Positions 1 to 64,000 of a stretch of DNA of 64,000 bases are shown here, piece after piece. Numbering within the stretch: position 1 is the first letter of the stretch; each line of letters opens with the position of its first letter. The DNA lies in contig NZ_JAGE01000002.1 of NCBI RefSeq assembly GCF_000526495.1, positions 124,001 through 188,000 of the forward strand. Reading direction: 5' to 3'. The notes beneath the pieces are model-generated. The model had not been told where the DNA came from. It saw nothing but the letters and a program-made list of their open reading frames with translations, and searched no databases. The DNA comes from Ruminiclostridium josui JCM 17888. Lineage in GTDB: Bacteria; Bacillota; Clostridia; Acetivibrionales; DSM-1351. A program made the translations under genes and the position numbers.

Positions 1-134
1 TATGTGACCATCCTAAAGCATATTTCCAAATGCTTGCAAAGAATTATTAATTAGCATTAATTACTACCTTGAGCAATTAATATTAAAATAATAATGGCGA
101 AAAATAAGTAATAAATACATTGGGGTGATTTCAT

Positions 135-536
135 TTGAAACGTATTTTAGCTTATTTAATTGCCATTACATTATTAATGCCGGGCTATATTAATAACAAG
201 GCTTTAGAGAGCCGAAGCATAGATGTAGCAAATAGGCAAGACGACTTACAAGCCCAGACTGGCGGAGGAATAGAAATTGTTGCAAGAAGGCCGTATGTCA
301 GACGCGGAGAAATAGGATTACTTGCAATCAAGGTTGCACCTGGCTCAAATTGTAAAATTGTTGCATCCTATAAAATAAACGGAAGAGATTATTCTTCTGT
401 GAGAAATTTAGTTGCAGGTAAGGACGGAAATCTTTTATGTACATGGAAGGTGGACGAAAAAACGGATACCGGGACATATAGAATCCAGATTTACTGCGGC
501 GCAAGCAGGCTTGTAACGAATTACAGTGTTCAGTAA
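135..536 (+). CDS. small secreted protein of unknown function
   Basis: A 133-residue protein starting at a TTG codon eight bases after a GGGGTGAT ribosome site. Residues 1-22 form a basic-hydrophobic signal peptide (MKRILAYLIAITLLMPGYI), so export is likely. The mature part has a short linker and then about 90 residues alternating hydrophobic and polar positions with two cysteines (NCK, YCG) and a C-terminal TGTYRIQIYCG strand, as in small Ig-like or carbohydrate-binding beta-sandwiches. I do not recognise a named family. It stands alone and is followed by a terminator. Confidence 0.7.
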   Translation: MKRILAYLIAITLLMPGYINNKALESRSIDVANRQDDLQAQTGGGIEIVARRPYVRRGEIGLLAIKVAPGSNCKIVASYKINGRDYSSVRNLVAGKDGNLLCTWKVDEKTDTGTYRIQIYCGASRLVTNYSVQ

Positions 537-546
537 GTCAAGAAAG

Positions 547-590
547 AAGGCTTCATTTAGCTGTTTTAAATCGGCTATGAAGCCTTTTAT
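547..590 (+). terminator. intrinsic terminator after the small secreted protein
   Basis: AAGGCTTCAT (547-556) pairs perfectly with ATGAAGCCTT (577-586), with extra inner AGC/GCT pairing, and a short T run follows. Confidence 0.85.
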
Positions 591-660
591 AATTAAGTTT
601 TTCATAAGTTCAAAAAAACTGTATAATAATATAGACTATAAAAATATTAGGAATTAGAAT

Positions 661-1281
661 ATGAAACTGATAGATTTATCTCGTGAAATAATTAACAATA
701 TGCCTGTTTATCCTGGTGATAATTCTGTAAGATTATGCCATAGTCAGAAATTTTCCGAAGATCATTATAATAATCATTGGCTTGAAACAGGAATGCACGT
801 TGGAACTCATGTTGATGGGGTTATGCACATGACTGATGTTTGTGAATATATATGTGACTATTCTTTGGAAAATTTTTATGGCCCTGCATGTGTAATACAT
901 ACATGTGGTAAAAGTGTTTTAGAAGCAGAAAACAGCCATTTGGATATTTTAAGAGATAAGAGGATATTGCTGATAAATACCGGAATGGATAAATTCTATG
1001 GAGAGGAAACCTATTATAATAATCACCCAGTACTAGGCCTGTCATTTTGCGAAATGCTGGTGAAGCATGGAATAAAATTAGTGGGAATGGATGCTCCTTC
1101 ACCTGACAGATTTCCTTTTGAAATACACAAATACTTGCTGAGTAACGGTATTTTGATATTAGAAAATTTAACTAACCTAGACAAAATTCCCGGAGATTCT
1201 GATTTTGAATTAATGGCATTTCCTTTAAAAATAAGGGCTGATTCCTGTATGGTTAGGGCTGTTGCAAAAATACTTGCATAA
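661..1281 (+). CDS. cyclase family protein (kynurenine formamidase-like)
   Basis: A 206-residue metal-dependent hydrolase of the cyclase/kynurenine formamidase superfamily. The N-terminus has the family's opening (IDLSREI..MPVYPGD) and the metal-binding motif HVGTHVDGVMHM near residues 47-58. A second conserved stretch, LVGMDAPSPD, lies near residue 140. Members hydrolyse amides such as N-formylkynurenine or cyclic imides; the substrate here cannot be told. The ribosome site is weak. The next gene follows after 33 bases and may be co-transcribed. Confidence 0.85.
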   Translation: MKLIDLSREIINNMPVYPGDNSVRLCHSQKFSEDHYNNHWLETGMHVGTHVDGVMHMTDVCEYICDYSLENFYGPACVIHTCGKSVLEAENSHLDILRDKRILLINTGMDKFYGEETYYNNHPVLGLSFCEMLVKHGIKLVGMDAPSPDRFPFEIHKYLLSNGILILENLTNLDKIPGDSDFELMAFPLKIRADSCMVRAVAKILA

Positions 1282-1314
1282 TAATTGAATATTTACATAT
1301 CCGAGGTGTTTTTA

Positions 1315-1563
1315 ATGTATTACGTTTATATTTTGCAATGTGCTGACAATACACTTTACACAGGTTATACAGATGATTTGCAAAAGAGAATTAAAATTCA
1401 TAACCAGGGGAAGGGGGCAAAGTATACCAGGGCAAGACTCCCGGTAACACTTGTGTATTACGAAGAGGCTGAAACCAAATCAATGGCTTTATCCAGGGAA
1501 TACGGCATTAAAAAAATGACCAGAAAGCAAAAAGAAGTATTAATTTCAGCCCAAATGGATTAA
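1315..1563 (+). CDS. GIY-YIG nuclease family protein (UPF0213/YhbQ-like)
   Basis: An 82-residue single-domain GIY-YIG protein. The motif appears as YYVYILQC...TLYTGYT at residues 2-20, followed by the conserved Arg of the DLQKR helix and the [12 protein letters not shown] segment typical of the UPF0213 group. The ATG at 1315 is preferred over an upstream TTG at 1285 because GAGGTG lies seven bases before it. The family has DNA nuclease activity in some bacteria; the biological role is unsettled. Confidence 0.88.
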
Positions 1564-1570
1564 ACAAAAA

Positions 1571-2166
1571 TTTTTCAGACAGCAGTTGATAAAGGTAGCC
1601 ATCTAATCGCTGAATATGAAGTTACCAACCGCAATAATAATCAAGGATTACTTAAAGAATAAGCCCAAAATGCAAAGGAAAGTCTTGAAATCGAAACAGT
1701 TGAGGTAGTAGCCGATAAAGGCTATGAAAGCCGTGAGGATATTTTAAACTGTGTAATGAACGGAATAGTTCCAAACGTTGCTTTAAAATATGATAAGCAT
1801 GAAAGACTTTATACAATTGACTATGAAGAAGCGGAAATAACAGAAGAAATAAGGAATTCAAGCAAACCGGAGGACATACAAAATGTATAGCTGCAGAAGT
1901 GCTGCCATCCTGTTATGAAAATACAGCAATAGAAGTAGAACTACAAGAACAATCTGCCTTAAGTTGTTTTACATTAAATGATAATAGAGCGAATGTGCCT
2001 GTCAGAACATCCTTTTGGAACTGTTAAATGGTATCACGGAGCATACTATCTGTTATGTAAAGGTAAAGAGAAAGCATCAGCAGAGCTGGGGCTTAGTTTC
2101 CTTGCCTATAACATAAGGAGAGCGATAAATATGGTAGGAGTTAAGAAGTTAATTGCAGCAATATAG
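1571..2166 (+). pseudogene. IS1182-family transposase remnant
   Basis: Three fragments of one DDE transposase can be read in shifting frames. The first runs about 1580-1662 (AVDKGSHLIAEYEVTN) to an in-frame stop, the second from about 1663 (VEVVADKGYES), and the last is 1978-2166 (SEHPFGTVKWYHGAYYLLCK ... GLSFLAYNIRRAINM). Order and wording match the C-terminal half of IS1182-type transposases (DDE_Tnp_1_6). The N-terminal half is missing, and stops and frameshifts are present, so it is dead. No terminal repeats were identified. Confidence 0.85.
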
Positions 2167-2200
2167 TAAGGTATTTCGTACCTTTTCTCTTTAAAATACA

Positions 2201-2249
2201 AAAAGGACATTAATTTTGAATTTTCACTTCAAAATAGTGTCCTTTTTTT
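2201..2249. terminator. bidirectional hairpin terminator
   Basis: AAAAGGACA (2201-2209) pairs with TGTCCTTTT (2238-2246), with inner ATTTTGAA/TTCAAAAT pairing and a run of seven T. It lies just past the transposase remnant and is repeated at 4999-5047. Confidence 0.8.
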
Positions 2250-2261
2250 GTTTATATAACG

Positions 2262-2292
2262 CTGAAAAGCCTGATGAAATCAGGCTTTTCAG
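2262..2292 (-). terminator. terminator of tRNA-Lys copy 1
   Basis: CTGAAAAGCCTGAT (2262-2275) and ATCAGGCTTTTCAG (2279-2292) are a perfect 14-bp inverted repeat with a 3-base loop, immediately downstream of the minus-strand tRNA. Confidence 0.8.
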
Positions 2293-2300
2293 ACAAATTG

Positions 2301-2376
2301 TGGTGCGCCATCAGGGATTCGAACCCGGGACACCCTGATTAAGAGTCAGGTGCTCTACCAACTGAGCTAATGGCGC
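2301..2376 (-). tRNA. tRNA-Lys (anticodon CTT), copy 1
   Basis: On the minus strand the sequence folds as acceptor GCGCCAT/ATGGCGC, D stem GCTC/GAGC, anticodon stem CCTGA/TCAGG with loop CTCTTAA (anticodon CTT), T stem CCGGG/CCCTG with TTCGAAT loop, discriminator A and an encoded CCA (2301-2303). It decodes AAG. It is identical to the copy at 5098-5173. Confidence 0.97.
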
Positions 2377-2417
2377 ATATTTAATACTTGAGGGCTTGCC
2401 CTGCCGAACACTTTTAT

Positions 2418-2446
2418 ATTATAAGAGCAATAATTCATAATGTCAA
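2418..2446 (-). promoter_or_regulatory. sigma-A promoter of tRNA-Lys copy 1
   Basis: Minus strand: TTGACA (2446-2441), 17-base spacer, TATAAT (2423-2418), both perfect consensus, about 40 bases before the tRNA. Confidence 0.92.
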
Positions 2447-3148
2447 CAACAAAATACTTATTTATCTGAAAAGCGTAGAATTCCAATATTTCAATTATAA
2501 TAACAATATTTTACACATATACCACAATATTTTACAATAAATATTTACAAAAAGGGATAAAAATGATATTATGATTTTAAAGAAAAGTGTTCACATTATT
2601 TTTACTTAATATAGGTTGGAGAGATTTTGTTACTCAATAATTGTTTTTATGAATTTACTATATATGACAATTTGTTTAACAAAATAGCAAAAAAATACAA
2701 CTAAAATATTTACAAAATTGTACAAATATGATAATATGATTTTGTAGAGTTATTACGTTAATTAGGGGGTGAGTAGCTTTTTAGGTTCTCATATACTCTA
2801 CAGTTTATTTTATCTAGAAGTTGTTACGTATTCACTAATTGCTATATTTATTTTCAACAATTATTACAATATTCTATTAAACATATTTATTTGTTCTCAA
2901 ATACGCTAAACTACATTCTATATCTTACATCTTATTTTATTGTTATTAATTTTGGAGTTTTTAATAAACTTCTTTTTTAGTGATTTCGTGATGGCTTATT
3001 TTTCTTCAAATTTTTGATTTAAAACTTCACAAAGCAAGGCCGAAAGATGGTATTCAACTAGTATGTAGGTATGTATAATTAAGAAAGTTTTGGGATTACT
3101 TTTGAATTTTCAACGAGTGTTACAAGCATATTTGCAAGAAATATGTAT
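2447..3148. other. AT-rich stretch without a recognisable gene
   Basis: Seven hundred bases rich in A and T with no convincing reading frame. Two similar phrases (around 2548-2580 and 2690-2745, both with TACAAA..GATAATATGATTTT-like wording) may be diverged upstream signals of the decayed xylanase that follows. Nothing else can be supported. Confidence 0.5.
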
Positions 3149-3705
3149 ACAGAACTGATTATTGCAAAACTGGGACTATGGTGTCGGAACAGTAAATATA
3201 GCTAATGGATTTGGCAGAAACTATAGCACTAATTGGTATAATTGCGGAAACTTCGTTGTTATTAATGATGGAACTATATAACTGCAAATATTGTATGTAA
3301 CTACAATGCAGGTGCATTCTCAACTTCAGGTAATGGTTATTTATGCTTATGCAGATGGATTAGAAGTTCAATTGTAGAATATTATGCTGCTGATTCATGG
3401 GGTACATATAGAGCTACATATACATACAAGGTTATACAAGGTTATGTAACAAGAGACGTGGTATATACGATATAATATACAACCGAAAAGATGAAATGCA
3501 CCTTCCATAACAGTACTCAGAATTTTACTTAGTTTTTTTAGCGTTAGACAGTCAAAGATACCTCATATTAACTTTGTCAATTTTGTTAATGCTGGCGGAG
3601 CAAATAAATGGATTTTAGAAGCAGTTGGTCTATCAAGCATTATACGTAGAAGAATATCAAAGCAGCGAAAACGCTAACGTAACAGTTTGGCAAAAGTTCA
3701 TTTGA
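3149..3705 (+). pseudogene. decayed GH11 endo-xylanase
   Basis: Translating all three frames gives an ordered series of GH11 xylanase landmarks broken by stops and frameshifts. Around 3175-3282 [13 protein letters not shown]; around 3340-3430 [20 protein letters not shown], the family's conserved glutamate-containing IEYYVVDSWGTYRP segment; around 3450-3490 GIYDIIYNR; around 3498-3560 APSI, then FSVRQSK; and around 3640-3695 YQALYVEEYQSSENANVTV, the usual C-terminal strand. The signal peptide and any dockerin are not recoverable. The original enzyme would have cleaved beta-1,4-xylan outside the cell. The gene is clearly inactive. Confidence 0.85.
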
Positions 3706-3916
3706 CCACTAAAGAATTTTATCATTGGGTAGATAGGGTTTGCAGATTATACAGTCTACTGCCTTATGTATCATAATAAGTACTTACCTACATACTAATT
3801 GAATATTATCTTTCAAAATAGTAAAATATAACAGGATCTATGGTTCCTAAAAAAAAGGACTGAATTTATAGGATTTTATGATCTATAATTTTTATCAGTT
3901 AAAGGAGACAAGAGAA

Positions 3917-4780
3917 ATGAAAAAACTTTTAATCTTTCTTTTAATTACAATGATGGTTACTGTTAGTGCATGTTCTCAGGATAATTCCAGCGCGCAAGGA
4001 GATAAGAAAGAAGGGTCTGATAATTTTGTACTAGTCAAAGGAGGATATTCAAAGAATAAGAAGTCAAACCTCTATGACAAAAAATTAAGGATTTCTGATT
4101 TTTACATTGGTAAATACGAAGTAACTCAGAAAGAATGGAATGAGATAATGGACAGCAATCCGTCTCAGTACAAAGGTGATAATTTACCGGTAGAAATGGT
4201 GAGCTGGTATGAATGCGTTGAATATTGCAATAAAAGAAGCATTAAAGAAGGGTTAGAACCATATTACAACATAGACAAAGAAAAAAAAGACCCCAATAAT
4301 TCTAGCGAAATAGATGATATGAAATGGACAGTGACTATCAATTCAGATGCTAACGGTTACAGATTGCCTACAGAAGTTGAGTGGGAATATGCTGCAAGCG
4401 GAGGTCAAAAGAGTAAAAACTATACATACAGCGGAAGCGATAATGTAGATGATGTAGCATGGTACTGGATAAACTCAGGTGATAAAAAACTAGATGGAGA
4501 ATGGCGTTGGGAAAAGGTTCAAAGTAATAAGGGCCAAACCAAACCTGTTGGTTCAAAGAAACCAAACGAGCTAGGACTTTACGACATGTCAGGTAATGTC
4601 AGGGAATGGTGTTGGAACTGGTATGGAGAAGCATTGGATAGTAAAAGTGGTGCTGTCAGGGTTTGGAGAGGCGGATGCTGGCTTAGCGATGACAGTGCTT
4701 GTAAATTTTCATACAGAGGTAATTTCGATGCAAATGGTAAGGGAGCCGACCAAGGTTTTCGTTTATGCCGTAACAAATAA
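3917..4780 (+). CDS. formylglycine-generating-enzyme-like (SUMF1/FGE) lipoprotein
   Basis: 287 residues. A lipoprotein signal ends in VSAC (lipid-acceptor Cys about residue 19). The rest is one FGE-sulfatase domain: FYIGKYEVTQKEWNEIM, YRLPTEVEWEYAASGG, LYDMSGNVREWCWNWYG, VWRGGCWLSD and the terminal DQGFRLCR. True FGEs oxidise a sulfatase cysteine to formylglycine using two cysteines; many bacterial homologues lack this and bind ligands instead. Which applies here is unknown. The ATG at 3917 is chosen because AAAGGAG precedes it and the signal peptide begins there. It lies between the two tRNA-Lys copies. Confidence 0.85.
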   Translation: MKKLLIFLLITMMVTVSACSQDNSSAQGDKKEGSDNFVLVKGGYSKNKKSNLYDKKLRISDFYIGKYEVTQKEWNEIMDSNPSQYKGDNLPVEMVSWYECVEYCNKRSIKEGLEPYYNIDKEKKDPNNSSEIDDMKWTVTINSDANGYRLPTEVEWEYAASGGQKSKNYTYSGSDNVDDVAWYWINSGDKKLDGEWRWEKVQSNKGQTKPVGSKKPNELGLYDMSGNVREWCWNWYGEALDSKSGAVRVWRGGCWLSDDSACKFSYRGNFDANGKGADQGFRLCRNK

Positions 4781-4795
4781 TCAGAAAAGAAATAG

Positions 4796-4818
4796 GGAGC
4801 CGAATAGGCTCTCTTTTA
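4796..4818 (+). terminator. terminator of the FGE-like gene
   Basis: GGGAGCC, a 5-base loop and GGCTCTC form a hairpin followed by TTTTATTTTA. Confidence 0.75.
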
Positions 4819-4986
4819 TTTTATGCTTTAAAAATTTGGAGAAAAGAAAAACCGTCTGAAAACCAGTGAAAACCAATCTCAATTATTCCCGAATGTATAG
4901 AAGATTACAGCCGACATACATCTCAATCCATTTAATCACACCATTGATCGTAAAGATTATATCAAAAAGAAGGTAGTTCTGAGAAT
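4819..4986. other. short stretch without a recognisable gene
   Basis: AT-rich; only short open stretches with no family resemblance. It separates the FGE-like gene from the second tRNA-Lys block. Confidence 0.4.
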
Positions 4987-5097
4987 AATAAAATACACAA
5001 AGGACATTAATTTTGAATTTTCACTTCAAAATAGTGTCCTTTTTTTGTTTATAAAACGCTGAAAAGCCTGATAAAATCAGGCTTTTCAGTCAAATTG

Positions 5098-5173
5098 TGG
5101 TGCGCCATCAGGGATTCGAACCCGGGACACCCTGATTAAGAGTCAGGTGCTCTACCAACTGAGCTAATGGCGC
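5098..5173 (-). tRNA. tRNA-Lys (anticodon CTT), copy 2
   Basis: Identical in sequence to the copy at 2301-2376, including encoded CCA (5098-5100) and anticodon CTT. Confidence 0.97.
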
Positions 5174-5210
5174 ATATTAAATTAAGGACTTGCCGTCCGA
5201 ACACTTTTAC

Positions 5211-5239
5211 ATTATAAGAGCAGTTATTATTATTGTCAA
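5211..5239 (-). promoter_or_regulatory. sigma-A promoter of tRNA-Lys copy 2
   Basis: Minus strand TTGACA (5239-5234), 17-base spacer, TATAAT (5216-5211). The boxes equal those of copy 1 but the spacer differs at several bases. Confidence 0.92.
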
Positions 5240-5453
5240 CACTTAATTTTGAAAAATATTATGAAAAATATAATTATGCATATTTTAATACATATTTTAC
5301 TCACTAATATTTATGCATTATAATATTTTTTGTAATACTTTTTTATTACTTATTGTAGGAAAAAAAGATATTAGGTAAAATAAATATAGTGTAAATTTAA
5401 TGTAATAATATTCACCTGCTATTTGCAGGATTATTTATGATTGGACAAGAAAT

Positions 5454-6629
5454 ATGAGAAGCTATAAACATAATTCTGTACAGATGAATGAAATAATTAC
5501 GAAAACAATTAAATCTCTTGAATCTGGAAAGAATGAGATTGTTGAAATCGCCGAGAATTCCAGAAAGGAATGCAAAAGACTTGAAGATGAATTGGTAACA
5601 TTAAAACATCAAGTCTTTGAAATTGTCAGTGTAATCGAAAATCTGGAACATGAACTTAAACTAAGTAAAAAGAAACTATACGATGTTAATAGAGATTTTA
5701 GTAGACATAGCCAAAATGAGCTTGCTAAGGCTTACCAGACAGCGGATAATATAAGAGTTGAACTTGCGGTAAGGCGTGAGCAGGAGACTTTTCTCATTAG
5801 ACGAAGAAACGATCTTGAATTAAGGATAAAGGATTGTATAAAAACTCTGGAAAGGGCAGATAACCTCATAGGACATGTTGGCATAGCACTGGACTATCTT
5901 AGCGGAGATTTGCAAAATGCAGGGGAGCAGTTGGATAATTTGCAGCAGAGGCAGTTGCTGGGCATAAAAATCATAGAGGCTCAGGAAGAAGAACGCAAAA
6001 GGGTAGCCAGAGAAATTCATGATGGCCCTGCACAATCAATGTCAAATATAGTTATTAAAGCTGAAATCTGTGAACGTCTGCTGGATAAAGATATTAACGA
6101 AGCTAGAAAAGAACTGCAGAACCTTAAAAAAGTTATGAGGGACAGTCTTCAAGAAGTCAGAAAGATTATTTATAATCTGAGACCAATGGCTCTTGATGAT
6201 TTGGGCTTATTGCCGACTTTAGAGCGTTATGTAATTTCATTCAAAGAAGAAACAGGAATAGATGTTCAGCTCAGAGCCAAAGCAATTAATGAAGAAATCA
6301 AGCCTGTAATATCTCTTGCTGTATTCAGAATTGTACAGGAATCTTTGAATAATGTGCTAAAACACGCAAAAGCAAAAAAAGTTTCAATTCTATTGGAACA
6401 TGTTAACAAAAAATTAATTATTATTATTACAGATAATGGTGTTGGATTTAACACTGAAGAAGTTAAAATGATAGAGCCTGAAAGTACTGGCGGATTTGGC
6501 CTTTTAAGTATGAAGGAGAGGGTAGCCCTGCTTGAAGGAAAAGTGGATATAGTATCACAGGTAGGAGTGGGAACAAAAATTACGATTCATATACCATTAC
6601 TGGATGAAGGGGAGGACTCTCAGAAATGA
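5454..6629 (+). CDS. degS: DegS-type sensor histidine kinase
   Basis: 391 residues, no membrane segment, so cytoplasmic. Residues 10-170 are a long coiled-coil DegS sensor domain. Next comes a HisKA_3 dimerisation helix with the phospho-acceptor histidine in RKRVAREIHDGPAQSM, then an HATPase_c domain with RIVQESLNNVLKHAKA (N box), ITDNGVGF (G1) and GGFGLLSMKERV (G2). It autophosphorylates and passes phosphate to the regulator encoded next, whose ATG overlaps this stop by four bases. Substrates and signals in clostridia are not defined by sequence. Confidence 0.92.
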   Translation: MRSYKHNSVQMNEIITKTIKSLESGKNEIVEIAENSRKECKRLEDELVTLKHQVFEIVSVIENLEHELKLSKKKLYDVNRDFSRHSQNELAKAYQTADNIRVELAVRREQETFLIRRRNDLELRIKDCIKTLERADNLIGHVGIALDYLSGDLQNAGEQLDNLQQRQLLGIKIIEAQEEERKRVAREIHDGPAQSMSNIVIKAEICERLLDKDINEARKELQNLKKVMRDSLQEVRKIIYNLRPMALDDLGLLPTLERYVISFKEETGIDVQLRAKAINEEIKPVISLAVFRIVQESLNNVLKHAKAKKVSILLEHVNKKLIIIITDNGVGFNTEEVKMIEPESTGGFGLLSMKERVALLEGKVDIVSQVGVGTKITIHIPLLDEGEDSQK

Positions 6630-7276
6630 ATAAGATTAGGGTAATGATTGCGGATGACCATGCGATGGTTCGACAAGGATTAAAAACTATCCTCGAATTG
6701 GAGGAAGATATTTGTGTGGTTTCGCAGGCTTCTAATGGTGAGGAAGCTGTAGCCATGTCTAAAAAAATAAAGCCTGATATTATCCTGATGGATATAAATA
6801 TGCCTGTTATAAATGGAATTCAGGCCATTAAAATGTTAAAAGAAGAGCCTGAAAATTATAAAATAATTGTATTGACTCTGCATCAGGACAGAGAATATCT
6901 CTTTAAGACATTACAGCTTGGATGTGAAGGGTATGTTTTAAAGGATGCAGAATCATCAGTATTGATAGATGCAATAAGAAGTGTCTATCGTGACCAAACC
7001 TACATACAGCCTAATATGACTGGTGAGCTTGTAAAGGAGTTTAACAGGGTAACATTGTATGAACAGGATAAGTCTATTGTAAACAATCTGACTAATCGTG
7101 AAGTGGAAGTTTTAAAACTTATAGCAGAGGGAATGATTAATAAAGAAATTGCTAAAACCCTTTATATAAGCGAAAAGACTGTTAAAAATCATATATCTAA
7201 TATATTTAAAAAACTTGACGTAAATGATAGAACCCAGGCAGCTATCTATGCATTTAAACACAACATAAAAGTATAA
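6626..7276 (+). CDS. degU: DegU-type response regulator (NarL family)
   Basis: 216 residues. The receiver domain (1-120) shows the acidic pair in MIADDH, the phosphorylatable Asp in DIILMDINMP and the conserved Lys in GYVLKDA. The C-terminal LuxR/GerE helix-turn-helix (about 150-215) reads LTNREVEVLKLIAEGMINKE...SEKTVKNHISNIFKKL. It is translationally coupled to the kinase (ATGA overlap). In Bacillus, DegU controls secreted degradative enzymes and motility; a parallel role is an inference. Confidence 0.93.
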   Translation: MNKIRVMIADDHAMVRQGLKTILELEEDICVVSQASNGEEAVAMSKKIKPDIILMDINMPVINGIQAIKMLKEEPENYKIIVLTLHQDREYLFKTLQLGCEGYVLKDAESSVLIDAIRSVYRDQTYIQPNMTGELVKEFNRVTLYEQDKSIVNNLTNREVEVLKLIAEGMINKEIAKTLYISEKTVKNHISNIFKKLDVNDRTQAAIYAFKHNIKV

Positions 7277-7283
7277 AAAGTAT

Positions 7284-7313
7284 TGACACTCAGTTTGCCG
7301 ACATAGTATTATA
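7284..7313 (+). promoter_or_regulatory. promoter of the T-box/acyl-CoA synthetase unit
   Basis: TTGACA (7284-7289), 18-base spacer, TATTAT (7308-7313), directly before the T-box leader. Confidence 0.75.
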
Positions 7314-7334
7314 TAAATAATTTCCAATAAGAAC

Positions 7335-7572
7335 AGTGTAATGAATGGGAATAGTAAACTGAAAAAAGTCCGTAGAGAGCTGTCGGTTGGTGAAAGACAG
7401 AGGCTTTGAAGGTTGAAGCTCGCCCAGGAGCATTTTCGGCTGAAATAAGTAAGCTGAAACGGTTTTCACCGTTATATGATTTAGAGAGAATTTCTTAAAA
7501 AAGAGATTAACTTGAGTGGTACCGCGGAAACATAGCTTTTCGTCTCAAAAAAACGAGACGAAAGGCTTTTTA
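7335..7572 (+). promoter_or_regulatory. T-box leader upstream of an acyl-CoA synthetase
   Basis: The leader has a Stem I start (GTAGAGAGC near 7370), a distal arm with GGTGAAAG, a specifier region near 7408-7418, the T-box sequence TGGTACCGCGG (7517-7527) and a terminator (AGCTTTTCGTCTC 7534-7546 with GAGACGAAAGGCT 7554-7566, then TTTTTATTTTT). Uncharged tRNA binding would favour the antiterminator. Aligned with the ileS T-box in this window, the specifier reads GTT (Val); GGT (Gly) in the adjacent register is the alternative. Confidence 0.92.
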
Positions 7573-7623
7573 TTTTTAAACATTTTATGAATATGGTTAC
7601 AATTTAACTTGGAGGTGTTGGTT

Positions 7624-9288
7624 GTGGAGAAACTGATGGAGATTACTGTTGGTAGTTTACTGGATGATATGGCAAAGAAATATCCTGATCATGACTGTGC
7701 ATTATATACAGACCGCCCATTCAGAAAAACATATTCTGAATTTAACGAGCTTTGCAATCAAGTTGCAAAGGGGTTTCTCAAAATGGGGATTAAAAAGGGC
7801 GATCATATTGCAATTTGGGCAACAAATGTACCGGAATGGCTTATTACATTGTTTGCATCTGCAAAAATAGGAGCTGTTCTTGTTACTGTAAACACTAACT
7901 ACAAAATATTCGAGCTTGAATATTTATTAAAACAATCGGATGCAAATACATTGATTCTTATGGATGGTCTCAAGGATTCGGATTACATACATATTATTAA
8001 TGAACTTTGTCCTGAATTAAAGAACTCCGAGCCGGGTAGTTTTCATAGTGAAAAACTGCCGTTTCTTAAAAATATAATAAGTGTCAGTGATGTGAAACAT
8101 CCGGGAATGTACAGTTGGGATGATATTGCTGAACTTGGCAGAGATATTTCAGATGAAGAACTTTACAACATCAGCAAAAGTCTTGACTGTCACGATGTTA
8201 TAAATATGCAGTATACTTCAGGTACTACAGGTTTTCCAAAGGGAGTAATGCTTACACATTATAACATTGTAAATAATGGTATGTGTATAGGTGACTGTAT
8301 GCATTTTACTCACGAAGATAAACTCTGCATTCCTGTTCCATTTTTTCATTGCTTTGGGTTGGTTCTGGCAATAATGGCATGCGTAACTCATGGAACAACT
8401 ATGGTTCCTGTTGATTATTATTCGCCGGTAAAAGTAATGAATGCCATTCAAACTGAACATTGTACAGCTGTGCATGGGGTTCCTACAATGTACATAGCAA
8501 TGCTTGAGCACCCAGATTTTAATAAATATGATTTTTCTTCATTAAGAACAGGTATTATGGCCGGTTCACCTTGTCCTGTAAAAGTTATGGAAGCAGTTGT
8601 AGAAAAAATGAACATGAAGGATATAACTATTGCTTACGGTCAGACAGAAGCTTCTCCGGTATGTACCCAGACAAGAATAGGTGACAGTCTTGAACGTAGG
8701 GTATCCACTGTGGGGCGTGCACTTCCTTTTATTGAATGTAAGATTGTTGATCCTGAAACAAAGCAGGACCTTCCGGATGGTGTTCCCGGAGAATTTGTTG
8801 CCAGAGGATATAATGTAATGAAAGGGTATTATAAGATGCCAGAAGCTACCGCACAGGCTATAGATGCTGACGGATGGCTACATACAGGTGATTTGGCTAC
8901 AAGAGATGAACACGGATACTATAAGATTACAGGAAGAATAAAGGATATGATTATCAGAGGTGGAGAAAATATATATCCAAAGGAAATAGAGGAATTTTTA
9001 TATACTCTGCCGGAAATTAAGGATGTACAGGTAATTGGTGTTCCTTCTAAAGTATATGGAGAAGAAATAATGGCCTGTATTATACTTAAAGAGGGCTGTA
9101 CTTTGACAGAGGAACAGGTTAAAGAAGCAGTAAAATCTAATATGGCAAGACACAAAACTCCAAAATATGTTGACTTTATGGATAGTTTCCCAATGACTGC
9201 AAGCGGAAAGATTCAGAAATATAAATTAAGGGAAAATGCCATTGTTAAGCTAGGACTTGAGGATGAAGCGGCTATAGAGACTGCATAA
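7624..9288 (+). CDS. AMP-binding acyl-CoA synthetase (FadD-like)
   Basis: About 554 residues of the ANL adenylating superfamily. Visible are the P-loop-like YTSGTTGFPKGVMLTH, AYGQTEASPV (A5), GWLHTGDLATRDEHGYYKITGR (A7-A8 region, quoted in part: GWLHTGDLA, ITGRIKDMI) and the A10 lysine in ASGKIQKYKLRE. It would activate a fatty or branched carboxylic acid with ATP and join it to CoA. A GTG start at 7624 is favoured because GGAGGTG lies at 7612; a TTG at 7609 is also open. The preceding T-box indicates control by an amino acid supply, odd for this family. Confidence 0.88.
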   Translation: MEKLMEITVGSLLDDMAKKYPDHDCALYTDRPFRKTYSEFNELCNQVAKGFLKMGIKKGDHIAIWATNVPEWLITLFASAKIGAVLVTVNTNYKIFELEYLLKQSDANTLILMDGLKDSDYIHIINELCPELKNSEPGSFHSEKLPFLKNIISVSDVKHPGMYSWDDIAELGRDISDEELYNISKSLDCHDVINMQYTSGTTGFPKGVMLTHYNIVNNGMCIGDCMHFTHEDKLCIPVPFFHCFGLVLAIMACVTHGTTMVPVDYYSPVKVMNAIQTEHCTAVHGVPTMYIAMLEHPDFNKYDFSSLRTGIMAGSPCPVKVMEAVVEKMNMKDITIAYGQTEASPVCTQTRIGDSLERRVSTVGRALPFIECKIVDPETKQDLPDGVPGEFVARGYNVMKGYYKMPEATAQAIDADGWLHTGDLATRDEHGYYKITGRIKDMIIRGGENIYPKEIEEFLYTLPEIKDVQVIGVPSKVYGEEIMACIILKEGCTLTEEQVKEAVKSNMARHKTPKYVDFMDSFPMTASGKIQKYKLRENAIVKLGLEDEAAIETA

Positions 9289-9336
9289 TGTGTTGCCAAT
9301 TGACTTAATGAATATTATAATAATATAGAAGTAATT

Positions 9337-9366
9337 AATTGCCAGTTTAAATACTGGCAATTTTTG
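9337..9366 (+). terminator. terminator after the acyl-CoA synthetase
   Basis: AATTGCCAGT (9337-9346) pairs with ACTGGCAATT (9353-9362), followed by T residues that run up to the next gene's ribosome site. Confidence 0.8.
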
Positions 9367-9381
9367 TATATGGAGGTTTAT

Positions 9382-10686
9382 ATGTCTTTCTTAAGCGATA
9401 TAGAAAAAAAAGTTTTGGTGTTTGATGGGTCTATGGGTATTATGCTTCAAAGTAAGGGACTCGAAGTGGGAACTTGTCCGGAAGAGTGGAATATTACTCA
9501 CCCTGAAAAGGTAAAGGAAATTTATACTGCATACCGTGATGCAGGAGCAAATGTAATTCAGTCAAATACCTTTCAGTCCAATTTAATGAAACTTTCTGAA
9601 TATGGGTTGCAGGACAAGCATTATGATATTAATTTTGCAGGTGTTAGTCTTGCAAAAGAAGTAATGGGGAATAATGGATATGTAGCTGCTTCAATAGGTC
9701 CTTTGGGAAAACTTTTGGAGCCCTTCGGAGAATTGACTTTTGAGCAGGCCTACAATACATTTAAGGAACAGGTTGTTGCTGTAACTGCCGGAGGTGCTGA
9801 TATTATTAGCTTCGAAACATTTACAGATGTAAGTGAAATGAGAATTGCCCTTTTGGCTGCTAAAGAAAATTGTAACTTACCTGTTATTTGCTCAATCTCA
9901 TATGAGCAGAACGGAAGAACGCTAATGGGCTCAGACCCTGCTGTTTGTGCTTATATTCTGCACTCACTGGGAGCTGATATGATTGGTACAAATTGCTCTT
10001 TTGGGCCGGAATACATGCTAAAAGTTGCTGAAATCTATGGAAAAACCGGTTTAAGTTTTAGTATTAAGCCAAATGCAGGGATTCCTAAGACAGTAGACGG
10101 AAAATTGGTTTATGATGAAACCTCTGAAAAATTTGCAAAATATACACGTGAATTTATAAAAAATGGAGCAAGACTTGTTGGAGGATGTTGCGGAACACGA
10201 CCTGAATTTATTGCTGAAATTTCAAAGATAGTTAGAGAATCTGATGCGGTAAGTTATCCTCTGAATGTTGATTTTATTACATCGTCTTCAAAAGCAATTT
10301 CCTTTGAAGATATAAAACAAACAGATATAGGATGGATAGATATTAAAATAGAAGAGACTCTGAAGAAAGATCTTTTAGCGGGAGATATGTCTGCTATTAC
10401 AGACACCGCTATGGATTTAATGGAAGAGGATTACGAGTTAATAGCTATTGATGTAGATGTACCAGAAGCAGACGAACTGCTGTTAGCTAATGTAGTAAAG
10501 GAAGCTCAGACTTATTTAAAACAGCCATTTATATTAAAATCTGACAATCCTAAGTCTCTGGAAGCTGCTTTGAGAGTATATAAAGGAAGGGCTGGAGTAA
10601 TTACTAAGGCTTCTGACTGTGTGGATGAAATACTAAATAAATATGGGGCAGTTAACGTTGGAGGATTTATTCTGAATGAAAAATAA
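9382..10686 (+). CDS. homocysteine S-methyltransferase with a short C-terminal pterin-binding-like segment
   Basis: 434 residues. Residues 1-290 are a homocysteine S-methyltransferase (Pfam S-methyl_trans) barrel as in the N-terminal module of MetH: FDGSMGIML at the start, and the zinc cysteines in GTNCSFG and VGGCCGTRPE. The remaining 140 residues (from about 300) resemble the start of a pterin/corrinoid-methyltransferase barrel but are too short for a complete one, and no cobalamin domain is present. It probably transfers methyl groups to homocysteine with other subunits. ATG at 9382 follows GGAGG. The rhomboid gene overlaps its end by 11 bases. Confidence 0.85.
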   Translation: MSFLSDIEKKVLVFDGSMGIMLQSKGLEVGTCPEEWNITHPEKVKEIYTAYRDAGANVIQSNTFQSNLMKLSEYGLQDKHYDINFAGVSLAKEVMGNNGYVAASIGPLGKLLEPFGELTFEQAYNTFKEQVVAVTAGGADIISFETFTDVSEMRIALLAAKENCNLPVICSISYEQNGRTLMGSDPAVCAYILHSLGADMIGTNCSFGPEYMLKVAEIYGKTGLSFSIKPNAGIPKTVDGKLVYDETSEKFAKYTREFIKNGARLVGGCCGTRPEFIAEISKIVRESDAVSYPLNVDFITSSSKAISFEDIKQTDIGWIDIKIEETLKKDLLAGDMSAITDTAMDLMEEDYELIAIDVDVPEADELLLANVVKEAQTYLKQPFILKSDNPKSLEAALRVYKGRAGVITKASDCVDEILNKYGAVNVGGFILNEK

Positions 10687-12235
10687 TTATTTTAATTCTC
10701 TTGTAAGATATCTTGTGGAAAAAGATTATTATCACCTAATATCAGCTGATAATCAGGTGCCTGACTTATCTAATGGTATTGCAAGTATGATTAGAGATAT
10801 TCAAGGAACTTCTGTATTTGTTGAAATTATTGATGCAGACAGATACACAATAGAGCAAATCAGTAACATTATGTTAAATGGCGCAGCAATGCTGAATAAT
10901 ATTCAGGGTAGTAACGCTTATATTTTCAAGGTTTTTCTGTTTGAAAGCACAACAGATATGGATAAAGTTGAAATTATTAAGCAACATCAGGTGGACATTA
11001 CCTTGGAGAAACGCTTTATGAAGTGTATTTCTTTGAACATTTCTGAAAAGAAGGTTGAGAAATATTTCAGTGTTCCGGCTTTTGATGCCGGACTGGTAAA
11101 GTCTTTTAAAAGATTTTTTTCAAAGGATATTGATAAACGAGAAACCAGCTATAAGGATATAGAAGGTGTTATTGAGAGAAGAAAAAAGGACTTTGAAATA
11201 CAATTTAAAGCCCAAAAACCATGGCTGACATATATAATTATTGCATTGAATATTTTTATGTATGGTTTGTTGCAGCTTGTGGCTATGAAAACCGGAACTG
11301 TTTATGAGCAACAGCTGGAACCCTTTGGAGCCAAGGTAAATAATCTTATCATGGATGGACAGTACTGGAGATTTATAACCCCTATGTTTCTTCATGCTGA
11401 TATTGTTCACCTGGCTGTAAACTGCTATTCAATTTATATAATAGGCACTCAGGTGGAGAAAATATTCGGACGAGGAAGATTTCTGGCTATCTACTTTGTG
11501 TCGGGCTTAATTGGCTCAGCAGCAAGTTTTGCATTTTCCCTGAACTCTTCTGTAGGGGCATCTGGTGCAATATTTGGTTTAGTGGGTGCTATGCTGTATT
11601 TTTCACTGGGGCGTCCTGCACTATTAAAAAGCAGTTATGGTGTAAATCTTGTTACTATGACTATAATAAATATTGCTTATGGTTTTATGAACAAGCGAAT
11701 TGACAATCATGCACACATTGGAGGTTTGATTGGAGGATTCCTGACTGCCGGGGCAGTGTATTTAGCTCAGGAAAAAAATAAAAAAAGCCTTCTAAAAAAG
11801 GTAACATCTATTTTACTTGTTGTAGCAATTACAGTTGGAACGCTTTTTTACGGCTTTAATAATGATATTAATGTTCTTTCTCCTAAGCTTGCTGCACTGG
11901 AGCAGTTTGATATTCAGAATAACTGGATAGAGTCAGAAGAAAAGGCAAAAGAAATACTTGGATTGAACCCTGCTGACAAAGATATTAAGATTAGGGTGTT
12001 TTGGTCATTAATTAGGGCTAAAGTAAGCCAGGGGAAATTTGATGAGGGGATTCAGAGCTCAAAGGTTTTAACTGAAATAAGTCCGGCTGACGGACATTAT
12101 CTCCTTGGAGTCATATATTACAATACAAGAGATTTTGATAAAGCCAAGGAAGAACTTGAGGAAGCCAAAAAAGCAGGCTCAGCAAATACTGACAATATTA
12201 ATGAAATGCTTTCAAATATTGAAGAAATTAAATAA
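10676..12235 (+). CDS. rhomboid intramembrane serine protease with C-terminal TPR
   Basis: 519 residues. The first 170 are a soluble domain of unknown fold. Then come six or so membrane segments of a rhomboid: HADIVHLAVNC, the catalytic serine in GASGAIFG and the catalytic histidine in HAHIGGLIGG. A last membrane segment is followed by tetratricopeptide-like helices (about 420-519). It should cleave membrane-embedded substrates. The gene overlaps the methyltransferase stop, so the two are co-translated, though no functional link is evident. Confidence 0.9.
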   Translation: MKNNYFNSLVRYLVEKDYYHLISADNQVPDLSNGIASMIRDIQGTSVFVEIIDADRYTIEQISNIMLNGAAMLNNIQGSNAYIFKVFLFESTTDMDKVEIIKQHQVDITLEKRFMKCISLNISEKKVEKYFSVPAFDAGLVKSFKRFFSKDIDKRETSYKDIEGVIERRKKDFEIQFKAQKPWLTYIIIALNIFMYGLLQLVAMKTGTVYEQQLEPFGAKVNNLIMDGQYWRFITPMFLHADIVHLAVNCYSIYIIGTQVEKIFGRGRFLAIYFVSGLIGSAASFAFSLNSSVGASGAIFGLVGAMLYFSLGRPALLKSSYGVNLVTMTIINIAYGFMNKRIDNHAHIGGLIGGFLTAGAVYLAQEKNKKSLLKKVTSILLVVAITVGTLFYGFNNDINVLSPKLAALEQFDIQNNWIESEEKAKEILGLNPADKDIKIRVFWSLIRAKVSQGKFDEGIQSSKVLTEISPADGHYLLGVIYYNTRDFDKAKEELEEAKKAGSANTDNINEMLSNIEEIK

Positions 12236-12249
12236 TTAAGTAGAGTAAG

Positions 12250-12313
12250 AAGGGGTTTAGGCGGGAGTGCTAGCGTTAAGCAGAAAAACGCTTTGTTTTG
12301 CCTAAACCCCTTG
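12250..12313. terminator. bidirectional terminator between convergent genes
   Basis: AAGGGGTTTAGGC (12250-12262) pairs with GCCTAAACCCCTT (12300-12312), with inner AGCGTT/AACGCT pairing. Confidence 0.85.
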
Positions 12314-12322
12314 TTATGTATT

Positions 12323-12892
12323 TCATATCATTTCTGAAAAGTACCTGTGAAAACTAAGGTCATTTGTTAGCTCTGGATGAAAGGATGTGGCTAGCATATT
12401 GTTCTGTCTGCATGCAACTATATTTCCGTCTACTCGCAAAAGAACTTCAACCTGTGGTGCTACATTAACCACATAAGGTGCCCTGATAAATACCAGAGGA
12501 ATTTTTTCAGAAGAAAGAGCCGGAAGGGAGACTTCTGTAGTAAAGCTGTCTAACTGCCTCCCATATCCGTTTCTTACAACATTTATGTCCATAACTTCAA
12601 GATGACGCCGGTGGTCATTTGTAATTTCTTTTGCAAGAATAATCATACCCGCACAGGTTCCCCATACAGGCATCCCTGAGTTTATCCTTGTTTTTAATGG
12701 CTCCGTAAGGTTAAAATCACAAATAAGTTTTCCTATTGCAGTGCTTTCACCGCCTGGGATAATAAGTCCGTCTATTTTATCAATATCTTCTTTATATTTT
12801 ACAATGGAGGGCTCTACATTTGGTATTTTAGATAATTTTTCCAAATGCTCCGATATGGCACCCTGCAAGCTCAATACACCTATCTTTTTCAT
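12323..12892 (-). CDS. pdxT: pyridoxal 5'-phosphate synthase glutaminase subunit
   Basis: 189 residues, normal family length. The class I glutaminase triad is visible: Cys in WGTCAGM and His-Glu in SFHPEL near the C-terminus, with the IPGGEST oxyanion segment. It hydrolyses glutamine and channels ammonia to PdxS in the deoxyxylulose-independent vitamin B6 pathway. It lies 21 bases downstream of pdxS on the same strand. Confidence 0.97.
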   Translation of the reverse strand: MKKIGVLSLQGAISEHLEKLSKIPNVEPSIVKYKEDIDKIDGLIIPGGESTAIGKLICDFNLTEPLKTRINSGMPVWGTCAGMIILAKEITNDHRRHLEVMDINVVRNGYGRQLDSFTTEVSLPALSSEKIPLVFIRAPYVVNVAPQVEVLLRVDGNIVACRQNNMLATSFHPELTNDLSFHRYFSEMI

Positions 12893-12913
12893 TTTTAAAT
12901 CCTTTCTGTAAGC

Positions 12914-13792
12914 TTACCACCCTCTTGAGGCATACAGGCTGTTACCTGACAATTCTCTTACATCTATAGAATCCATTGCAGTACCTAACTCTTCTGAAAC
13001 CTCTGCAATGATTTTGGGGTCATTATAATAAGTAGTTGCCTTTACAATAGCCTGAGCTCTTTTTACAGGGTCTGAAGATTTGAATATCCCTGAACCAACG
13101 AATACACCATCGCATCCAAGCTGCATCATTAATGCCGCATCTGCGGGAGTTGCGATTCCGCCTGCTGCAAAGTTTATTACAGGAAGTTTACCGTTTTCGT
13201 GAACATAGAGTACAAGGTCATATGGAGCGGAGAATTCTTTTGCTATGGTCATAAGTTCCTGCTTGGATGCACTCTGAACCTTTCTGATTTCGTTTGTTAC
13301 AGTTCTCATATGTCGTACAGCTTCAACAACATTTCCTGTGCCGGCTTCGCCTTTTGTTCTTATCATGGAGGCACCTTCGCCAATTCTCCTGAGAGCTTCT
13401 CCAAGATTTTTTGCGCCGCATACAAAAGGAACCTTAAATGTGTGCTTATCTATATGAAATTCTTCATCGGCGGGGGTTAAAACTTCACTTTCATCAATAT
13501 AGTCGATTGATAGTGCTTCAAGTATCTGTGCTTCAACAAAATGTCCTATTCTGACCTTGGCCATAACGGGAATTGATACGGCACTTTGTATCTCTTTTAT
13601 CATTTTGGGGTCGGACATTCTTGCAACTCCTCCGGCTTTTCTTATGTCCGAAGGAACTCTTTCTAGGGCCATTACTGCAACTGCACCGGCTTTTTGTGCA
13701 ATTTCAGCTTCCTTTGCATTTACTACATCCATTATTACTCCGCCTTTGAGCATTTGTGCAAGATTTTTGTTTAATTCATATCTCTCATTCAT
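12914..13792 (-). CDS. pdxS: pyridoxal 5'-phosphate synthase lyase subunit
   Basis: 292 residues. The very conserved family sequence is evident: [10 protein letters not shown] (catalytic Asp), [14 protein letters not shown] (Lys/Arg region nearby), [13 protein letters not shown] (second active-site Lys), and [16 protein letters not shown] with VFVGSGIF. It condenses ribose 5-phosphate, glyceraldehyde 3-phosphate and ammonia to PLP and forms a dodecamer with PdxT. The ribosome site AAAGGAG is ten bases upstream. The gene is divergent from the MocR regulator. Confidence 0.98.
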
Positions 13793-13834
13793 TATACATA
13801 CTCCTTTACTTTTATTTAAAAATAAAATATACTA

Positions 13835-13850
13835 ATTGTACCGATACAAT
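13835..13850. promoter_or_regulatory. probable PdxR operator in the divergent region
   Basis: ATTGTACCGATACAAT is an inverted repeat with one central mismatch, 43 bases before pdxS. A near copy lies at 13949-13965. The shared half-sites suggest a binding site for the divergent MocR-type regulator. Confidence 0.7.
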
Positions 13851-13942
13851 CATTGGTATTTAAGGCTAAATTTCGTACATTTTTACACAAAGAAAACTAA
13901 ATGTCAATATTAATTTAAAAAAATAATTATTGGGAGGGCTAT

Positions 13943-15364
13943 ATGAAAAATGTATCGATACAATTTGCAAATGATCAACAACCTAAGTATTTACAGCTCT
14001 TTAACAGCATCAAAGAAAAGATTTCACAAGGTGAAATGAAGCCAGGAGAGCGCCTTCCTGCAATAAGGAGTCTTGCTTCCCAATTAGGAGTGAATACCAG
14101 TACAGTAGTTAATGCATATAAACAGCTTGAGAGCAACAGCTATATAACAGCCAAAAAAGGAAGCGGGTATTTTGTTTCAAATACCAAATCAGGAAAACAG
14201 GATACACATTTTTCCAGTGACTTGGGATTGTTCAAGGATACCTCTGTTATCAATTTTGCAAGTGCAACCCCACACCCGTCAATTTTCCCAATCGAGTCAT
14301 TTAAAGCATGCATTAATGATGTGCTGGAAAGAGACAAAGGTTTTGCTTTTGGGTACGATGAGAGTAATGGATACAGGCCTTTGAGACAGTCAATTCTTAA
14401 ATATTTTAACAGGGAGTATTCTATTTCTGTTGAAGATGAAAGTTTTCTTCAAATTGTTTCAGGGGCACAGCAGGGAATAGATATTATAGGAAAAGTTCTT
14501 TTAAACCCCGGAGATTATGTTGTAACAGAAACTCCTACATATGATGGCGCTGTTGCAGCATTTAAATCAAGGGGTGCAAGGGTTGTCAGTGTTAATATGG
14601 ATAAAGATGGAATGGATATGGAAGAACTTGAAAAAAAGGTTCGTATATGTAAGCCCAAACTTATATATATAATGTCCAGATATCAGAATCCGACTACTGT
14701 ATGCTACAGTCAGGAAAAACTAAAAGAGTTGCTGCTTCTAGCAAAAGAGAATAATCTGTATATTGTTGAAGATGATTCTATGTCGGAGTTGTGTTTTGAA
14801 AAGGAAAAATCTACGCCCCTTAAAACTTTGGATACGGGCAATGAATATGTAATTTATCTTAAAAGCTTTTCTAAAATTCTTATGCCGGGTCTGAGAGTAG
14901 GATGCATGGTTATGCCATATCAGCTTTTAAGTGACTTTACAAATATAAAACATACAAGCGATATTTCTTCTTCTGGATTAATACAAAGATCCCTTGACTT
15001 ATATTTTAGAAGTGAAAAGTGGGATGAACATTTACAGTATATGAAAGAGATTTACAGAGGTAGGTTTGAGTTTATGCTTAACTCCTTAGAAAATATATCA
15101 AAATATGGGTTTAAATTTCAAAAACCTGGCGGAGGCTTGTACTTCTGGGTAAAACTTCCCCGTTATCTTTCCGCAAAACTCTTTTATCAGAAATGTAAAT
15201 CAAATGGTCTTGTATTTATCCCATCGGGTATATTTTATGACAATATGCACAAAAACAGTGACGATTATATAAGACTTAGTTTTGCATCAGCAGGAATCGA
15301 CCAAATAAGGGAAGGTATGGCCATTTTGGAAAAATGCTTTCAAAACATGAATCAAGATGTATAG
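13943..15364 (+). CDS. pdxR: PdxR-like MocR-family transcriptional regulator
   Basis: 473 residues. Residues 10-75 are a GntR winged helix (SIKEKISQGEMKPGERLPAI, RSLASQLGVNTSTVVNAYKQ). The rest is a fold-type I aminotransferase-like domain with the PLP lysine in YLKSFSKILMPGLRVG. Such proteins sense PLP and control pdxST. Divergent placement from pdxS and two shared palindromes support this role. Its 3' end overlaps the convergent gene by 13 bases. Confidence 0.9.
   Translation: MKNVSIQFANDQQPKYLQLFNSIKEKISQGEMKPGERLPAIRSLASQLGVNTSTVVNAYKQLESNSYITAKKGSGYFVSNTKSGKQDTHFSSDLGLFKDTSVINFASATPHPSIFPIESFKACINDVLERDKGFAFGYDESNGYRPLRQSILKYFNREYSISVEDESFLQIVSGAQQGIDIIGKVLLNPGDYVVTETPTYDGAVAAFKSRGARVVSVNMDKDGMDMEELEKKVRICKPKLIYIMSRYQNPTTVCYSQEKLKELLLLAKENNLYIVEDDSMSELCFEKEKSTPLKTLDTGNEYVIYLKSFSKILMPGLRVGCMVMPYQLLSDFTNIKHTSDISSSGLIQRSLDLYFRSEKWDEHLQYMKEIYRGRFEFMLNSLENISKYGFKFQKPGGGLYFWVKLPRYLSAKLFYQKCKSNGLVFIPSGIFYDNMHKNSDDYIRLSFASAGIDQIREGMAILEKCFQNMNQDV
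13949..13965. promoter_or_regulatory. second operator-like palindrome inside the regulator's start
   Basis: TGTATCGATACA (13951-13962) is a perfect palindrome beginning at the third codon of the regulator and matches the site at 13835-13850. This suits autoregulation by blocking its own transcription. Confidence 0.65.
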
Positions 15365-15855
15365 TTAAGCCCTTTGAACTTTTTGAAAAATTTGAACCTA
15401 TAATATTTATTATAGGTACTTTGGTTTAACCCATAATCAATCAATAGAGGGACATCATTAACCATTCCCCAGCTTGATGCTCTCTTTAAGTCACTGCTTC
15501 CTATTTTTTTGCTTTCTATATCTTCTGCAAATAATGGTCTTTTAATTAGGTCGCTTATGCTATGTACTTTGTAGTACCTTAAAACGGTTCTTATATCAGT
15601 AATTTTTTTAGCTTTAACCATTATAAGATATTTGTGATTTTCAGAGGCAGCAGCAATTTCGGCAAAGAAATCAGACTTACATGTCTGATAAATAGAATGT
15701 TCGGTTTCGTTCTGTAAAATGCCTCTGATATCTTTTGCTACTTTAACTACATAACCGTTGCCTAAGTCATAAACATTTCGACACGAACCTGAACCGATAA
15801 GTTTATAGTTATTCTTTTTTAGATTATTAATGATTTCATCAAAGTCAAAATCCAT
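15352..15855 (-). CDS. small protein-kinase-like protein of unknown function
   Basis: 167 residues. Residues 17-45 resemble the glycine-rich loop and the invariant-lysine strand of protein kinases (LIGSGSCRNVYDLGNGYVVK), and an acidic residue follows in the next helix (NETEHSIYQ). No HRD or DFG motif follows; the chain ends soon after a short C-lobe-like segment. It could be a truncated kinase fold or a nucleotide-binding pseudokinase. It stands alone and overlaps pdxR tail to tail. Confidence 0.6.
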   Translation of the reverse strand: MDFDFDEIINNLKKNNYKLIGSGSCRNVYDLGNGYVVKVAKDIRGILQNETEHSIYQTCKSDFFAEIAAASENHKYLIMVKAKKITDIRTVLRYYKVHSISDLIKRPLFAEDIESKKIGSSDLKRASSWGMVNDVPLLIDYGLNQSTYNKYYRFKFFKKFKGLNYTS

Positions 15856-16024
15856 TGGGTACTCCTAATTATTAAAATCCATTATATTGTATTCCAATAT
15901 TTTAATTATGTGATTTTATTTATAAGAGATTAGCTTAATGGTAAAAATTAAAATAGTAGCCTTGACGGCGGTCAGGTAGTTGATGTATTATTAATTTAAT
16001 ATAATATTAATATTCTAAATATGA

Positions 16025-16290
16025 TGATTGGAAAGAGTAGAAAGCAGTTGGCTTCACAGAGAGCGGAAGCGTGGTGGGATTTCCGCAAGTTCAAGCTTTT
16101 GAAAATCATCCATGAGTTGCAGCCTGAAATTCAATAAAATGTATATACATATGTTGAAGTAGGGTGTGCCGGTGATGAGCCGTTATAAAACGAAGTGATT
16201 ATTGTCATGTTATTATTTTTCATGCTACAAAATAATTTGGGTGGTACCGCGAAAATAGCCTCGTCCCTTTGATGGAACGGGGCTTTAATT
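16025..16290 (+). promoter_or_regulatory. isoleucine T-box leader of ileS
   Basis: Stem I begins near CAGAGAGCGGAAGC (about 16056). The specifier region reads GAAAATCATCC with ATC (Ile) at 16105-16107. The T-box TGGTACCGCG lies at 16242-16251 and a terminator (AGCCTCGTCC with GGAACGGGGCT, then TTTAATT) at about 16257-16290. Uncharged tRNA-Ile would allow read-through into ileS. Confidence 0.95.
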
Positions 16291-16337
16291 ATATTTTAGA
16301 ATAATTAATTTACAATATTTAACCGGAGGTAATAGAA

Positions 16338-19127
16338 ATGGCAGAAGATTATGGAAAATCTTTAAATCTACCACAAACTGACTTCCCAATGAGGGCGAAT
16401 CTTCCTCAAAGGGAGCCGGAATTCCTGAAAAAATGGGAAGACATGGATATTTATAATAAGCAATTAAAAAAAGCAGAAGGAAAACCTTCCTTTATACTTC
16501 ATGACGGCCCGCCTTATGCAAATGGAGGTATTCACCTTGGAACCACTTTGAATAAGGTTTTAAAGGATATTGTTGTTAAGTATAAAAGTATGGCAGGATA
16601 CTATACTCCATATGTTCCGGGCTGGGATACTCACGGACTTCCCATTGAACAAAGAGCCATCAAGGAATTGGGGCTAAAGAGACATGAGATTGGCCCTGTT
16701 GTTTTTAGAGAAGCATGTGAAGGCTTTGCTATGAAGTATCTGGATATACAGAGAGAATCCTTCAAAAGATTGGGTGTAAGAGCTGACTGGGAACATCCTT
16801 ATATAACTCTGAAACCTGAATTTGAAGCAAAACAGATTGAAGTATTTGGTGAAATGGCTAAGAATGGTCATATTTACAAGGGATTAAAGCCTGTTTACTG
16901 GTGCCCAGAGTGTGAAACAGCTCTTGCTGAAGCTGAAATCGAGTATGCGGACGATACTACCGTTTCAATATATGTAAAGTTCCAGGTAAGAGACGATAAA
17001 GGTGTTTTTGAAGGTGTTGCACCAAAAGAAAAGATTAACTTTGTAATATGGACAACAACTACATGGACTTTGCCTGCAAACCTTGCAATTTGTTTAAATG
17101 AGTCATTTGAATACTCTATTGTTAAGGTAAATGACGAATACTATGTACTTGCTGCAGAACTTGTGGAAAATACCATGAAAGCTGCTGCTGTAACAGAATA
17201 TGAAACTGTTGCAAAGTTTAAAGGAAGCGAGCTTGAGGGAATTCTTTGTAAGCACCCATTCCTTGACAGAGATTCAATAGTTATTCTTGGAGACCACGTT
17301 ACTCTTGAAGCTGGTACCGGTTGTGTTCATACTGCTCCGGGACATGGTGCGGAAGACTTTCTTGTATGTCAGAAATATAAGATTCCCGTATTGGTTCCTG
17401 TTGATAGCAAGGGTTTCTTGACTAAAGAAGCTGGACCTTTCGCGGGAATGTTCTACAAGAAATCCAATCCTGCAATAATTGAAAAATTGACACAGGACGG
17501 CAGACTCTTAGCTTCAGAAAAGATTACTCACCAATATCCACATTGTTGGAGATGTAAAGACCCAATCATATTCCGTGCTACCGAACAATGGTTTGCATCT
17601 ATTGATGGGTTCAGACAAGAAGCATTGAAAGCAATCAAAGATGTAAAATGGATACCTGAATGGGGAGAAGAAAGAATTACTAACATGGTAAGGGATAGAG
17701 GAGATTGGTGTATTTCCAGACAGCGTATCTGGGGTGTGCCGATTCCGATATTCTATTGTAAAGACTGTGGTAAGGAATTAATAACTGATGAATCCATAAA
17801 GGCTGTGGCTGATCTATTCAGAGAAAAGGGCTCAAATGCATGGTATGCTATGGACGCTTCAGAAATTCTTCCAAAGGGAACTAAATGTGAATGCGGACAC
17901 CATGAATTTTCAAAAGAAACAGACATTATGGATGTTTGGTTTGATTCAGGTTCCAGCCATGTAGCTGTTCTGGAAAACCGAGAAGGATTATCCTGGCCGG
18001 CAGACCTGTACCTTGAAGGTAATGACCAACATAGAGGGTGGTTCCAATCATCACTTCTTACAGCTGTAGCTACAAAGGGAAATGCACCTTACAAAAAGGT
18101 ATTGACACACGGTTATGTTGTTGATGGTGAAGGACGTAAGATGTCCAAGTCACTTGGAAACGGTATCGACCCTGCAGATGTTATTAAGGAGTATGGAGCA
18201 GATATACTTAGACTTTGGGTTGCTTCATCAGATTATACAACTGATATAAGGATTTCAAAGGATTTGTTGAAGCAGTTGTCAGAGGTTTATAGAAAGATAA
18301 GGAATACTGCAAGATATATTCTTGGTAATATTAATGATTTTAAACCAGATACAGACAGTGTTGAGTACAATGAACTTAATGAACTTGACAAATGGGCATT
18401 AAACAGAATGAATAACCTCATAAAGAAAGTAAATGAGGCATATGAAACATATGAATTCCATTTGATGTTCCATGCTATACACAATTTCTGCGTTGTTGAC
18501 ATGAGTAACTTCTACTTGGATATTATAAAGGACAGACTTTACACTTCAAAGCCTGATTCAAAGGAAAGAAGAGCAGCTCAGACTGTAATGTATGAGATAC
18601 TTCATAACCTTGTAAGAATGTTGACTCCTGTTCTTGCATTTACTACTGAGGAAATCTGGCAGTATATGCCTCACAGAGCAGAGGACGATACTGAGAGTGT
18701 TCAGTTAAACAGTTGGCCACAGGTAAATGAAAAGTATGTAAATACAGAACTTGCAGAAAAATGGGAAAAGATATTCGAACTCAGAGCAGATGTTTCAAAG
18801 GCACTGGAAATAGCAAGGACAAACAAGACAATCGGTCATTCTCTTAACGCGAAAGTAACGTTGTATGCAGATGGAGAAAATCTTGAGTTTATTAAGAGTA
18901 TTGAAAAAGACCTTGTTACTATATTTATTGTTTCAGCTGTTGAAATTAAAAATCTTGCTGATGCTCCGGATGCTGCCCAAAAGGGAGAGGAAATGCCCGG
19001 AATAAAAGTTGCGGTTGAACAGGCACCTGGAGAAAAGTGTGAAAGATGCTGGATGTTCAGTGAATATGTGGGCAAGGACGAAAAACATCCGACACTTTGT
19101 AAGAGATGTGCTGATGTAGTGGGTTAA
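16338..19127 (+). CDS. ileS: isoleucyl-tRNA synthetase
   Basis: 929 residues, the usual bacterial length. The class I signature HLGT sits at residues 66-69 after HDGPPYANGGI, and KMSKS near 602-606. The editing domain contains WTTTTWTLPAN and TAPGHGAEDF. The C-terminus has a four-cysteine zinc site (CERCW...CKRC). It charges tRNA-Ile and hydrolyses mischarged Val. The ribosome site is GGAGG, and expression is under the T-box immediately upstream. Confidence 0.98.
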   Translation: MAEDYGKSLNLPQTDFPMRANLPQREPEFLKKWEDMDIYNKQLKKAEGKPSFILHDGPPYANGGIHLGTTLNKVLKDIVVKYKSMAGYYTPYVPGWDTHGLPIEQRAIKELGLKRHEIGPVVFREACEGFAMKYLDIQRESFKRLGVRADWEHPYITLKPEFEAKQIEVFGEMAKNGHIYKGLKPVYWCPECETALAEAEIEYADDTTVSIYVKFQVRDDKGVFEGVAPKEKINFVIWTTTTWTLPANLAICLNESFEYSIVKVNDEYYVLAAELVENTMKAAAVTEYETVAKFKGSELEGILCKHPFLDRDSIVILGDHVTLEAGTGCVHTAPGHGAEDFLVCQKYKIPVLVPVDSKGFLTKEAGPFAGMFYKKSNPAIIEKLTQDGRLLASEKITHQYPHCWRCKDPIIFRATEQWFASIDGFRQEALKAIKDVKWIPEWGEERITNMVRDRGDWCISRQRIWGVPIPIFYCKDCGKELITDESIKAVADLFREKGSNAWYAMDASEILPKGTKCECGHHEFSKETDIMDVWFDSGSSHVAVLENREGLSWPADLYLEGNDQHRGWFQSSLLTAVATKGNAPYKKVLTHGYVVDGEGRKMSKSLGNGIDPADVIKEYGADILRLWVASSDYTTDIRISKDLLKQLSEVYRKIRNTARYILGNINDFKPDTDSVEYNELNELDKWALNRMNNLIKKVNEAYETYEFHLMFHAIHNFCVVDMSNFYLDIIKDRLYTSKPDSKERRAAQTVMYEILHNLVRMLTPVLAFTTEEIWQYMPHRAEDDTESVQLNSWPQVNEKYVNTELAEKWEKIFELRADVSKALEIARTNKTIGHSLNAKVTLYADGENLEFIKSIEKDLVTIFIVSAVEIKNLADAPDAAQKGEEMPGIKVAVEQAPGEKCERCWMFSEYVGKDEKHPTLCKRCADVVG

Positions 19128-19155
19128 AAAGCATATCAGATTTGGGAGACGTATT

Positions 19156-20235
19156 ATGATTAGACATACTATAAATCTAAAGGAAAGAAGTTATCCTATT
19201 TGTATTGCAACAGACTTTCAGGAACTTGGTAAAATTGTCCTATCATTCAGACAGGGTAATAAAGCTTTGTTGGTTACCGACGAGAATGTTGATAAACATT
19301 ATTCAGATGAGTGCATGAAAGTACTTCAAGACAGCGGAATAGATGTTAACAAGTATGTTCTGAAGCCTGGTGAAAGTAATAAGACACTTGAGGCAGTTTA
19401 TGGTATATATAATAAAATGGTAGAGTGCAAGCTGGACAGAAGTAGTATTGCGCTAGCACTTGGAGGCGGTGTGGTCGGCGATATTGTCGGCTTTGCTGCT
19501 GCTACCTATATGAGAGGTATCAACTTTGTACAAATACCTACAACACTGCTGGCTCAGGCAGACAGCAGCGTTGGAGGTAAAACCGGAGTTGATTTCAATG
19601 GGCATAAGAACATTGTAGGTGCATTTTATCAGCCTAAAGCTGTGTTTATTAATGTAAATACTATAAAGACACTGCCTAAAAGAGAGATTTCTGCTGGCCT
19701 TGCCGAAGTAATCAAACACGGTTTGATTATGGATGAAGAATACTGTGAGTATATTAACTATAACGCTGATATGATTTTTAAATTTGATGAAAATGTATTA
19801 CAGTATCTTGCTAAAAAGAACTGTTCAATAAAAGGCTATGTTGTTGAACAGGACGAAAAAGAGGACGATTTAAGGGCTGTTCTTAATTTGGGCCATACAA
19901 TAGGACATGCAATTGAAACAATTGAAAATTTCAGACTGTTGCATGGAGAATGCGTTTCTATTGGAATAGTGGGAGCATACAAAATGGCTAATTACATGGA
20001 AATTTTGGGTGAGCAGACTGTTGACCGGGTAAAATCCATTCTTGTAAAACTTGGACTTCCTGTTTCCTTGCCAGGACTAGATGTTGAAAGAGTATACAAC
20101 CAGATATTTTATGATAAAAAGGTAAAAGATAATAAGTTAAAATTTGTTTTACCACGTAAAATTGGCGAGGTTTTCCAATGCACCATAGAAGATAGCCAAC
20201 TAGTTAAAAAAGTTCTTTCAGATTTGGCGAAATAG
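19156..20235 (+). CDS. aroB: 3-dehydroquinate synthase
   Basis: 359 residues. NAD-binding GGGVVGDIVGFAAATYMRG, the conserved PTTLLAQADSSVGGKTGVD and metal-binding LNLGHTIGHAIE with later LLHGECVSIG are all present. It converts DAHP to 3-dehydroquinate, step two of the shikimate pathway. It follows ileS by 28 bases and probably shares its transcript, and so the T-box control, up to the terminator at 20253. Confidence 0.96.
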   Translation: MIRHTINLKERSYPICIATDFQELGKIVLSFRQGNKALLVTDENVDKHYSDECMKVLQDSGIDVNKYVLKPGESNKTLEAVYGIYNKMVECKLDRSSIALALGGGVVGDIVGFAAATYMRGINFVQIPTTLLAQADSSVGGKTGVDFNGHKNIVGAFYQPKAVFINVNTIKTLPKREISAGLAEVIKHGLIMDEEYCEYINYNADMIFKFDENVLQYLAKKNCSIKGYVVEQDEKEDDLRAVLNLGHTIGHAIETIENFRLLHGECVSIGIVGAYKMANYMEILGEQTVDRVKSILVKLGLPVSLPGLDVERVYNQIFYDKKVKDNKLKFVLPRKIGEVFQCTIEDSQLVKKVLSDLAK

Positions 20236-20252
20236 TATTTAAATTTAGAATT

Positions 20253-20303
20253 AAGCATATTAACCGTTTTAGAATTTTGATAATGCGGTTAATATGCTTT
20301 TTT
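20253..20303 (+). terminator. terminator of the ileS-aroB unit
   Basis: AAGCATATTAACCG (20253-20266) pairs with CGGTTAATATGCTT (20286-20299), followed by TTTTT. Confidence 0.9.
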
Positions 20304-20409
20304 GCTGTTTTAGAAAAATTTCTTACGAATAATTAAAGCTAAACAGAACAACCATAATTATAATGAAAAGTTTTAAAATGTTTTCATGTGGAGGGAGTAC
20401 TTATAAAAT

Positions 20410-20712
20410 ATGGCCAAAGACAATCATTTAATTAGTGAACTGTGCAAAAAAGTTGATAATATGTCTCTTAAAATGGAGAAGATGAAATTCGTAGATTACG
20501 TTTATTTTCTTGAACATCCGAGAAAAATGTTATGGGCCAATTTTGTAAGTGGTTTGGCAAGGGGCTTTGGGATAGCAATAGGATTTACTATTCTTGGAGC
20601 AATCGCAATATATTTTTTGAATATTATAGTAAAAATAAATCTTCCGTATATCGGACAATTTATAAGTGATATTGTGAAGATTGTGCAAAGCAGCAGTAGA
20701 AATGTTAGATGA
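20410..20712 (+). CDS. DUF5665 membrane protein
   Basis: 100 residues. A short charged N-terminus is followed by VDYVYFLEHPRKMLWANFVSGLARG-type wording (quoted in part: LEHPRKMLW, NFVSGLARG) characteristic of DUF5665, then one or two membrane segments (about 48-75). Function is unknown; the family is common in Firmicutes. It is 22 bases upstream of the DksA-like gene and likely co-transcribed. Confidence 0.8.
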   Translation: MAKDNHLISELCKKVDNMSLKMEKMKFVDYVYFLEHPRKMLWANFVSGLARGFGIAIGFTILGAIAIYFLNIIVKINLPYIGQFISDIVKIVQSSSRNVR

Positions 20713-20734
20713 CAAATGACATAGGAGGAATCAT

Positions 20735-21367
20735 ATGGACAAAAATCAGCTGTTGCATTTTAAAGATAAGCTTATAACAGAAGAAAAAAGGGCAGATAAA
20801 GCATTGGAGCAAATGAGAAATTTGGACGAGGGAGAAATGAGCAATTATACTCCTTCGGAGTTGTCAAATTATGATAATCATCCAGCGGAGTTGGGAAGTG
20901 AGCTTTATACAGTTGAAATGAATCTTGCTCTAAAAGTTCATGAACAGACAAAACTTAACGATATAAAGCTTGCACTGAAAAAAATAGATAACGGAACCTA
21001 TGGTGTTTGTGAAAACTGTAAAAAGGATATTTCTCCTGAGAGATTGGAAATTATGCCAACTGCCAGGTTTTGTATGAAATGTCAGGAGGATAAAGAGGAA
21101 GAAGAGATTAATACTCCGGATCAGCAGTATAATGAAATTTTTGATAGTCCCTTTGGCAGAAAGTACTTGAATAAGCAAGAAGATGATGAGTTTGAAGGTC
21201 TGGATCAATTTGATGATTTGTTAAAGTACGGAAGTGCCGATACTCCTCAGGATATGTCAGGATATGCTGACTATGAAGAATTTTATACAAATGAAATTGA
21301 TAATCAGGGATACGTAGAAGAAATAGATAAAATTTCAAACCAACAGTACAAAAATCAACTTCCTTAA
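20735..21367 (+). CDS. TraR/DksA C4-type zinc finger protein (YteA-like)
   Basis: 210 residues. The N-terminal half is helical and acidic. The C4 zinc finger is CENCKKDISPERLEIMPTAR followed by FCMKC, near residues 90-118. The C-terminus is long, acidic and low in complexity. This is the architecture of the Bacillus YteA / yocK sporulation-associated group. It may bind RNA polymerase as DksA does, but that is not shown for this subfamily. Confidence 0.88.
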   Translation: MDKNQLLHFKDKLITEEKRADKALEQMRNLDEGEMSNYTPSELSNYDNHPAELGSELYTVEMNLALKVHEQTKLNDIKLALKKIDNGTYGVCENCKKDISPERLEIMPTARFCMKCQEDKEEEEINTPDQQYNEIFDSPFGRKYLNKQEDDEFEGLDQFDDLLKYGSADTPQDMSGYADYEEFYTNEIDNQGYVEEIDKISNQQYKNQLP

Positions 21368-21370
21368 AGA

Positions 21371-21406
21371 CCAGCTTCCCACGTGAATCCATCATGTGGG
21401 AAGCTG
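21371..21406 (+). terminator. hairpin after the DksA-like gene
   Basis: CAGCTTCCCACGTG (21371-21384) pairs with CATGTGGGAAGCTG (21392-21405) with one G-T pair. There is no good T run, so terminator strength is uncertain. Confidence 0.55.
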
Positions 21407-21502
21407 TATGTTAATAGGATATCTTAAATTAGTGTTGATTTTTTACAGATAAAACCATATTATATTTTTAGTCAGGCTAAATTTTAAATTGTGAGAGGTC
21501 AT

Positions 21503-22333
21503 ATGTTTAACTATAATAAATATCTTATAATAAGCGATTTAGACGGTACTTTAATTAATTCCAAGCATTTTATATCCAAAGAGAATTTAGATGCAATTAG
21601 CCATTTTACAAAAAACGGCGGCAGCTTTGCAGTTGCAACAGGACGCACAAAGGATAATATACGTCCCTACATTAAAAATCTGGTTTTAAATGGGCCCTGT
21701 ATTCTGTATAACGGAGGAGGAATTTTTAGTTTCCAAGAGGAGAGATTTTTGGCTACTGAAATTTTGGACAGAAGTGCAGTTGAGGAATATATCATTTTTT
21801 GCATGGATAACTATAAAAATATGGCAGTTGAAATATTCACACCTGAAATGATGTACATAATAACACCTGACCATATACTTGACCCCTATGTTGAGAGCGA
21901 AAAACAGGTGTTCAGCAGAACTACCCTTGAAGAAGTCATGAAAATGGATTGGATTAAAGTACTTCTGTATGACAGCCCCGAAACACTTCAAAAAGCACAG
22001 ATTAAGTTGAAAGATTTTAATTTGCTTGATAAGGTGGATAGTGTTTTTTCACAAGTATTTTATCTTGAGCTTATTAAGAAAGGCATTTCAAAAGGCTCGG
22101 CTTTGGAAATATTAAAAAACTCACATCAGTACGGTGATAAAATAATTATTGCAGTTGGTGATTATGACAATGATATTGAAATGATTAGATTAGCCGATGT
22201 AGGAATTGCTGTCGGTAATGCCAGAGAATGTGTTAAAGATGCTGCTGATATAGTGACAGTAAGTAATGACGAAAATGCATTGCAGGAAATTATTTATAAT
22301 ATAATACCTTCTCTAGCTAATAAGCAAATCTAG
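21503..22333 (+). CDS. Cof-type HAD phosphatase
   Basis: 276 residues from the ATG at 21503 (AGAGG seven bases upstream; a GTG at 21491 is an alternative). HAD motif I SDLDGTL, motif II in the VATGRT segment, motif III lysine SKGSAL and motif IV GDYDNDIEMI are present, with a C2-type cap between. Cof proteins hydrolyse sugar phosphates or flavin phosphates; the substrate here is not predictable. Confidence 0.9.
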   Translation: MFNYNKYLIISDLDGTLINSKHFISKENLDAISHFTKNGGSFAVATGRTKDNIRPYIKNLVLNGPCILYNGGGIFSFQEERFLATEILDRSAVEEYIIFCMDNYKNMAVEIFTPEMMYIITPDHILDPYVESEKQVFSRTTLEEVMKMDWIKVLLYDSPETLQKAQIKLKDFNLLDKVDSVFSQVFYLELIKKGISKGSALEILKNSHQYGDKIIIAVGDYDNDIEMIRLADVGIAVGNARECVKDAADIVTVSNDENALQEIIYNIIPSLANKQI

Positions 22334-22340
22334 AAAATAA

Positions 22341-22369
22341 TTGAACTGTCAGGAAATTAGTGCTAATAT
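22341..22369 (+). promoter_or_regulatory. host promoter of the split tRNA-Thr gene
   Basis: TTGAAC (22341-22346), 17-base spacer, TAATAT (22364-22369), 30 bases before the tRNA-Thr 5' half. After insertion it points into the element and toward the element-borne tRNA-Thr. Confidence 0.75.
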
Positions 22370-22398
22370 ATAGAGTGCAAGAAGAAAAATGCAAGAAC

Positions 22399-22440
22399 GC
22401 TGGTATAGCACAGTCGGTAGTGCAGCTGATTCGTAATTAA
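22399..22440 (+). pseudogene. 5' half of the disrupted host tRNA-Thr(CGT)
   Basis: Acceptor GCTGGTA, D stem GCAC/GTGC and anticodon arm 5' strand GCTGA plus loop TTCGTAA are intact. After the loop the sequence becomes TTAAC instead of the expected TCAGC and no T arm follows. The missing part is at 40256-40301. Confidence 0.93.
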
Positions 22441-22446
22441 CAGGTC
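22429..22446. other. attL core
   Basis: ATTCGTAATTAACAGGTC; the right end carries ATTCGTAATCAGCAGGTC (40256-40273), two differences in 18. The stretch ATTCGTAAT common to both ends, i.e. the anticodon loop, marks the crossover region. Confidence 0.88.
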
Positions 22447-22468
22447 AAAACAATGCGAGAAAGCTGCG

Positions 22469-22492
22469 AGCCCTTGTAAATACTGGGCTCAA
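22469..22492. other. hairpin between attL and the element tRNA
   Basis: GAGCCC, an 11-to-12-base loop and GGGCTC. There is no T run, so transcription from the host promoter may pass through to the tRNA. Confidence 0.5.
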
Positions 22493-22523
22493 TGATAAGC
22501 GCTGAGTAGGACATTGGGGCGTC

Positions 22524-22542
22524 TGGTGCTTGTTTGGTGCTT
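22524..22542. repeat. left arm-type integrase sites (two)
   Basis: Direct repeats TGGTGCTT at 22524-22531 and 22535-22542, 11 bases apart. Three further copies lie just inside the right end (40108-40139). Position and spacing fit arm-binding sites of a lambda/Tn916-type integrase. Confidence 0.75.
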
Positions 22543-22574
22543 ACTGGGTAGGCTTTGCTTTAATAATTAAATAT

Positions 22575-22649
22575 GCTGGTGTGGCTCAAAGGCAGAGCAG
22601 CGGTATCGTAAACCGCAGGTTGTGAGTTCGATTCTCACCACCAGCTCCA
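22575..22649 (+). tRNA. element-encoded tRNA-Thr (anticodon CGT)
   Basis: A complete 75-nt cloverleaf: acceptor GCTGGTG/CACCAGC, D stem GCTC/GAGC, anticodon stem GCGGT/ACCGC with loop ATCGTAA (anticodon CGT), T stem GTGAG/CTCAC with TTCGATT, discriminator T and encoded CCA. It has the same anticodon and discriminator as the host gene the element splits, but its anticodon and T stems differ, so it is not a simple duplicate. G1-C72 and C2-G71 agree with threonine identity. Confidence 0.95.
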
Positions 22650-22660
22650 GAAAACAACGA

Positions 22661-22690
22661 GCCCGGACATTGTCGTCCGGGCCTTTTTTT
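22661..22690 (+). terminator. terminator after the element tRNA-Thr
   Basis: GCCCGGAC (22661-22668) pairs with GTCCGGGC (22675-22682), followed by seven T. It also separates the tRNA from the convergent integrase end. Confidence 0.9.
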
Positions 22691-24119
22691 ATCCTATTTT
22701 CCGTATTTTTCTTCGGCTCTCAGTTGGCTTTTTGGGAGCCTCCTCTTGAACGATGATATCGTTGAACTTATCGAAGGTCTGTGCTGCCCTTGCCTCGGCC
22801 GAGACGATAACATGGGCGTAAATATTGGCCGTGGTGCTGGTCTGCGCGTGGCCGAGCTGGTGAGAGACTACGACAAGCGGTACGCCATCCGATATCATAA
22901 GGCTGGCATATGTGTGTCGAAGGGAGTGCACTGTCACCTTCGGCAATCCTGTCCGCTTCACGAACTTAGAAAACCACTGGGTTATACTGTCCGGGAACAT
23001 TGGAGCGCCATCATCAGTAGTAAATATACGTCCATCCTTATCCTTCCATGCGTCCCCTAATGCATCCCTCTGATCATCCTGCCATCTCTTGTACTCCATC
23101 AAGAGGAGGAAGGCGCTGCGCGATAGTTTGAGTGGTCGATTGGAGGTCGTGGTCTTTGGCGTGTCCACATACACCCCTTTGCCCGGTAGATAGTTTGAAG
23201 TCTGACGGATGATAATGGTCTGCTCCTCAGAGTTCACGTCTTGCCACCGCAGCCCGGCCAGCTCGCCCCTACGGAGCCCAGAGAGTAGGTCAAAGGTCAC
23301 GATCGTCCTCCACTTGATCGGCTCGTCCTTCAGCAGCTCCAGCAAGCGACGCGCATCCGGCTCGTCAAGATATGCAGCCCGCCGGTTAGCGATCGAAGGA
23401 AGATCTGCACGCGCGGCTGGATTGGATTGAATATATCCCCACTTTACCGCACGGAACAGTACGGCCGACAAAACACGGTGAAATGTGTGAATAGTGCCGG
23501 CGGCCAGTGGTGTCATGTCCTTTTTGGGAGTGAAAAGCTGGTTTACTTCCATACCCATGACCTCGGCGATGGGCTTCGTGCAGTCTCTGGCAATACTCTC
23601 TCCGTTTTTCAGCTTCTTAAATACCCACAAAGAAACGCCCGTCTTTTCAGCCATGGCGGCCATGGTCATGTTGTGCTCCTTCAGCCATTTGGAAAAATCA
23701 ATTTTTATAGTGGCGAGCTCTCTGGCCCGCATCCCCTCCTCTTGCAGGTTACTGTAAAACGAGGCGATGTGTCCGGGCTTCAGATCCTTGAGCTTAATGT
23801 GTCCGATGGCCTGATTGATCACCTCCATCCGCTTCTCATATCCGAAAGCTGTCTTAGCCTTCAAGTTCTGGTATGCGTAGTCCTTCAGAAATTTGTCTGT
23901 GAACTCCTTGAGCCTTATGTTTCCGTCGTGCGTTGTGGTGCACTTGACCTGCTCCTCAAATAGAACTTTTTGACGCTCGAGCTCCTTCTCAATCTGGCGG
24001 GCTGTCATGCCGGGAGCTGGCGTCCATGTCATGTGCTGCCTGATTTGCTTACCATTAAGATCGTAACCGCATGAGACTGTTATTTTGTAACTATTTCCCC
24101 TCTTTGTTACTGTTGCCAT
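22689..24119 (-). CDS. int: tyrosine-type integrase with an embedded XRE helix-turn-helix
   Basis: 476 residues from the ATG at 24119, which has AGGAGG just upstream. Residues 1-60 are an arm-binding domain, 68-135 and 201-245 form the core-binding domain, and 250-476 the catalytic domain with Arg283 (GLRRGEL), His398/Arg401 (HSLRHTYAS), His424 (LGHAQTS) and Tyr434 (NIYAH). Residues about 140-198 are an inserted Cro/CI-like helix-turn-helix (MAAMAEKTGVSLWVFKKLKN). It recombines the tRNA-Thr anticodon loop site. The insert is unusual in such enzymes. Confidence 0.95.
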   Translation of the reverse strand: MATVTKRGNSYKITVSCGYDLNGKQIRQHMTWTPAPGMTARQIEKELERQKVLFEEQVKCTTTHDGNIRLKEFTDKFLKDYAYQNLKAKTAFGYEKRMEVINQAIGHIKLKDLKPGHIASFYSNLQEEGMRARELATIKIDFSKWLKEHNMTMAAMAEKTGVSLWVFKKLKNGESIARDCTKPIAEVMGMEVNQLFTPKKDMTPLAAGTIHTFHRVLSAVLFRAVKWGYIQSNPAARADLPSIANRRAAYLDEPDARRLLELLKDEPIKWRTIVTFDLLSGLRRGELAGLRWQDVNSEEQTIIIRQTSNYLPGKGVYVDTPKTTTSNRPLKLSRSAFLLLMEYKRWQDDQRDALGDAWKDKDGRIFTTDDGAPMFPDSITQWFSKFVKRTGLPKVTVHSLRHTYASLMISDGVPLVVVSHQLGHAQTSTTANIYAHVIVSAEARAAQTFDKFNDIIVQEEAPKKPTESRRKIRKIG

Positions 24120-24813
24120 TACCTCCACCTCCTCTAACATTTTCAACATGCTCAGTAAATCCACCGGTCAGGGCTTTGCAGATCGCCACCTCGACACGTT
24201 GCCGAATAAAGTGAATGTCGTCTCTTGCAACCCTTGTAACGTCAAGGCTGCGCTCGCGGTACTCAGTAAGGAACTGCCCCAGACCCTCCGGCATTTTTGA
24301 AAGGCCGAGCATGGCCTCCGTAAGCGACTTAATATCTGCTCCCATGGAACCATAGGGATCACTACGGGAAAAGGCTGGATATTTCTCACGGAGCTCTGCA
24401 AAAGACTCGTCCGCATCAGCTATGAGCCCGCCTATCCGTTCGATGATGTCAGCAACTGGCCCGAGGATATTCCGGTCATAATCAACCCGACTCTCACGAG
24501 CGATCAGCATGGCGACTTCATCCAATAGCCTGCTGGCGTCGTCTTTTGTGGGCCCTTCCGGCAGATCTGCAACACCGGCGTCATCTGTAAAACCAAGCAG
24601 ATAGTCAGCTGGAACGTGATAAAATTGGCATAACTTCGCTAATATTTCAGCGTTCGGGATCTTCTCCCCTTTTTCATAATAGCCGATCGAGGAAGCTGCA
24701 ACACCAACCCCGGCAGCCACCGCCGCTTGTGTATATCGGTTCCGCTCACGCAGAGCAGTCAACCGTCGGGAGAATGAAGCGGCAAAATCATCAGAAACTT
24801 TTCTTGCTGGCAT
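24091..24813 (-). CDS. XRE-family repressor, probable master regulator of the element
   Basis: 240 residues from the ATG at 24813, preceded by AGAGGTGAT. Residues 10-70 are a Cro/CI helix-turn-helix (YTQAAVAAGVGVAASSIGYY) with the LCQFYHVPADYLLG extension. The C-terminal 150 residues have no recognised domain and lack the Ser/Lys of LexA-type self-cleavage. It overlaps the integrase start and is divergent from 24974, with facing promoters between them, like the Stl/str switch of satellites. A role as lysogeny-type repressor is inferred. Confidence 0.85.
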   Translation of the reverse strand: MPARKVSDDFAASFSRRLTALRERNRYTQAAVAAGVGVAASSIGYYEKGEKIPNAEILAKLCQFYHVPADYLLGFTDDAGVADLPEGPTKDDASRLLDEVAMLIARESRVDYDRNILGPVADIIERIGGLIADADESFAELREKYPAFSRSDPYGSMGADIKSLTEAMLGLSKMPEGLGQFLTEYRERSLDVTRVARDDIHFIRQRVEVAICKALTGGFTEHVENVRGGGGNGNSNKEGK

Positions 24814-24832
24814 ACTATCACCTCTTGCTGAT

Positions 24833-24861
24833 ATATTACACGAAATGAAACAAAATTGCAA
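24833..24861 (-). promoter_or_regulatory. promoter of the repressor-integrase unit
   Basis: Minus strand TTGCAA (24861-24856), 17-base spacer, TAATAT (24838-24833), 20 bases before the repressor start. Confidence 0.78.
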
Positions 24862-24868
24862 TAGATTG

Positions 24869-24897
24869 TTGACGATAGTATTTCGGTGTGATATAAT
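24869..24897 (+). promoter_or_regulatory. divergent promoter toward 24974
   Basis: TTGACG (24869-24874), 17-base spacer, TATAAT (24892-24897). It lies only eight bases from the opposing -35 box, so one repressor could occlude both. A GTTGT-gaa-ACAAC palindrome at about 24906-24918 just downstream is a possible operator. Confidence 0.85.
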
Positions 24898-24973
24898 ACG
24901 AATAAGTTGTGAAACAACGATATAGAATTTACAAAAAGCCAGCGCGATCATCTTCATAGAAGGGGGCTACACC

Positions 24974-25552
24974 ATGAAACAGATTTTCATTAACGAGACA
25001 CCAGTGCCAAACATCACGATACATATGACGGAGAGGCGTGATCCATCGAAGATCTGCGAGTTATTCCCGGCTCTCAAATACGAGAAGCCATTTATGCTGG
25101 CCAGAGCCGTAAAGCAAGATCCAGAGCGTTACAGGATCGTCTCTGTTGGTGATGTCAAGATCTCCCCCACAAACTTCAGCTATGAATTAAGAGATGACGG
25201 CATCCACCTGTTTGTTGCGGCACTCATTGCCGAAATCGGAAAGTTCTCTGATCGTGATTATAATGACTGGGCCGCCTTCAGACGCGAGGCAGCTCTGACG
25301 ACAGGATTAGAGAGAAAGCAATCAAAGCCATTTTATTACACGGGAGACACGATCGTCATGATCAACAAGGAGGAGCTCCTGAAGGAATGGAGCATGGCAA
25401 GCGACCAAACCAAGGCCATAGCCATGATGTTATTGATTTCCAACCGATTGCACGGTCAAGAGAATGAAGCCTTGATGCATCCCGCAGCTGTCAGAACCGG
25501 AGCCAAGGTGATAGACTTCCAGATGGCCAGAGCAAGTCAACTCTACATATAG
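24974..25552 (+). CDS. element protein of unknown function, divergent from the repressor
   Basis: 192 residues, cytoplasmic, no signal peptide. I do not recognise a family. The first 60 residues look beta-rich (IFINETPVPNITIHMTERR), and the C-terminal third is helical (AIAMMLLISNRLHGQENEAL). AGAAGGGGG precedes the start. As the first gene of the rightward transcript it could be an antagonist or early regulator, but only its position suggests this. Confidence 0.7.
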   Translation: MKQIFINETPVPNITIHMTERRDPSKICELFPALKYEKPFMLARAVKQDPERYRIVSVGDVKISPTNFSYELRDDGIHLFVAALIAEIGKFSDRDYNDWAAFRREAALTTGLERKQSKPFYYTGDTIVMINKEELLKEWSMASDQTKAIAMMLLISNRLHGQENEALMHPAAVRTGAKVIDFQMARASQLYI

Positions 25553-25923
25553 CCGAAACGCCCACGCCGGGCGTCTGCCGGGAATGGCCTCCCGGCACTG
25601 ATGAAGGCAGGCCCCCGGGGATCGCCCGGGTAGGAATGGCGCGGGAAACTGTGCGACGAGTTCAAAACTCGCACAGGGAACCAAGTCCACCAGCGATCAC
25701 ACCTAAGTGGCAGCGGCCTGAATAAGCCGCTCCCCCGTACCGGTCGACAACCTCACAGGTTACCATAGAATCAACCTTTGAGCCGTCGAGCTGCCGAATA
25801 CAACCCATAACATGGGTCTATTTGGTAAGCCCGGCGGCTTTTATTGTTGCCCGGGAGCCAAAGCCCGAAACGAACAGAGCCAGACGCTGAGCTGGCATAC
25901 AGTCAAGGAAAGGAGTATGAACA
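25553..25923 (+). ncRNA. hairpin-rich intergenic region, candidate structured RNA
   Basis: A 370-base gap with successive inverted repeats: ACGCCC/GGGCGT (25558-25574), TGCCGGGA/TCCCGGCA (25576-25597), a GC-rich CCCGGG pair near 25613-25630, TGTGCG..GAGTT/AACTCGCACA (about 25650-25675), AGCGGC/GCCGCT (25712-25731), AACCT/AGGTT (25749-25761), and a closing AGCCGTCG/CGGCGGCT with TTTTATT near 25780-25843. The last part acts as a terminator. No protein is encoded. Function unknown; a run of unrelated short hairpins is the alternative. Confidence 0.5.
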
Positions 25924-26154
25924 ATGTTAAAAGTCAAATTGGAACACTTCCAGCAGGCCCGTGTTAATCGCGGATGGAGCTGCGTAGACCTTGCAAAGGT
26001 TTCAGGCGTGGCCGCCTCAACTATATGCCGACTTGAACGCGGATTTTCAGCAAATCCGGCCACCGCAAAAAGACTGGCTGACGCTCTTGATTGTCCTGTC
26101 ACCGATCTGTTCGAGCTCCCCAGTAATGTGGAAGCTGCTACGGGGAGGTGTTGA
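25924..26154 (+). CDS. small XRE-family regulator
   Basis: 76 residues, essentially one helix-turn-helix (CVDLAKVSGVAASTICRLER, then PATAKRLADALDCPVTDLFE). AAAGGAG precedes it. It probably acts as a Cro-like or early regulator beside the excisionase-like gene, whose start overlaps its end region. Confidence 0.88.
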   Translation: MLKVKLEHFQQARVNRGWSCVDLAKVSGVAASTICRLERGFSANPATAKRLADALDCPVTDLFELPSNVEAATGRC

Positions 26155-26156
26155 GT

Positions 26157-26390
26157 ATGGCCCGCATGAGATATCCGGAGCAAGCTCTCAAGCTCCTAAA
26201 ACAAGAAGATCCAGAGACACAGGTAACCCTAAATTTTATCAGATCGCTTTTGACAAGAGATGCGATCCCTTATGTAAAGATCGGCCGACGCCATTTGCTG
26301 AATTATGACGCGCTTGTTGAGTACCTGGCCAAGGGCAACACCCAAGAAGAAGCCGCCCCACTCGGAGCAATCCGTCGAGTGAAGGTTTGA
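26157..26390 (+). CDS. excisionase-like helix-turn-helix protein
   Basis: 77 residues from the ATG at 26157 (GGGGAGG at 26142). The segment FIRSLLTRDAIPYVKIGRRH followed by LLNYDALVEYLAKG is the winged-helix wording of MerR/excisionase-type (HTH_17) proteins. Together with the integrase it would direct excision; a transcriptional role is also possible. It lies between the small XRE gene and the replication module. Confidence 0.75.
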   Translation: MARMRYPEQALKLLKQEDPETQVTLNFIRSLLTRDAIPYVKIGRRHLLNYDALVEYLAKGNTQEEAAPLGAIRRVKV

Positions 26391-26434
26391 GGAGGCGGCA
26401 CCAATGAAAACAAACAGGGAGGAGGCGCAGACTC

Positions 26435-27373
26435 ATGGCAAAGCGATACTACTGGCTGAGGCTCAAAGAGGATTTTTACGATCAGAAGGAGATCAAGAAG
26501 CTGAGAAAAATTGCCGGCGGCGACACATACGTCATCATTTACCAGCGGATCCAGCTTTTAAGCCTCAAGACCGATGGCCTGATATACTTCGACGGCATTG
26601 AGGACGACCTCGCCGGAGAGCTGGCCCTTGAGCTGGATGAAAGCGAGGACAATGTCAGGATCACGCTGCAATATATGAGCAGGTTCGGCCTGATCAGAGA
26701 AGTCGGCCCCAATAAGTACGAGATCACAACGGTGGCCGGTCTGATAGGCTCAGAGAGCGAAAGCGCTGAGAGAGTAAGGCGTTTCAGAGAGAGGAAGGCA
26801 GCGGAATTACAGGGCGAAGCGTTACAAAAAGCGTTACTGGGTAACGGTGAGGCGTTACATGGTAACGAGTCGGTAACGACTTGTAACACAGAGAAGATAA
26901 GAGATAGAGAAGAGATAGAGAAAGAGATAGAGACAGAAGATACCCAGCAAGCTGGGGCAGAGCAGTCTCTCTCTCAAAAGCGTGACAGCGTTCCATTTGA
27001 GAAAATCAGGCAGCTATTCAATGAGATCTGCGTGAGTTATTCATCAGTAATCAATATCGAGGGCCAAAGGCGCAAAGCCGTGGCAGCTCGCTGGAAAACA
27101 TACAAGGATCTCGAAACCTTTAGGACATTATTCCAAAAGACCGAAGCCAGCAACTTCTTAAAAGGTCAGAACGACCGGAACTGGAGCGCAGACTTCGACT
27201 GGATCATGAGACCGACCAACTTTACCAAAGTGCTCGAGGGCCGGTACGACAGCGATAAACCGAAAGGAGGCACACAATATGGCACTGGAGCCGATCAGCA
27301 GCATACTGAACAAAACAGCCGGCAGTCCTTCAACTTTGACGGCTGGCACATTGCAGAGGATGACGAGGAGTGA
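26435..27373 (+). CDS. phage replisome organizer (replication initiator)
   Basis: 312 residues. The N-terminal 120 match phage replisome organizer proteins (KRYYWLRLKEDFYDQKEIKK, then YQRIQLLSLKTDGLIYF), a DnaD/winged-helix type origin-binding region. The middle is basic and contains the peptide encoded by the iterons; the C-terminus (200-290) is DnaB-like-loader interacting in related proteins. It should bind the repeats within its own gene and recruit the loader encoded next. The next gene starts 95 bases before its stop. Confidence 0.85.
   Translation: MAKRYYWLRLKEDFYDQKEIKKLRKIAGGDTYVIIYQRIQLLSLKTDGLIYFDGIEDDLAGELALELDESEDNVRITLQYMSRFGLIREVGPNKYEITTVAGLIGSESESAERVRRFRERKAAELQGEALQKALLGNGEALHGNESVTTCNTEKIRDREEIEKEIETEDTQQAGAEQSLSQKRDSVPFEKIRQLFNEICVSYSSVINIEGQRRKAVAARWKTYKDLETFRTLFQKTEASNFLKGQNDRNWSADFDWIMRPTNFTKVLEGRYDSDKPKGGTQYGTGADQQHTEQNSRQSFNFDGWHIAEDDEE
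26819..26942. other. candidate replication origin with iterons inside the replisome organizer gene
   Basis: Seven copies of a GTTAC/GTAAC core within 70 bases: GCGTTAC at 26819, 26831 and 26852, GTAACG at 26841, 26862 and 26873, and GTAAC at 26883, in mixed orientation. A purine-only-like GA-rich tract follows (26888-26942). The arrangement is like lambda ori inside gene O and origins of related phages and satellites. Confidence 0.8.
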
Positions 27374-28334
27374 CACCGCCCAACTTGACGAGGACGAACA
27401 CTACATAATGAGCAACGATCCGCGAGCTGAAGGCATGAACCCGCCGCAGCCCGTCCCATGTGAATACTGTGGGGCCATGAGGTACACCAAGGGCTTCAGC
27501 TTCGGCAGTAAAGTCTACTGGTCGCCAGCAGGCCCGGAGCGCTGCACCTGCCCGGAGGCCGTCGCAGCATACGAAAAAGCCGAGGCCGAACGGCTGGCCA
27601 AGGAGGAAGCTGAGCGCAGGACTGAGGAGGATCGGAAGCTCAACGAGCGGATCCGCAAGATCATCGGCGAGTCCGGGATGGGTGAACGCTTCCTTCGCCG
27701 GACGTTTGACACCTTCCAGATCACCGCAAAGAACCAGAGCGCAGCACGGGCGGCCAAGCGGTACGCCGAGGGATTTGCTGAGCTGCTGCCAAAGCAGGGA
27801 CAACCAGAGCCCGGACGCAACGGCCTCTTTATAGTGGGCCCGATGGGCACAGGCAAGACTCACCTCGCAGCGGCGATCGCCAACCAGCTCATAAAGCAAG
27901 GCACCCCCGTGATCTGCATGACCATGATCGACCTGCTCGAACGTATAAAGCGGACATTTGCCAAGGGAGACGTCGACGAGGGCAGCATACTCAGGTTATA
28001 CAAGACCGTACCTCTTCTTGTCATCGACGACATGGGCAAAGAGCAGCCGACCGAGTGGGCCGTCTCAACGGTCTATAACATCGTGAACGGCCGGTATGAG
28101 GCATACCTGCCGACGATCGTCACCACCAACTACGATAGCAAGGCACTGATCGCCCGGATGACGCCGCAGGCGACCCGGGACAGCGTTACAGCCGAGGCTA
28201 CGATCGACAGGCTTAACGAGATGTGCCGCGTGATTATTCTGGACGGAGAAAGCTGGAGAGGGATGGCCGGCGGGCCTTCAGGAACGGATCAGTCCAGTAA
28301 GCACAACGAAAAGAACGCCCGCCCTGCGGGCTGA
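27279..28334 (+). CDS. DnaC/IstB-type helicase loader ATPase
   Basis: 351 residues. ATG at 27279 follows AAAGGAGG. Residues 60-95 contain cysteines (CEYCGAM, CTCPEA) that may bind zinc. The AAA+ core has Walker A GPMGTGKTHLA, Walker B LLVIDDMGKE and a sensor in TIVTTNYDS. It loads the host replicative helicase at the element origin. It overlaps the replisome organizer by 95 bases, indicating coupled translation of the replication module. Confidence 0.9.
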   Translation: MALEPISSILNKTAGSPSTLTAGTLQRMTRSDTAQLDEDEHYIMSNDPRAEGMNPPQPVPCEYCGAMRYTKGFSFGSKVYWSPAGPERCTCPEAVAAYEKAEAERLAKEEAERRTEEDRKLNERIRKIIGESGMGERFLRRTFDTFQITAKNQSAARAAKRYAEGFAELLPKQGQPEPGRNGLFIVGPMGTGKTHLAAAIANQLIKQGTPVICMTMIDLLERIKRTFAKGDVDEGSILRLYKTVPLLVIDDMGKEQPTEWAVSTVYNIVNGRYEAYLPTIVTTNYDSKALIARMTPQATRDSVTAEATIDRLNEMCRVIILDGESWRGMAGGPSGTDQSSKHNEKNARPAG

Positions 28335-28405
28335 AGATAGACGTCTTGCACCAGCCCCACGGCCGGCCGAACATAGAACCATCACACATGAGAGGAGGCT
28401 ATACC

Positions 28406-28615
28406 ATGGCATTTTATAAGACTTGTCCGATCTGCAACGCTTCGCTGGATCCTCAAGAGTCGTGCGACTGCCGGAACGAACAGCAGGCCAGCCAGAGGAC
28501 GGCGATCATGGGCACCACGATCCGCTCCCCCAGCCAGACCGCAGTCGTGCGACCCGATCGGAACCGCGGCAACACCGTCGCGCTGGCCCCGGGACGCCGC
28601 TTCATGGGTAGATAA
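28406..28615 (+). CDS. small zinc-ribbon protein
   Basis: 69 residues from the ATG at 28406 after GAGAGGAGG. CPICNASLDPQESCDC gives four cysteines in a zinc-ribbon pattern; the rest is Arg-rich and probably disordered. Function unknown. A related motif opens the protein at 39686. Confidence 0.75.
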   Translation: MAFYKTCPICNASLDPQESCDCRNEQQASQRTAIMGTTIRSPSQTAVVRPDRNRGNTVALAPGRRFMGR

Positions 28616-28654
28616 ACCCGGCAGCCATACATTAAACCGAAGGAGGATGAGACA

Positions 28655-29029
28655 ATGCAGACAAACGACACGGCGCCCAGCCGGACGCCAGCCAAGAAAA
28701 AGGAGCGGCCCCAGTATACCGGCGGCCTGATCGTCAAGTGCCGTAAGTGCGGCCTGATCCGGGGCTTTTTCACACACAAGCCCATCGACCATTATCACTG
28801 TTTTGAGTGTGGGAAATACACCCCGCTGCCGCCGGAGCTCAGAGCGGTCGAGGTACGCTGTGAGTGCGGCAAATTCTTCAAATACCAGACCAACATCACG
28901 GATCCCGCATTTGACGCCACGTGTGTGGAGTGTGGCGCCCCGGTCGCTGTCGGGTATAACGAGAAGCTCGGCCGCTATCTCACCATCATGGACGATTGTT
29001 CGGGCGCTGGCCATGACATGAGACCATAA
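28655..29029 (+). CDS. multi-cysteine zinc-ribbon protein
   Basis: 124 residues with four CxxC or CxC pairs (CRKCG, CFECG, CECG, CVECG), enough for two zinc ribbons. AAGGAGG precedes the start. I do not recognise the family. It may bind nucleic acid or act in a protein complex; only the metal-site pattern is visible. Confidence 0.78.
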   Translation: MQTNDTAPSRTPAKKKERPQYTGGLIVKCRKCGLIRGFFTHKPIDHYHCFECGKYTPLPPELRAVEVRCECGKFFKYQTNITDPAFDATCVECGAPVAVGYNEKLGRYLTIMDDCSGAGHDMRP

Positions 29030-29137
29030 AGCGAGCGCAGACCGACACGGTATCAGCATCCTGCTGGCTGACACCATACCCCATAAGCAGGAACACCATA
29101 AAACGGGCACAGCCCACATGAAAGGAAGGTAAACCCC

Positions 29138-29884
29138 ATGACAAACCAGACCATGACCATCAAAACCGCGCAGGAGAAAAAGGCCACGATCCTGAAGCTG
29201 CTCGAGGAGCTCAGGGACGGCCTCCGCGATGCCCCGCATGAGGCACTTCAGCAGGCAACCACCAAACACCAAAACGCCGTCCGACGCTACGAGGACGAGA
29301 GCAAGGACGCGGCCAGCAGCGCAGCCGACAAGGCGGCCGAGCTCCAGAAGGAGAAGCGGCTGCTCGAGGAGGAAGCTGTCAAGAAGGCCACAGCCCTCGA
29401 GAAGCTGGCAGGTAACGAGAAAGAGTACAACAAGCTCGACGACGAGCTGACCACTCTCTACGGGAAGATCAGCAAACTGGAGCGCCGGGCCGCAGCTCTG
29501 ACGGATGGCACCCTGACCGATCACCACGGGAGCGATGAGGCGTATCAGGCTGTAAGCGATACCTATGAGGATCTGCTGAAAGCCATCGACACCGACAGCG
29601 ACGCAACTACGGCATACCTCGGCATTTTGGGCGAGATAGCCGACCTCATAACCAAAGACCGGGGCCCCGCTGAGCTCAGGGCGCAGCGCAAGTCCGTACC
29701 CGATGCCATAGCCCGGAAGCGAGTGAGCATCGAGGAGCAGCACAACGGCCCGATCGATGTAACCGGCCACCACGCCGGCAGTGATGACGATGCCAAGCTG
29801 CGCTTCATGAAGGGCAACATCAGAGGGATCGAGAATACCCCCGCTGGTCGTGCGTTACTGAAGCAGAAAGGAGGAAAAGCATAA
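29138..29884 (+). CDS. coiled-coil protein of unknown function
   Basis: 248 residues, highly charged and rich in Ala, Glu and Lys. Two long heptad stretches (about 10-125) predict coiled coil, and a C-terminal region ends in PAGRALLKQKGGK. No membrane segment. The next gene's ATG overlaps its stop (TAATG), so the two are coupled. Function unknown. Confidence 0.7.
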   Translation: MTNQTMTIKTAQEKKATILKLLEELRDGLRDAPHEALQQATTKHQNAVRRYEDESKDAASSAADKAAELQKEKRLLEEEAVKKATALEKLAGNEKEYNKLDDELTTLYGKISKLERRAAALTDGTLTDHHGSDEAYQAVSDTYEDLLKAIDTDSDATTAYLGILGEIADLITKDRGPAELRAQRKSVPDAIARKRVSIEEQHNGPIDVTGHHAGSDDDAKLRFMKGNIRGIENTPAGRALLKQKGGKA

Positions 29885-30099
29885 TGTTGACATACAAAGA
29901 GTTCCAGAACCTCACAGATGACGAAAAGCAGGCCGCCCTTCTGGCCATGAAACCCGGGCCCGGCGCTTCTGCCGACGAGCAGGCCCGCTTTGAAATATTC
30001 CGGCGCATAGCGCTGGGGCACGAGCTGACCGAGGAGGAAAAGGCTGGTATTGAAGCCGGCGCTCTCTACAACAGCCTAAAGAACCCCGGCAAGCAGTAA
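29884..30099 (+). CDS. small hypothetical protein
   Basis: 71 residues, helical and acidic, beginning LTYKEFQNLTDDEKQAALLA. No family recognised. GGAGG lies within the preceding gene's end, and the start overlaps that gene's stop. Confidence 0.65.
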   Translation: MLTYKEFQNLTDDEKQAALLAMKPGPGASADEQARFEIFRRIALGHELTEEEKAGIEAGALYNSLKNPGKQ

Positions 30100-30207
30100 C
30101 AACCCACAGGCCGCCGCCGGATCCGGGAGCGGCACACCTCCCTCCCGGCCGGCGGGCAGGCTACCAAATAACCGGCACCACGCCGGAATGAAAGGAACGA
30201 GCAAACC

Positions 30208-30837
30208 ATGGAAAAGCTCATAAATCTAAACAGAGGCCAGACCTTCACCTTCGCCGGGCACGAGTGGATCATTCTTGAAACCTGCCACAGGGCGGCATTG
30301 GTACTCATGAAAGACCTCGCCAAGTACAGGGCGTTTGACCGACAGGATCGGGCTGACTGGCGCGACAGCAGCGCCCGCAAATTCTTGAACATCGTATTTC
30401 TCGAGGAGCTGGAAATGGCAGCCGGATATCAGGCCAACAGGATCCTGAGCATGGAGGTCGATCTAAAGGCAGCAGATGGCACCTTCAGAGAGAAGTCCGT
30501 CGACCGCGTGGCCCTTCTGACGATCGAGCAGTACCGTCGGCACCGCGACATCATCAAGCCGATCGGTACAGTGTGGTGGACGCTGACACGGGAGACTGCT
30601 GTGTCGCATGACTACCTCCTTGCCATACGGAGCGATGGTACCATACTCAACCGGGCACTTGCTCATTATAGCCATACTGGCATACGTCCCACACTGCTCC
30701 TCGCATCCGACACGCTGGTCGATGTCATCGAGGACAGCACACAAGGAACACCCATAGAGGCGATAGCGGCCACCGAGGCCGATCACATACTACAAAAGGA
30801 GACGGCCGACGTCATCGCCGTCGCAGCGGCCCGCTAA
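30208..30837 (+). CDS. DUF6273-like protein
   Basis: 209 residues. It resembles the DUF6273 group, with the WWTLTRE segment mid-protein, DGTILN and GIRPTLLLAS after it, and a VxF/Wii strand (GHEWIILETC) near the N-terminus. These domains are found in phage-like and surface proteins of gut and soil Clostridia and are probably ligand-binding. No signal peptide is present. AAAGGAACGAG precedes the ATG. Confidence 0.65.
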   Translation: MEKLINLNRGQTFTFAGHEWIILETCHRAALVLMKDLAKYRAFDRQDRADWRDSSARKFLNIVFLEELEMAAGYQANRILSMEVDLKAADGTFREKSVDRVALLTIEQYRRHRDIIKPIGTVWWTLTRETAVSHDYLLAIRSDGTILNRALAHYSHTGIRPTLLLASDTLVDVIEDSTQGTPIEAIAATEADHILQKETADVIAVAAAR

Positions 30838-31007
30838 TAGGCAGGCCAGACCACAGCCCCGGGAGCGGGGCATCCCTCCTCTCTTACTGACGAGAAGGTG
30901 ACGTGCCTCGGCAGGCAGGCCGACCAGATCAACCGCCCGTGGGCCTTCAACACGAGCGGGAGACTCTGGCCACATTGAGAGAGTGAGAACATCCAAGGAG
31001 GTGCAGT

Positions 31008-31835
31008 ATGAAAATAAAGCAAAACATCGGCGGCATCAAGTACGAGCTCGTAATCAAGAGCAAGCTGGAGGCCGCCATCCGAAAGCAGGCACGGGAGATC
31101 TCCGAGAAGTTAGAGACTCTCAAGAGTATCGCCACTGGCGGCGCCCCGGATATAATTCTCGAAAAGACAAAGAACTATTTCCGCGGGAAGGTGCCCAAGC
31201 AAGCCCTCAAGGCATTTGACGATCTGAAGGGCATCTATGTAGGCGCCGAGAAGGCCGTGCAGAACACGGTGAGCGATACCAAGAGCCGCGGGCCCGGGTG
31301 GGTGGCGCAGATAGTGACCGAGGTCTACAACATCAAAAAGACCGAGATAGTCCCCTCAAAGGCGGAGTCAGGCAAGCCCAAGAAGATGGCCGGCACCATC
31401 AAAGTCGAGGGCGAGACCATGGAGAACCTGAGCCTCGTCTATACCGGCCGGATGCTGACACCCACCCACTTTGGCATGACACCCAAGAGCCCACCCAAGG
31501 GCAAGAAGTACACCCTGAAGCAGCAAGTCCTCAAGGGCAAGACCGAGGTCATCGGTCGGTACTACAATACCAGAACCCCGGGCGGCCCGTTCGCCAAGCG
31601 TTCCCACAACATCCTTATGGGGACAGGGAACGCCAAGGAGGGCGGCGTGAATTGGATCCCCTTCCAGCGTATGAGTGAGAGCCGCACCGACCTCAAGAAG
31701 TTTACGACGATCGCCATGCCTCAGATGATCACCAGTGAGCGCGTCGCGCCCAAGCTCACCGAGAAGTTAAACGAGGAGATCGGGAAAAGGTTTGACCATA
31801 ACATGAAGCGGCAGCTCGGAACTAAACCCAAGTAA
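31008..31835 (+). CDS. minor-tail-Z-like phage protein
   Basis: 275 residues. The C-terminal half follows the minor tail protein Z / tail-completion pattern: GRMLTPTHFGM, a basic strand region, PGGPFAKRSHNILMG, a hydrophobic PFQRMSES, then AMPQMITSERVAPKLTEKLN and a final FDHNMKRQL. In phages it helps complete the tail. It is the only recognisable virion-type gene in the element, which is unusual. AAGGAGGTG precedes the start. Confidence 0.65.
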   Translation: MKIKQNIGGIKYELVIKSKLEAAIRKQAREISEKLETLKSIATGGAPDIILEKTKNYFRGKVPKQALKAFDDLKGIYVGAEKAVQNTVSDTKSRGPGWVAQIVTEVYNIKKTEIVPSKAESGKPKKMAGTIKVEGETMENLSLVYTGRMLTPTHFGMTPKSPPKGKKYTLKQQVLKGKTEVIGRYYNTRTPGGPFAKRSHNILMGTGNAKEGGVNWIPFQRMSESRTDLKKFTTIAMPQMITSERVAPKLTEKLNEEIGKRFDHNMKRQLGTKPK

Positions 31836-32194
31836 CGTAGCAGAAGGGCCCCACCAGAGCGGCCATCACGCCACGCAGCAAGCCAAGGCCTACACCCAAC
31901 ACCAACGCCGCACTAAAACGATAAAGCAGCCGCAGGAGCGCCTACACGGGCACAGGCGACCGTCCAAGCGCTGGAAGGTACTGTGACACGACCTTTGCCC
32001 TTTGTGGTGCTGGCGAGCCCAAGAATCATCAATTTTTTAGGGACAATTTTTTGGGCACTTTGCTTTGTCCCGGATAGGTGTCAGCCTGAAAATACAGCCC
32101 ACGTAGGCGAGAAATATAACCGTGGAGGGGTAAACCTTCCCACAAAATAAAAAGCAATACAGGCCCTCACAGGGGCTCAGAAAGGAGGTTAACT
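31836..32194 (+). other. non-coding stretch holding a pseudoknot candidate
   Basis: A 359-base gap without a reading frame. Its first 140 bases are GC-rich with short inverted repeats (AGCGC/GCGCT near 31938-31975); the central part is the pseudoknot at 31983-32083; AAAGGAGG for the next gene lies at its end. Confidence 0.6.
31983..32083 (+). ncRNA. compact structured RNA candidate with an H-type pseudoknot
   Basis: An outer stem TGACAC (31983-31988)/GTGTCA (32078-32083) encloses two interleaved helices: GCCCAA (32017-32022) with TTGGGC (32051-32056), and GGGACAA (32040-32046) with TTGTCCC (32065-32071). The two T-rich linkers (TTTTTTA, TTTTTT) would span the grooves. No known riboswitch class is recognised. 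Confidence 0.6.
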
Positions 32195-32947
32195 TTGGAG
32201 ACTAAGACAAACACACCAACACCGCAAAAGAGGACGATACGCTTCATAGAGTCGACAATTCGCCGTGGCTTCCGGGAGGGGATGCAGATAATCCTCGATC
32301 AGGAACGCGAGGAACTGGTCGGCCAGCGTTTCGGGCGCCTCACAGTCGAGAGCGTTATATATTACGACACAAGGCACCGGGCGCGAGTGATCTGCCGCTG
32401 CGACTGCGGAGAGGCGGTCAACGTTCAAATGTGCGATCTCAGAGCAAGAGTAAAAAAGTCATGCGGCTGCCTCCTTCGAGATCTGGCCCGCGAGCACGCT
32501 ATTGACCGCAACACGATACACAATGGCACGGGTACGCGCCTTTTCCGTATATGGACAGGGCTCCGGCAGCGCTGCCATAACCAGAGGAGTAAGGTCTACA
32601 AGGACTACGGCGGACGTGGGATCACGGTCTGCTCTGAGTGGGAGATGTTCATCCCCTTTCGAGACTGGGCTTTGGCCAACGGCTACCGGGAGGATCTGTC
32701 ACTCGACCGGCTGGACAACGACGGCCCATATAGCCCCGGGAACTGCCGGTGGATAACGGCAGCCGAGCAAAACCTCAACAAGCGGAACAACACCCTCGTC
32801 GAGTACGAGGGGCAGCTCGTCCCGATCGCCGAGGCGGCCCGGCTCAGTGGCATCAACCACCAGACGATCAGCGATCGGCATAGGCGCGGCATAACCGGCC
32901 CCGATCTTTATCGGCCGGTATCCAGTCGCCACAATACCAAGAATTAA
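32195..32947 (+). CDS. phage-type AP2/HNH-like DNA-binding protein
   Basis: 250 residues, TTG start with AAAGGAGG upstream. Residues 40-95 carry GQRFGRLTVES, CRCDCGEAV and SCGCL; then WTGLRQRCHNQ, YKDYGGRGITVC, DRLDNDGPYSPGNCRW and Q..LNKR, the standard wording of phage proteins combining a zinc-binding segment and an HNH/AP2-like fold. A C-terminal helix-turn-helix (about 205-235, IAEAARLSGINHQTISDRHR) follows. It may be a homing-type nuclease or a regulator; catalytic residues are not clear-cut. Confidence 0.82.
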   Translation: METKTNTPTPQKRTIRFIESTIRRGFREGMQIILDQEREELVGQRFGRLTVESVIYYDTRHRARVICRCDCGEAVNVQMCDLRARVKKSCGCLLRDLAREHAIDRNTIHNGTGTRLFRIWTGLRQRCHNQRSKVYKDYGGRGITVCSEWEMFIPFRDWALANGYREDLSLDRLDNDGPYSPGNCRWITAAEQNLNKRNNTLVEYEGQLVPIAEAARLSGINHQTISDRHRRGITGPDLYRPVSSRHNTKN

Positions 32948-32995
32948 GCCAGCAAACACAGCACAGAGCCCACGAGGCTCAGGAAGGAGGCCATC

Positions 32996-33517
32996 ATGTC
33001 AGAGAAAACGACATCCAAGCTCGTTGGCAGCTCCACGATTGCCCAGCTTTTCGGGGTGAGCATCCAGTGGGTGCAGACCTTGACCAGAAACGGTGTCATT
33101 CATGCCGTCAGCCGGCAGGGCGGGTATAAATACGACCTGCTGCCGACGATCCAGCGGTATATCAAACACCTCACGGAAAAGGCAGAGGGCAAAGCCGCCA
33201 AGGTCAACAAGTGGGAGGAGGTGAAGCTCGAAGCCGAGGCAGACCTGAAGCGCAGCAAGGCCGATATGGCCGCCCATGAGTACAGGCAACTCGAGAGCAA
33301 CCTGATCCCGAGTGAGGTGGTCGCTGCCGGCTTCGATGACCTTATGGGAACGATCAGGCACGAGGCCGAGACTCTCCCTGACGTGATCGCTCCCAAACTC
33401 ACAGGCATCCACAGCGCGGCTGAAGCCTCTGTTGTCATACAAACTGAAGTATATGCCGCCCTGAACAGGCTCGCCGAGTACAGGTACGAGCCCGACAGGA
33501 AAAAGGTGAACGAATAG
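32996..33517 (+). CDS. terminase small subunit-like protein (Nu1 family)
   Basis: 173 residues. The N-terminal winged helix (STIAQLFGVSIQWVQTLTRN ... GGYKYDLLPTIQRYI) is followed by a long helix (KLEAEADLKRSKADMAAHEY) and a helical C-terminus, the organisation of lambda Nu1-like small terminases. It would recognise element DNA for packaging. No large subunit is encoded in the element, so a helper phage enzyme would be needed, as in satellites. AAGGAGG precedes the ATG. Confidence 0.75.
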   Translation: MSEKTTSKLVGSSTIAQLFGVSIQWVQTLTRNGVIHAVSRQGGYKYDLLPTIQRYIKHLTEKAEGKAAKVNKWEEVKLEAEADLKRSKADMAAHEYRQLESNLIPSEVVAAGFDDLMGTIRHEAETLPDVIAPKLTGIHSAAEASVVIQTEVYAALNRLAEYRYEPDRKKVNE

Positions 33518-33529
33518 GAGGAGAAAAAG

Positions 33530-33892
33530 ATGATTAAAGTCAAAGTAGGCAGCGTCGCCCACCGGGTACTCATGGCGCTGCATATCCCATATGAAGCAGT
33601 CCCGAGGAACTGGCAAGAGGCGCTGTTCTGCACAGTTATGAGACTCAAGCGCCAGCACCACAATGGGCACGAGCTGGACGATGAGAAAATAGCTCCACTC
33701 CTCAAGCTCTTTGAGCAGGCCGTGGCCCGCGGCTGGTCGCAGGCGCCGGCAAATGAGACGCTGGCCTTTATGCTCCGCGCAGAGAACACGCCGGAAGAGG
33801 CCGCCCTGCTGATCGAGGCCCTCGCCGAAAAGGGATACATCACGGAGCAGGACTTCCATGAGTTGGTCTGGAGCACCATGCCCACGGCCTGA
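33530..33892 (+). CDS. hypothetical protein downstream of the small terminase
   Basis: 120 residues, helical, no recognised domain (begins MIKVKVGSVAHRVLMALHI; ends in ALAEKGYITEQDFHELVW). It starts 12 bases after the small terminase gene, with GGAGG upstream, so it is translated from the same message. Function unknown. Confidence 0.7.
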   Translation: MIKVKVGSVAHRVLMALHIPYEAVPRNWQEALFCTVMRLKRQHHNGHELDDEKIAPLLKLFEQAVARGWSQAPANETLAFMLRAENTPEEAALLIEALAEKGYITEQDFHELVWSTMPTA

Positions 33893-34063
33893 TGCCCACC
33901 CACCAGTATGGCGACGCCGACACCGTCGCCCCCTCACTACATAACCGCAGCGCAGCCGCCTCACACGGGCACCGGTCAGACACCTCGGCCAAGGTGCCGA
34001 CAGGGTGAGCATCACGGCGCGCGCTGCCTTCCTGCTATGCAACGACAGCAGGAGGTGAACATT

Positions 34064-34897
34064 ATGACCAACGAAGAACTGGCCATCAGGATCAAGGCCG
34101 GCGAGTGTGAGCTGCTGCCCGAGCTATGGGAGCAGGTGAAATACCTGCTTTTCTTTATACTGCGCCGCATGTTTTTCGGCAGCACCACATACCAAGAGCG
34201 AGCTGCTTCGACCGGCGTCACGCTCGAGGATCTGGAACAGGAGTGCTATTTTGCCCTTCTCAACGCCATCGGAGCCTACGATCCAGATACAGGCTTTACG
34301 TTTTCGACATACTGCCGACTCTCGATTAAAAGCCAGATGCAAAAAGCCTTAAAAATAAGAATAACAAAGACAAGGGTATGGCAGAGCGGCGACGCGCTCA
34401 ACAGAGCCGAGAGCATCGACGCCCCCCGGGGAGAGGATGGGGACATAGATCTCGCCGATATGCTCGCGGATCCGGGCTCGCTGCTTCCATATGAGGAGGT
34501 CGAGGACGATCTGGAGCGGCAGCGGCTTCACGAGCTGCTCGAGACATGCCTCCGTGAGTTGAAGGACGTCGAGGAGCAGGTGATCCGCAGCAGGTATTAC
34601 AAGGATATGACGATGGAAGCCGTGGCCGCTGAGCGGTCGCTCTCAAGTGGACGGATCCGGCAGATCGAGACCAAAGCTCTCCGTATGCTCGCTCGGGACA
34701 GCCGGCTTCAGGCAGAGCGTCGCGACATCATCGACCAATACGCATACCACGGAAACCTCACCCGCTTTAAGAACTCCGGCAGCAGCTCGGTGGAGATAAC
34801 CGTGGAGAAGCTGATCATGGCAGAAAAAAAGACCGCCGAAGCAGAGCAGCGGGCCAAGACGAGAAGCAAATGGGCAGACTTGTGGGCTGGGGTATAA
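34064..34897 (+). CDS. sigma-70 family sigma factor
   Basis: 277 residues from the ATG at 34064 (GGAGGTG upstream). Region 2 reads LEDLEQECYFALLNAIGAYD then FSTYCRLSIKSQMQKAL; a linker contains SIDAPRGEDGDIDLADML; region 4 reads EEQVIRSRYYKDMTMEAVAA then SSGRIRQIETKALRML. It lacks region 1.1. In an element it would redirect RNA polymerase to a set of element or helper promoters, probably late genes; this is inferred. Confidence 0.88.
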   Translation: MTNEELAIRIKAGECELLPELWEQVKYLLFFILRRMFFGSTTYQERAASTGVTLEDLEQECYFALLNAIGAYDPDTGFTFSTYCRLSIKSQMQKALKIRITKTRVWQSGDALNRAESIDAPRGEDGDIDLADMLADPGSLLPYEEVEDDLERQRLHELLETCLRELKDVEEQVIRSRYYKDMTMEAVAAERSLSSGRIRQIETKALRMLARDSRLQAERRDIIDQYAYHGNLTRFKNSGSSSVEITVEKLIMAEKKTAEAEQRAKTRSKWADLWAGV

Positions 34898-34984
34898 TGG
34901 GCAGAAAAAAGGCAGGCCCGACCGCCCGCCAATTTTCCGCTATGCAACTTAGCCAAATTATACCACAGTGAGGAGGAAATAACA

Positions 34985-35428
34985 ATGGCGAGAACTGAAA
35001 ACACCCGAGACCCCCGATCCAAGGCCATTCTCAGCAGCTTTTCGGATCTTCTCAGGGATAACGACGTGCAACTCAAAAGGCTGGAGCGATTGATGACGCT
35101 CCAAACCCCCACGGCATCCGATCAGATGATAGCGACCCTGTTGGAGCGGACGGTGAAGGAGGGCATGGCCAAGGAAAAAGAAATGCGGGACAAGGTTGAG
35201 AAGCTCGTGAACCAGCTCTCTGACCCAACCGAGCGCTATGTTGTGCGCCTCAGATATTTAGATCTGGCACGGTGGGAAGATATTGGCTACGCCCTATTCG
35301 GAGGAAACGGCGATTATACAGGCTTTAAAGGCCCATATCTCGCTAAAACCTTCAGGATCCACAGCAACGCCCTTCGGCACCTCGATGCCGTCCTCGACGC
35401 GGTCGACCGGGGCACCATAACGATATAG
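34985..35428 (+). CDS. sigma-region-4-like phage regulator (DUF1492/ArpU-like)
   Basis: 147 residues. The N-terminal two thirds is a long helix; the last third (QLSDPTERYVVRLRYLDLAR, WEDIGYALF, AKTFRIHSNALRHLDAVL) has the layout of the degenerate sigma-70 region 4 found in phage late-transcription activators. GAGGAGG precedes it. It follows the sigma factor by 87 bases, so the two may form a late-control pair. Confidence 0.7.
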   Translation: MARTENTRDPRSKAILSSFSDLLRDNDVQLKRLERLMTLQTPTASDQMIATLLERTVKEGMAKEKEMRDKVEKLVNQLSDPTERYVVRLRYLDLARWEDIGYALFGGNGDYTGFKGPYLAKTFRIHSNALRHLDAVLDAVDRGTITI

Positions 35429-35452
35429 GGAGCCAACCGGCTTCACATCATC

Positions 35453-35480
35453 GCCCTCTCCGTCATCGGGGAGGGCTTTG
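35453..35480 (+). terminator. terminator of the rightward replication-packaging transcript
   Basis: GCCCTCTCC (35453-35461) pairs with GGGGAGGGC (35468-35476), followed by a short TTTG tail. Confidence 0.65.
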
Positions 35481-35644
35481 TCGCGTTCTACGGCTGAGTA
35501 AGGCCAACGGCAGCGGACTGGATGACCTGCACCCTGTCCGGGCCTCTCCTACTCGCTCCAGACAGGCGAAAAAGGCCGGATCCGGCGGCCGTTAGGCAGC
35601 TTCGGCACAATGGCGGCGCCGGCGACCAAAAGCGACCAGCACGG

Positions 35645-35672
35645 AAAAGGGCCCGGATGCCCCGAGCCCGGA
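35645..35672 (-). terminator. terminator of the leftward cargo operon
   Basis: Minus strand GGGCTCGG and CCGGGCCC form a hairpin followed by TTTT, directly after the secreted-protein gene. Confidence 0.7.
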
Positions 35673-35676
35673 GTGG

Positions 35677-36276
35677 TTATTCGCTGACCACGCTGATCTT
35701 GAAGTATATGGTGCCGGTATATGTCCCCGGCACGTTGTCTTTTGTGACGATCGGCTCGAAGGCCAGCCACCCGTATGTATCGGCTGCCGGTCTGTCATTT
35801 TTGAACGTGGCGACAACTGCATCCTCTGGCCCGGTCAACACTTCCGAAGGGCGCGTGGAGAAATCTGAGGACGCCCCCCGCTTCAGGACGCACTCCATGC
35901 GGCCGTATGTAGTATCACCCTCGCTGTAGTAGAGGTAAAACAGTCCCTCGGGGTATTCGAATGTTCGGGCGGCGTCGATCGAGACGACCAGCCTCTCATT
36001 ATCCGCAATATAATTGCTCTGCGTCGTGAAAACAATGTCATGCTCATAATTCAGTCCAACGCTCGAGGGTATGTTGACCATATAGGGGCCGGCCAGCGGA
36101 TCAGACTCACTAGGGGCCGGATCGGGCTCAGCCGGTGGCTCAGGCTCAGCCGACGGCTCGACGGTATAGCTCAGGTCAAGGCTTGCCGAGTCCGCATTTT
36201 CGGCCGAGGCCGTTAATGGGAATATGCTGCAAAGCATGACGACAGCAAGGACAAGGGAAAAAGCTCTTTTTTTCAT
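35677..36276 (-). CDS. secreted surface-type protein (cargo)
   Basis: 199 residues. A clear signal peptide (MKKRAFSLVLAVVMLCSIF, cleavage after TASA) is followed by a Pro/Glu/Ser linker (about 40-65) and a beta-rich domain ending in GTYTGTIYFKISVVS, as in small secreted adhesin or TasA/WxL-like modules. No anchor is visible. The start overlaps the stop of the upstream membrane protein gene (ATGA), showing an operon. Role unknown; possible surface change of the host. Confidence 0.75.
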   Translation of the reverse strand: MKKRAFSLVLAVVMLCSIFPLTASAENADSASLDLSYTVEPSAEPEPPAEPDPAPSESDPLAGPYMVNIPSSVGLNYEHDIVFTTQSNYIADNERLVVSIDAARTFEYPEGLFYLYYSEGDTTYGRMECVLKRGASSDFSTRPSEVLTGPEDAVVATFKNDRPAADTYGWLAFEPIVTKDNVPGTYTGTIYFKISVVSE

Positions 36277-36737
36277 GGCTCTACCTCCAATTTAAATTTT
36301 ATATCGGCTCCGTTCAGAGGATCCAGATCCTCAAAGTCGTAACAGGCGTAACGCAGCGTCGCGCCTTCGTATGTTCCGGCTGCCAGCGGCCGCTCCAGCT
36401 CGAACGACTCCAGCTTCTCGCCTGGGGCCAGCTTCGAGGAGTGATAGATCTCTGAGCCGTCCGGCAGGTACATGGTCAGGACAAAATAGCACTCATTTTT
36501 CTCTGGATTGTAGAGTGTGACCTCTTGAGCGGTCTGGCCTGCCTTTATGGTCATGCGGTCAAAGCCGGGGATCGCAATAGAACCCACATCCTGAGCCTGT
36601 GCGAGAACCGTCTCCACAGAGGCTGGGGCTGTAATGGCCGTCTGCTGGCCAAGGTGAAAGCCGATAGCACCCGCCCCAGCGATGGCGGCTACGGCGCATA
36701 AGGCCGCGGCAGCGATTAAAATATGCTTTTTCTTCAT
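36273..36737 (-). CDS. membrane-anchored exported protein (cargo)
   Basis: 154 residues. One N-terminal membrane segment (ILIAAAALCAVAAIAGAGAI) probably stays as an anchor. The exported part is beta-rich with VTLYNPEKNECYFVLTMYLP and GTYEGATLRYACYDFE; two cysteines could pair. It is translationally coupled to its neighbours on both sides and likely acts with the secreted protein. No named family recognised. Confidence 0.72.
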   Translation of the reverse strand: MKKKHILIAAAALCAVAAIAGAGAIGFHLGQQTAITAPASVETVLAQAQDVGSIAIPGFDRMTIKAGQTAQEVTLYNPEKNECYFVLTMYLPDGSEIYHSSKLAPGEKLESFELERPLAAGTYEGATLRYACYDFEDLDPLNGADIKFKLEVEP

Positions 36738-37159
36738 CAGTCTCCTCCTTTACTTTGGTTTACTTCGGTATGTAAAGAGCATACCGCCCCGGCGTCATCG
36801 TGGACAGGCGAACCGGGTGGGTGTTTTCCGACACGCCAGCGCCGGATCGTCGAGTCGTCTGCCGGGCAGCTCTCCGATCGGCCGGCCAGCACGTCGTCAA
36901 TTAGTGCGGCCTCATAATGCTTTTTGGGCTGCATGATGTCCGGGGCCTCAAGGTGGAGCTTGCCGCAGCTCGGGCAGCGGAGACGCCGCAGCAGGAACCA
37001 GCGGGCTACCCCGGTACCGTCAATCACATGGCGCCGCCTCGTATCATACCCGGAGAGCAGCAGGCCGCAGTCCGGGCACAAGGGCGCCTTCTGGCCACGG
37101 AGTCGATAAGCGCCGCGGGGCTCGTCGTATTCGATGGTGTACTGGGTAGCGATGATCAT
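36737..37159 (-). CDS. DUF6431-like zinc-finger/helix-turn-helix protein
   Basis: 140 residues. CPDCGLLLSGYDTRRRHV, LRRLRCPSCGKLHLEAPD and STIRRWR match DUF6431, a transposase-N-terminus-like fold with a four-cysteine site, the DNA-binding style of transposase leader domains. First gene of the leftward three-gene operon, so it may regulate the two exported proteins. AGGAGG precedes its ATG. Confidence 0.75.
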   Translation of the reverse strand: MIIATQYTIEYDEPRGAYRLRGQKAPLCPDCGLLLSGYDTRRRHVIDGTGVARWFLLRRLRCPSCGKLHLEAPDIMQPKKHYEAALIDDVLAGRSESCPADDSTIRRWRVGKHPPGSPVHDDAGAVCSLHTEVNQSKGGD

Positions 37160-37340
37160 GGTCTACCTCCTCTCTCCTCGAGTGACGTCGATATTGACGC
37201 CATCACACTCGGATCGGAGGCCGAACCGACTCACCAGCCGGAGGATGGAAGGCACAGATCACCCACCCGGTACGCCTTCACTACCGGCCGGCCGCCGCGG
37301 TACTATGGACTCAAACATCGAAGCAGAGGGGGACGAGCAC

Positions 37341-37610
37341 ATGGAGTACGGCAGGCTGGTGGCCACAAGGGGGGTGGCCGATGAAATGGAGAGCGATCCG
37401 ATGTTCGCCCGGGAGATCTCGGCTGCCTTCGATCGATACCAGCGGAACGACTGGGGCGACCTCTGCCCCGAGGACAGTGAGCAGAACGATCAGGCGGTCA
37501 AGGTCGGCGAGAGGGTGCTGGCCGCATACCCGACCAGTAGAGGCACAATCTGGATCATCACCGAATGGGATCGGAGCGTCACGACGATCCTATTCCCGAG
37601 CGAATACTGA
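37341..37610 (+). CDS. small conserved mobile-element protein
   Basis: 89 residues from the ATG at 37341, which has AGAGGGGGA ten bases upstream; an ATG at 37305 lacks a ribosome site. The stretch NDWGDLCPEDSEQNDQA followed by RVLAAYPTSRGTIWIITEWD is familiar from small proteins on Firmicutes plasmids and integrative elements, whose function I cannot name. Strongly acidic, no membrane segment. It stands between the divergent cargo operon and a terminator. Confidence 0.7.
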   Translation: MEYGRLVATRGVADEMESDPMFAREISAAFDRYQRNDWGDLCPEDSEQNDQAVKVGERVLAAYPTSRGTIWIITEWDRSVTTILFPSEY

Positions 37611-37683
37611 TGGGGAGGCTGGAGCTCACGGCTCCGGGCTCCGACCTGTTGGCGCCAACAAGACGGTAAATAAAGCAGAACCC

Positions 37684-37716
37684 GCCCGAGGAGAAGCCCC
37701 GGACGGGCCTTTTGTG
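37684..37716 (+). terminator. terminator after the small conserved protein
   Basis: GCCCGAGG and CCGGACGGGC form an imperfect hairpin followed by CTTTTGTG. Confidence 0.6.
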
Positions 37717-37800
37717 TTCTGGATGCTTCAGTTCTCTGGACATCCGTCTGACATCGGCAGGACGTCCGCACGACGTCCAGCGTACGCAGCAGCAAGATGA

Positions 37801-37846
37801 AAAAAGAGCGGGGCCCCAGTGTGGGGTGCCCGCCCTCTTGTTATGA
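37801..37846 (-). terminator. terminator after the second XRE repressor
   Basis: AGAGCGGG and CCCGCCCTCT flank an inner CCCCA/TGGGG pairing; on the minus strand the hairpin is followed by TTTTTT. Confidence 0.65.
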
Positions 37847-37887
37847 TTACTATGGGAGTCGGTTGAAGCGACGCCCTTCTGCGCTTC

Positions 37888-38097
37888 CTATATTTTAGTA
37901 CCATCTGGAAATTCAAACGCCGCAGAATACACAGCCCCCAACGCTTTGGCGATATTTTCAAGCTCAGAAGTAGAGAATTTATCTGTTTTCATCCGTTGGT
38001 TAAACGCCTGCGGCGTCGTTCCGATCTCTTTAGCCAGCCATGCCTCGCTTTTCCCTTTGTATGCAATGGCCATCTTGATTTTTTGTGCATTCGTCAT
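37888..38097 (-). CDS. second XRE-family repressor
   Basis: About 69 residues; ATG at 38097 (or 38100) after AGAGGTGAT. It is one helix-turn-helix (SEAWLAKEIGTTPQAFNQRM) with a short tail ending FEFPDGTKI, in the style of small Firmicutes regulators. It is divergent from the 38305-39910 genes, with facing consensus promoters and an inverted repeat between them, so it probably represses that unit and itself. Confidence 0.85.
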   Translation of the reverse strand: MTNAQKIKMAIAYKGKSEAWLAKEIGTTPQAFNQRMKTDKFSTSELENIAKALGAVYSAAFEFPDGTKI

Positions 38098-38116
38098 CAT
38101 TATCACCTCTGTCTAC

Positions 38117-38145
38117 AGTATAGGCTATATTTATCCATGCGTCAA
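38117..38145 (-). promoter_or_regulatory. promoter of the second repressor
   Basis: Minus strand TTGACG (38145-38140), 17-base spacer, TATACT (38122-38117). Confidence 0.85.
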
Positions 38146-38207
38146 GGAAATTCTGTATATTATAAACCAACCATTGATAATATACAGGATAACCTTTAAG
38201 AATAACC

Positions 38208-38240
38208 TTGACATTATAAAGGAAAACCTTTATAATCATA
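38208..38240 (+). promoter_or_regulatory. consensus promoter and operator for the right-end genes
   Basis: TTGACA (38208-38213), 17-base spacer, TATAAT (38231-38236). TATAAAGG-AAAA-CCTTTATA (about 38216-38235) overlaps the -10 box, and further ACCTT half-sites occur at about 38191 and 38205. This suits repression by the divergent XRE protein. Confidence 0.88.
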
Positions 38241-38304
38241 CTCAAGAGGACAGCAAATCAAGTGCGTCGACCACATGGCCGGCCGAAACGAAAGGAGCAA
38301 TACC

Positions 38305-38874
38305 ATGGAAAAACACGAATTTGACAAGCTGGTCGGTATAACCACCGCCCCCGAGTGCTATGAGCGCATCGAGTATGTTTACATGAATAGCGAATTTTTC
38401 AGCAACAAGCAGCAGATCGCTGACTTCTACAAGGCGCACGACATGGCAGGCATTGAGCGGATTTACAAGGGGATCATCACCCATAAGGAAGCTATGGAGA
38501 AGCTTGAAAACGAAGTCGCTACCCTGAAGGCCGAGCTCGCTGCCATTCAAAAGCCGGCAACTCCCGCGGAAATGTCCGACGAGTTCATCACCGATCTCGC
38601 CATTTTCTCCAAGGGCTATGTCGAAAACATCCGAGCCGCATTAGTTCAAAATGCTGGCAACATAGTCAAAGACGCCACTCTCGTCCGCTTGCTGCACGAA
38701 TACAGCACACGCACGCAAGAGGAACAGGCAGAGTACGAAAAAGCGGTTAAAGACTCAGTCCGGCACGGCTTCGAGTTCAGGCCATCAAACAACTGCCTAA
38801 CACACGCCAGCAGCTACCGCGACGTGATCGGCGACCTACTGAGGCCGTACTGGGAAGGGATGGCCGCGCGATAA
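38305..38874 (+). CDS. hypothetical helical protein
   Basis: 189 residues from the ATG at 38305 (AAAGGAG upstream). The middle is a coiled coil (KEAMEKLENEVATLKAELAA). The C-terminal region has a SSYRDVIGDLLRPYW segment. No family recognised. It is the first gene behind the strong promoter at 38208 and so probably well expressed when the repressor is lifted. Confidence 0.7.
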   Translation: MEKHEFDKLVGITTAPECYERIEYVYMNSEFFSNKQQIADFYKAHDMAGIERIYKGIITHKEAMEKLENEVATLKAELAAIQKPATPAEMSDEFITDLAIFSKGYVENIRAALVQNAGNIVKDATLVRLLHEYSTRTQEEQAEYEKAVKDSVRHGFEFRPSNNCLTHASSYRDVIGDLLRPYWEGMAAR

Positions 38875-38919
38875 GGCCATCAGCCCGCGACCAGTCAAAA
38901 ACAAGCAAGGAGGGATTCG

Positions 38920-39240
38920 ATGCAGGACGGTAAAGCAATTCAAACGATCCAGCGGTCTCACCGGCTCACCGTCCAGCTAACACCTGACGAGTGGGCAGGC
39001 GTACAAACAGCAGCAGCTCGGCTCGGTACCACCGTTCCGAAGCTGGCGGCCTTCATGTTGAGTATGGCAGCTGGCCAGCTCTCCAACTCGGTCGGAATGG
39101 GTGGGCACGTCGTACTCTTTAACAACGGCATAGTGGCTAATAGTATCAGCGGCAGCGTAGCCATTGCCAACAACGTCAGTAATTCGAGCATTGTCATGAA
39201 TAACACCGCGGCAGGTGATATTTCCGTCAACAGAAGATAA
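38920..39240 (+). CDS. ribbon-helix-helix-like protein with an Asn/Ser/Gly-rich tail
   Basis: 106 residues. Residues 12-52 (HRLTVQLTPDEWAGVQTAAA, then TVPKLAAFML) resemble a CopG/Arc ribbon-helix-helix. Residues 58-106 are unusual: near-repeating hydrophobic-Asn-Gly/Ser units (LFNNGIVANSIS, VAIANNVSNSS, IVMNNTAAG), as in short beta-solenoids. AGGAGGG precedes the start. A DNA-binding dimer with an assembly-forming tail is one guess. Confidence 0.65.
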   Translation: MQDGKAIQTIQRSHRLTVQLTPDEWAGVQTAAARLGTTVPKLAAFMLSMAAGQLSNSVGMGGHVVLFNNGIVANSISGSVAIANNVSNSSIVMNNTAAGDISVNRR

Positions 39241-39297
39241 GCAGAAGTATGAAAAGATACCGGCCACAGGCCGGACAAAATCAAAGGAGGAAAAACC

Positions 39298-39555
39298 ATG
39301 TTCAACAACTTAATCGAGCTTTATTACGAGTATTCAAACACAGAGGCATCCAAGACCTTCGACCAGAGCATCTTTGACGCTGCGTACGATGAAGCCGTCG
39401 CCGTCTTTACGGCCGGCATATCTGGCAAAGAGACCATGACCGAGAGGGACATCGACAGTGCCGTGAAGTGCGCTATGGGCAACGCAAAGACGCAGGGCTT
39501 TATCGAGGGCTTTGCCTACGCCTCGAAGCTGTGGGCAGAAATCTCGGGCAAATAG
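39298..39555 (+). CDS. small hypothetical phage-type protein
   Basis: 85 residues; helical. The C-terminal GFIEGFAYASKLWAEI phrase is like the ending of many small Firmicutes phage proteins (GFxxGFrxxxxL). AAAGGAGG precedes the ATG. Function unknown. Confidence 0.7.
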   Translation: MFNNLIELYYEYSNTEASKTFDQSIFDAAYDEAVAVFTAGISGKETMTERDIDSAVKCAMGNAKTQGFIEGFAYASKLWAEISGK

Positions 39556-39685
39556 CCAGCAAGACAGGCGCAGCCTCCTCGAACTGGTGGACTGCTCCTC
39601 TCTAGTTTGTGGTAAAATAAGACAGGCCCTTCAGGGCCGTGGGTGCCGGCGGTCGACCTGCCGGCCCACAGGAAGGAGGAAGCGC

Positions 39686-39910
39686 ATGAGCAAGACCTTG
39701 CACGTGATCTGTCCCATTTGTGGCATCGACAACACCCTCGGAGGCCGATGCGATTGCCAGAAAATCAAGGTCGACCTGATACCCAAGCATGAGATTGACC
39801 TTCTGGCTCGCACGGTACTCAAGGCCACAGCCAGAGCCTTCGAGGATCCGGCCGTCCGGGCTGACTTCGAGCGCTGGCAGGCAGAGCGGCAGCGGAACGA
39901 GCCACAATGA
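39686..39910 (+). CDS. small zinc-ribbon protein, right end of the element
   Basis: 74 residues from the ATG at 39686 after GGAAGGAGG. CPICGIDNTLGGRCDC resembles the cysteine pattern of the protein at 28406, so the two may be related. The remainder is helical and charged. Last gene before attR. Confidence 0.75.
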   Translation: MSKTLHVICPICGIDNTLGGRCDCQKIKVDLIPKHEIDLLARTVLKATARAFEDPAVRADFERWQAERQRNEPQ

Positions 39911-39923
39911 GCACCAAGACCAA

Positions 39924-39966
39924 GAGCGGGCACCTCATACACCGAGGGCCCGCCCTTTTCTTTGGC
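39924..39966 (+). terminator. terminator at the right end of the element
   Basis: GAGCGGGC and GCCCGCCC form a hairpin followed by TTTTCTTT. Confidence 0.75.
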
Positions 39967-40255
39967 CCATGGCCGCCAGCTCGGGGATCCGGCTGCCAAC
40001 ACCATCGTTTCAAGCGAGGGTGATGGTGCAACGCTTCACGACCCCGTCCGAACACCCACAGGACGCCTCAGATCATGAGCTCCAAGAAGGGGAAACACCC
40101 CGGGATCTGGTGCTTATTCTTGGTGCTTATTTGGTGCTTATAAACACCAAAACAGCCCGAAATAGAATTTTTTACATCGTGATGAAAACCCCGCAAAGCG
40201 CGATATTACTGGATAATTCTGAACAGACCGAAATACATCAAAATGGAATATTCTA
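39967..40255. other. right-end non-coding region of the element
   Basis: No gene seen. It holds the three arm-type repeats and an AT-rich stretch of about 90 bases before attR, as expected for an attP arm. Confidence 0.6.
40108..40139. repeat. right arm-type integrase sites (three)
   Basis: TGGTGCTTAT-type direct repeats at 40108, 40121 and 40132 (spacing 13 and 11), the same word as the left pair. Confidence 0.78.
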
Positions 40256-40273
40256 ATTCGTAATCAGCAGGTC
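40256..40273. other. attR core
   Basis: ATTCGTAATCAGCAGGTC, matching attL at 16 of 18 positions. From TCAGC onward it carries the host tRNA sequence. Confidence 0.88.
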
Positions 40274-40301
40274 AGCGGTTCGATTCCGCTTACCAGCTCC
40301 A
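40257..40301 (+). pseudogene. 3' half of the disrupted host tRNA-Thr(CGT)
   Basis: Anticodon loop TTCGTAA, anticodon stem strand TCAGC, T arm AGCGG-TTCGATT-CCGCT, acceptor TACCAGC and TCCA. Joined to 22399-22429 it gives a cloverleaf with every stem perfect. Alone it lacks acceptor 5' strand and D arm. Confidence 0.93.
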
Positions 40302-40304
40302 AGA

Positions 40305-40338
40305 AAATCACCTATTTCAATATTTAGGTGGTTTTTTT
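40305..40338 (+). terminator. original host tRNA-Thr terminator
   Basis: AATCACCTA and TAGGTGGTT form a hairpin followed by seven T, right after the tRNA 3' half. Confidence 0.85.
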
Positions 40339-40344
40339 ATTATA

Positions 40345-40919
40345 ATAAAAATCGCTGAAAATGATACGAAATTTTAACGGTAACTATCAAAAAACTAACA
40401 CGAGTAAACCGAATGCTTCGCTCAGAATTGATTGTATTGATGCTATAACTATTATCCAGCTATTTTTATAAAATTAATAAGTTAACCAAAAGGCATAAGC
40501 AGCTAATTTTTATATCACTTTCGCTATTGCCTTTTTATTTTGCTTGAATTTTATAACAAATCAATAAGTTGATATATTTACAAATATTGTATAGAATTAG
40601 TAATAATACGAATAGTATTAAAATTTTTGAATTGAGATTTATTTACTGGAGATATATGAAAAAGAAAATTATATCCCATTGCAAATTTCGATAGAATTCA
40701 TATTAACCCAACCCATAAGTCCGAAACTAGCACTTTGCAAGAGGATAATATAATAAGCTCTTGGAAATAAGGCTCATCCTAACCGAATAAAATTCTAAAA
40801 TTTCCATAATGAATTCACTTAAAAAATTTCACATAATTTGGAAATAGGTTGCGATTGTAAACTTCTGCCGTTATTTTTTGACTTAATATAAATTAACTAA
40901 TTTCTTGGGAGGTTATGTA
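40345..40919. other. AT-rich intergenic region
   Basis: No gene seen in 575 bases. One hairpin at about 40488-40536 (AAAGGCA..AGC with GCTATTGCCTTTTT) looks like a terminator. The rest is uniformly AT-rich. Confidence 0.5.
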
Positions 40920-41710
40920 ATGAAAGATTATCAGCTAAAAGATGAAATATTATCATCATGGAGAAGGTGTATAGAAAATAATCTTCTACCACAGCAAAAT
41001 GTACCTATTTTTAATTATGAAGTAAAAGAAATAAAGAAGATGTTGGATAAAAACAAAATCTTTATATCAGTTTTTGAAGAAGCATTGGATAATATAGAAA
41101 GTGAAAATATTGATAAATGTCTTTTTTTATATTATCAGATGTTAACAAAGTCGCTCTTAAGCTTTTCGGAAACAAAAAACTCCTATCCCATGCACAGAAA
41201 TCACTAATACAAACAGGAACAAGTTTTGATGAGTTAATAAGCGGTACAAACTCTATAGATTTGGCAATGAGACTTAACACTTGTTGTTATATGCTTCCTG
41301 AAAACAACTACTGTGATTTTCTTAGGAAGTGGTATATGTTTACTGCGCCAATTATGACGAAAAATGAAAATCTGGGGTGTATAAGTATACTTTCCCAAGA
41401 GAATTGCATTAATCAAGATATAGCTATAATAGTCAGGCTCCTGTCTTATAAAATCTTCGATGAATACAAAAAAAGAATAAAAGTAAATAACACCGACGTT
41501 AAGCTAACTGATAGTCAAATAAAGATTTTAAAAATACTTGCCCATGGCTGTACTGACAAATGCATTGCAATGGAACTGGGTATAAGTCTTGGAACTGTAC
41601 GGTATCATAAAACAAATATTTTCAGGAAATTAAATGTTGAAAGCTGTGTGCAAGCTTTAATGAAAGCACTTAAATATGGAATTATATCCGTGGATGATGT
41701 TGAGTTATAG
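40920..41710 (+). pseudogene. LuxR-type transcriptional regulator, frameshifted
   Basis: One protein is split over two frames. Frame 1 from the ATG at 40920 (GGGAGG upstream) gives SSWRRCIENNLLPQQNVPIF up to the T tract near 41120-41127. Frame 2 continues FILSDVNKVALKLFGNKKLL to 41710. Joined, it is about 262 residues: an N-terminal AcoR/FhlA-like GAF-type sensor and a C-terminal LuxR helix-turn-helix (LTDSQIKILKILAHGCTDKC ... LGTVRYHKTNIFRKLNV). The lesion may be real, a sequence error or a slippery site. It stands upstream of the glycan cluster. Confidence 0.75.
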
Positions 41711-41714
41711 ATGG

Positions 41715-41785
41715 AAATACCACTGTATTATAATCTAGTCAGTAAATAAAGCTGGAGGTTACTAGAGCATAATACAGTGGTATTT
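41715..41785. terminator. long perfect hairpin after the LuxR-type gene
   Basis: AAATACCACTGTATTAT (41715-41731) and ATAATACAGTGGTATTT (41769-41785) are a perfect 17-bp inverted repeat with additional CTAGT/ACTAG pairing inside. It probably ends the LuxR transcript, though no real T run follows. Confidence 0.65.
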
Positions 41786-41856
41786 ATTGCATATTATGAT
41801 ATAATTTGTAACAAAAGATAAAAATATCAGATTTTTTATAGAAAGATGGAAATGAT

Positions 41857-42780
41857 ATGAGGCAAGAAAGCACTTTGAACGTAACTGAAGAAAAAAAGAG
41901 TTTTACAGACATTGTGATTTGCTTTGCAAAATTAATACGTGTAAGGCAATGGTCGAAAAATATTTTTGTGTTTTCAGGGGTACTGTTTCCGTCAGGTTTA
42001 CCTGAACTAGTTCAGGTAGCTAAACTAATCCTTGCTTTCTTTTTATTTTGCGGAATTTCAAGTTCAGTATATATTATTAATGACATAATTGATTTAGAAA
42101 AGGATATGCTGCATCCAGTAAAAAGGTTCAGACCTCTGGCTTCAGGCAAAATAAAAGTCAAGATTGCTTTGGCGATTTTTTATATAATCTGTCCTGGTAC
42201 TGTAGTACTTTCCTTTATTCTTAACAAATACTTTGGAATAATTATATGCGTATATTTTCTTATGAATTTAGCATATTGTATGAAACTGAAAGATTTTGTT
42301 TTTATTGATTTATTAATTATTTCTTTTGGTTTTGTTCTTAGGACTTTATCAGGAATAGTATTAGTTAATGGAAAAAATTCGTTCTGGTTATTATTAAGTA
42401 TCGCTTTTCTTTCATTATATCTTGGAATTAATAAACGAAAAAAGGAATTAATTACACTGGAAGTGGATTCTAAAAAACATAGAAAAAATCTTGGCGAATA
42501 TTCTATTGGATTAATTAATGAAATAATTCCGATGCTGACAGCCTGTACTGTAATATCTTATTCTTTCCACACTTTGTATGAAGTAAAGGTAAAGTATACT
42601 ATTCTAACAATTCCTATAGTAGTATATGGAATTTTCAGGTATCAGTATCTTACAGATAAAGCCGGCTTAGGCGAAAGTCCTGAAATGGTATTACTAAAAG
42701 ACAGACCGATAGTTTTGGCTATATTGGTGTGGGGAGTTATATACATTTCGGCAAAATTACTGACAAACAGTTTAGCCTAG
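41857..42780 (+). CDS. UbiA-family polyprenyl-phosphate phosphoribosyltransferase-like protein
   Basis: 307 residues, about eight membrane helices. RVRQWSKNIFVFSG and the first Asp-rich motif NDIIDLEKDMLHPVKRFRPL (ending with ASGKI) match decaprenyl-phosphate phosphoribosyltransferases (DPPR synthase) within the UbiA family. It would join PRPP to a lipid phosphate at the membrane, giving a polyprenyl-phosphate pentose donor. First gene of the glycan cluster. Other UbiA prenyltransferases are a less likely reading. Confidence 0.82.
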   Translation: MRQESTLNVTEEKKSFTDIVICFAKLIRVRQWSKNIFVFSGVLFPSGLPELVQVAKLILAFFLFCGISSSVYIINDIIDLEKDMLHPVKRFRPLASGKIKVKIALAIFYIICPGTVVLSFILNKYFGIIICVYFLMNLAYCMKLKDFVFIDLLIISFGFVLRTLSGIVLVNGKNSFWLLLSIAFLSLYLGINKRKKELITLEVDSKKHRKNLGEYSIGLINEIIPMLTACTVISYSFHTLYEVKVKYTILTIPIVVYGIFRYQYLTDKAGLGESPEMVLLKDRPIVLAILVWGVIYISAKLLTNSLA

Positions 42781-42815
42781 TACAATAAGTATAATTTAAG
42801 GAAAAGGACGAAACA

Positions 42816-44120
42816 ATGACATTTACAAAAGAAATAATAGAAAACGTTAAGGGAAAATCCGTCAAATTACTTCGCAACAGTGAAATACGAGCATTTATTG
42901 AGAATTTAGGTATTGTTTTTATTTTCAGATTTACATCTGCAGTTTTAAGTGTTATTGGTTTGGTCTTGGCAGCAAGGTATCTTGGAGCAGTTTCAGTAGG
43001 AAATGTCACACTGATTCAAAATACTGCTTATCTTCTTTATATTCCAATGTGTTTTGGTATAAACATTTCAGTTATAAAATTTTTGCCTGACTGTAAGAAT
43101 GAAGAAGAAACTGAGATACTTCTGGGCTCAATTGGTGTTTGGAGTTTAGTTTTAACAGTGATATCAGTAATTATATATGGTTTGTTTCATCCAGCAATTA
43201 ACAAGGCATTAGGGTTTTCTGGAATACAGTTATTATTAACTGTGATTATGGCTGTGACAATAAACTATTCAATGATTACCGAGGCAATTTTAAGATCAAG
43301 AAAACAGTTTTTAACCTTGGGAATTATTAAGATGGTAAGTTCACTAATATTTTTCACATTTACGTTGATTTCAAGTCTTGTTTTGAAAAATTATCTTTAT
43401 TTTGTTTATGGGTTAATTATTAACCAGTTTGTTGCGATAATATGGTCTTTAAAAACTATAAATATAAAAAAGTTTAGATTTTCAATGGATATTTCAAAAA
43501 GGGCATATAAATATGGAGCAATTAATATGGTCAGCGGTGCTTTATCTTACATCATGTTCAACAGTGACCTATATATCGTTAATCATTTCTGTTCGGATTA
43601 TGATGTAGGTATATATTCCCTTTATCAGGTAAATGTTAAAAACTTTTTTAACCTTATGTTTCATGAGATATTTGCAGTAGTATTTTTGCCGACTATTGTT
43701 CGGATGGATACTATGAAAATTTATAAAAGGATTAAGTCTCTTATACCTATTATGCTTCCAATTGCTATAATTGCCAACATGGCTCTTAGTATATTTATGC
43801 TTTTATTATATGGAAGGGATTATAAAATCAATTGGATATATATACTGCTTATTTCGGTAAGTTTGGGTTTCCATTTTCTGTATTATGTATTTAATTCAGT
43901 ATTTACTGTCGAGGGTAAAAAAGGAGCTTTACTTTGCATGAATGTATTAGGTTTGCCTATGCCGGTGCTAATATTGATAAGTATTGTATTAACAAGAGCA
44001 TGGGGCATAACCGGAGAGTTAATATCATTACTGATTACTCAGTTGACGCTAGTTGGTGTGTTTTTATTTATCATAAAATTTAAATACCTTAAAAATATAA
44101 AAACTCATATTAAATATTGA
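42816..44120 (+). CDS. oligosaccharide flippase (Wzx/MATE-like family)
   Basis: 434 residues with 12-14 hydrophobic segments. The N-terminus IFRFTSAVLSVIGLVLAARY then LGAVSVGNVTLIQNTAYLL is typical of polysaccharide biosynthesis flippases. It would move lipid-linked oligosaccharide across the membrane. AAGGA upstream. It lies within the run of glycan genes, all on the plus strand with short gaps. Confidence 0.88.
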   Translation: MTFTKEIIENVKGKSVKLLRNSEIRAFIENLGIVFIFRFTSAVLSVIGLVLAARYLGAVSVGNVTLIQNTAYLLYIPMCFGINISVIKFLPDCKNEEETEILLGSIGVWSLVLTVISVIIYGLFHPAINKALGFSGIQLLLTVIMAVTINYSMITEAILRSRKQFLTLGIIKMVSSLIFFTFTLISSLVLKNYLYFVYGLIINQFVAIIWSLKTINIKKFRFSMDISKRAYKYGAINMVSGALSYIMFNSDLYIVNHFCSDYDVGIYSLYQVNVKNFFNLMFHEIFAVVFLPTIVRMDTMKIYKRIKSLIPIMLPIAIIANMALSIFMLLLYGRDYKINWIYILLISVSLGFHFLYYVFNSVFTVEGKKGALLCMNVLGLPMPVLILISIVLTRAWGITGELISLLITQLTLVGVFLFIIKFKYLKNIKTHIKY

Positions 44121-44149
44121 AGTAGTCTTCAATAGTGAAAGGAGAAAAG

Positions 44150-45151
44150 ATGAATAGCAAACCTTTAGTTTCAGTCATTATACCTAACTATAATTATGAG
44201 AAGACTTTGCCAAAGTGTTTTGAAGCACTGATGAATCAGACATATAAGAATTTTGAAATTATATTTGTAGATGACGGCAGTACAGATAATTCCATAGAAA
44301 TAGCTAAGAAATATCCATGTAAAATATTCAAAACACCTAAAAACGGAGGCGTAGCGGCGGCAAGAAACCTTGGGGCTGAATATGCCTCCGGAGACATTTT
44401 GTTTTTTCTAGATAGTGACGTTGCTTTGTATAAGGATGCAATTGAAAACACATTGAAAGAATTTGAAAAGGATACGTCCCTTGGTTCTGTATGCGGAATT
44501 TATTCAAAGGACCCACTGTTTAAGGGAGGTTGGGCGAAAGATTATCGAACCCTTCAAGGACACTATTGGAGGATAACTTCCGTAGGTTATGTAACGGCGG
44601 GTTTCTTCTCATTGGGAGCTGTAAAAAAATCAGTATTCCAAGAACTGAAAGGATTTAACGTTAATCTCAGTAATACGGAAGAGATTGAATTTGGTAACCG
44701 ACTTAATGAAAAATACCGTCTATTACTTACCGATAAGGTGGTAGGTTGTCATGACGACGAAGAGAGACTGAAAACTCTTGCAAGAAAAATGCATATCAGA
44801 GCTATTCAAAGGATACCTTTCTATTTGCACAGGAAGAAACTTACAAAAGGGTTTGAAACCCCTTTGAGAGGCCTTGGCATGTTAGCTGTAGGTTTAAGTA
44901 CGTTGGCGATTCCAGCTACAATATTCAGCCTGTATTTTGCAGCTTTATTTTTGGCTTGTGTTCTGGCTTTTGTATTTTCAGATTTTGGACAATACAGGTT
45001 TGTATATAAGGAAAAAGGATTCTTTTTTACTCTGATATTTATAGTATTTCATTGGATAATTACGGCTGTTGCTTTTTGGGGATTTGTCAGAGGTGCTTTA
45101 AGCATGATATTTAGCAGCAAATTTCGTAAAAAATATTCTTATGAGAGGTAA
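44150..45151 (+). CDS. GT2 family glycosyltransferase with C-terminal membrane segments
   Basis: 333 residues from the ATG at 44150 after AAAGGAG. GT-A motifs: VSVIIPNYNYEKTLPKCFEA, VDDGSTDNS and the DxD-like FLDSDVAL. Two or three membrane helices lie at 240-310. It would add a sugar from a nucleotide or lipid-phosphate donor. The epimerase gene start lies five bases after its stop. Confidence 0.9.
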   Translation: MNSKPLVSVIIPNYNYEKTLPKCFEALMNQTYKNFEIIFVDDGSTDNSIEIAKKYPCKIFKTPKNGGVAAARNLGAEYASGDILFFLDSDVALYKDAIENTLKEFEKDTSLGSVCGIYSKDPLFKGGWAKDYRTLQGHYWRITSVGYVTAGFFSLGAVKKSVFQELKGFNVNLSNTEEIEFGNRLNEKYRLLLTDKVVGCHDDEERLKTLARKMHIRAIQRIPFYLHRKKLTKGFETPLRGLGMLAVGLSTLAIPATIFSLYFAALFLACVLAFVFSDFGQYRFVYKEKGFFFTLIFIVFHWIITAVAFWGFVRGALSMIFSSKFRKKYSYER

Positions 45152-45155
45152 GCAA

Positions 45156-46205
45156 ATGAAAAAGAAAGTTCTTATAACCGGAAATAACGGGGTTTTGGGC
45201 AGAAATCTGGTTAAGTATTTACATAAAAACGGAAAGGAAAATTACGAACTCATTCTCTTTGACATAAATCAGAATAATTCTGAATTTTCAAACTTCCAAG
45301 CATATAAAGGTGATATAAGAAGAAAAGAAGATATAGAAAAGGTTATAGGTGGTATTGATATTGTGGTTCATTGTGCCGGAGCATCTCCTTCATATGAAGA
45401 ATCTCAGATATACGACATAATTATAAACGGTACAGCTAATTTATTGGAATGTGCATTTACTAAAGGAAATGTAGAAAGGTTTGTTTACATATCATCCACC
45501 TCCGTATATGGAGTACCTGAAAAGGCTCCAATATATGAAACAGATGAAGTTAAGCCCTATGACCCATACAACAGGAGCAAGATAGAGACAGAAAGACTTT
45601 GTGACCATTGGAGATCAAAAGGTCACTGTGTCAGCGTGCTTCGTCCAAGATCATTTTTAGGACCTGAAAGACTTGGAACATTCGGTATACTTTATGAATG
45701 GGCAAGTGAAGGAAGAAACTTTCCAATGTTGGGTCCTGGGAAAAACAGATACCAATTATTGGATGTGGAGGACTTGTGTCAGGCAATTTATTTGGCTATG
45801 TCAGTAGATGCTAGCAATGCTAATGACCTTTTTAACATCGGAGCAAAAGAGTTTTCAACTATAAAGGATGATTACCAATCTGTACTTGATGCTGCAGGTT
45901 TTAATAAAAAGATAATATGTTTTCCTGCAAAACCAATGTTCTTTATTCTGAATATTCTTGAAAAGTTAAAGCTTTCACCTTTTTACAAAAGGCTTTATCT
46001 CAAACTCAACAGAAACTACTATGTTTCTATTGAAAAGGCAGAAAAAAAGCTAGGTTATAAGCCCAAGTATTCCAATAAGGATTCTTTGGTAAGAAATTAT
46101 CGTTGGTATCTTGAAAACAAAAATAATATTGGTAATAAACCTGGGGCAAGCAATAATGTTGTTTGGAACCAGGGAATATTGAAATTTGCAAAGTACTTTT
46201 TTTAA
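45156..46205 (+). CDS. NAD-dependent epimerase/dehydratase (extended SDR)
   Basis: 349 residues from the ATG at 45156 after GAGAGG. The Rossmann motif GNNGVLGRN, the catalytic YxxxK as YDPYNRSK and the STSVYG segment before it are present. It would modify a nucleotide or lipid-linked sugar. It resembles GalE/WbpP-like enzymes; exact reaction unclear. Confidence 0.88.
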   Translation: MKKKVLITGNNGVLGRNLVKYLHKNGKENYELILFDINQNNSEFSNFQAYKGDIRRKEDIEKVIGGIDIVVHCAGASPSYEESQIYDIIINGTANLLECAFTKGNVERFVYISSTSVYGVPEKAPIYETDEVKPYDPYNRSKIETERLCDHWRSKGHCVSVLRPRSFLGPERLGTFGILYEWASEGRNFPMLGPGKNRYQLLDVEDLCQAIYLAMSVDASNANDLFNIGAKEFSTIKDDYQSVLDAAGFNKKIICFPAKPMFFILNILEKLKLSPFYKRLYLKLNRNYYVSIEKAEKKLGYKPKYSNKDSLVRNYRWYLENKNNIGNKPGASNNVVWNQGILKFAKYFF

Positions 46206-46258
46206 TTGATTTCAAAAGCTTAATATAAACGGCAACTAAAAATTGGGGGGAGTTACAT

Positions 46259-47671
46259 ATGAAGGATGATAAAGAACTAAAGCTATTAACAATTGAAGAT
46301 GGACACAAAATGAGTGAGAAAGAAAACCTGAGACTATTTAAAAAGCATATAGGGAATAATCTAGGGAAAACTCTTGCTCTATTAGGATTTGCAGATGCTA
46401 TTCCGGTAGAAGCCAGCGGAATGTACATAACCCTGAATGATGGCAGGAAAATCCTTGATATGACAGGACATGTGGGTGTATTGGTTGCTGGACACAACCA
46501 CCCAAGAATTATTGAAGCAAGGAAAAAATGGGCTGAAGAAAGACGATTAGAGACGTGGAAATTTTTTCCATCACCTTATCAAGGAGTACTATGTCACAAT
46601 CTATCACTTATTTTTCCTGAAGATTTGGAAGTTGTTTTCTTTTGTAATAGTGGTGCAGAAGCAAATGAAGGTGCATTGAAACTTGCAGAGAAATACAGTG
46701 GAACGTCAAGAAAAAATATAGTATTCACAGATATTTCATTTCATGGAAAGACTCATGCAACACTTACTGTATCCGGCTCTGAAAAAAATCAGAATCATTA
46801 TTTTAATAAGATTGAAAATTGCATAATGGTGAAATATGGAGACATAGATGATTTTAAACGAGTCATTGAGGAGAATAAAACAGGGAGAAATTCTACAAAG
46901 ATAGGCACTTTTATTGTGGAAGCCATAAGAACAGAAGGGGTTGTAGTTCCTGATAAGGAGTATTTTAAAGAAGTTAGAAGGCTCTGTGATAAATATGATA
47001 TTGTTCTTATAATGGACGAGATATATACCGGATTCGGTAGAACTGGTAAATGGTTTGCTTTTGAACATCAGGAGATATGCCCGGATATCGTTTCTTTTTC
47101 CAAAGCATTTGGAGGTGGTAAAGCAACATTTGCAGGGTTTATTACCAGACCCAGAATTTTTAACAAAGCATATTCCAAGCTAAATGAAGCAACTCTGCAT
47201 TCAACTACATATAACGGCTACGGAGAAGAGGTTGCTGCTGCAATAGAGGTACTTCATATTATAAAAGATGAAAAACTGGTGGAAAACTCAAAAGAAATGG
47301 GAGACTACCTATTAAAGGGGCTTTTAGAAGTAAAACGGGAATTTCCAGATATTGTAGCTGATGCAAGGGGAATTGGACTGCTTACTTGTATAAAGTTTCA
47401 TAGTAGAGCTGAAAAAATATTGAAGTTCTTTTCAAGTACTGGAAGCGAGTTAGTTGAGAAATTTGTAACAGGTTCAGTAATGACATCAATGCTGAAGGAC
47501 TATAATATCTTGCTTAATACTCCTCCTCATGATTCAAGCCAGTTACTAATAACTCCAAGCTTAATTATTACTAAAGAGCAAATAGATTATTTTATAGATT
47601 CTCTTAAAAAAGTATTAAGTGACAATCTTTGGAAGGTAGGATTTGATTATATAAAAAGGCTCAACAGCTAA
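46259..47671 (+). CDS. class III aminotransferase
   Basis: 470 residues. GVLVAGHNHPRI, NSGAEANEGALKLA, the PLP aspartate in LIMDEIYTGFGRTG, and the Schiff-base lysine in SFSKAFGGGKATFAG are clear. It transfers an amino group with PLP. Within the cluster it may make an amino-sugar or an amino-acid-like decoration, but acetylornithine/GABA-type substrates are equally compatible. GGGGGG ribosome site upstream. Confidence 0.88.
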   Translation: MKDDKELKLLTIEDGHKMSEKENLRLFKKHIGNNLGKTLALLGFADAIPVEASGMYITLNDGRKILDMTGHVGVLVAGHNHPRIIEARKKWAEERRLETWKFFPSPYQGVLCHNLSLIFPEDLEVVFFCNSGAEANEGALKLAEKYSGTSRKNIVFTDISFHGKTHATLTVSGSEKNQNHYFNKIENCIMVKYGDIDDFKRVIEENKTGRNSTKIGTFIVEAIRTEGVVVPDKEYFKEVRRLCDKYDIVLIMDEIYTGFGRTGKWFAFEHQEICPDIVSFSKAFGGGKATFAGFITRPRIFNKAYSKLNEATLHSTTYNGYGEEVAAAIEVLHIIKDEKLVENSKEMGDYLLKGLLEVKREFPDIVADARGIGLLTCIKFHSRAEKILKFFSSTGSELVEKFVTGSVMTSMLKDYNILLNTPPHDSSQLLITPSLIITKEQIDYFIDSLKKVLSDNLWKVGFDYIKRLNS

Positions 47672-47704
47672 GTAGGAGTCGAAAGCAAAATTCAGGGGGA
47701 AAAC

Positions 47705-48523
47705 ATGAAAAAAGCAAGTATTGTCATTCCTACAAAGGATAAATTATCAAGGCTGCGTCTGATTTTAAAGGCTTTAGAAGGACAAGTTGATGATACTATA
47801 GAGGTAATTATTGTTTTTGACGGTTGCAGTAAGGATACTCTTAAAAACTTTGAGGGGATAAGACTAAATTATACACCTATAAAAGTAATTCACGAAAAGA
47901 ATGTAGGACGTGCAAAAGCTCGAAATTCAGGGATTTTGAAAGCATCTGGAAATGTAGTAATTTTTTTGGATGACGATAGAATCCCAGCTCCGGATTTTGT
48001 TTACAAACACATTATGAGCCACCAAAAAGGGCGTTATGCAATAGTTGGAGAAAGAAGAGATGTAAATTACTCGGAGGAAATACTGGATAAATTCTATAGT
48101 GATGGTATTACTAAATCAGATTATGGCCGTATTGAAAGGGATTCCGTAACTGAAAGATTTAATTTTTTGAAAAAAACAGCCCGGATTATTTTAGGTCAGT
48201 ATATTGAGTGTGTAACCTTTAGTACAGGTAATTCTTCAGTTCAAAGACAGGACTTACTGAATGTAGGAATGTTTGACGAGAATTTTACTGGATGGGGGAT
48301 GGAGGACACGGATTTAGGATACAGGCTTTATAAATCCGGAGTAAAGATTAAAAGAAATTATTCTATAGTGAACTATCATCTGGTTCATCCGGTAAATAGT
48401 ATACAGCAAAATAATGAAAACCGAAGAAACGTTAATTATTTTATCAGTAAAATAGAAGGGGATAAGGCAGCTATACGTATGACGAAACTTTTGCACCGTA
48501 TTATATATAAACAACGGTTTTAA
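47705..48523 (+). CDS. GT2 family glycosyltransferase
   Basis: 272 residues. KASIVIPTKDKLSRLRLIL, the acidic VIFLDDDRIPAP (DxD) and a GWGMEDTDLGYRLY motif of the GT2 galactosyl/N-acetylgalactosaminyl-like C-terminal region. Soluble, no membrane helices. AGGGGG precedes the ATG. Part of the glycan cluster. Confidence 0.9.
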   Translation: MKKASIVIPTKDKLSRLRLILKALEGQVDDTIEVIIVFDGCSKDTLKNFEGIRLNYTPIKVIHEKNVGRAKARNSGILKASGNVVIFLDDDRIPAPDFVYKHIMSHQKGRYAIVGERRDVNYSEEILDKFYSDGITKSDYGRIERDSVTERFNFLKKTARIILGQYIECVTFSTGNSSVQRQDLLNVGMFDENFTGWGMEDTDLGYRLYKSGVKIKRNYSIVNYHLVHPVNSIQQNNENRRNVNYFISKIEGDKAAIRMTKLLHRIIYKQRF

Positions 48524-48562
48524 ACTATAATCCACTTTAGGTTAGATTTGGAGGTTAAGTTT

Positions 48563-49627
48563 GTGCTTAAAAAAAATATACATAGAATAATAACAGTGCT
48601 GACATTTTTATGGCTGGCTTTCATTACTCTGCATATTATTCTGACAGGGAGAGTATTCTTCTGGAATTTTCCTGCAAGTTCACCTACATTTTTATTTACA
48701 ATTATTTCTTTACTACTTCTTTTATACTATTTATTTCAAAAAAAGAAGAGGCCATTATACTTGGTAATAGTATCTATTTGCTTAATAATGTCATTAACGC
48801 AGCTTGATATAAATTTAATCAGTAAAACAGAAGATAAAAATGGGATAGAAGATTATTCACCTATAAAGGTGGTTTGCTGGAATACAAATTTATGGGATCA
48901 GGATAAGGACAAGGATGAGTTTTATTCATTTATTAAAAAACAGGAAGCAGATGTGTATCTTTTACAGGAATATCTGCACTATAAAACCGATGAAGACAGT
49001 GGTCAACCATATAGACTTTGCAACATCGTTCCGGGATTTCCTTTGCACTATATACATTTTGATGACAGCGAAAGGATTAGGCAAGAATTTCCAGGATATT
49101 ATTTTTCTATAGATAATCAATTTGTAATAATTTCACGTTTTCCAATAAAGAAGTCTTATACTGATTATTCCGAGCAATATGCCGTAACCGATGTAGACAT
49201 AAATGGAAGAAATGTCCGGTTTTATAATGTTCATATGCTTCTTCATATTGAAACAACCAATCCTCTGAAACCATATTTTTATGATGCACTGCATAGAAGA
49301 TTTTTGGCCAGAGAAGTTGGGTTTAAGAACTTGAAGAGGGATTTAAAGAACGAAAAATCAGATTATTTTGTTGCAGGAGATTTTAATTCTACAAAGGCTA
49401 TGGGTGTGATGAATGATCTCCTTAAGGATCATATTGATGGGGTCAGGTATTCTAATGATATTTTTCCTTTATCATATCAATTGTACGGGTTTAAACTATG
49501 GAGAATTGATTTTACATTATTGCCAAAATCAAATGATAACATAAGATTTAAAACATATGAAACTATATCTCCTGACACTTTATCCGATCATGACCCAATT
49601 GTTTTATCACTGGATGTAAAAAAGTAA
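48563..49627 (+). CDS. membrane-anchored endonuclease/exonuclease/phosphatase family protein
   Basis: 354 residues, GTG start at 48563 with GGAGG at 48550. Three membrane helices occupy residues 8-90. Then an EEP domain: VVCWNTNLWDQ, the Glu in VYLLQEYLHY, VAGDFNSTKAMGVMND and the terminal SDHDPIVLSLDV. The active domain should face outside. EEP enzymes cut phosphodiesters in lipids or nucleic acids; inside a glycan cluster a lipid-carrier phosphodiester is a plausible target. Confidence 0.85.
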   Translation: MLKKNIHRIITVLTFLWLAFITLHIILTGRVFFWNFPASSPTFLFTIISLLLLLYYLFQKKKRPLYLVIVSICLIMSLTQLDINLISKTEDKNGIEDYSPIKVVCWNTNLWDQDKDKDEFYSFIKKQEADVYLLQEYLHYKTDEDSGQPYRLCNIVPGFPLHYIHFDDSERIRQEFPGYYFSIDNQFVIISRFPIKKSYTDYSEQYAVTDVDINGRNVRFYNVHMLLHIETTNPLKPYFYDALHRRFLAREVGFKNLKRDLKNEKSDYFVAGDFNSTKAMGVMNDLLKDHIDGVRYSNDIFPLSYQLYGFKLWRIDFTLLPKSNDNIRFKTYETISPDTLSDHDPIVLSLDVKK

Positions 49628-49651
49628 ATTAACTATGAAAGAAGTGATTAA

Positions 49652-50494
49652 GTGACTGATAAAGCAAATTTTCCCAAGATAAGTGTATTAATGCCTGTAT
49701 ATAATACTTCAAAATATTTATCGAGAGCTCTGGACAGCGTATTGGCTCAAACTTTTACAGATTTTGAAATTATAGCAGTAGATGACGGTTCAACAGATAA
49801 TTCATTGGAAATACTCAAAAGATACAGCAGTAAGGATTCCAGGGTGAAAGTTTTTCAGAATGAAAAAAACATGGGAGTAAGTTTTTCTCTAAATCATGCA
49901 ATTAGTCATGCCTCTGCGCCTTTAGTAGCACGTATGGACTCGGATGACATTATGGTAAAAGACAGACTTGAGAAGCAATTTGCATACATGAAGCAGAATC
50001 CGGACTGTGTGGTACTTGGGGGACAGGAAATGTATATTAATGAAGATGATGAAATAGTTGGAAATACCAGATATCCTTTGACAGATACAGAAATTAAAAA
50101 GAAGTTTTTTCAGTTCCAGCCCATAGCAGACCCAACAAGTATGTATAACCGAGCAAAAATTCCTCCGGAAGATTTTTATTTTGATGAAAGCCTTACAGTA
50201 GCGGAAGGTTTAGATTTGAATTTCAGGTTATTTAAATACGGAAAGTTTGCTAATATAGAAGATGCAATTGTACTATACCGACAAAGACCGGGTTCACTTT
50301 TTTCCACGAACATGAAAAGAACATTCAAATTCATATCAATGGTACGAAAAAGGGCAAAAAATCAATATGGAATAAAACCCCCGTTTACTGCAGGGATTAT
50401 TAATTTCTCACAAAAAATAATTACTTCCGTTTTGCCTTTAAAGGTTGCTGTTAAACTAAATGATATTATAAAAAAGCTTACTGTAAAGGTATAA
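49652..50494 (+). CDS. GT2 family glycosyltransferase
   Basis: 280 residues from a GTG at 49652. ISVLMPVYNTSKYLSRALDS, VDDGSTDNSLEIL and MDSDDIMVKDRLEKQ (DxD) are the usual GT2 motifs; the end is basic. Third GT2 enzyme of the cluster and its last gene. Confidence 0.92.
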   Translation: MTDKANFPKISVLMPVYNTSKYLSRALDSVLAQTFTDFEIIAVDDGSTDNSLEILKRYSSKDSRVKVFQNEKNMGVSFSLNHAISHASAPLVARMDSDDIMVKDRLEKQFAYMKQNPDCVVLGGQEMYINEDDEIVGNTRYPLTDTEIKKKFFQFQPIADPTSMYNRAKIPPEDFYFDESLTVAEGLDLNFRLFKYGKFANIEDAIVLYRQRPGSLFSTNMKRTFKFISMVRKRAKNQYGIKPPFTAGIINFSQKIITSVLPLKVAVKLNDIIKKLTVKV

Positions 50495-50501
50495 AAGATA
50501 A

Positions 50502-50530
50502 TTGACTTTTAGTGCTATATTCAATACAAT
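50502..50530 (+). promoter_or_regulatory. promoter of the dockerin-inhibitor gene
   Basis: TTGACT (50502-50507), 17-base spacer, TACAAT (50525-50530), leaving a 125-base leader before the ATG at 50655. Confidence 0.8.
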
Positions 50531-50654
50531 GTATATACAAACCATATTTCCCAAAATAAGTAATCAAACCTATATCACTTTTCTGTAAAATCATTTGATA
50601 TATTAAGTGAAACAAGAAGGTTTGAAAAAGCAGAATATTAAGGAGGAAATATTA

Positions 50655-51581
50655 ATGGAAAGAGCTAAGAAATACCTATCTGTTCTTATGGCTGTAGTTA
50701 TCTTTTTAATCCTTATTGCTCCGGCAAAAGCAAATGCGGAAACACCAAGCACTGACATTGGAGTATCAAAAAGCTACACGCTTTTTGGTGATCTCAATAG
50801 TAATGGATACGTCGATTCTATTGATTATGCAAAACTGAAATCAATATTATTAGGTGTAGCTGAGCCGGGTACAGTCAATATGAAAGCAGCGGATCTGAAT
50901 GGTGATGAGAATGTTAATGCTTTAGATTTAGCACTACTGAAAAAATTAATCACTGGAGAGATAAGAACCTTCCCTGTTGAATCGAAATATCCAAGTACCG
51001 CTAATAACAGCAGTACATTTCTTTTCCTTTTAGATTCCTATGATACATTTCAAATATCATTAAAGGAAAACGGGTCAACAGGTTATCAATGGGAATATAC
51101 CATATCTGATTTCGATGGCGCTAATTTGATTTCTGAAGACAGCTATTGTTTTACACCTAATCTTGATGGTACCCCTATCCAAAAGGTATGGACATTTAAA
51201 GCAGTAAAATCTGGCAAGTATACAATTGAGTTTACGTACAAGCGGCCGTGGGAAACAGATGAAGAACCGCTGCAAACTTTCAAATATGATATATATGTAA
51301 GTGATGTTGGACGTACTATAGACGTAAAACAAGGGGAGTCATTTAACATAGCACTTGTTGGCGGAGGAATCTTCGGAGGTACTTGGAAGTATTCCAATAC
51401 TGATGAATCAGCAATTTACCTACTCAATAAAGAAGTCTTTGAGGATCATCCGGGGATGGCTGATGCACTCAATTTAACGCAATGGACATTCAAAGCAGTG
51501 AAACCTGGAAGCTATAAGCTTACATTTCAAGGAGGCTCATTTTTTTCAGATGATTTGGAATTCGATATAAATGTAGCTTAA
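50655..51581 (+). CDS. dockerin protein with two chagasin-like protease inhibitor domains
   Basis: 308 residues from the ATG at 50655 (AAGGAGG upstream). Signal peptide to about residue 32; a type I dockerin (two repeats, GDLNSNGYVDSIDYAKLKSI and ADLNGDENVNALDLALLKKL) at about 45-105; then two inhibitor I42 domains. The first has NGSTGYQWEY and RPWE loops; the second has VGGGIFGGTWKY and an altered third loop. It should dock on cellulosomal scaffoldin and block cysteine proteases, as described for cyspin of Clostridium cellulovorans. Confidence 0.88.
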   Translation: MERAKKYLSVLMAVVIFLILIAPAKANAETPSTDIGVSKSYTLFGDLNSNGYVDSIDYAKLKSILLGVAEPGTVNMKAADLNGDENVNALDLALLKKLITGEIRTFPVESKYPSTANNSSTFLFLLDSYDTFQISLKENGSTGYQWEYTISDFDGANLISEDSYCFTPNLDGTPIQKVWTFKAVKSGKYTIEFTYKRPWETDEEPLQTFKYDIYVSDVGRTIDVKQGESFNIALVGGGIFGGTWKYSNTDESAIYLLNKEVFEDHPGMADALNLTQWTFKAVKPGSYKLTFQGGSFFSDDLEFDINVA

Positions 51582-51613
51582 AGAAACACGATATTTATTA
51601 ATTTTCATTATAG

Positions 51614-51660
51614 AAGCTATACAGTTTTTCCTTATGTTCAGGTACTGTATAGCTTTTCTT
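51614..51660 (+). terminator. terminator of the dockerin-inhibitor gene
   Basis: AAGCTATACAGT (51614-51625) pairs with ACTGTATAGCTT (51644-51655), then TTCTT. Confidence 0.85.
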
Positions 51661-51752
51661 AAGTTGCTCTTGTTTTAATACTTATTAAAATATTATAATG
51701 AAATAGTTGTTTACAGCATAAAATTATAATTTATCATTTAAAGGGGTTACAT

Positions 51753-52334
51753 ATGAATTTAAAAGATAGATATATTGAATTATATAATACGTATATCAAA
51801 CGTGAGGGAGCCGATAAACTTCTGGAATATATGCTGTCCAAATCAAGTGATTTCTTTACGGCCCCAGCAAGTACAAGGTTTCACGGCTCATATGAAGGTG
51901 GTTTGGTTGAACATAGTATAAATGTATATGAATGTTTGGTTGACTACCTTTCAAGGACAAGAGTAAAAAATATCTACGGTCTGAACTACGATTCAGAAAC
52001 TATTGCAATAGTTGCACTTTTACATGATATTTGTAAAATAAACTGTTACAAACCGGGAACTCGAAATGTAAAGGACGAACGTGGAGTTTGGCAGACAGTT
52101 CCAACATACGAGTATGATGATAGACTGCCTTATGGACATGGTGAAAAATCAGTATACATAATAACGGGATTTATGAGGCTGACCAGAGAGGAAGCCTTTG
52201 CAATAAGGTATCACATGGGTTTTTCCGGCTGTGAAGATAAAAGATGCATAGGGGATGCATTTGAGCAATTTCCGCTGGCATTTGCACTGTGTACGGCAGA
52301 CATGGAAGCTACTTATTTTATAGAAGGAAAATAA
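51753..52334 (+). CDS. HD-domain hydrolase
   Basis: 193 residues. EGGLVEHSINVYE gives the first metal His, ALLHDICKIN the HD pair, and LPYGHGEKSVYI a further His. It belongs to the HD phosphohydrolase/nuclease-like group near the YhaM C-terminal region, but has no OB domain. Substrate is unknown. AAAGGGG precedes the ATG. It appears monocistronic. Confidence 0.85.
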   Translation: MNLKDRYIELYNTYIKREGADKLLEYMLSKSSDFFTAPASTRFHGSYEGGLVEHSINVYECLVDYLSRTRVKNIYGLNYDSETIAIVALLHDICKINCYKPGTRNVKDERGVWQTVPTYEYDDRLPYGHGEKSVYIITGFMRLTREEAFAIRYHMGFSGCEDKRCIGDAFEQFPLAFALCTADMEATYFIEGK

Positions 52335-52436
52335 AGGGGATTATAAGGGATAACAATCAAAAAGTTCCCCAAAAGTATCACATTTTACGACTGAATGTAA
52401 AGTGATTAAATAAAATACAATATTTATTGTCCTATA

Positions 52437-52465
52437 TTGACAAAACTCGCCGACGAATGTTATAT
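52437..52465 (+). promoter_or_regulatory. promoter of the TrpP-ECF operon
   Basis: TTGACA (52437-52442), 17-base spacer, TTATAT (52460-52465). The predicted start falls immediately before the triplet repeats. Confidence 0.8.
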
Positions 52466-52477
52466 TCTTTACAAGTA

Positions 52478-52515
52478 GAGATGAGATGAGACGAGTTTAG
52501 ATTAGATGAGATGAG
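52478..52515 (+). promoter_or_regulatory. probable TRAP-binding site, eight (G/T)AG triplets
   Basis: GAG, GAG, GAG, GAG, TAG, TAG, GAG, GAG occur at exact 5-base intervals (starts 52478 to 52513), each separated by two bases. This is the binding pattern of the trp RNA-binding attenuation protein (11 triplets with 2-3-base spacers is the usual full site). It stands at the 5' end of the message for a TrpP-like transporter. Confidence 0.8.
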
Positions 52516-52594
52516 AAGCAAAAAAAGGACGAGTACGCCTGTTGTCTTAATAGGTTGTATTTTGTTTGGTTGTAAAAACTATATACGTAAACTC

Positions 52595-52630
52595 AAACCT
52601 CTACTAAAAAATATTGTTGGAGGTTTTTTT
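52595..52630 (+). promoter_or_regulatory. attenuator-like hairpin covering the trpP ribosome site
   Basis: AAACCTC (52595-52601) pairs with GAGGTTT (52620-52626), hiding GGAGG and followed by a T run to 52630, next to the ATG at 52631. An upstream AGGTTG could pair with CAAACCT as competitor. It may act as terminator or as a translation switch. Confidence 0.55.
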
Positions 52631-53191
52631 ATGGAAAAAAGAGTGGTTATAAAAGAGAAAAAAGCTGGCCTTACCATTTCTGATGTAATTCTTGTAGGTG
52701 TGTTACTGGCAACAGGGGCTGTACTTAAGTTTTTTGTGGGTTCTATGTTTAATGCCGGTATGAAACCAAATTTTGTTATTGCAATGTATTGTTTAGCAAT
52801 ACTTATAATAAAACCAAAGCTATCTGAAGCTATAATTATAGGCATTATAGCAGGAGCTATCTGTCAGGTTCTTCCGGGTACACCATATATAAATTTAATA
52901 AGTGAACCATTAGGTACCCTTGTAATGTCTATTCTTATAAGCCTACCTCTGAAGTTTAAGCCCTATTCACTATTAAAACCCATATTAGGTACTTTCCTGA
53001 GTACTTTGGCAAGTGGACTTGCTTTTCTTGGGGTACTGTATATTGCATTTTATGCAGGTGCGAATGTAGAGACAATACCCTTCAGTGCATTTATAGTAAT
53101 GATACTGTTAACTGCCGTAGTAAATGCAGTAATAGTTCAGATTCTTTATATACCTGTAAAACTGGCATTGGGACGTGGCAAAGATGATTGA
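52631..53191 (+). CDS. trpP: TrpP-like tryptophan transport protein (ECF S component)
   Basis: 186 residues, five to six membrane helices. ISDVILVGVLLATGAVLKFF, GMKPNFVIAMYCLAILIIKP and PGTPYINLISEPLGTLV match the TrpP family of tryptophan uptake proteins. The two ATPases and a T subunit follow with overlaps, so it should be the substrate-binding S component of an ECF transporter. Start 52631 has GGAGG at 52619. Tryptophan as substrate is supported by the upstream triplet repeats. Confidence 0.85.
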   Translation: MEKRVVIKEKKAGLTISDVILVGVLLATGAVLKFFVGSMFNAGMKPNFVIAMYCLAILIIKPKLSEAIIIGIIAGAICQVLPGTPYINLISEPLGTLVMSILISLPLKFKPYSLLKPILGTFLSTLASGLAFLGVLYIAFYAGANVETIPFSAFIVMILLTAVVNAVIVQILYIPVKLALGRGKDD

Positions 53192-54023
53192 GTTCAAGGA
53201 TTTCTCATTTAAATACAAAACAGGTGAAAAGCCTGCATTAACAATAAAGAACCTCTCTATTCAAAAAGGTGATTTCGTGGGTATCATAGGGAATAGCGGA
53301 GCAGGCAAGTCAACCTTTACCTATGCAGTTAACGGAGTTATTCCCCATCACTATGAAGGTGACTTTTATGGTGAGGTCAGGGTGAAGGGGCAGGACACTG
53401 TTGATTTATCACCGACTCAGCTGGCATTGAGTGTAGGAAGTGTATTTCAAGATATTGACGGACAGATGGTATCTTCAGTTGTAGAAGATGAGATACTATT
53501 TGGTTTGGAGAATTTTGGAGTCCCTAAAGAAGAAATTGAGAAGAGAATAACAGATATACTTAAAATGGTAGGTATAGAAGATTTACGTTATAGAAACATC
53601 AACACACTAAGCGGCGGTCAAAAGCAAAAGGTTGCCATATCGGCTGTAGTTGCAATGATGCCTGACATACTGGTACTTGACGAGCCAACTGCCGAACTTG
53701 ACCCACAGAGCAGCCTGCAGATATATAATATGTTGAAAATGCTTAACGAAAACCTAAATATAACAATTATAGTTGTTGAACAAAAAATAATGTTACTCAG
53801 TGAGTTTTCCAAGAGAATCATAGTTTTGGACAGTGGTGAAATCTATTTAGAGGGGACGCCAAAAGAGGTGCTGAGTGACACTACAAAATTGACTGATATT
53901 GGTGTTAACTGTCCAAGGGTATCTTCTCTGGCAAACAATCTTAAGCAGCGAAAAATATATAATGGACCGGTTCCCGTCAATTTAAATGAGGCCGAAACCA
54001 TGGTAAGGAGTGTACTTGGGTGA
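53184..54023 (+). CDS. ecfA1: ECF transporter ATPase subunit A1
   Basis: 279 residues. Walker A GNSGAGKSTF, Q loop VFQDIDGQ, signature LSGGQKQKVAI, Walker B ILVLDEPTAELD and the H-loop position occupied by VVEQK. The start overlaps the S-component stop by eight bases. It powers uptake together with the next gene's product and the T subunit. Confidence 0.9.
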   Translation: MIEFKDFSFKYKTGEKPALTIKNLSIQKGDFVGIIGNSGAGKSTFTYAVNGVIPHHYEGDFYGEVRVKGQDTVDLSPTQLALSVGSVFQDIDGQMVSSVVEDEILFGLENFGVPKEEIEKRITDILKMVGIEDLRYRNINTLSGGQKQKVAISAVVAMMPDILVLDEPTAELDPQSSLQIYNMLKMLNENLNITIIVVEQKIMLLSEFSKRIIVLDSGEIYLEGTPKEVLSDTTKLTDIGVNCPRVSSLANNLKQRKIYNGPVPVNLNEAETMVRSVLG

Positions 54024-54829
54024 TAAATTTCAATAACGTGTGTTTTGCCTATGACAAAATAAATATTCTCAACAACATAAGTCTATCGGTAGCAAAAGGA
54101 GAATTTGTTGCTATTGTGGGCAGAAATGGTGCAGGAAAGACAACACTTATGAAGCTTCTAAACGGTTTACTCAAACCCACTTCTGGTACAGTCACCATTG
54201 CAGGTTTAAATACCTCTGTAACAAGGACGAGTGAACTGGCAAAGCATGTAGGATTTCTATTTCAAAACCCTGACAGGCAGATTTGCCGTAACACAGTTAA
54301 GGAAGAGATAGAATTCGGCCTAAAATGTATTTTGACAGACACTGCAGATATAGAAAAAAGGTGCAGAAACACAATAGAGAAATTTGCTTTGATTCCTGAC
54401 AAGGACCCGTTTTCTCTAAGCAGGGGAGAGAGACAGAAAATCGCACTTGCATCAGTACTGGCTTTGTCTCCCGAAATACTGGTATTGGATGAACCTACTA
54501 CCGGATTAGACTACAAGGAATGTATGCATATTATGGAAATCATTAATGAACTAAACCACAACGAAACTACTGTTGTCATGGTATGCCATGATATGGAATT
54601 GGTAGCTGATTTTGCACAAAGGATAATTGTGGTGGGGGAAGGCCGTATACTTGCTGACGATACTTGCCGCAGAGTAATGTCACAGACTGAGATATTAAAA
54701 GAGGCATCTCTGACACCACCACAGATAGCTGACCTTGCTATTCGGCTTGGAAAAGGTTTTGAGGACATATTTACATTGGATGAAATGACAGAAATTATAT
54801 CACAAAAAGCCAAGAAAGAGGGTGTATAA
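54020..54829 (+). CDS. ecfA2: ECF transporter ATPase subunit A2
   Basis: 269 residues, GTG start overlapping the previous stop (GTGA). Walker A GRNGAGKTTL, Q loop LFQNPDRQI, signature LSRGERQKIAL (Arg in place of the usual second Gly), Walker B ILVLDEPTTGLD and switch CHDME. It pairs with A1 as a heterodimer. Confidence 0.9.
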   Translation: MINFNNVCFAYDKINILNNISLSVAKGEFVAIVGRNGAGKTTLMKLLNGLLKPTSGTVTIAGLNTSVTRTSELAKHVGFLFQNPDRQICRNTVKEEIEFGLKCILTDTADIEKRCRNTIEKFALIPDKDPFSLSRGERQKIALASVLALSPEILVLDEPTTGLDYKECMHIMEIINELNHNETTVVMVCHDMELVADFAQRIIVVGEGRILADDTCRRVMSQTEILKEASLTPPQIADLAIRLGKGFEDIFTLDEMTEIISQKAKKEGV

Positions 54830-54830
54830 T

Positions 54831-55595
54831 GTGAAGGGCATTTTAGAATACAGCCAGGGTGATACCTATATACACAAGTTAAACCCTTTATCAAAAATGT
54901 TAATTGCTTTTTTACTATGCTTGAGCTGCTTTGCCAGCAGTAACATTTTTTGTACAATTGGAATTATTGCTGTAAACCTTTTTATAGCCTATCTTGCTGG
55001 AATTATTGGCAGGGCATTTTCTTTGCTGGCTACGCTACTTAAAATAGGAATTGTACTTTTTTTATTGCAAGTATTTTTCATTAGATCTGGGAATATCCTT
55101 TTAAATCTTCCATTCAATTTATATATTACAGATATAGGCTTGAAATTCAGTATAATGCTAGTCTTGAGACTTGTAGGAGCTACTATGCCTTTGGTTATAA
55201 TTCTGACAGTTACCAGAATGAGCGATATTACTAATGTTATGGTACAGAAACTTCATATACCTTATAAGTATACCTTTGCATTTATAACAGCCCTAAGATT
55301 TATACCTATTTTTGAAAATGAAATGACAGGTATAATTGAAGCTCAGACCGCAAGAGGAGTTGAATTTGACACAAAAAACCCTGTAAAGAAGTTGAAATTG
55401 TTGCTTCCACTTTGTGTTCCACTTCTTATTTCCTCTGTAAAACGGATTGAGGGCAGTGCAATATCTGCTGAATTAAGGGGATTTAATTTAAGACGTAAGG
55501 ACAGCGGGTATAAAACATATGGTTTTGTTGTATTGGATTATTTTGCAATACTGTTATCAATATTGATATTACTTACATGTATTATCTTTTTTTAG
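54831..55595 (+). CDS. ecfT: ECF transporter transmembrane subunit T
   Basis: 254 residues. Start taken as GTG at 54831 (a GTG at 54822 is possible); AAAGAGGG upstream. Several membrane helices plus the coupling-helix motifs (ARGVEFDTK and ELRGFNLRRKD, both of the A-R-G type). It couples the ATPases to the S component. Last gene of the operon, ending three bases before a convergent gene. Confidence 0.9.
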   Translation: MKGILEYSQGDTYIHKLNPLSKMLIAFLLCLSCFASSNIFCTIGIIAVNLFIAYLAGIIGRAFSLLATLLKIGIVLFLLQVFFIRSGNILLNLPFNLYITDIGLKFSIMLVLRLVGATMPLVIILTVTRMSDITNVMVQKLHIPYKYTFAFITALRFIPIFENEMTGIIEAQTARGVEFDTKNPVKKLKLLLPLCVPLLISSVKRIEGSAISAELRGFNLRRKDSGYKTYGFVVLDYFAILLSILILLTCIIFF

Positions 55596-55598
55596 AAA

Positions 55599-56435
55599 TC
55601 ACCAAGACTTATCCGGGGGGAATCCAAAAGTTTGAACAACTTCAAAAAGTTCACTCTCGGCTATATCAGAAGGTGTCACTATTAAGCCTTTATTTGCGTC
55701 TATATCATAGCCAAATTGGTAAAATGCCTGCCATATCATTTGTGAGCAGTTTTCTACCTTTGGTTTGGTATCATCATAGCATTTAGGGGAGAAGATGCCG
55801 TATTTTATTCCTGCAAGATTTTTAGCCGCAAAGGAAGCGATAGCATCAAGTTTTGTTTGGTCAGCATTTTTAAGTCTTAAAATTTTAAGAGTTGGGAAAC
55901 ACTGCCATTTTGATATATCCTGTGTTATGCTGTGACTACCCGGTGTGAGAGCTTCCAGAGTTATTCCCTTTTTAGCATCAATAACAATACCGCAGTGGCC
56001 ATGCCTCCAGTAAAAGGTATAACAAGATTTCGTCAAAAGAATATCACCATTTTTAACAGGTGCCATTTGAACAAATCTGCTTATAGAACCGTTGACAAGG
56101 ATTGATTCCTGAACTGTGAAAGGGTTTAACTTTTCTCTGAAAATCTTGTTTCTTTTAAAATAGTTATTTTGAATTGAAAGTATTTTTTTATTACCGTCAG
56201 AGGATAGACGAAACTCATCAATAGCTGTTTTCGAAAGGCCTGTTTGCTTAAATAAAAGAGAATAATCTTCCTTGCTTAGTTTATTTTTATTTAGAATACA
56301 TGAAATATCTACTTGTGGGCACTTTGGAGTATAACTTGCTTCAAAAACATTTTTCCAAATAAAAATGCAGTATAAACTAATAACGACACTTAAAATAAGT
56401 ACTACTAACCTGCCTCTCTTTTTTATGGTTCTCAA
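55599..56435 (-). CDS. YiiX/YebB-like permuted NlpC/P60 hydrolase
   Basis: 278 residues with one N-terminal membrane segment (10-28), so the rest is extracytoplasmic. The permuted papain-like core shows NGDILLTKS, the catalytic His region WRHGHCGIVID and the Cys in ENCSQMIWQAFYQFG. Such proteins act on cell-wall peptides or lipid-linked amides. Convergent with ecfT with no room for a separate terminator. Confidence 0.82.
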   Translation of the reverse strand: MRTIKKRGRLVVLILSVVISLYCIFIWKNVFEASYTPKCPQVDISCILNKNKLSKEDYSLLFKQTGLSKTAIDEFRLSSDGNKKILSIQNNYFKRNKIFREKLNPFTVQESILVNGSISRFVQMAPVKNGDILLTKSCYTFYWRHGHCGIVIDAKKGITLEALTPGSHSITQDISKWQCFPTLKILRLKNADQTKLDAIASFAAKNLAGIKYGIFSPKCYDDTKPKVENCSQMIWQAFYQFGYDIDANKGLIVTPSDIAESELFEVVQTFGFPPDKSW

Positions 56436-56580
56436 CTCCTGTTTTTAATAATTAAGCATATTATTTCCAGTTAAAAAATAAAAATTCGTTTCTAGAAAAG
56501 TCAGACAAAAAATAACAAAATTATGTATAATCAATGTAATTAAAAATAAGCTTAATAGAAATTAAAAAGAGAGGGATATT

Positions 56581-57096
56581 ATGAGAAAAAATTATTCTTT
56601 GGTAGGCATGTTACTCATAGGTGCAGGTGCATTGCTGCTGGTTTTAAAAATGTTGTTTGGTATAAGTTTTCTGGATTTAAACGCAGGAGACTTTTGGGTG
56701 TTTATAGTACTTTTAGTCGGATTGAGTTTTGAGTTCAGCTTTTTCATAACAGGAAGAAAGCCCGGATTACTAATACCTGGAGGAATTATTACAACTATCG
56801 GAATGTTATTTATGTTCGAGGTTGCAACAAATTGGTATTTTGCTGAGTATACATGGCCTGTGTATATATTATCTGTAGCTGTTGGACTATTTCAGATGTA
56901 TCTATTTTCAAACAGAGAAAAGGGTTTGTTGATATCAAGTTTAATAATTGCAGGAATTTCAGCATTCTTCTTTGCATGCATGTTCCTTAATACAATATTG
57001 ACATTTATAAGACCTAGTCTTTTCATTCCGGTAGCACTCATAGCAGCAGGTATTGCCATAGCTGCCAGTGGTAAGAAAACAAAGGGACAATGGTAA
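56581..57096 (+). CDS. small multi-pass membrane protein
   Basis: 171 residues, about five membrane helices (MLLIGAGALLLVLKMLF first; LFIPVALIAAGIAIAAS last). It resembles LiaF/DUF5668-type membrane proteins without the C-terminal domain. Function unknown. GAGAGGG precedes the ATG. Confidence 0.72.
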   Translation: MRKNYSLVGMLLIGAGALLLVLKMLFGISFLDLNAGDFWVFIVLLVGLSFEFSFFITGRKPGLLIPGGIITTIGMLFMFEVATNWYFAEYTWPVYILSVAVGLFQMYLFSNREKGLLISSLIIAGISAFFFACMFLNTILTFIRPSLFIPVALIAAGIAIAASGKKTKGQW

Positions 57097-57173
57097 ACTA
57101 GATTATAAATTGTAATGCATACTTTCCTGCAAGAATATGGTATATTAGAGTTAAAGGCCGGAGGTGTGTTTTT

Positions 57174-58319
57174 ATGGTGTGGAGACAGTTAAGAGAGCAG
57201 CAAGAGAATTTGCTGAGTCCTTATGCCGCAAGAAGTGTTAATTCTTTTGGCAGGTTAATTAATGAAGAAAAATGTCCTATCAGGACAGATTTTGAACGGG
57301 ATGGGAACAGAATTCTATACTCTATGGAGTTTCGAAGACTAAGACACAAAACTCAGGTATTTTTTAATGCTAAGAACGACCACATATGTACAAGAATGGA
57401 GCATGTACTAAACGTAGGATCAATTGCTGTCACTATAGCCAGGACATTAAATCTGAATCAGGATCTTACGTATGCAATAGCTTTGGGACATGACTTGGGG
57501 CATGCACCATTCGGTCATAGTGGAGAGCGTGTATTAGATAAATGTATGAAGAAAGTAAATAAAGAAGGCGGATTTAAGCATGAACTTCACAGCCTTCGGG
57601 TTGTAGAAAAACTTGCTACACGTATCTCAAAAGAAAAAATACATGAAAAATGCGGGCTTAATCTTACTTTTGAAGTAAAGGACGGAATAGTCTCACATTG
57701 TGGTGAAAACTATAACGAATACTCTTTGAGAAGAGATTTAAGTAAAACTCCGCAATCATTGCTTAATTTGAAAGATAGAGGGCATCTTCCCTATACGCTT
57801 GAAGCCTGTATTGTAAGATTAGTGGACAAAATAGCATATGTTGGAAGGGATATTGAGGATGCTGTGCGTGTCAACCTTATGAATATGCATGATATACCTA
57901 TGGATATAAGAAATGAGTTGGGCAACACAAATGGTGAGATAATAAATACTCTGGTTTGTGATATGATTGAGAATAGCTATGGTAGAGATTGTATTCAGCT
58001 TAGTAAGGAAAAGGGCCAGGCACTTGAAAAGCTTATAAATGAGAATGTAAGGTTGATTTACAAGGCCGATAAGATAACCCGTTATGAAAAAATTGCTGAA
58101 AATACTCTTGAAGGTTTGTTTGATAGCCTTCTCAGCAGCATGTCAGATTTTGAAAAGCTTCAGACAAGTGAAAATAAAGTTTACAGAATGTTTTATAACT
58201 TTATTGCAGACAAGGCATATGATAAGTCTGAAAGTGATGCACAGAAAGTAATTGACTTTATAGCAGGCATGACAGACCAGTTTGCACAAAGCTGCTTTGA
58301 AGAAATATACTGGATGTAG
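57174..58319 (+). CDS. dGTPase-like HD-domain triphosphohydrolase
   Basis: 381 residues; GGAGGTG upstream. RRLRHKTQVF, TRMEHVLNVGSIA (His), ALGHDLGHAPFGHSGE (HD) and a later VDKIAYVGRDIEDA are the deoxyguanosinetriphosphate triphosphohydrolase motifs. It would split dNTPs to nucleosides and triphosphate. The YfbR-like gene follows after nine bases, forming a nucleotide-cleaning pair. Confidence 0.92.
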   Translation: MVWRQLREQQENLLSPYAARSVNSFGRLINEEKCPIRTDFERDGNRILYSMEFRRLRHKTQVFFNAKNDHICTRMEHVLNVGSIAVTIARTLNLNQDLTYAIALGHDLGHAPFGHSGERVLDKCMKKVNKEGGFKHELHSLRVVEKLATRISKEKIHEKCGLNLTFEVKDGIVSHCGENYNEYSLRRDLSKTPQSLLNLKDRGHLPYTLEACIVRLVDKIAYVGRDIEDAVRVNLMNMHDIPMDIRNELGNTNGEIINTLVCDMIENSYGRDCIQLSKEKGQALEKLINENVRLIYKADKITRYEKIAENTLEGLFDSLLSSMSDFEKLQTSENKVYRMFYNFIADKAYDKSESDAQKVIDFIAGMTDQFAQSCFEEIYWM

Positions 58320-58327
58320 GTGGGAAT

Positions 58328-58918
58328 ATGGATGATAAAAGTTTTCATTTCTTTGCTTTTCTTTCAAGGATGAAGTATATAAATAGATGGGGGCTTATGC
58401 GTAACACGTATACTGAAAATATACAGGAGCACAGTTTGCAGGTTGCCATAATTGCACACGGATTGGCAGTAATCAGGAACACATATTTTAACGGTGAAGT
58501 AAATCCTGAAAGAGTGGCGATACTGGCGATGTTTCATGACTGTAATGAAATAATAACAGGTGATATGCCTACTCCTATAAAATATTATAACCCTCAGATA
58601 AGTAAAATTTACAAGGATATCGAAGACATATCAAAGGAGAAAATCATATCTATGCTGCCTGAGGAAATGGCAGATGAATATTATTCTTTATTTTTCAAAA
58701 ATCCGGATGATATGAATTGCTGGAAACTTGTAAAGGCTGCTGACAGGATTTCGGCCTATATAAAATGTATTGAAGAATTAAAGGCAGGGAATAACGAATT
58801 TAAAAAGGCTAGGGAAACCATTCTGCAAACAATAACCGAAATTGATTTGCCAGAGGTAAAGTATTTTATGGAAAAATTTATACCAAGCTTTAACTTATCC
58901 CTTGATGAGATTGATTAA
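58328..58918 (+). CDS. yfbR: 5'-deoxynucleotidase, YfbR-like
   Basis: 196 residues. FFAFLSRMKYINRWGLMRNT then ENIQEHSLQVAI, MFHDCNEIITGD and KAADRISAYIKC match YfbR HD-domain 5'-deoxynucleotidases, which remove phosphate from dNMPs. Overlap in message with the dGTPase-like gene suggests joint control of deoxynucleotide pools. Confidence 0.92.
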   Translation: MDDKSFHFFAFLSRMKYINRWGLMRNTYTENIQEHSLQVAIIAHGLAVIRNTYFNGEVNPERVAILAMFHDCNEIITGDMPTPIKYYNPQISKIYKDIEDISKEKIISMLPEEMADEYYSLFFKNPDDMNCWKLVKAADRISAYIKCIEELKAGNNEFKKARETILQTITEIDLPEVKYFMEKFIPSFNLSLDEID

Positions 58919-59004
58919 TTTGATGAGACTGTTATATAATTAAAGTTATATTGGAAAAATTAATTTAATATATTTTTTAATTCATTATCAAAAGGGGACA
59001 AAAA

Positions 59005-59844
59005 ATGACATTCGAAGATAACATAGGTACAAAGTGTATTATAAATGGGGAAATCTTGCCGGCTGAAATGCTGAATAAATATTCAGATGAAAAGTATACG
59101 GCTTGCTATGAAGTTATACGTATTATAGATGGAATTCCGCTGTTTTATGATGATCACTTTACACGTCTTAAAAGTTCGGTGCAAAAGATTCAAAATGAAT
59201 TGGAAATATCAAATAAAGATTTAAGGAATCAAATTACAAAAATATGTGAGGTGAATAATTTAGTTAACTGTAATGTGAAAGTATTGGTGCTTCTTTACGA
59301 AAAAGAGCAGATTACGCTACTACACATAAACAAGTTTTACTACCCATCACAAAAGGAGTATGACAGTGGTGTAAAGTGTTGTACCATCAAGCTAAGTAGA
59401 AGCAATCCAAATATCAAAATGATAAATATTTCATACAAAGCAGAAATTAAGCGAGTTACAGCAGAAAATGGTGCATTTGAAGTGCTTTTGGTAGATGACA
59501 ACAATAAAATAACAGAAGGTGGAAAATCTAATGTTTTTTTTGTAAAAGGCGAAAAAATATATACATCTCCCGAAGAATATGTTTTGAAAGGTATTACGAG
59601 ACAATATATAATTGATGTTTGCGTAAAACTGGGATACGAAGTTATAGAAACATTAATTAGTGTTGATCAGATAAGTAATTTCGATGCTGCTTTTATAACC
59701 GGTACATCCATTAACGCAATGCCGATAAAAATAATAGACCAGTATACATTAAATTCATCTGAGAATATTGTAACCCAAAAGGTTATGAAAGGATATAACA
59801 GTCTTGTAGCGGCATATATTGAAGGCAATAGCAATAAGAAATAG
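59005..59844 (+). CDS. class IV aminotransferase (BCAT / aminodeoxychorismate lyase-like)
   Basis: 279 residues. The fold-type IV pattern is visible: YEVIRIIDGIPLFYDDHFTR, the PLP lysine in ISYKAEIKR, TEGGKSNVFFV and VLKGITRQYIIDV. D-amino acid or branched-chain transaminase and PabC activities cannot be separated by eye. GGGG precedes the ATG. It is monocistronic or loosely linked to the membrane protein after it. Confidence 0.85.
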   Translation: MTFEDNIGTKCIINGEILPAEMLNKYSDEKYTACYEVIRIIDGIPLFYDDHFTRLKSSVQKIQNELEISNKDLRNQITKICEVNNLVNCNVKVLVLLYEKEQITLLHINKFYYPSQKEYDSGVKCCTIKLSRSNPNIKMINISYKAEIKRVTAENGAFEVLLVDDNNKITEGGKSNVFFVKGEKIYTSPEEYVLKGITRQYIIDVCVKLGYEVIETLISVDQISNFDAAFITGTSINAMPIKIIDQYTLNSSENIVTQKVMKGYNSLVAAYIEGNSNKK

Positions 59845-59883
59845 AGAATGAGCAAATATATATACTAATTTGGGAGGTTAACT

Positions 59884-60753
59884 ATGAGATACCTTGAAAA
59901 TGCATTTAAGTTTACATTTAAGAACTTTATAATTACGATTCCACTGCTAATAGCTATGGCAATACCGAGTATGATAATGGGCGTGGGTTCCTTAGGATTT
60001 TTATTTAATTTTAAGAATTTTGAGCGGATAATTGAACAGATGATGGACAGTAGCGGGTCATTTATACCAACCTATGATATTATCCTTAGCTTGTATGGGC
60101 CTACAATGATTATTAGTATGATAATATCATCGGTTTTGACTCTGATTTTATCTATTCTGGTTTATCCAGCAACATACGGAATGATAAATAAAAAGTATGA
60201 GACAGGTACGTCAACTCTTAGTGATATGACATCTTCCATGACAAGGTATATAGGAAGATTTGTGCTCTACGGATTATTAAAAATTGCCATCTGGATAGGA
60301 TTGGTAATTGCTTATATAATACTTATTGCAATCGGTGTGGCAGTAATAGCAGCGGTTTCAAATGTTGCAGGTATATTATTGATAGTACTGTTTACTTTGG
60401 CTTTCATAGTTGCTTGTATAGCGTTGACAGTATATACTTCACTATGGTTTACATCAGTTTGTGTGGAGGATACTGATGTATTGACAGGGCTGAAAAATTC
60501 ATTCCGTTATGTATCAGGCAATTTTTGGACAATATTAGGTATCAGTATTCTTATATCTATATTTGGAATAATAGCCGGGTCAATAGTAGGATTGGTAGTA
60601 GGATGGATTCCTATTATTGGAGGAGCTGTATCCTCCATAATATCATATCTTGCCGAATTTATTACAATTGTATTTTTATTTGAAATATACCGTGAAAAAT
60701 CAGGAAAGTATGCTTGTGTAGAATATTACAAGGAAATGAACGGCGGAGTTTAA
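59884..60753 (+). CDS. multi-pass membrane protein of unknown function
   Basis: 289 residues, six to seven membrane helices. The GLKNSFRYVSGNFWTILGI phrase occurs in the glycerophosphoryl-diester-phosphodiesterase-type membrane domain and DUF7847/YciC-like families. No catalytic motif. GGGAGG precedes the ATG. A terminator follows. Confidence 0.72.
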   Translation: MRYLENAFKFTFKNFIITIPLLIAMAIPSMIMGVGSLGFLFNFKNFERIIEQMMDSSGSFIPTYDIILSLYGPTMIISMIISSVLTLILSILVYPATYGMINKKYETGTSTLSDMTSSMTRYIGRFVLYGLLKIAIWIGLVIAYIILIAIGVAVIAAVSNVAGILLIVLFTLAFIVACIALTVYTSLWFTSVCVEDTDVLTGLKNSFRYVSGNFWTILGISILISIFGIIAGSIVGLVVGWIPIIGGAVSSIISYLAEFITIVFLFEIYREKSGKYACVEYYKEMNGGV

Positions 60754-60778
60754 AATAACTACTATTTGAAATACTAAG

Positions 60779-60827
60779 AAAGACCTTGTATCGGAATTTA
60801 TTATATTTCTGTGCAGGGTCTTTTAGT
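60779..60827 (+). terminator. terminator before the heat-shock operon
   Basis: AAAGACCTTG and CAGGGTCTTT form a hairpin with a 28-base loop region, then TAGTTTTT. Confidence 0.75.
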
Positions 60828-60865
60828 TTTTAATAATTTATTACCGTATATTACAAGAAAAATAC

Positions 60866-60894
60866 TTGACAAACAAATATGCTAATGTTATTTT
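60866..60894 (+). promoter_or_regulatory. promoter of the hrcA operon
   Basis: TTGACA (60866-60871), 17-base spacer, TATTTT (60889-60894); a TATAAT-like box lies a few bases further on. The CIRCE operator follows at once. Confidence 0.78.
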
Positions 60895-60904
60895 TAGTAT
60901 ATAA

Positions 60905-60931
60905 TTAGCACTCAACATTAAAGAGTGCTAA
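60905..60931. promoter_or_regulatory. CIRCE operator
   Basis: TTAGCACTC (60905-60913), nine bases, GAGTGCTAA (60923-60931): the exact consensus inverted repeat bound by HrcA. Confidence 0.98.
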
Positions 60932-60948
60932 CAAGAGGGGTGATTATA

Positions 60949-61995
60949 ATGCTACTTGACGATAGAAAATTGAAAATACTGCAAGCAATCATAGATGATT
61001 ATATATACTCTGCTGAACCTGTAGGTTCTAGAACTATTGCCAAGAAGCATGAACTTGGTTTAAGTTCAGCTACAATTAGAAATGAGATGGCTGATCTGGA
61101 AGAAATGGGACTTTTGGAACAGCCGTATACATCAGCAGGAAGAGTTCCTTCCGACAAAGGGTACAGGCTTTACGTAGATCAGTTGATGAAGATAAATGAA
61201 TTATCCGAAAGTGAAATAGAGAAAATACGGAATGAAATGAATATTCGGATAAATGAACTTAGCCAGCTTATTAGGACTGCATCGGCGGTTATGTCCAAGT
61301 TTACAAAATATACTTCTATGGCGATAACCCCTCATATGAAACAGAGCGTTTTAAAAGCTGTTCAGGTAGTACCTATAGAGCCTGGAAAAGCATTGGTGAT
61401 TATTGTAACAGATTCTAATATTGTGAGAAATAATCTCATCAGGATACCAGAAAGCGTTACACCTGATTTCTTGATTCAGATTTCAAATATGCTTAACGAC
61501 CAGTTAAGAGGCTTTACTTTGGAAATGCTAAAATCGGACATATTAAATGAGAAGTTCGAGAAACTGAGTGCGCTGCCTTATGGATTAATTAAGCCTATTC
61601 TCGACGGAATTGAGGATTTAATTAGAACAATTGATAAGCCGGAAGTATATTTAGAAGGAGCAACAAATATTCTGAATTTTCCCGAGTTTAAGGAAGTTGA
61701 TAAGGCCAAGGAGTTTTTGAATATACTGGATGAAAAGAATTTTGTATCTGACCTTCTTACAAGTAATTCAAATAAAAATAATGAGATAATTATTCACATA
61801 GGAAATGAGAATGCTGTAGAAGGTATAAAGGATTGTAGTTTGGTTACTGCATCCTATAGTGTAGGTAATCGTGTAATAGGAACCATAGGCATTATTGGAC
61901 CAACCAGAATGGAGTATTCAAAGGTTGTGGCATCAATGAATTATATAAGGAATAAAATCAATCAGGAGATTCTTAAACTCTTGGATAATGGATAG
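60949..61995 (+). CDS. hrcA: heat-inducible transcription repressor HrcA
   Basis: 348 residues from the ATG at 60949 (AGAGGGG upstream). The winged helix reads EPVGSRTIAKKHELGLSSAT, then IRNEMADLEEMGLLEQPYTS and AGRVPSDKGYRLYVD. It represses this operon by binding the CIRCE element that lies just before its start codon, so it is autoregulated. grpE follows after 27 bases. Confidence 0.97.
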   Translation: MLLDDRKLKILQAIIDDYIYSAEPVGSRTIAKKHELGLSSATIRNEMADLEEMGLLEQPYTSAGRVPSDKGYRLYVDQLMKINELSESEIEKIRNEMNIRINELSQLIRTASAVMSKFTKYTSMAITPHMKQSVLKAVQVVPIEPGKALVIIVTDSNIVRNNLIRIPESVTPDFLIQISNMLNDQLRGFTLEMLKSDILNEKFEKLSALPYGLIKPILDGIEDLIRTIDKPEVYLEGATNILNFPEFKEVDKAKEFLNILDEKNFVSDLLTSNSNKNNEIIIHIGNENAVEGIKDCSLVTASYSVGNRVIGTIGIIGPTRMEYSKVVASMNYIRNKINQEILKLLDNG

Positions 61996-62022
61996 TATAA
62001 ATAAGGAGGTAGTATTCAGATA

Positions 62023-62619
62023 ATGAAAAAAGAAAAACATCCTAAGGATGAAAATGAAAACACTAAGGAAATGAATTCTGAAGAAATCAACAAAGGAGAA
62101 GAAAATCAGGAAGCATCGAAGACTTCTGATGTGAATGGTGATGAAGCAGTAAATGCGGAAATTCAGGATTTAAAAGCAAAGTTGGAAGAAAAGGCGAAGC
62201 AATGTGAAGATTTAAAAAATATGGTTCAGCGTACAGCAGCAGAGTTTGACAACTATAAAAAAAGAACAATCAAGGAAAAGGAAGCTCTTAGCCTTGATAT
62301 AGCAATAGACACTGTAAATACCTTCCTTCCGGTAGTAGATAACTTGGAAAGAGCTTTAAAAGCCGCAGAAAACACTGAAAGCAATCCATTGAAGGAAGGC
62401 GTTGAAATGGTTATGAGACAGTTGAAGGATTGTCTCGACAAATTAGGTGTAGAAGCAATAGAAGCAGTTAATAATCCTTTTGACCCTGAATTACACAATG
62501 CCGTTATGCATGAAACCAATGACGAAATTGGTGAGAACATTGTGGTAGAAGAATTTCAAAAAGGTTATACAATGAAGGGAAAAGTAATCAGACATAGTAT
62601 GGTAAAGGTAGTAAACTAA
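62023..62619 (+). CDS. grpE: nucleotide exchange factor GrpE
   Basis: 198 residues. An acidic N-terminal tail, a long coiled coil (about 45-95), RTAAEFDNYKKRTIKEKEAL and the C-terminal beta domain (FDPELHNAVMHE, GYTMKGKVIRHSMVKV). It releases ADP from DnaK. Part of the hrcA-grpE-dnaK heat-shock operon; AAGGAGG lies upstream. Confidence 0.97.
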   Translation: MKKEKHPKDENENTKEMNSEEINKGEENQEASKTSDVNGDEAVNAEIQDLKAKLEEKAKQCEDLKNMVQRTAAEFDNYKKRTIKEKEALSLDIAIDTVNTFLPVVDNLERALKAAENTESNPLKEGVEMVMRQLKDCLDKLGVEAIEAVNNPFDPELHNAVMHETNDEIGENIVVEEFQKGYTMKGKVIRHSMVKVVN

Positions 62620-62637
62620 CACAGTAGTTTAAAATAA

Positions 62638-64000
<1,363 letters not shown>

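What the first reader, a model, noticed from the sequence alone, without database searches (positions are those of the whole stretch)
52437..52633. TRAP-like triplet array on an ECF tryptophan transporter operon in a Clostridium
Seen: eight (G/T)AG triplets at exact 5-base spacing directly after a promoter, then a hairpin covering GGAGG before a TrpP-like gene with ecfA1-A2-T. Known: TRAP binds such arrays in Bacillus and controls trp genes and trpP. The distance from the array to the start (116 bases) and the U-tailed hairpin suggest attenuation rather than simple blocking. TRAP in this lineage would be noteworthy.
Basis: partly seen in the sequence, partly recalled or inferred. Interest (0 to 1): 0.82.

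Follow-up and report, generated by a model that had tools for sequence, protein, structure and literature searches.

The report
TRAP-controlled tryptophan importer in Ruminiclostridium
A relative of Ruminiclostridium papyrosolvens carries the tryptophan-sensing RNA-binding protein TRAP and a matching binding array in front of its tryptophan importer genes, so import is probably shut off by free tryptophan, while the genes that make tryptophan carry a different, tRNA-sensing switch.

Summary
The array is real: eight (G/T)AG triplets at an exact 5-base period (52478-52515), 115 nt before an ECF S-component gene of the TrpP family. It is the genome's only run of five or more exactly spaced triplets. 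TRAP is not exotic here: mtrB is in 53 of 58 genomes of the order, and of 30 arrays examined, 27 precede tryptophan genes. The unexpected part is a split. In the genus, trpE has a T-box in 10 of 11 genomes and an array in none; of 29 other genomes, 28 have triplets and none a T-box. No genome of 48 examined has both. Most likely TRAP holds the array single-stranded so that the GGAGG hairpin represses translation of the importer; binding and sign of regulation are inferred, and in folding models this leader's hairpin mostly forms without TRAP too. Transcription termination is not supported: the scan found no terminator.

The parts
52437..52466 (+). Promoter-like site TTGACA-18-TATATT, conserved in the 10 genus leaders
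   Evidence: Scan 11 of 12; TTGACA and TATATT columns invariant
52478..52515 (+). Array of eight (G/T)AG triplets at exact 5-nt period, predicted TRAP binding site (near-cognate AAG at 52473-52475 in register)
52474..52480 (+). AGUAGAG, overlaps the first triplet; complementary to CUCUACU at 52599-52605 (proposed anti-sequestering pairing)
   Evidence: Pairs in 70 of 70 cells of 10 genus leaders, one one-sided change, no two-sided change
52595..52626 (+). Hairpin AAACCUC...GAGGUUU hiding the Shine-Dalgarno GGAGG (52619-52623)
   Evidence: Inner 6 pairs hold in 59 of 60 cells; model probability 0.90 free, 1.00 with the array masked
52631..53191 (+). trpP-like gene, ECF S component
   Evidence: PF17099 35.1 bits over cut-off 27.2; model resembles ECF S components
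53184..54023 (+). ECF ATPase
   Evidence: PF00005; best NCBIfam match TIGR04520, below its cut-off
54020..54829 (+). Second ECF ATPase
   Evidence: PF00005; best NCBIfam match TIGR04521, below its cut-off
54822..55595 (+). ECF T component (CbiQ family)
   Evidence: PF02361 98.6 bits over cut-off 25

Best explanation
The array is a binding site for the TRAP protein (MtrB) encoded elsewhere in the same genome. With free tryptophan, TRAP wraps the 5' end of the trpP-ecfAA'T transcript. The array can then no longer pair with the CUCUACU segment downstream, the CCUC...GAGG hairpin forms over the ribosome-binding site, and translation of the importer is repressed. Without tryptophan TRAP lets go, the array competes for CUCUACU, and the ribosome-binding site is freer. 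Shown: array, mtrB, conservation, gene content. Inferred: TRAP binding, sign of regulation, the pairing switch, tryptophan as substrate. The trp operon of the same genome carries a Trp T-box and no array. The confidence given is for TRAP plus translation repression; I put a TRAP target of some kind at about 0.93.
For: mtrB at E 6.6e-39, over the cut-off of the MtrB equivalog model. Only array of its kind in the genome. 10 of 10 genus genomes with trpP keep the array while the stretch behind it diverges; G034 lost exactly one 5-nt unit. 5 of 16 named trpP-like loci have the array, and just these 5 genomes have mtrB. Across the order, 27 of 30 examined arrays precede trpE, trpD, a TrpB-like gene or trpP; 30 of 53 genomes with mtrB and 0 of 5 without have a 6-triplet array. 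Residues K37, K56, R58 (recalled as RNA contacts) are the same in 35 of 35 MtrB loci. Masking the array raises the hairpin over the Shine-Dalgarno sequence by 0.2 or more in 4 of 15 trpP and 7 of 11 trpE leaders. UACU, in the hairpin loop, is kept in 9 of 10 leaders.
Against: For this very leader the model hairpin forms at 0.90 without TRAP, and array-arm complementarity is no better than with shuffled spacers (0.345) and only borderline against shuffled arms (0.045). No two-sided base changes support either helix. Eight triplets, fewer than the 9-11 quoted for B. subtilis. G046 has triplet-bearing trpP and trpE leaders but no mtrB was found; G033 has mtrB but neither trpP nor a 6-triplet array. 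No experiment.
Confidence: 0.65

Rival explanations
1. Same TRAP site, but acting by transcription attenuation: TRAP binding favours a terminator (the U-tailed hairpin at 52595-52630, or the hairpin around 52530-52550) before the gene.
For: Hairpin followed by U residues in the window; related trpP leaders in other families (for example L088, L091) and many trpE leaders show, by eye, an additional G+C-rich hairpin with a U run between array and Shine-Dalgarno hairpin.
Against: Terminator scan of 52330-52700 found 0 sites; the hairpin is the one that holds the GGAGG, with a large loop and A-U pairs taking up part of the U run.
Confidence: 0.2
2. TRAP binds the 5' end but works otherwise: RNA stability, or an effect on the transcribing polymerase close to the promoter, without need of the hairpin.
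For: The array begins a few bases after the inferred transcription start, and this position is kept in the genus.
Against: Conservation of CCUCUACU and GGAGG far downstream is then unexplained.
Confidence: 0.1
3. The triplets are a chance or low-complexity repeat, or a site for another factor.
For: Repeats do match the pattern: of 30 arrays examined one (L100) lies in a repetitive coding gene, and G065 also has a TAGAA microsatellite.
Against: Far above shuffles; spacers vary while triplets keep register; mtrB present; 27 of 30 arrays before tryptophan genes.
Confidence: 0.03

Closest known systems
TRAP control of trpP (yhaG) in Bacillus subtilis
   Same: Same regulator family, triplet motif and transporter family
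   Different: In B. subtilis the site lies in the translation initiation region and blocks the ribosome directly (passage of PMC11255114); here it lies 115 nt upstream, at the 5' end, and the gene is joined to its own ecfAA'T
TRAP control of the B. subtilis trpEDCFBA leader
   Same: Distal array, then a hairpin that hides the Shine-Dalgarno sequence (passages)
   Different: No terminator found here; importer instead of biosynthesis; eight triplets instead of eleven
Trp-specific T-box leaders
   Same: They stand before related genes: the trp operon of this genome and the trpP-like gene of L007
   Different: They respond to uncharged tRNA-Trp (recalled); no T-box at the window's trpP

Membership tests
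TRAP (MtrB) protein | Match to the MtrB family over curated cut-offs | tested here: met
   PF02081 134.8 bits, cut-off 21.3; NF009724 136.4 bits, cut-off 117
TRAP (MtrB) protein | RNA-contact residues K37, K56, R58 (recalled) | tested here: met
   Same in 35 of 35 loci
TRAP-regulated transcript | Run of (G/U)AG triplets with 2-3 nt spacers | tested here: met
   Eight, all with 2-nt spacers
TRAP-regulated transcript | 9-11 triplets, as quoted for B. subtilis | tested here: not met
   Eight, nine with the near-cognate AAG; number quoted from PMC4347634 passage
TRAP-regulated transcript | Tryptophan-dependent binding of TRAP and repression | not testable with these tools
TRAP-regulated transcript | Binding-state switch of a downstream structure | tested here: inconclusive
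   0.90 to 1.00 in this leader, 0.17 to 1.00 in two genus relatives; duplex test weak
Intrinsic-terminator attenuator | G+C-rich stem followed directly by a T run | tested here: not met
   0 sites in 52330-52700
ECF S component, TrpP family | PF17099 over cut-off, S-component fold, EcfA and EcfT genes beside it | tested here: met
   fold matches have probability 0.87-1.00 but no E-value under 0.001
ECF S component, TrpP family | Transports tryptophan | not testable with these tools
   Indirect only: array here; UGG at the specifier position of the T-box before the L007 relative

The most novel reading that the evidence does not exclude
In Ruminiclostridium the two known tryptophan sensors are split by function: tRNA-Trp charging (T-box) governs synthesis and free tryptophan (TRAP) governs import. 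TRAP has shrunk from the biosynthetic regulator it is in sister families to essentially one operon, through a swap of the leader or of the whole trp operon in this lineage.
Probability: 0.5. Interest if true: 0.7.

Novelty: new variant of a known kind. Interest (0 to 1): 0.6.

Why it matters
TRAP is best known from Bacillus. An order of anaerobes in which nearly every genome has TRAP, and in which the trpE leaders examined carry either TRAP triplets or a T-box but never both, is a natural experiment on why bacteria sense free tryptophan or charged tRNA. The genus divides import and synthesis between the two sensors, which reporter fusions could test directly. It also offers a candidate tryptophan-regulated leader for cellulolytic clostridia.

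Tried and rejected
Anti-TRAP (PF15777): 10 of 58 genomes had weak matches, 0 over the cut-off; the one in this genome lies in a 406-residue frame, probably DnaJ-like (inferred); the control search also rang in non-TRAP genomes. None is claimed. Rfam at gathering score on L007, L029 and L087-L092 found nothing; the two T-boxes score 86.5 and 86.3, under the gathering score of 93, and appear only with the E-value threshold. Terminator reading: not met. Anti-sequestering pairing: fraction 0.05 or less in 4 of 26 leaders against shuffled spacers and 9 of 26 against shuffled arms, so proposed, not shown. Of 13 trpE leaders, 11 were folded; L113 and L117 were left out, and L092 (truncated trpP match) was left out of the trpP set (15 folded). 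In L087 the mask covered only part of the triplets. The reversed-pattern control is not clean for this motif, because GAG reads the same backwards: it rang in 11 of 58 genomes. I relied on downstream genes and on shuffles instead. TRAP sites with uneven spacing elsewhere in this genome are not excluded. Papers looked up and not held.

Full report
What is there. The leader has a promoter-like site (TTGACA-18-TATATT), eight (G/T)AG triplets with exactly two-base spacers (52478-52515), a stretch that varies between relatives, then a hairpin over GGAGG (52619-52623) and an ATG at 52631. In 2000 shuffles of the 310-nt leader no exact-5 chain exceeded 4. In the whole 4.47 Mb genome the only run of five or more exactly spaced triplets is this one; the reversed control found none.

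The protein that would bind it. The genome encodes MtrB (L001:1471-1707): PF02081 134.8 bits, NCBIfam MtrB equivalog 136.4 over a cut-off of 117, and 15 solved sequences as matches, those listed being named MtrB or TRAP. It equals the B. subtilis chain at 46 of 70 aligned residues, and K37, K56 and R58 (recalled as RNA contacts) are the same in 35 of 35 MtrB loci; L018 and L071 appear to be one genome, so 34 genomes. Only 35 loci were compared, not all matches. Anti-TRAP: 0 of 58 genomes over the cut-off.

Conservation. Of 16 trpP-like loci from named records, five carry the array: R. papyrosolvens, R. cellobioparum, R. cellobioparum subsp. termitidis, R. hungatei (7 of 8 positions) and a MAG labelled Eubacterium. 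These five genomes have mtrB; the other 11 do not. Of those 11 (one Clostridiales MAG, ten Treponema or Spirochaetaceae), ten have no triplet array and one (L016) holds no upstream DNA (L008 has a 7-base repeat that matches KAG but is not at 5-6 nt). In the genus, mtrB is in 11 of 11, trpP in 10 of 11, and all ten trpP leaders have the array with 7 or 8 cognate triplets. G035, G037, G038 and G040 have one degenerate position each, and G034 has lost exactly one 5-nt unit. Behind the array the leaders are highly diverged; CCUCUACU (UGCU in one) and GGAGG (GGGGG in one) are kept.

The order. mtrB is in 53 of 58 genomes, 26 of 30 genera, and in 89 of 391 genomes sampled from the class. A 6-triplet exact-5 array is in 30 of 58 genomes, namely 30 of 53 with mtrB and 0 of 5 without. 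I read one array per genome (30 loci; a few genomes have a second). Downstream are trpE 13, trpP 9, trpD 3, a TrpB-like gene 2, a methyltransferase-like gene 2, and one array inside a repetitive coding gene. Families were checked by profile for the 19 trpE, trpD and TrpB-like genes, for L099 and L102, and for 4 of the 9 trpP genes there; the window's own is, the others were told by similarity or position. At two trpD (L114, L123) and both TrpB-like genes the array runs over the start codon, the direct-blocking layout known from B. subtilis. By eye, many trpE leaders and the distant trpP leaders have the array, a hairpin with a U run, then a second hairpin at the Shine-Dalgarno sequence.

TRAP or T-box. 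This genome's trp operon has a T-box (86.5 bits; Rfam's gathering score is 93) with UGG aligned to the specifier position, and no array. In the genus, 10 of 11 best trpE genes have a T-box and 0 of 11 an array; G035's best trpE, below the model's cut-off, has neither. Of 29 other genomes whose trpE locus was returned, 0 have a T-box. Of these 29, 28 have at least 7 triplets in 60 nt and 28 a chain of at least 4; each misses one, not the same one. Shuffles reach these marks in 15.9% and 0.55% of cases, so the chain is the better measure; the antisense strands reach them in 0 of 29. Of 8 further genomes fetched by coordinates, 7 have a T-box and no chain over 3, and one (G029, a lower-scoring trpE) neither. 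Thus of 48 genomes examined none has both; the other 10 of the order were not examined for this. Whether a leader swap or transfer of the operon made the split is untested; the two groups also differ in score to the same trpE model, which hints at two trpE lineages. T-boxes occur outside the genus too, so the swap is not confined to it.

Mechanism. The 5' arm CCUC overlaps CUCUACU, which is complementary over 7 bp to AGUAGAG at the start of the array. The two helices pair in 70 of 70 and 59 of 60 cells over 10 genus leaders, with no two-sided change: conservation, not covariation. UACU lies in the hairpin loop and is kept in 9 of 10, which the hairpin alone does not explain. Forbidding the array to pair raises the model probability of the Shine-Dalgarno hairpin from 0.17 to 1.00 in two genus leaders, but only from 0.90 to 1.00 in the window's own; the rise is at least 0.2 in 4 of 15 trpP and 7 of 11 trpE leaders. 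The duplex test gives 0.345 (spacers shuffled) and 0.045 (arm shuffled) for this leader; in the nine other genus leaders the arm test gives 0.10 to 0.66. I therefore rate TRAP control very likely, translation repression through the hairpin the most likely route, and the anti-sequestering pairing a proposal.

The operon. The first gene is TrpP-like (35.1 bits over 27.2; no NCBIfam match). A model (pLDDT 80.8, pTM 0.79) has as its first 16 PDB matches ECF S components or ECF complexes (ThiT and 4huq by recall, the rest by title), probability 0.87-1.00, no E-value under 0.001. Two ATPases and a T component follow. A relative with 48-56% identity (L007) stands behind a T-box with UGG at the specifier position, which supports tryptophan as substrate.

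Known and new. TRAP and its triplet arrays are known from B. subtilis, where the trpP site is in the translation initiation region and the trp leader uses a terminator and a Shine-Dalgarno hairpin (passages of PMC11255114 and PMC4347634). A 2008 T-box survey marks Firmicutes that have TRAP in a figure legend (passages of PMC2494555). The searches (listings only) showed no title or abstract on TRAP arrays in Ruminiclostridium or its relatives. The library lacks most subscription papers, including comparative work on trp regulation that I recall but could not read, so I do not claim that this is unpublished.

Results against. G046 has triplet-bearing trpP and trpE leaders (L089, L160) but no mtrB was found in its 99%-complete draft. 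G033 has mtrB but neither trpP nor a 6-triplet array, and its trpE has a T-box, so TRAP must have other or degenerate targets there, or be idle. 23 of 53 mtrB genomes lack a 6-triplet array by the strict pattern; several of them have uneven clusters at trpE.

Noticed in passing
window 7332-7550 and 16015-16271 (+): Two T-box leaders over Rfam's gathering score.
   Followed up: no
window 25551-25616 (+): Type II hammerhead ribozyme match, 53 bits over a gathering score of 37.
   Followed up: no
L099 and L102 (G025, G029), array near locus base 1500, minus strand: Triplet arrays over the start of a methyltransferase-like gene (Pfam over cut-off in L099 only), followed in L099 by a chorismate-mutase-like ORF (by eye): a possible new TRAP target.
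   Followed up: partly
L114, L123, L115, L118: Arrays running over the start codons of trpD and of a TrpB-like gene, the direct-blocking layout.
   Followed up: partly
L009-L015, L017, about 50-150 bases before the trpP-like gene: Treponema and Spirochaetaceae relatives have a palindrome-like motif around GTTACTNNNNACAGTAAC instead of triplets (seen by eye), possibly an operator.
   Followed up: no
G033 (4.1 Mb, same genus): mtrB without trpP and without a 6-triplet array: TRAP with no known target.
   Followed up: no
L092 (G031): trpP-like match from residue 67 on only, behind an array-like leader that seems joined to a truncated gene.
   Followed up: no
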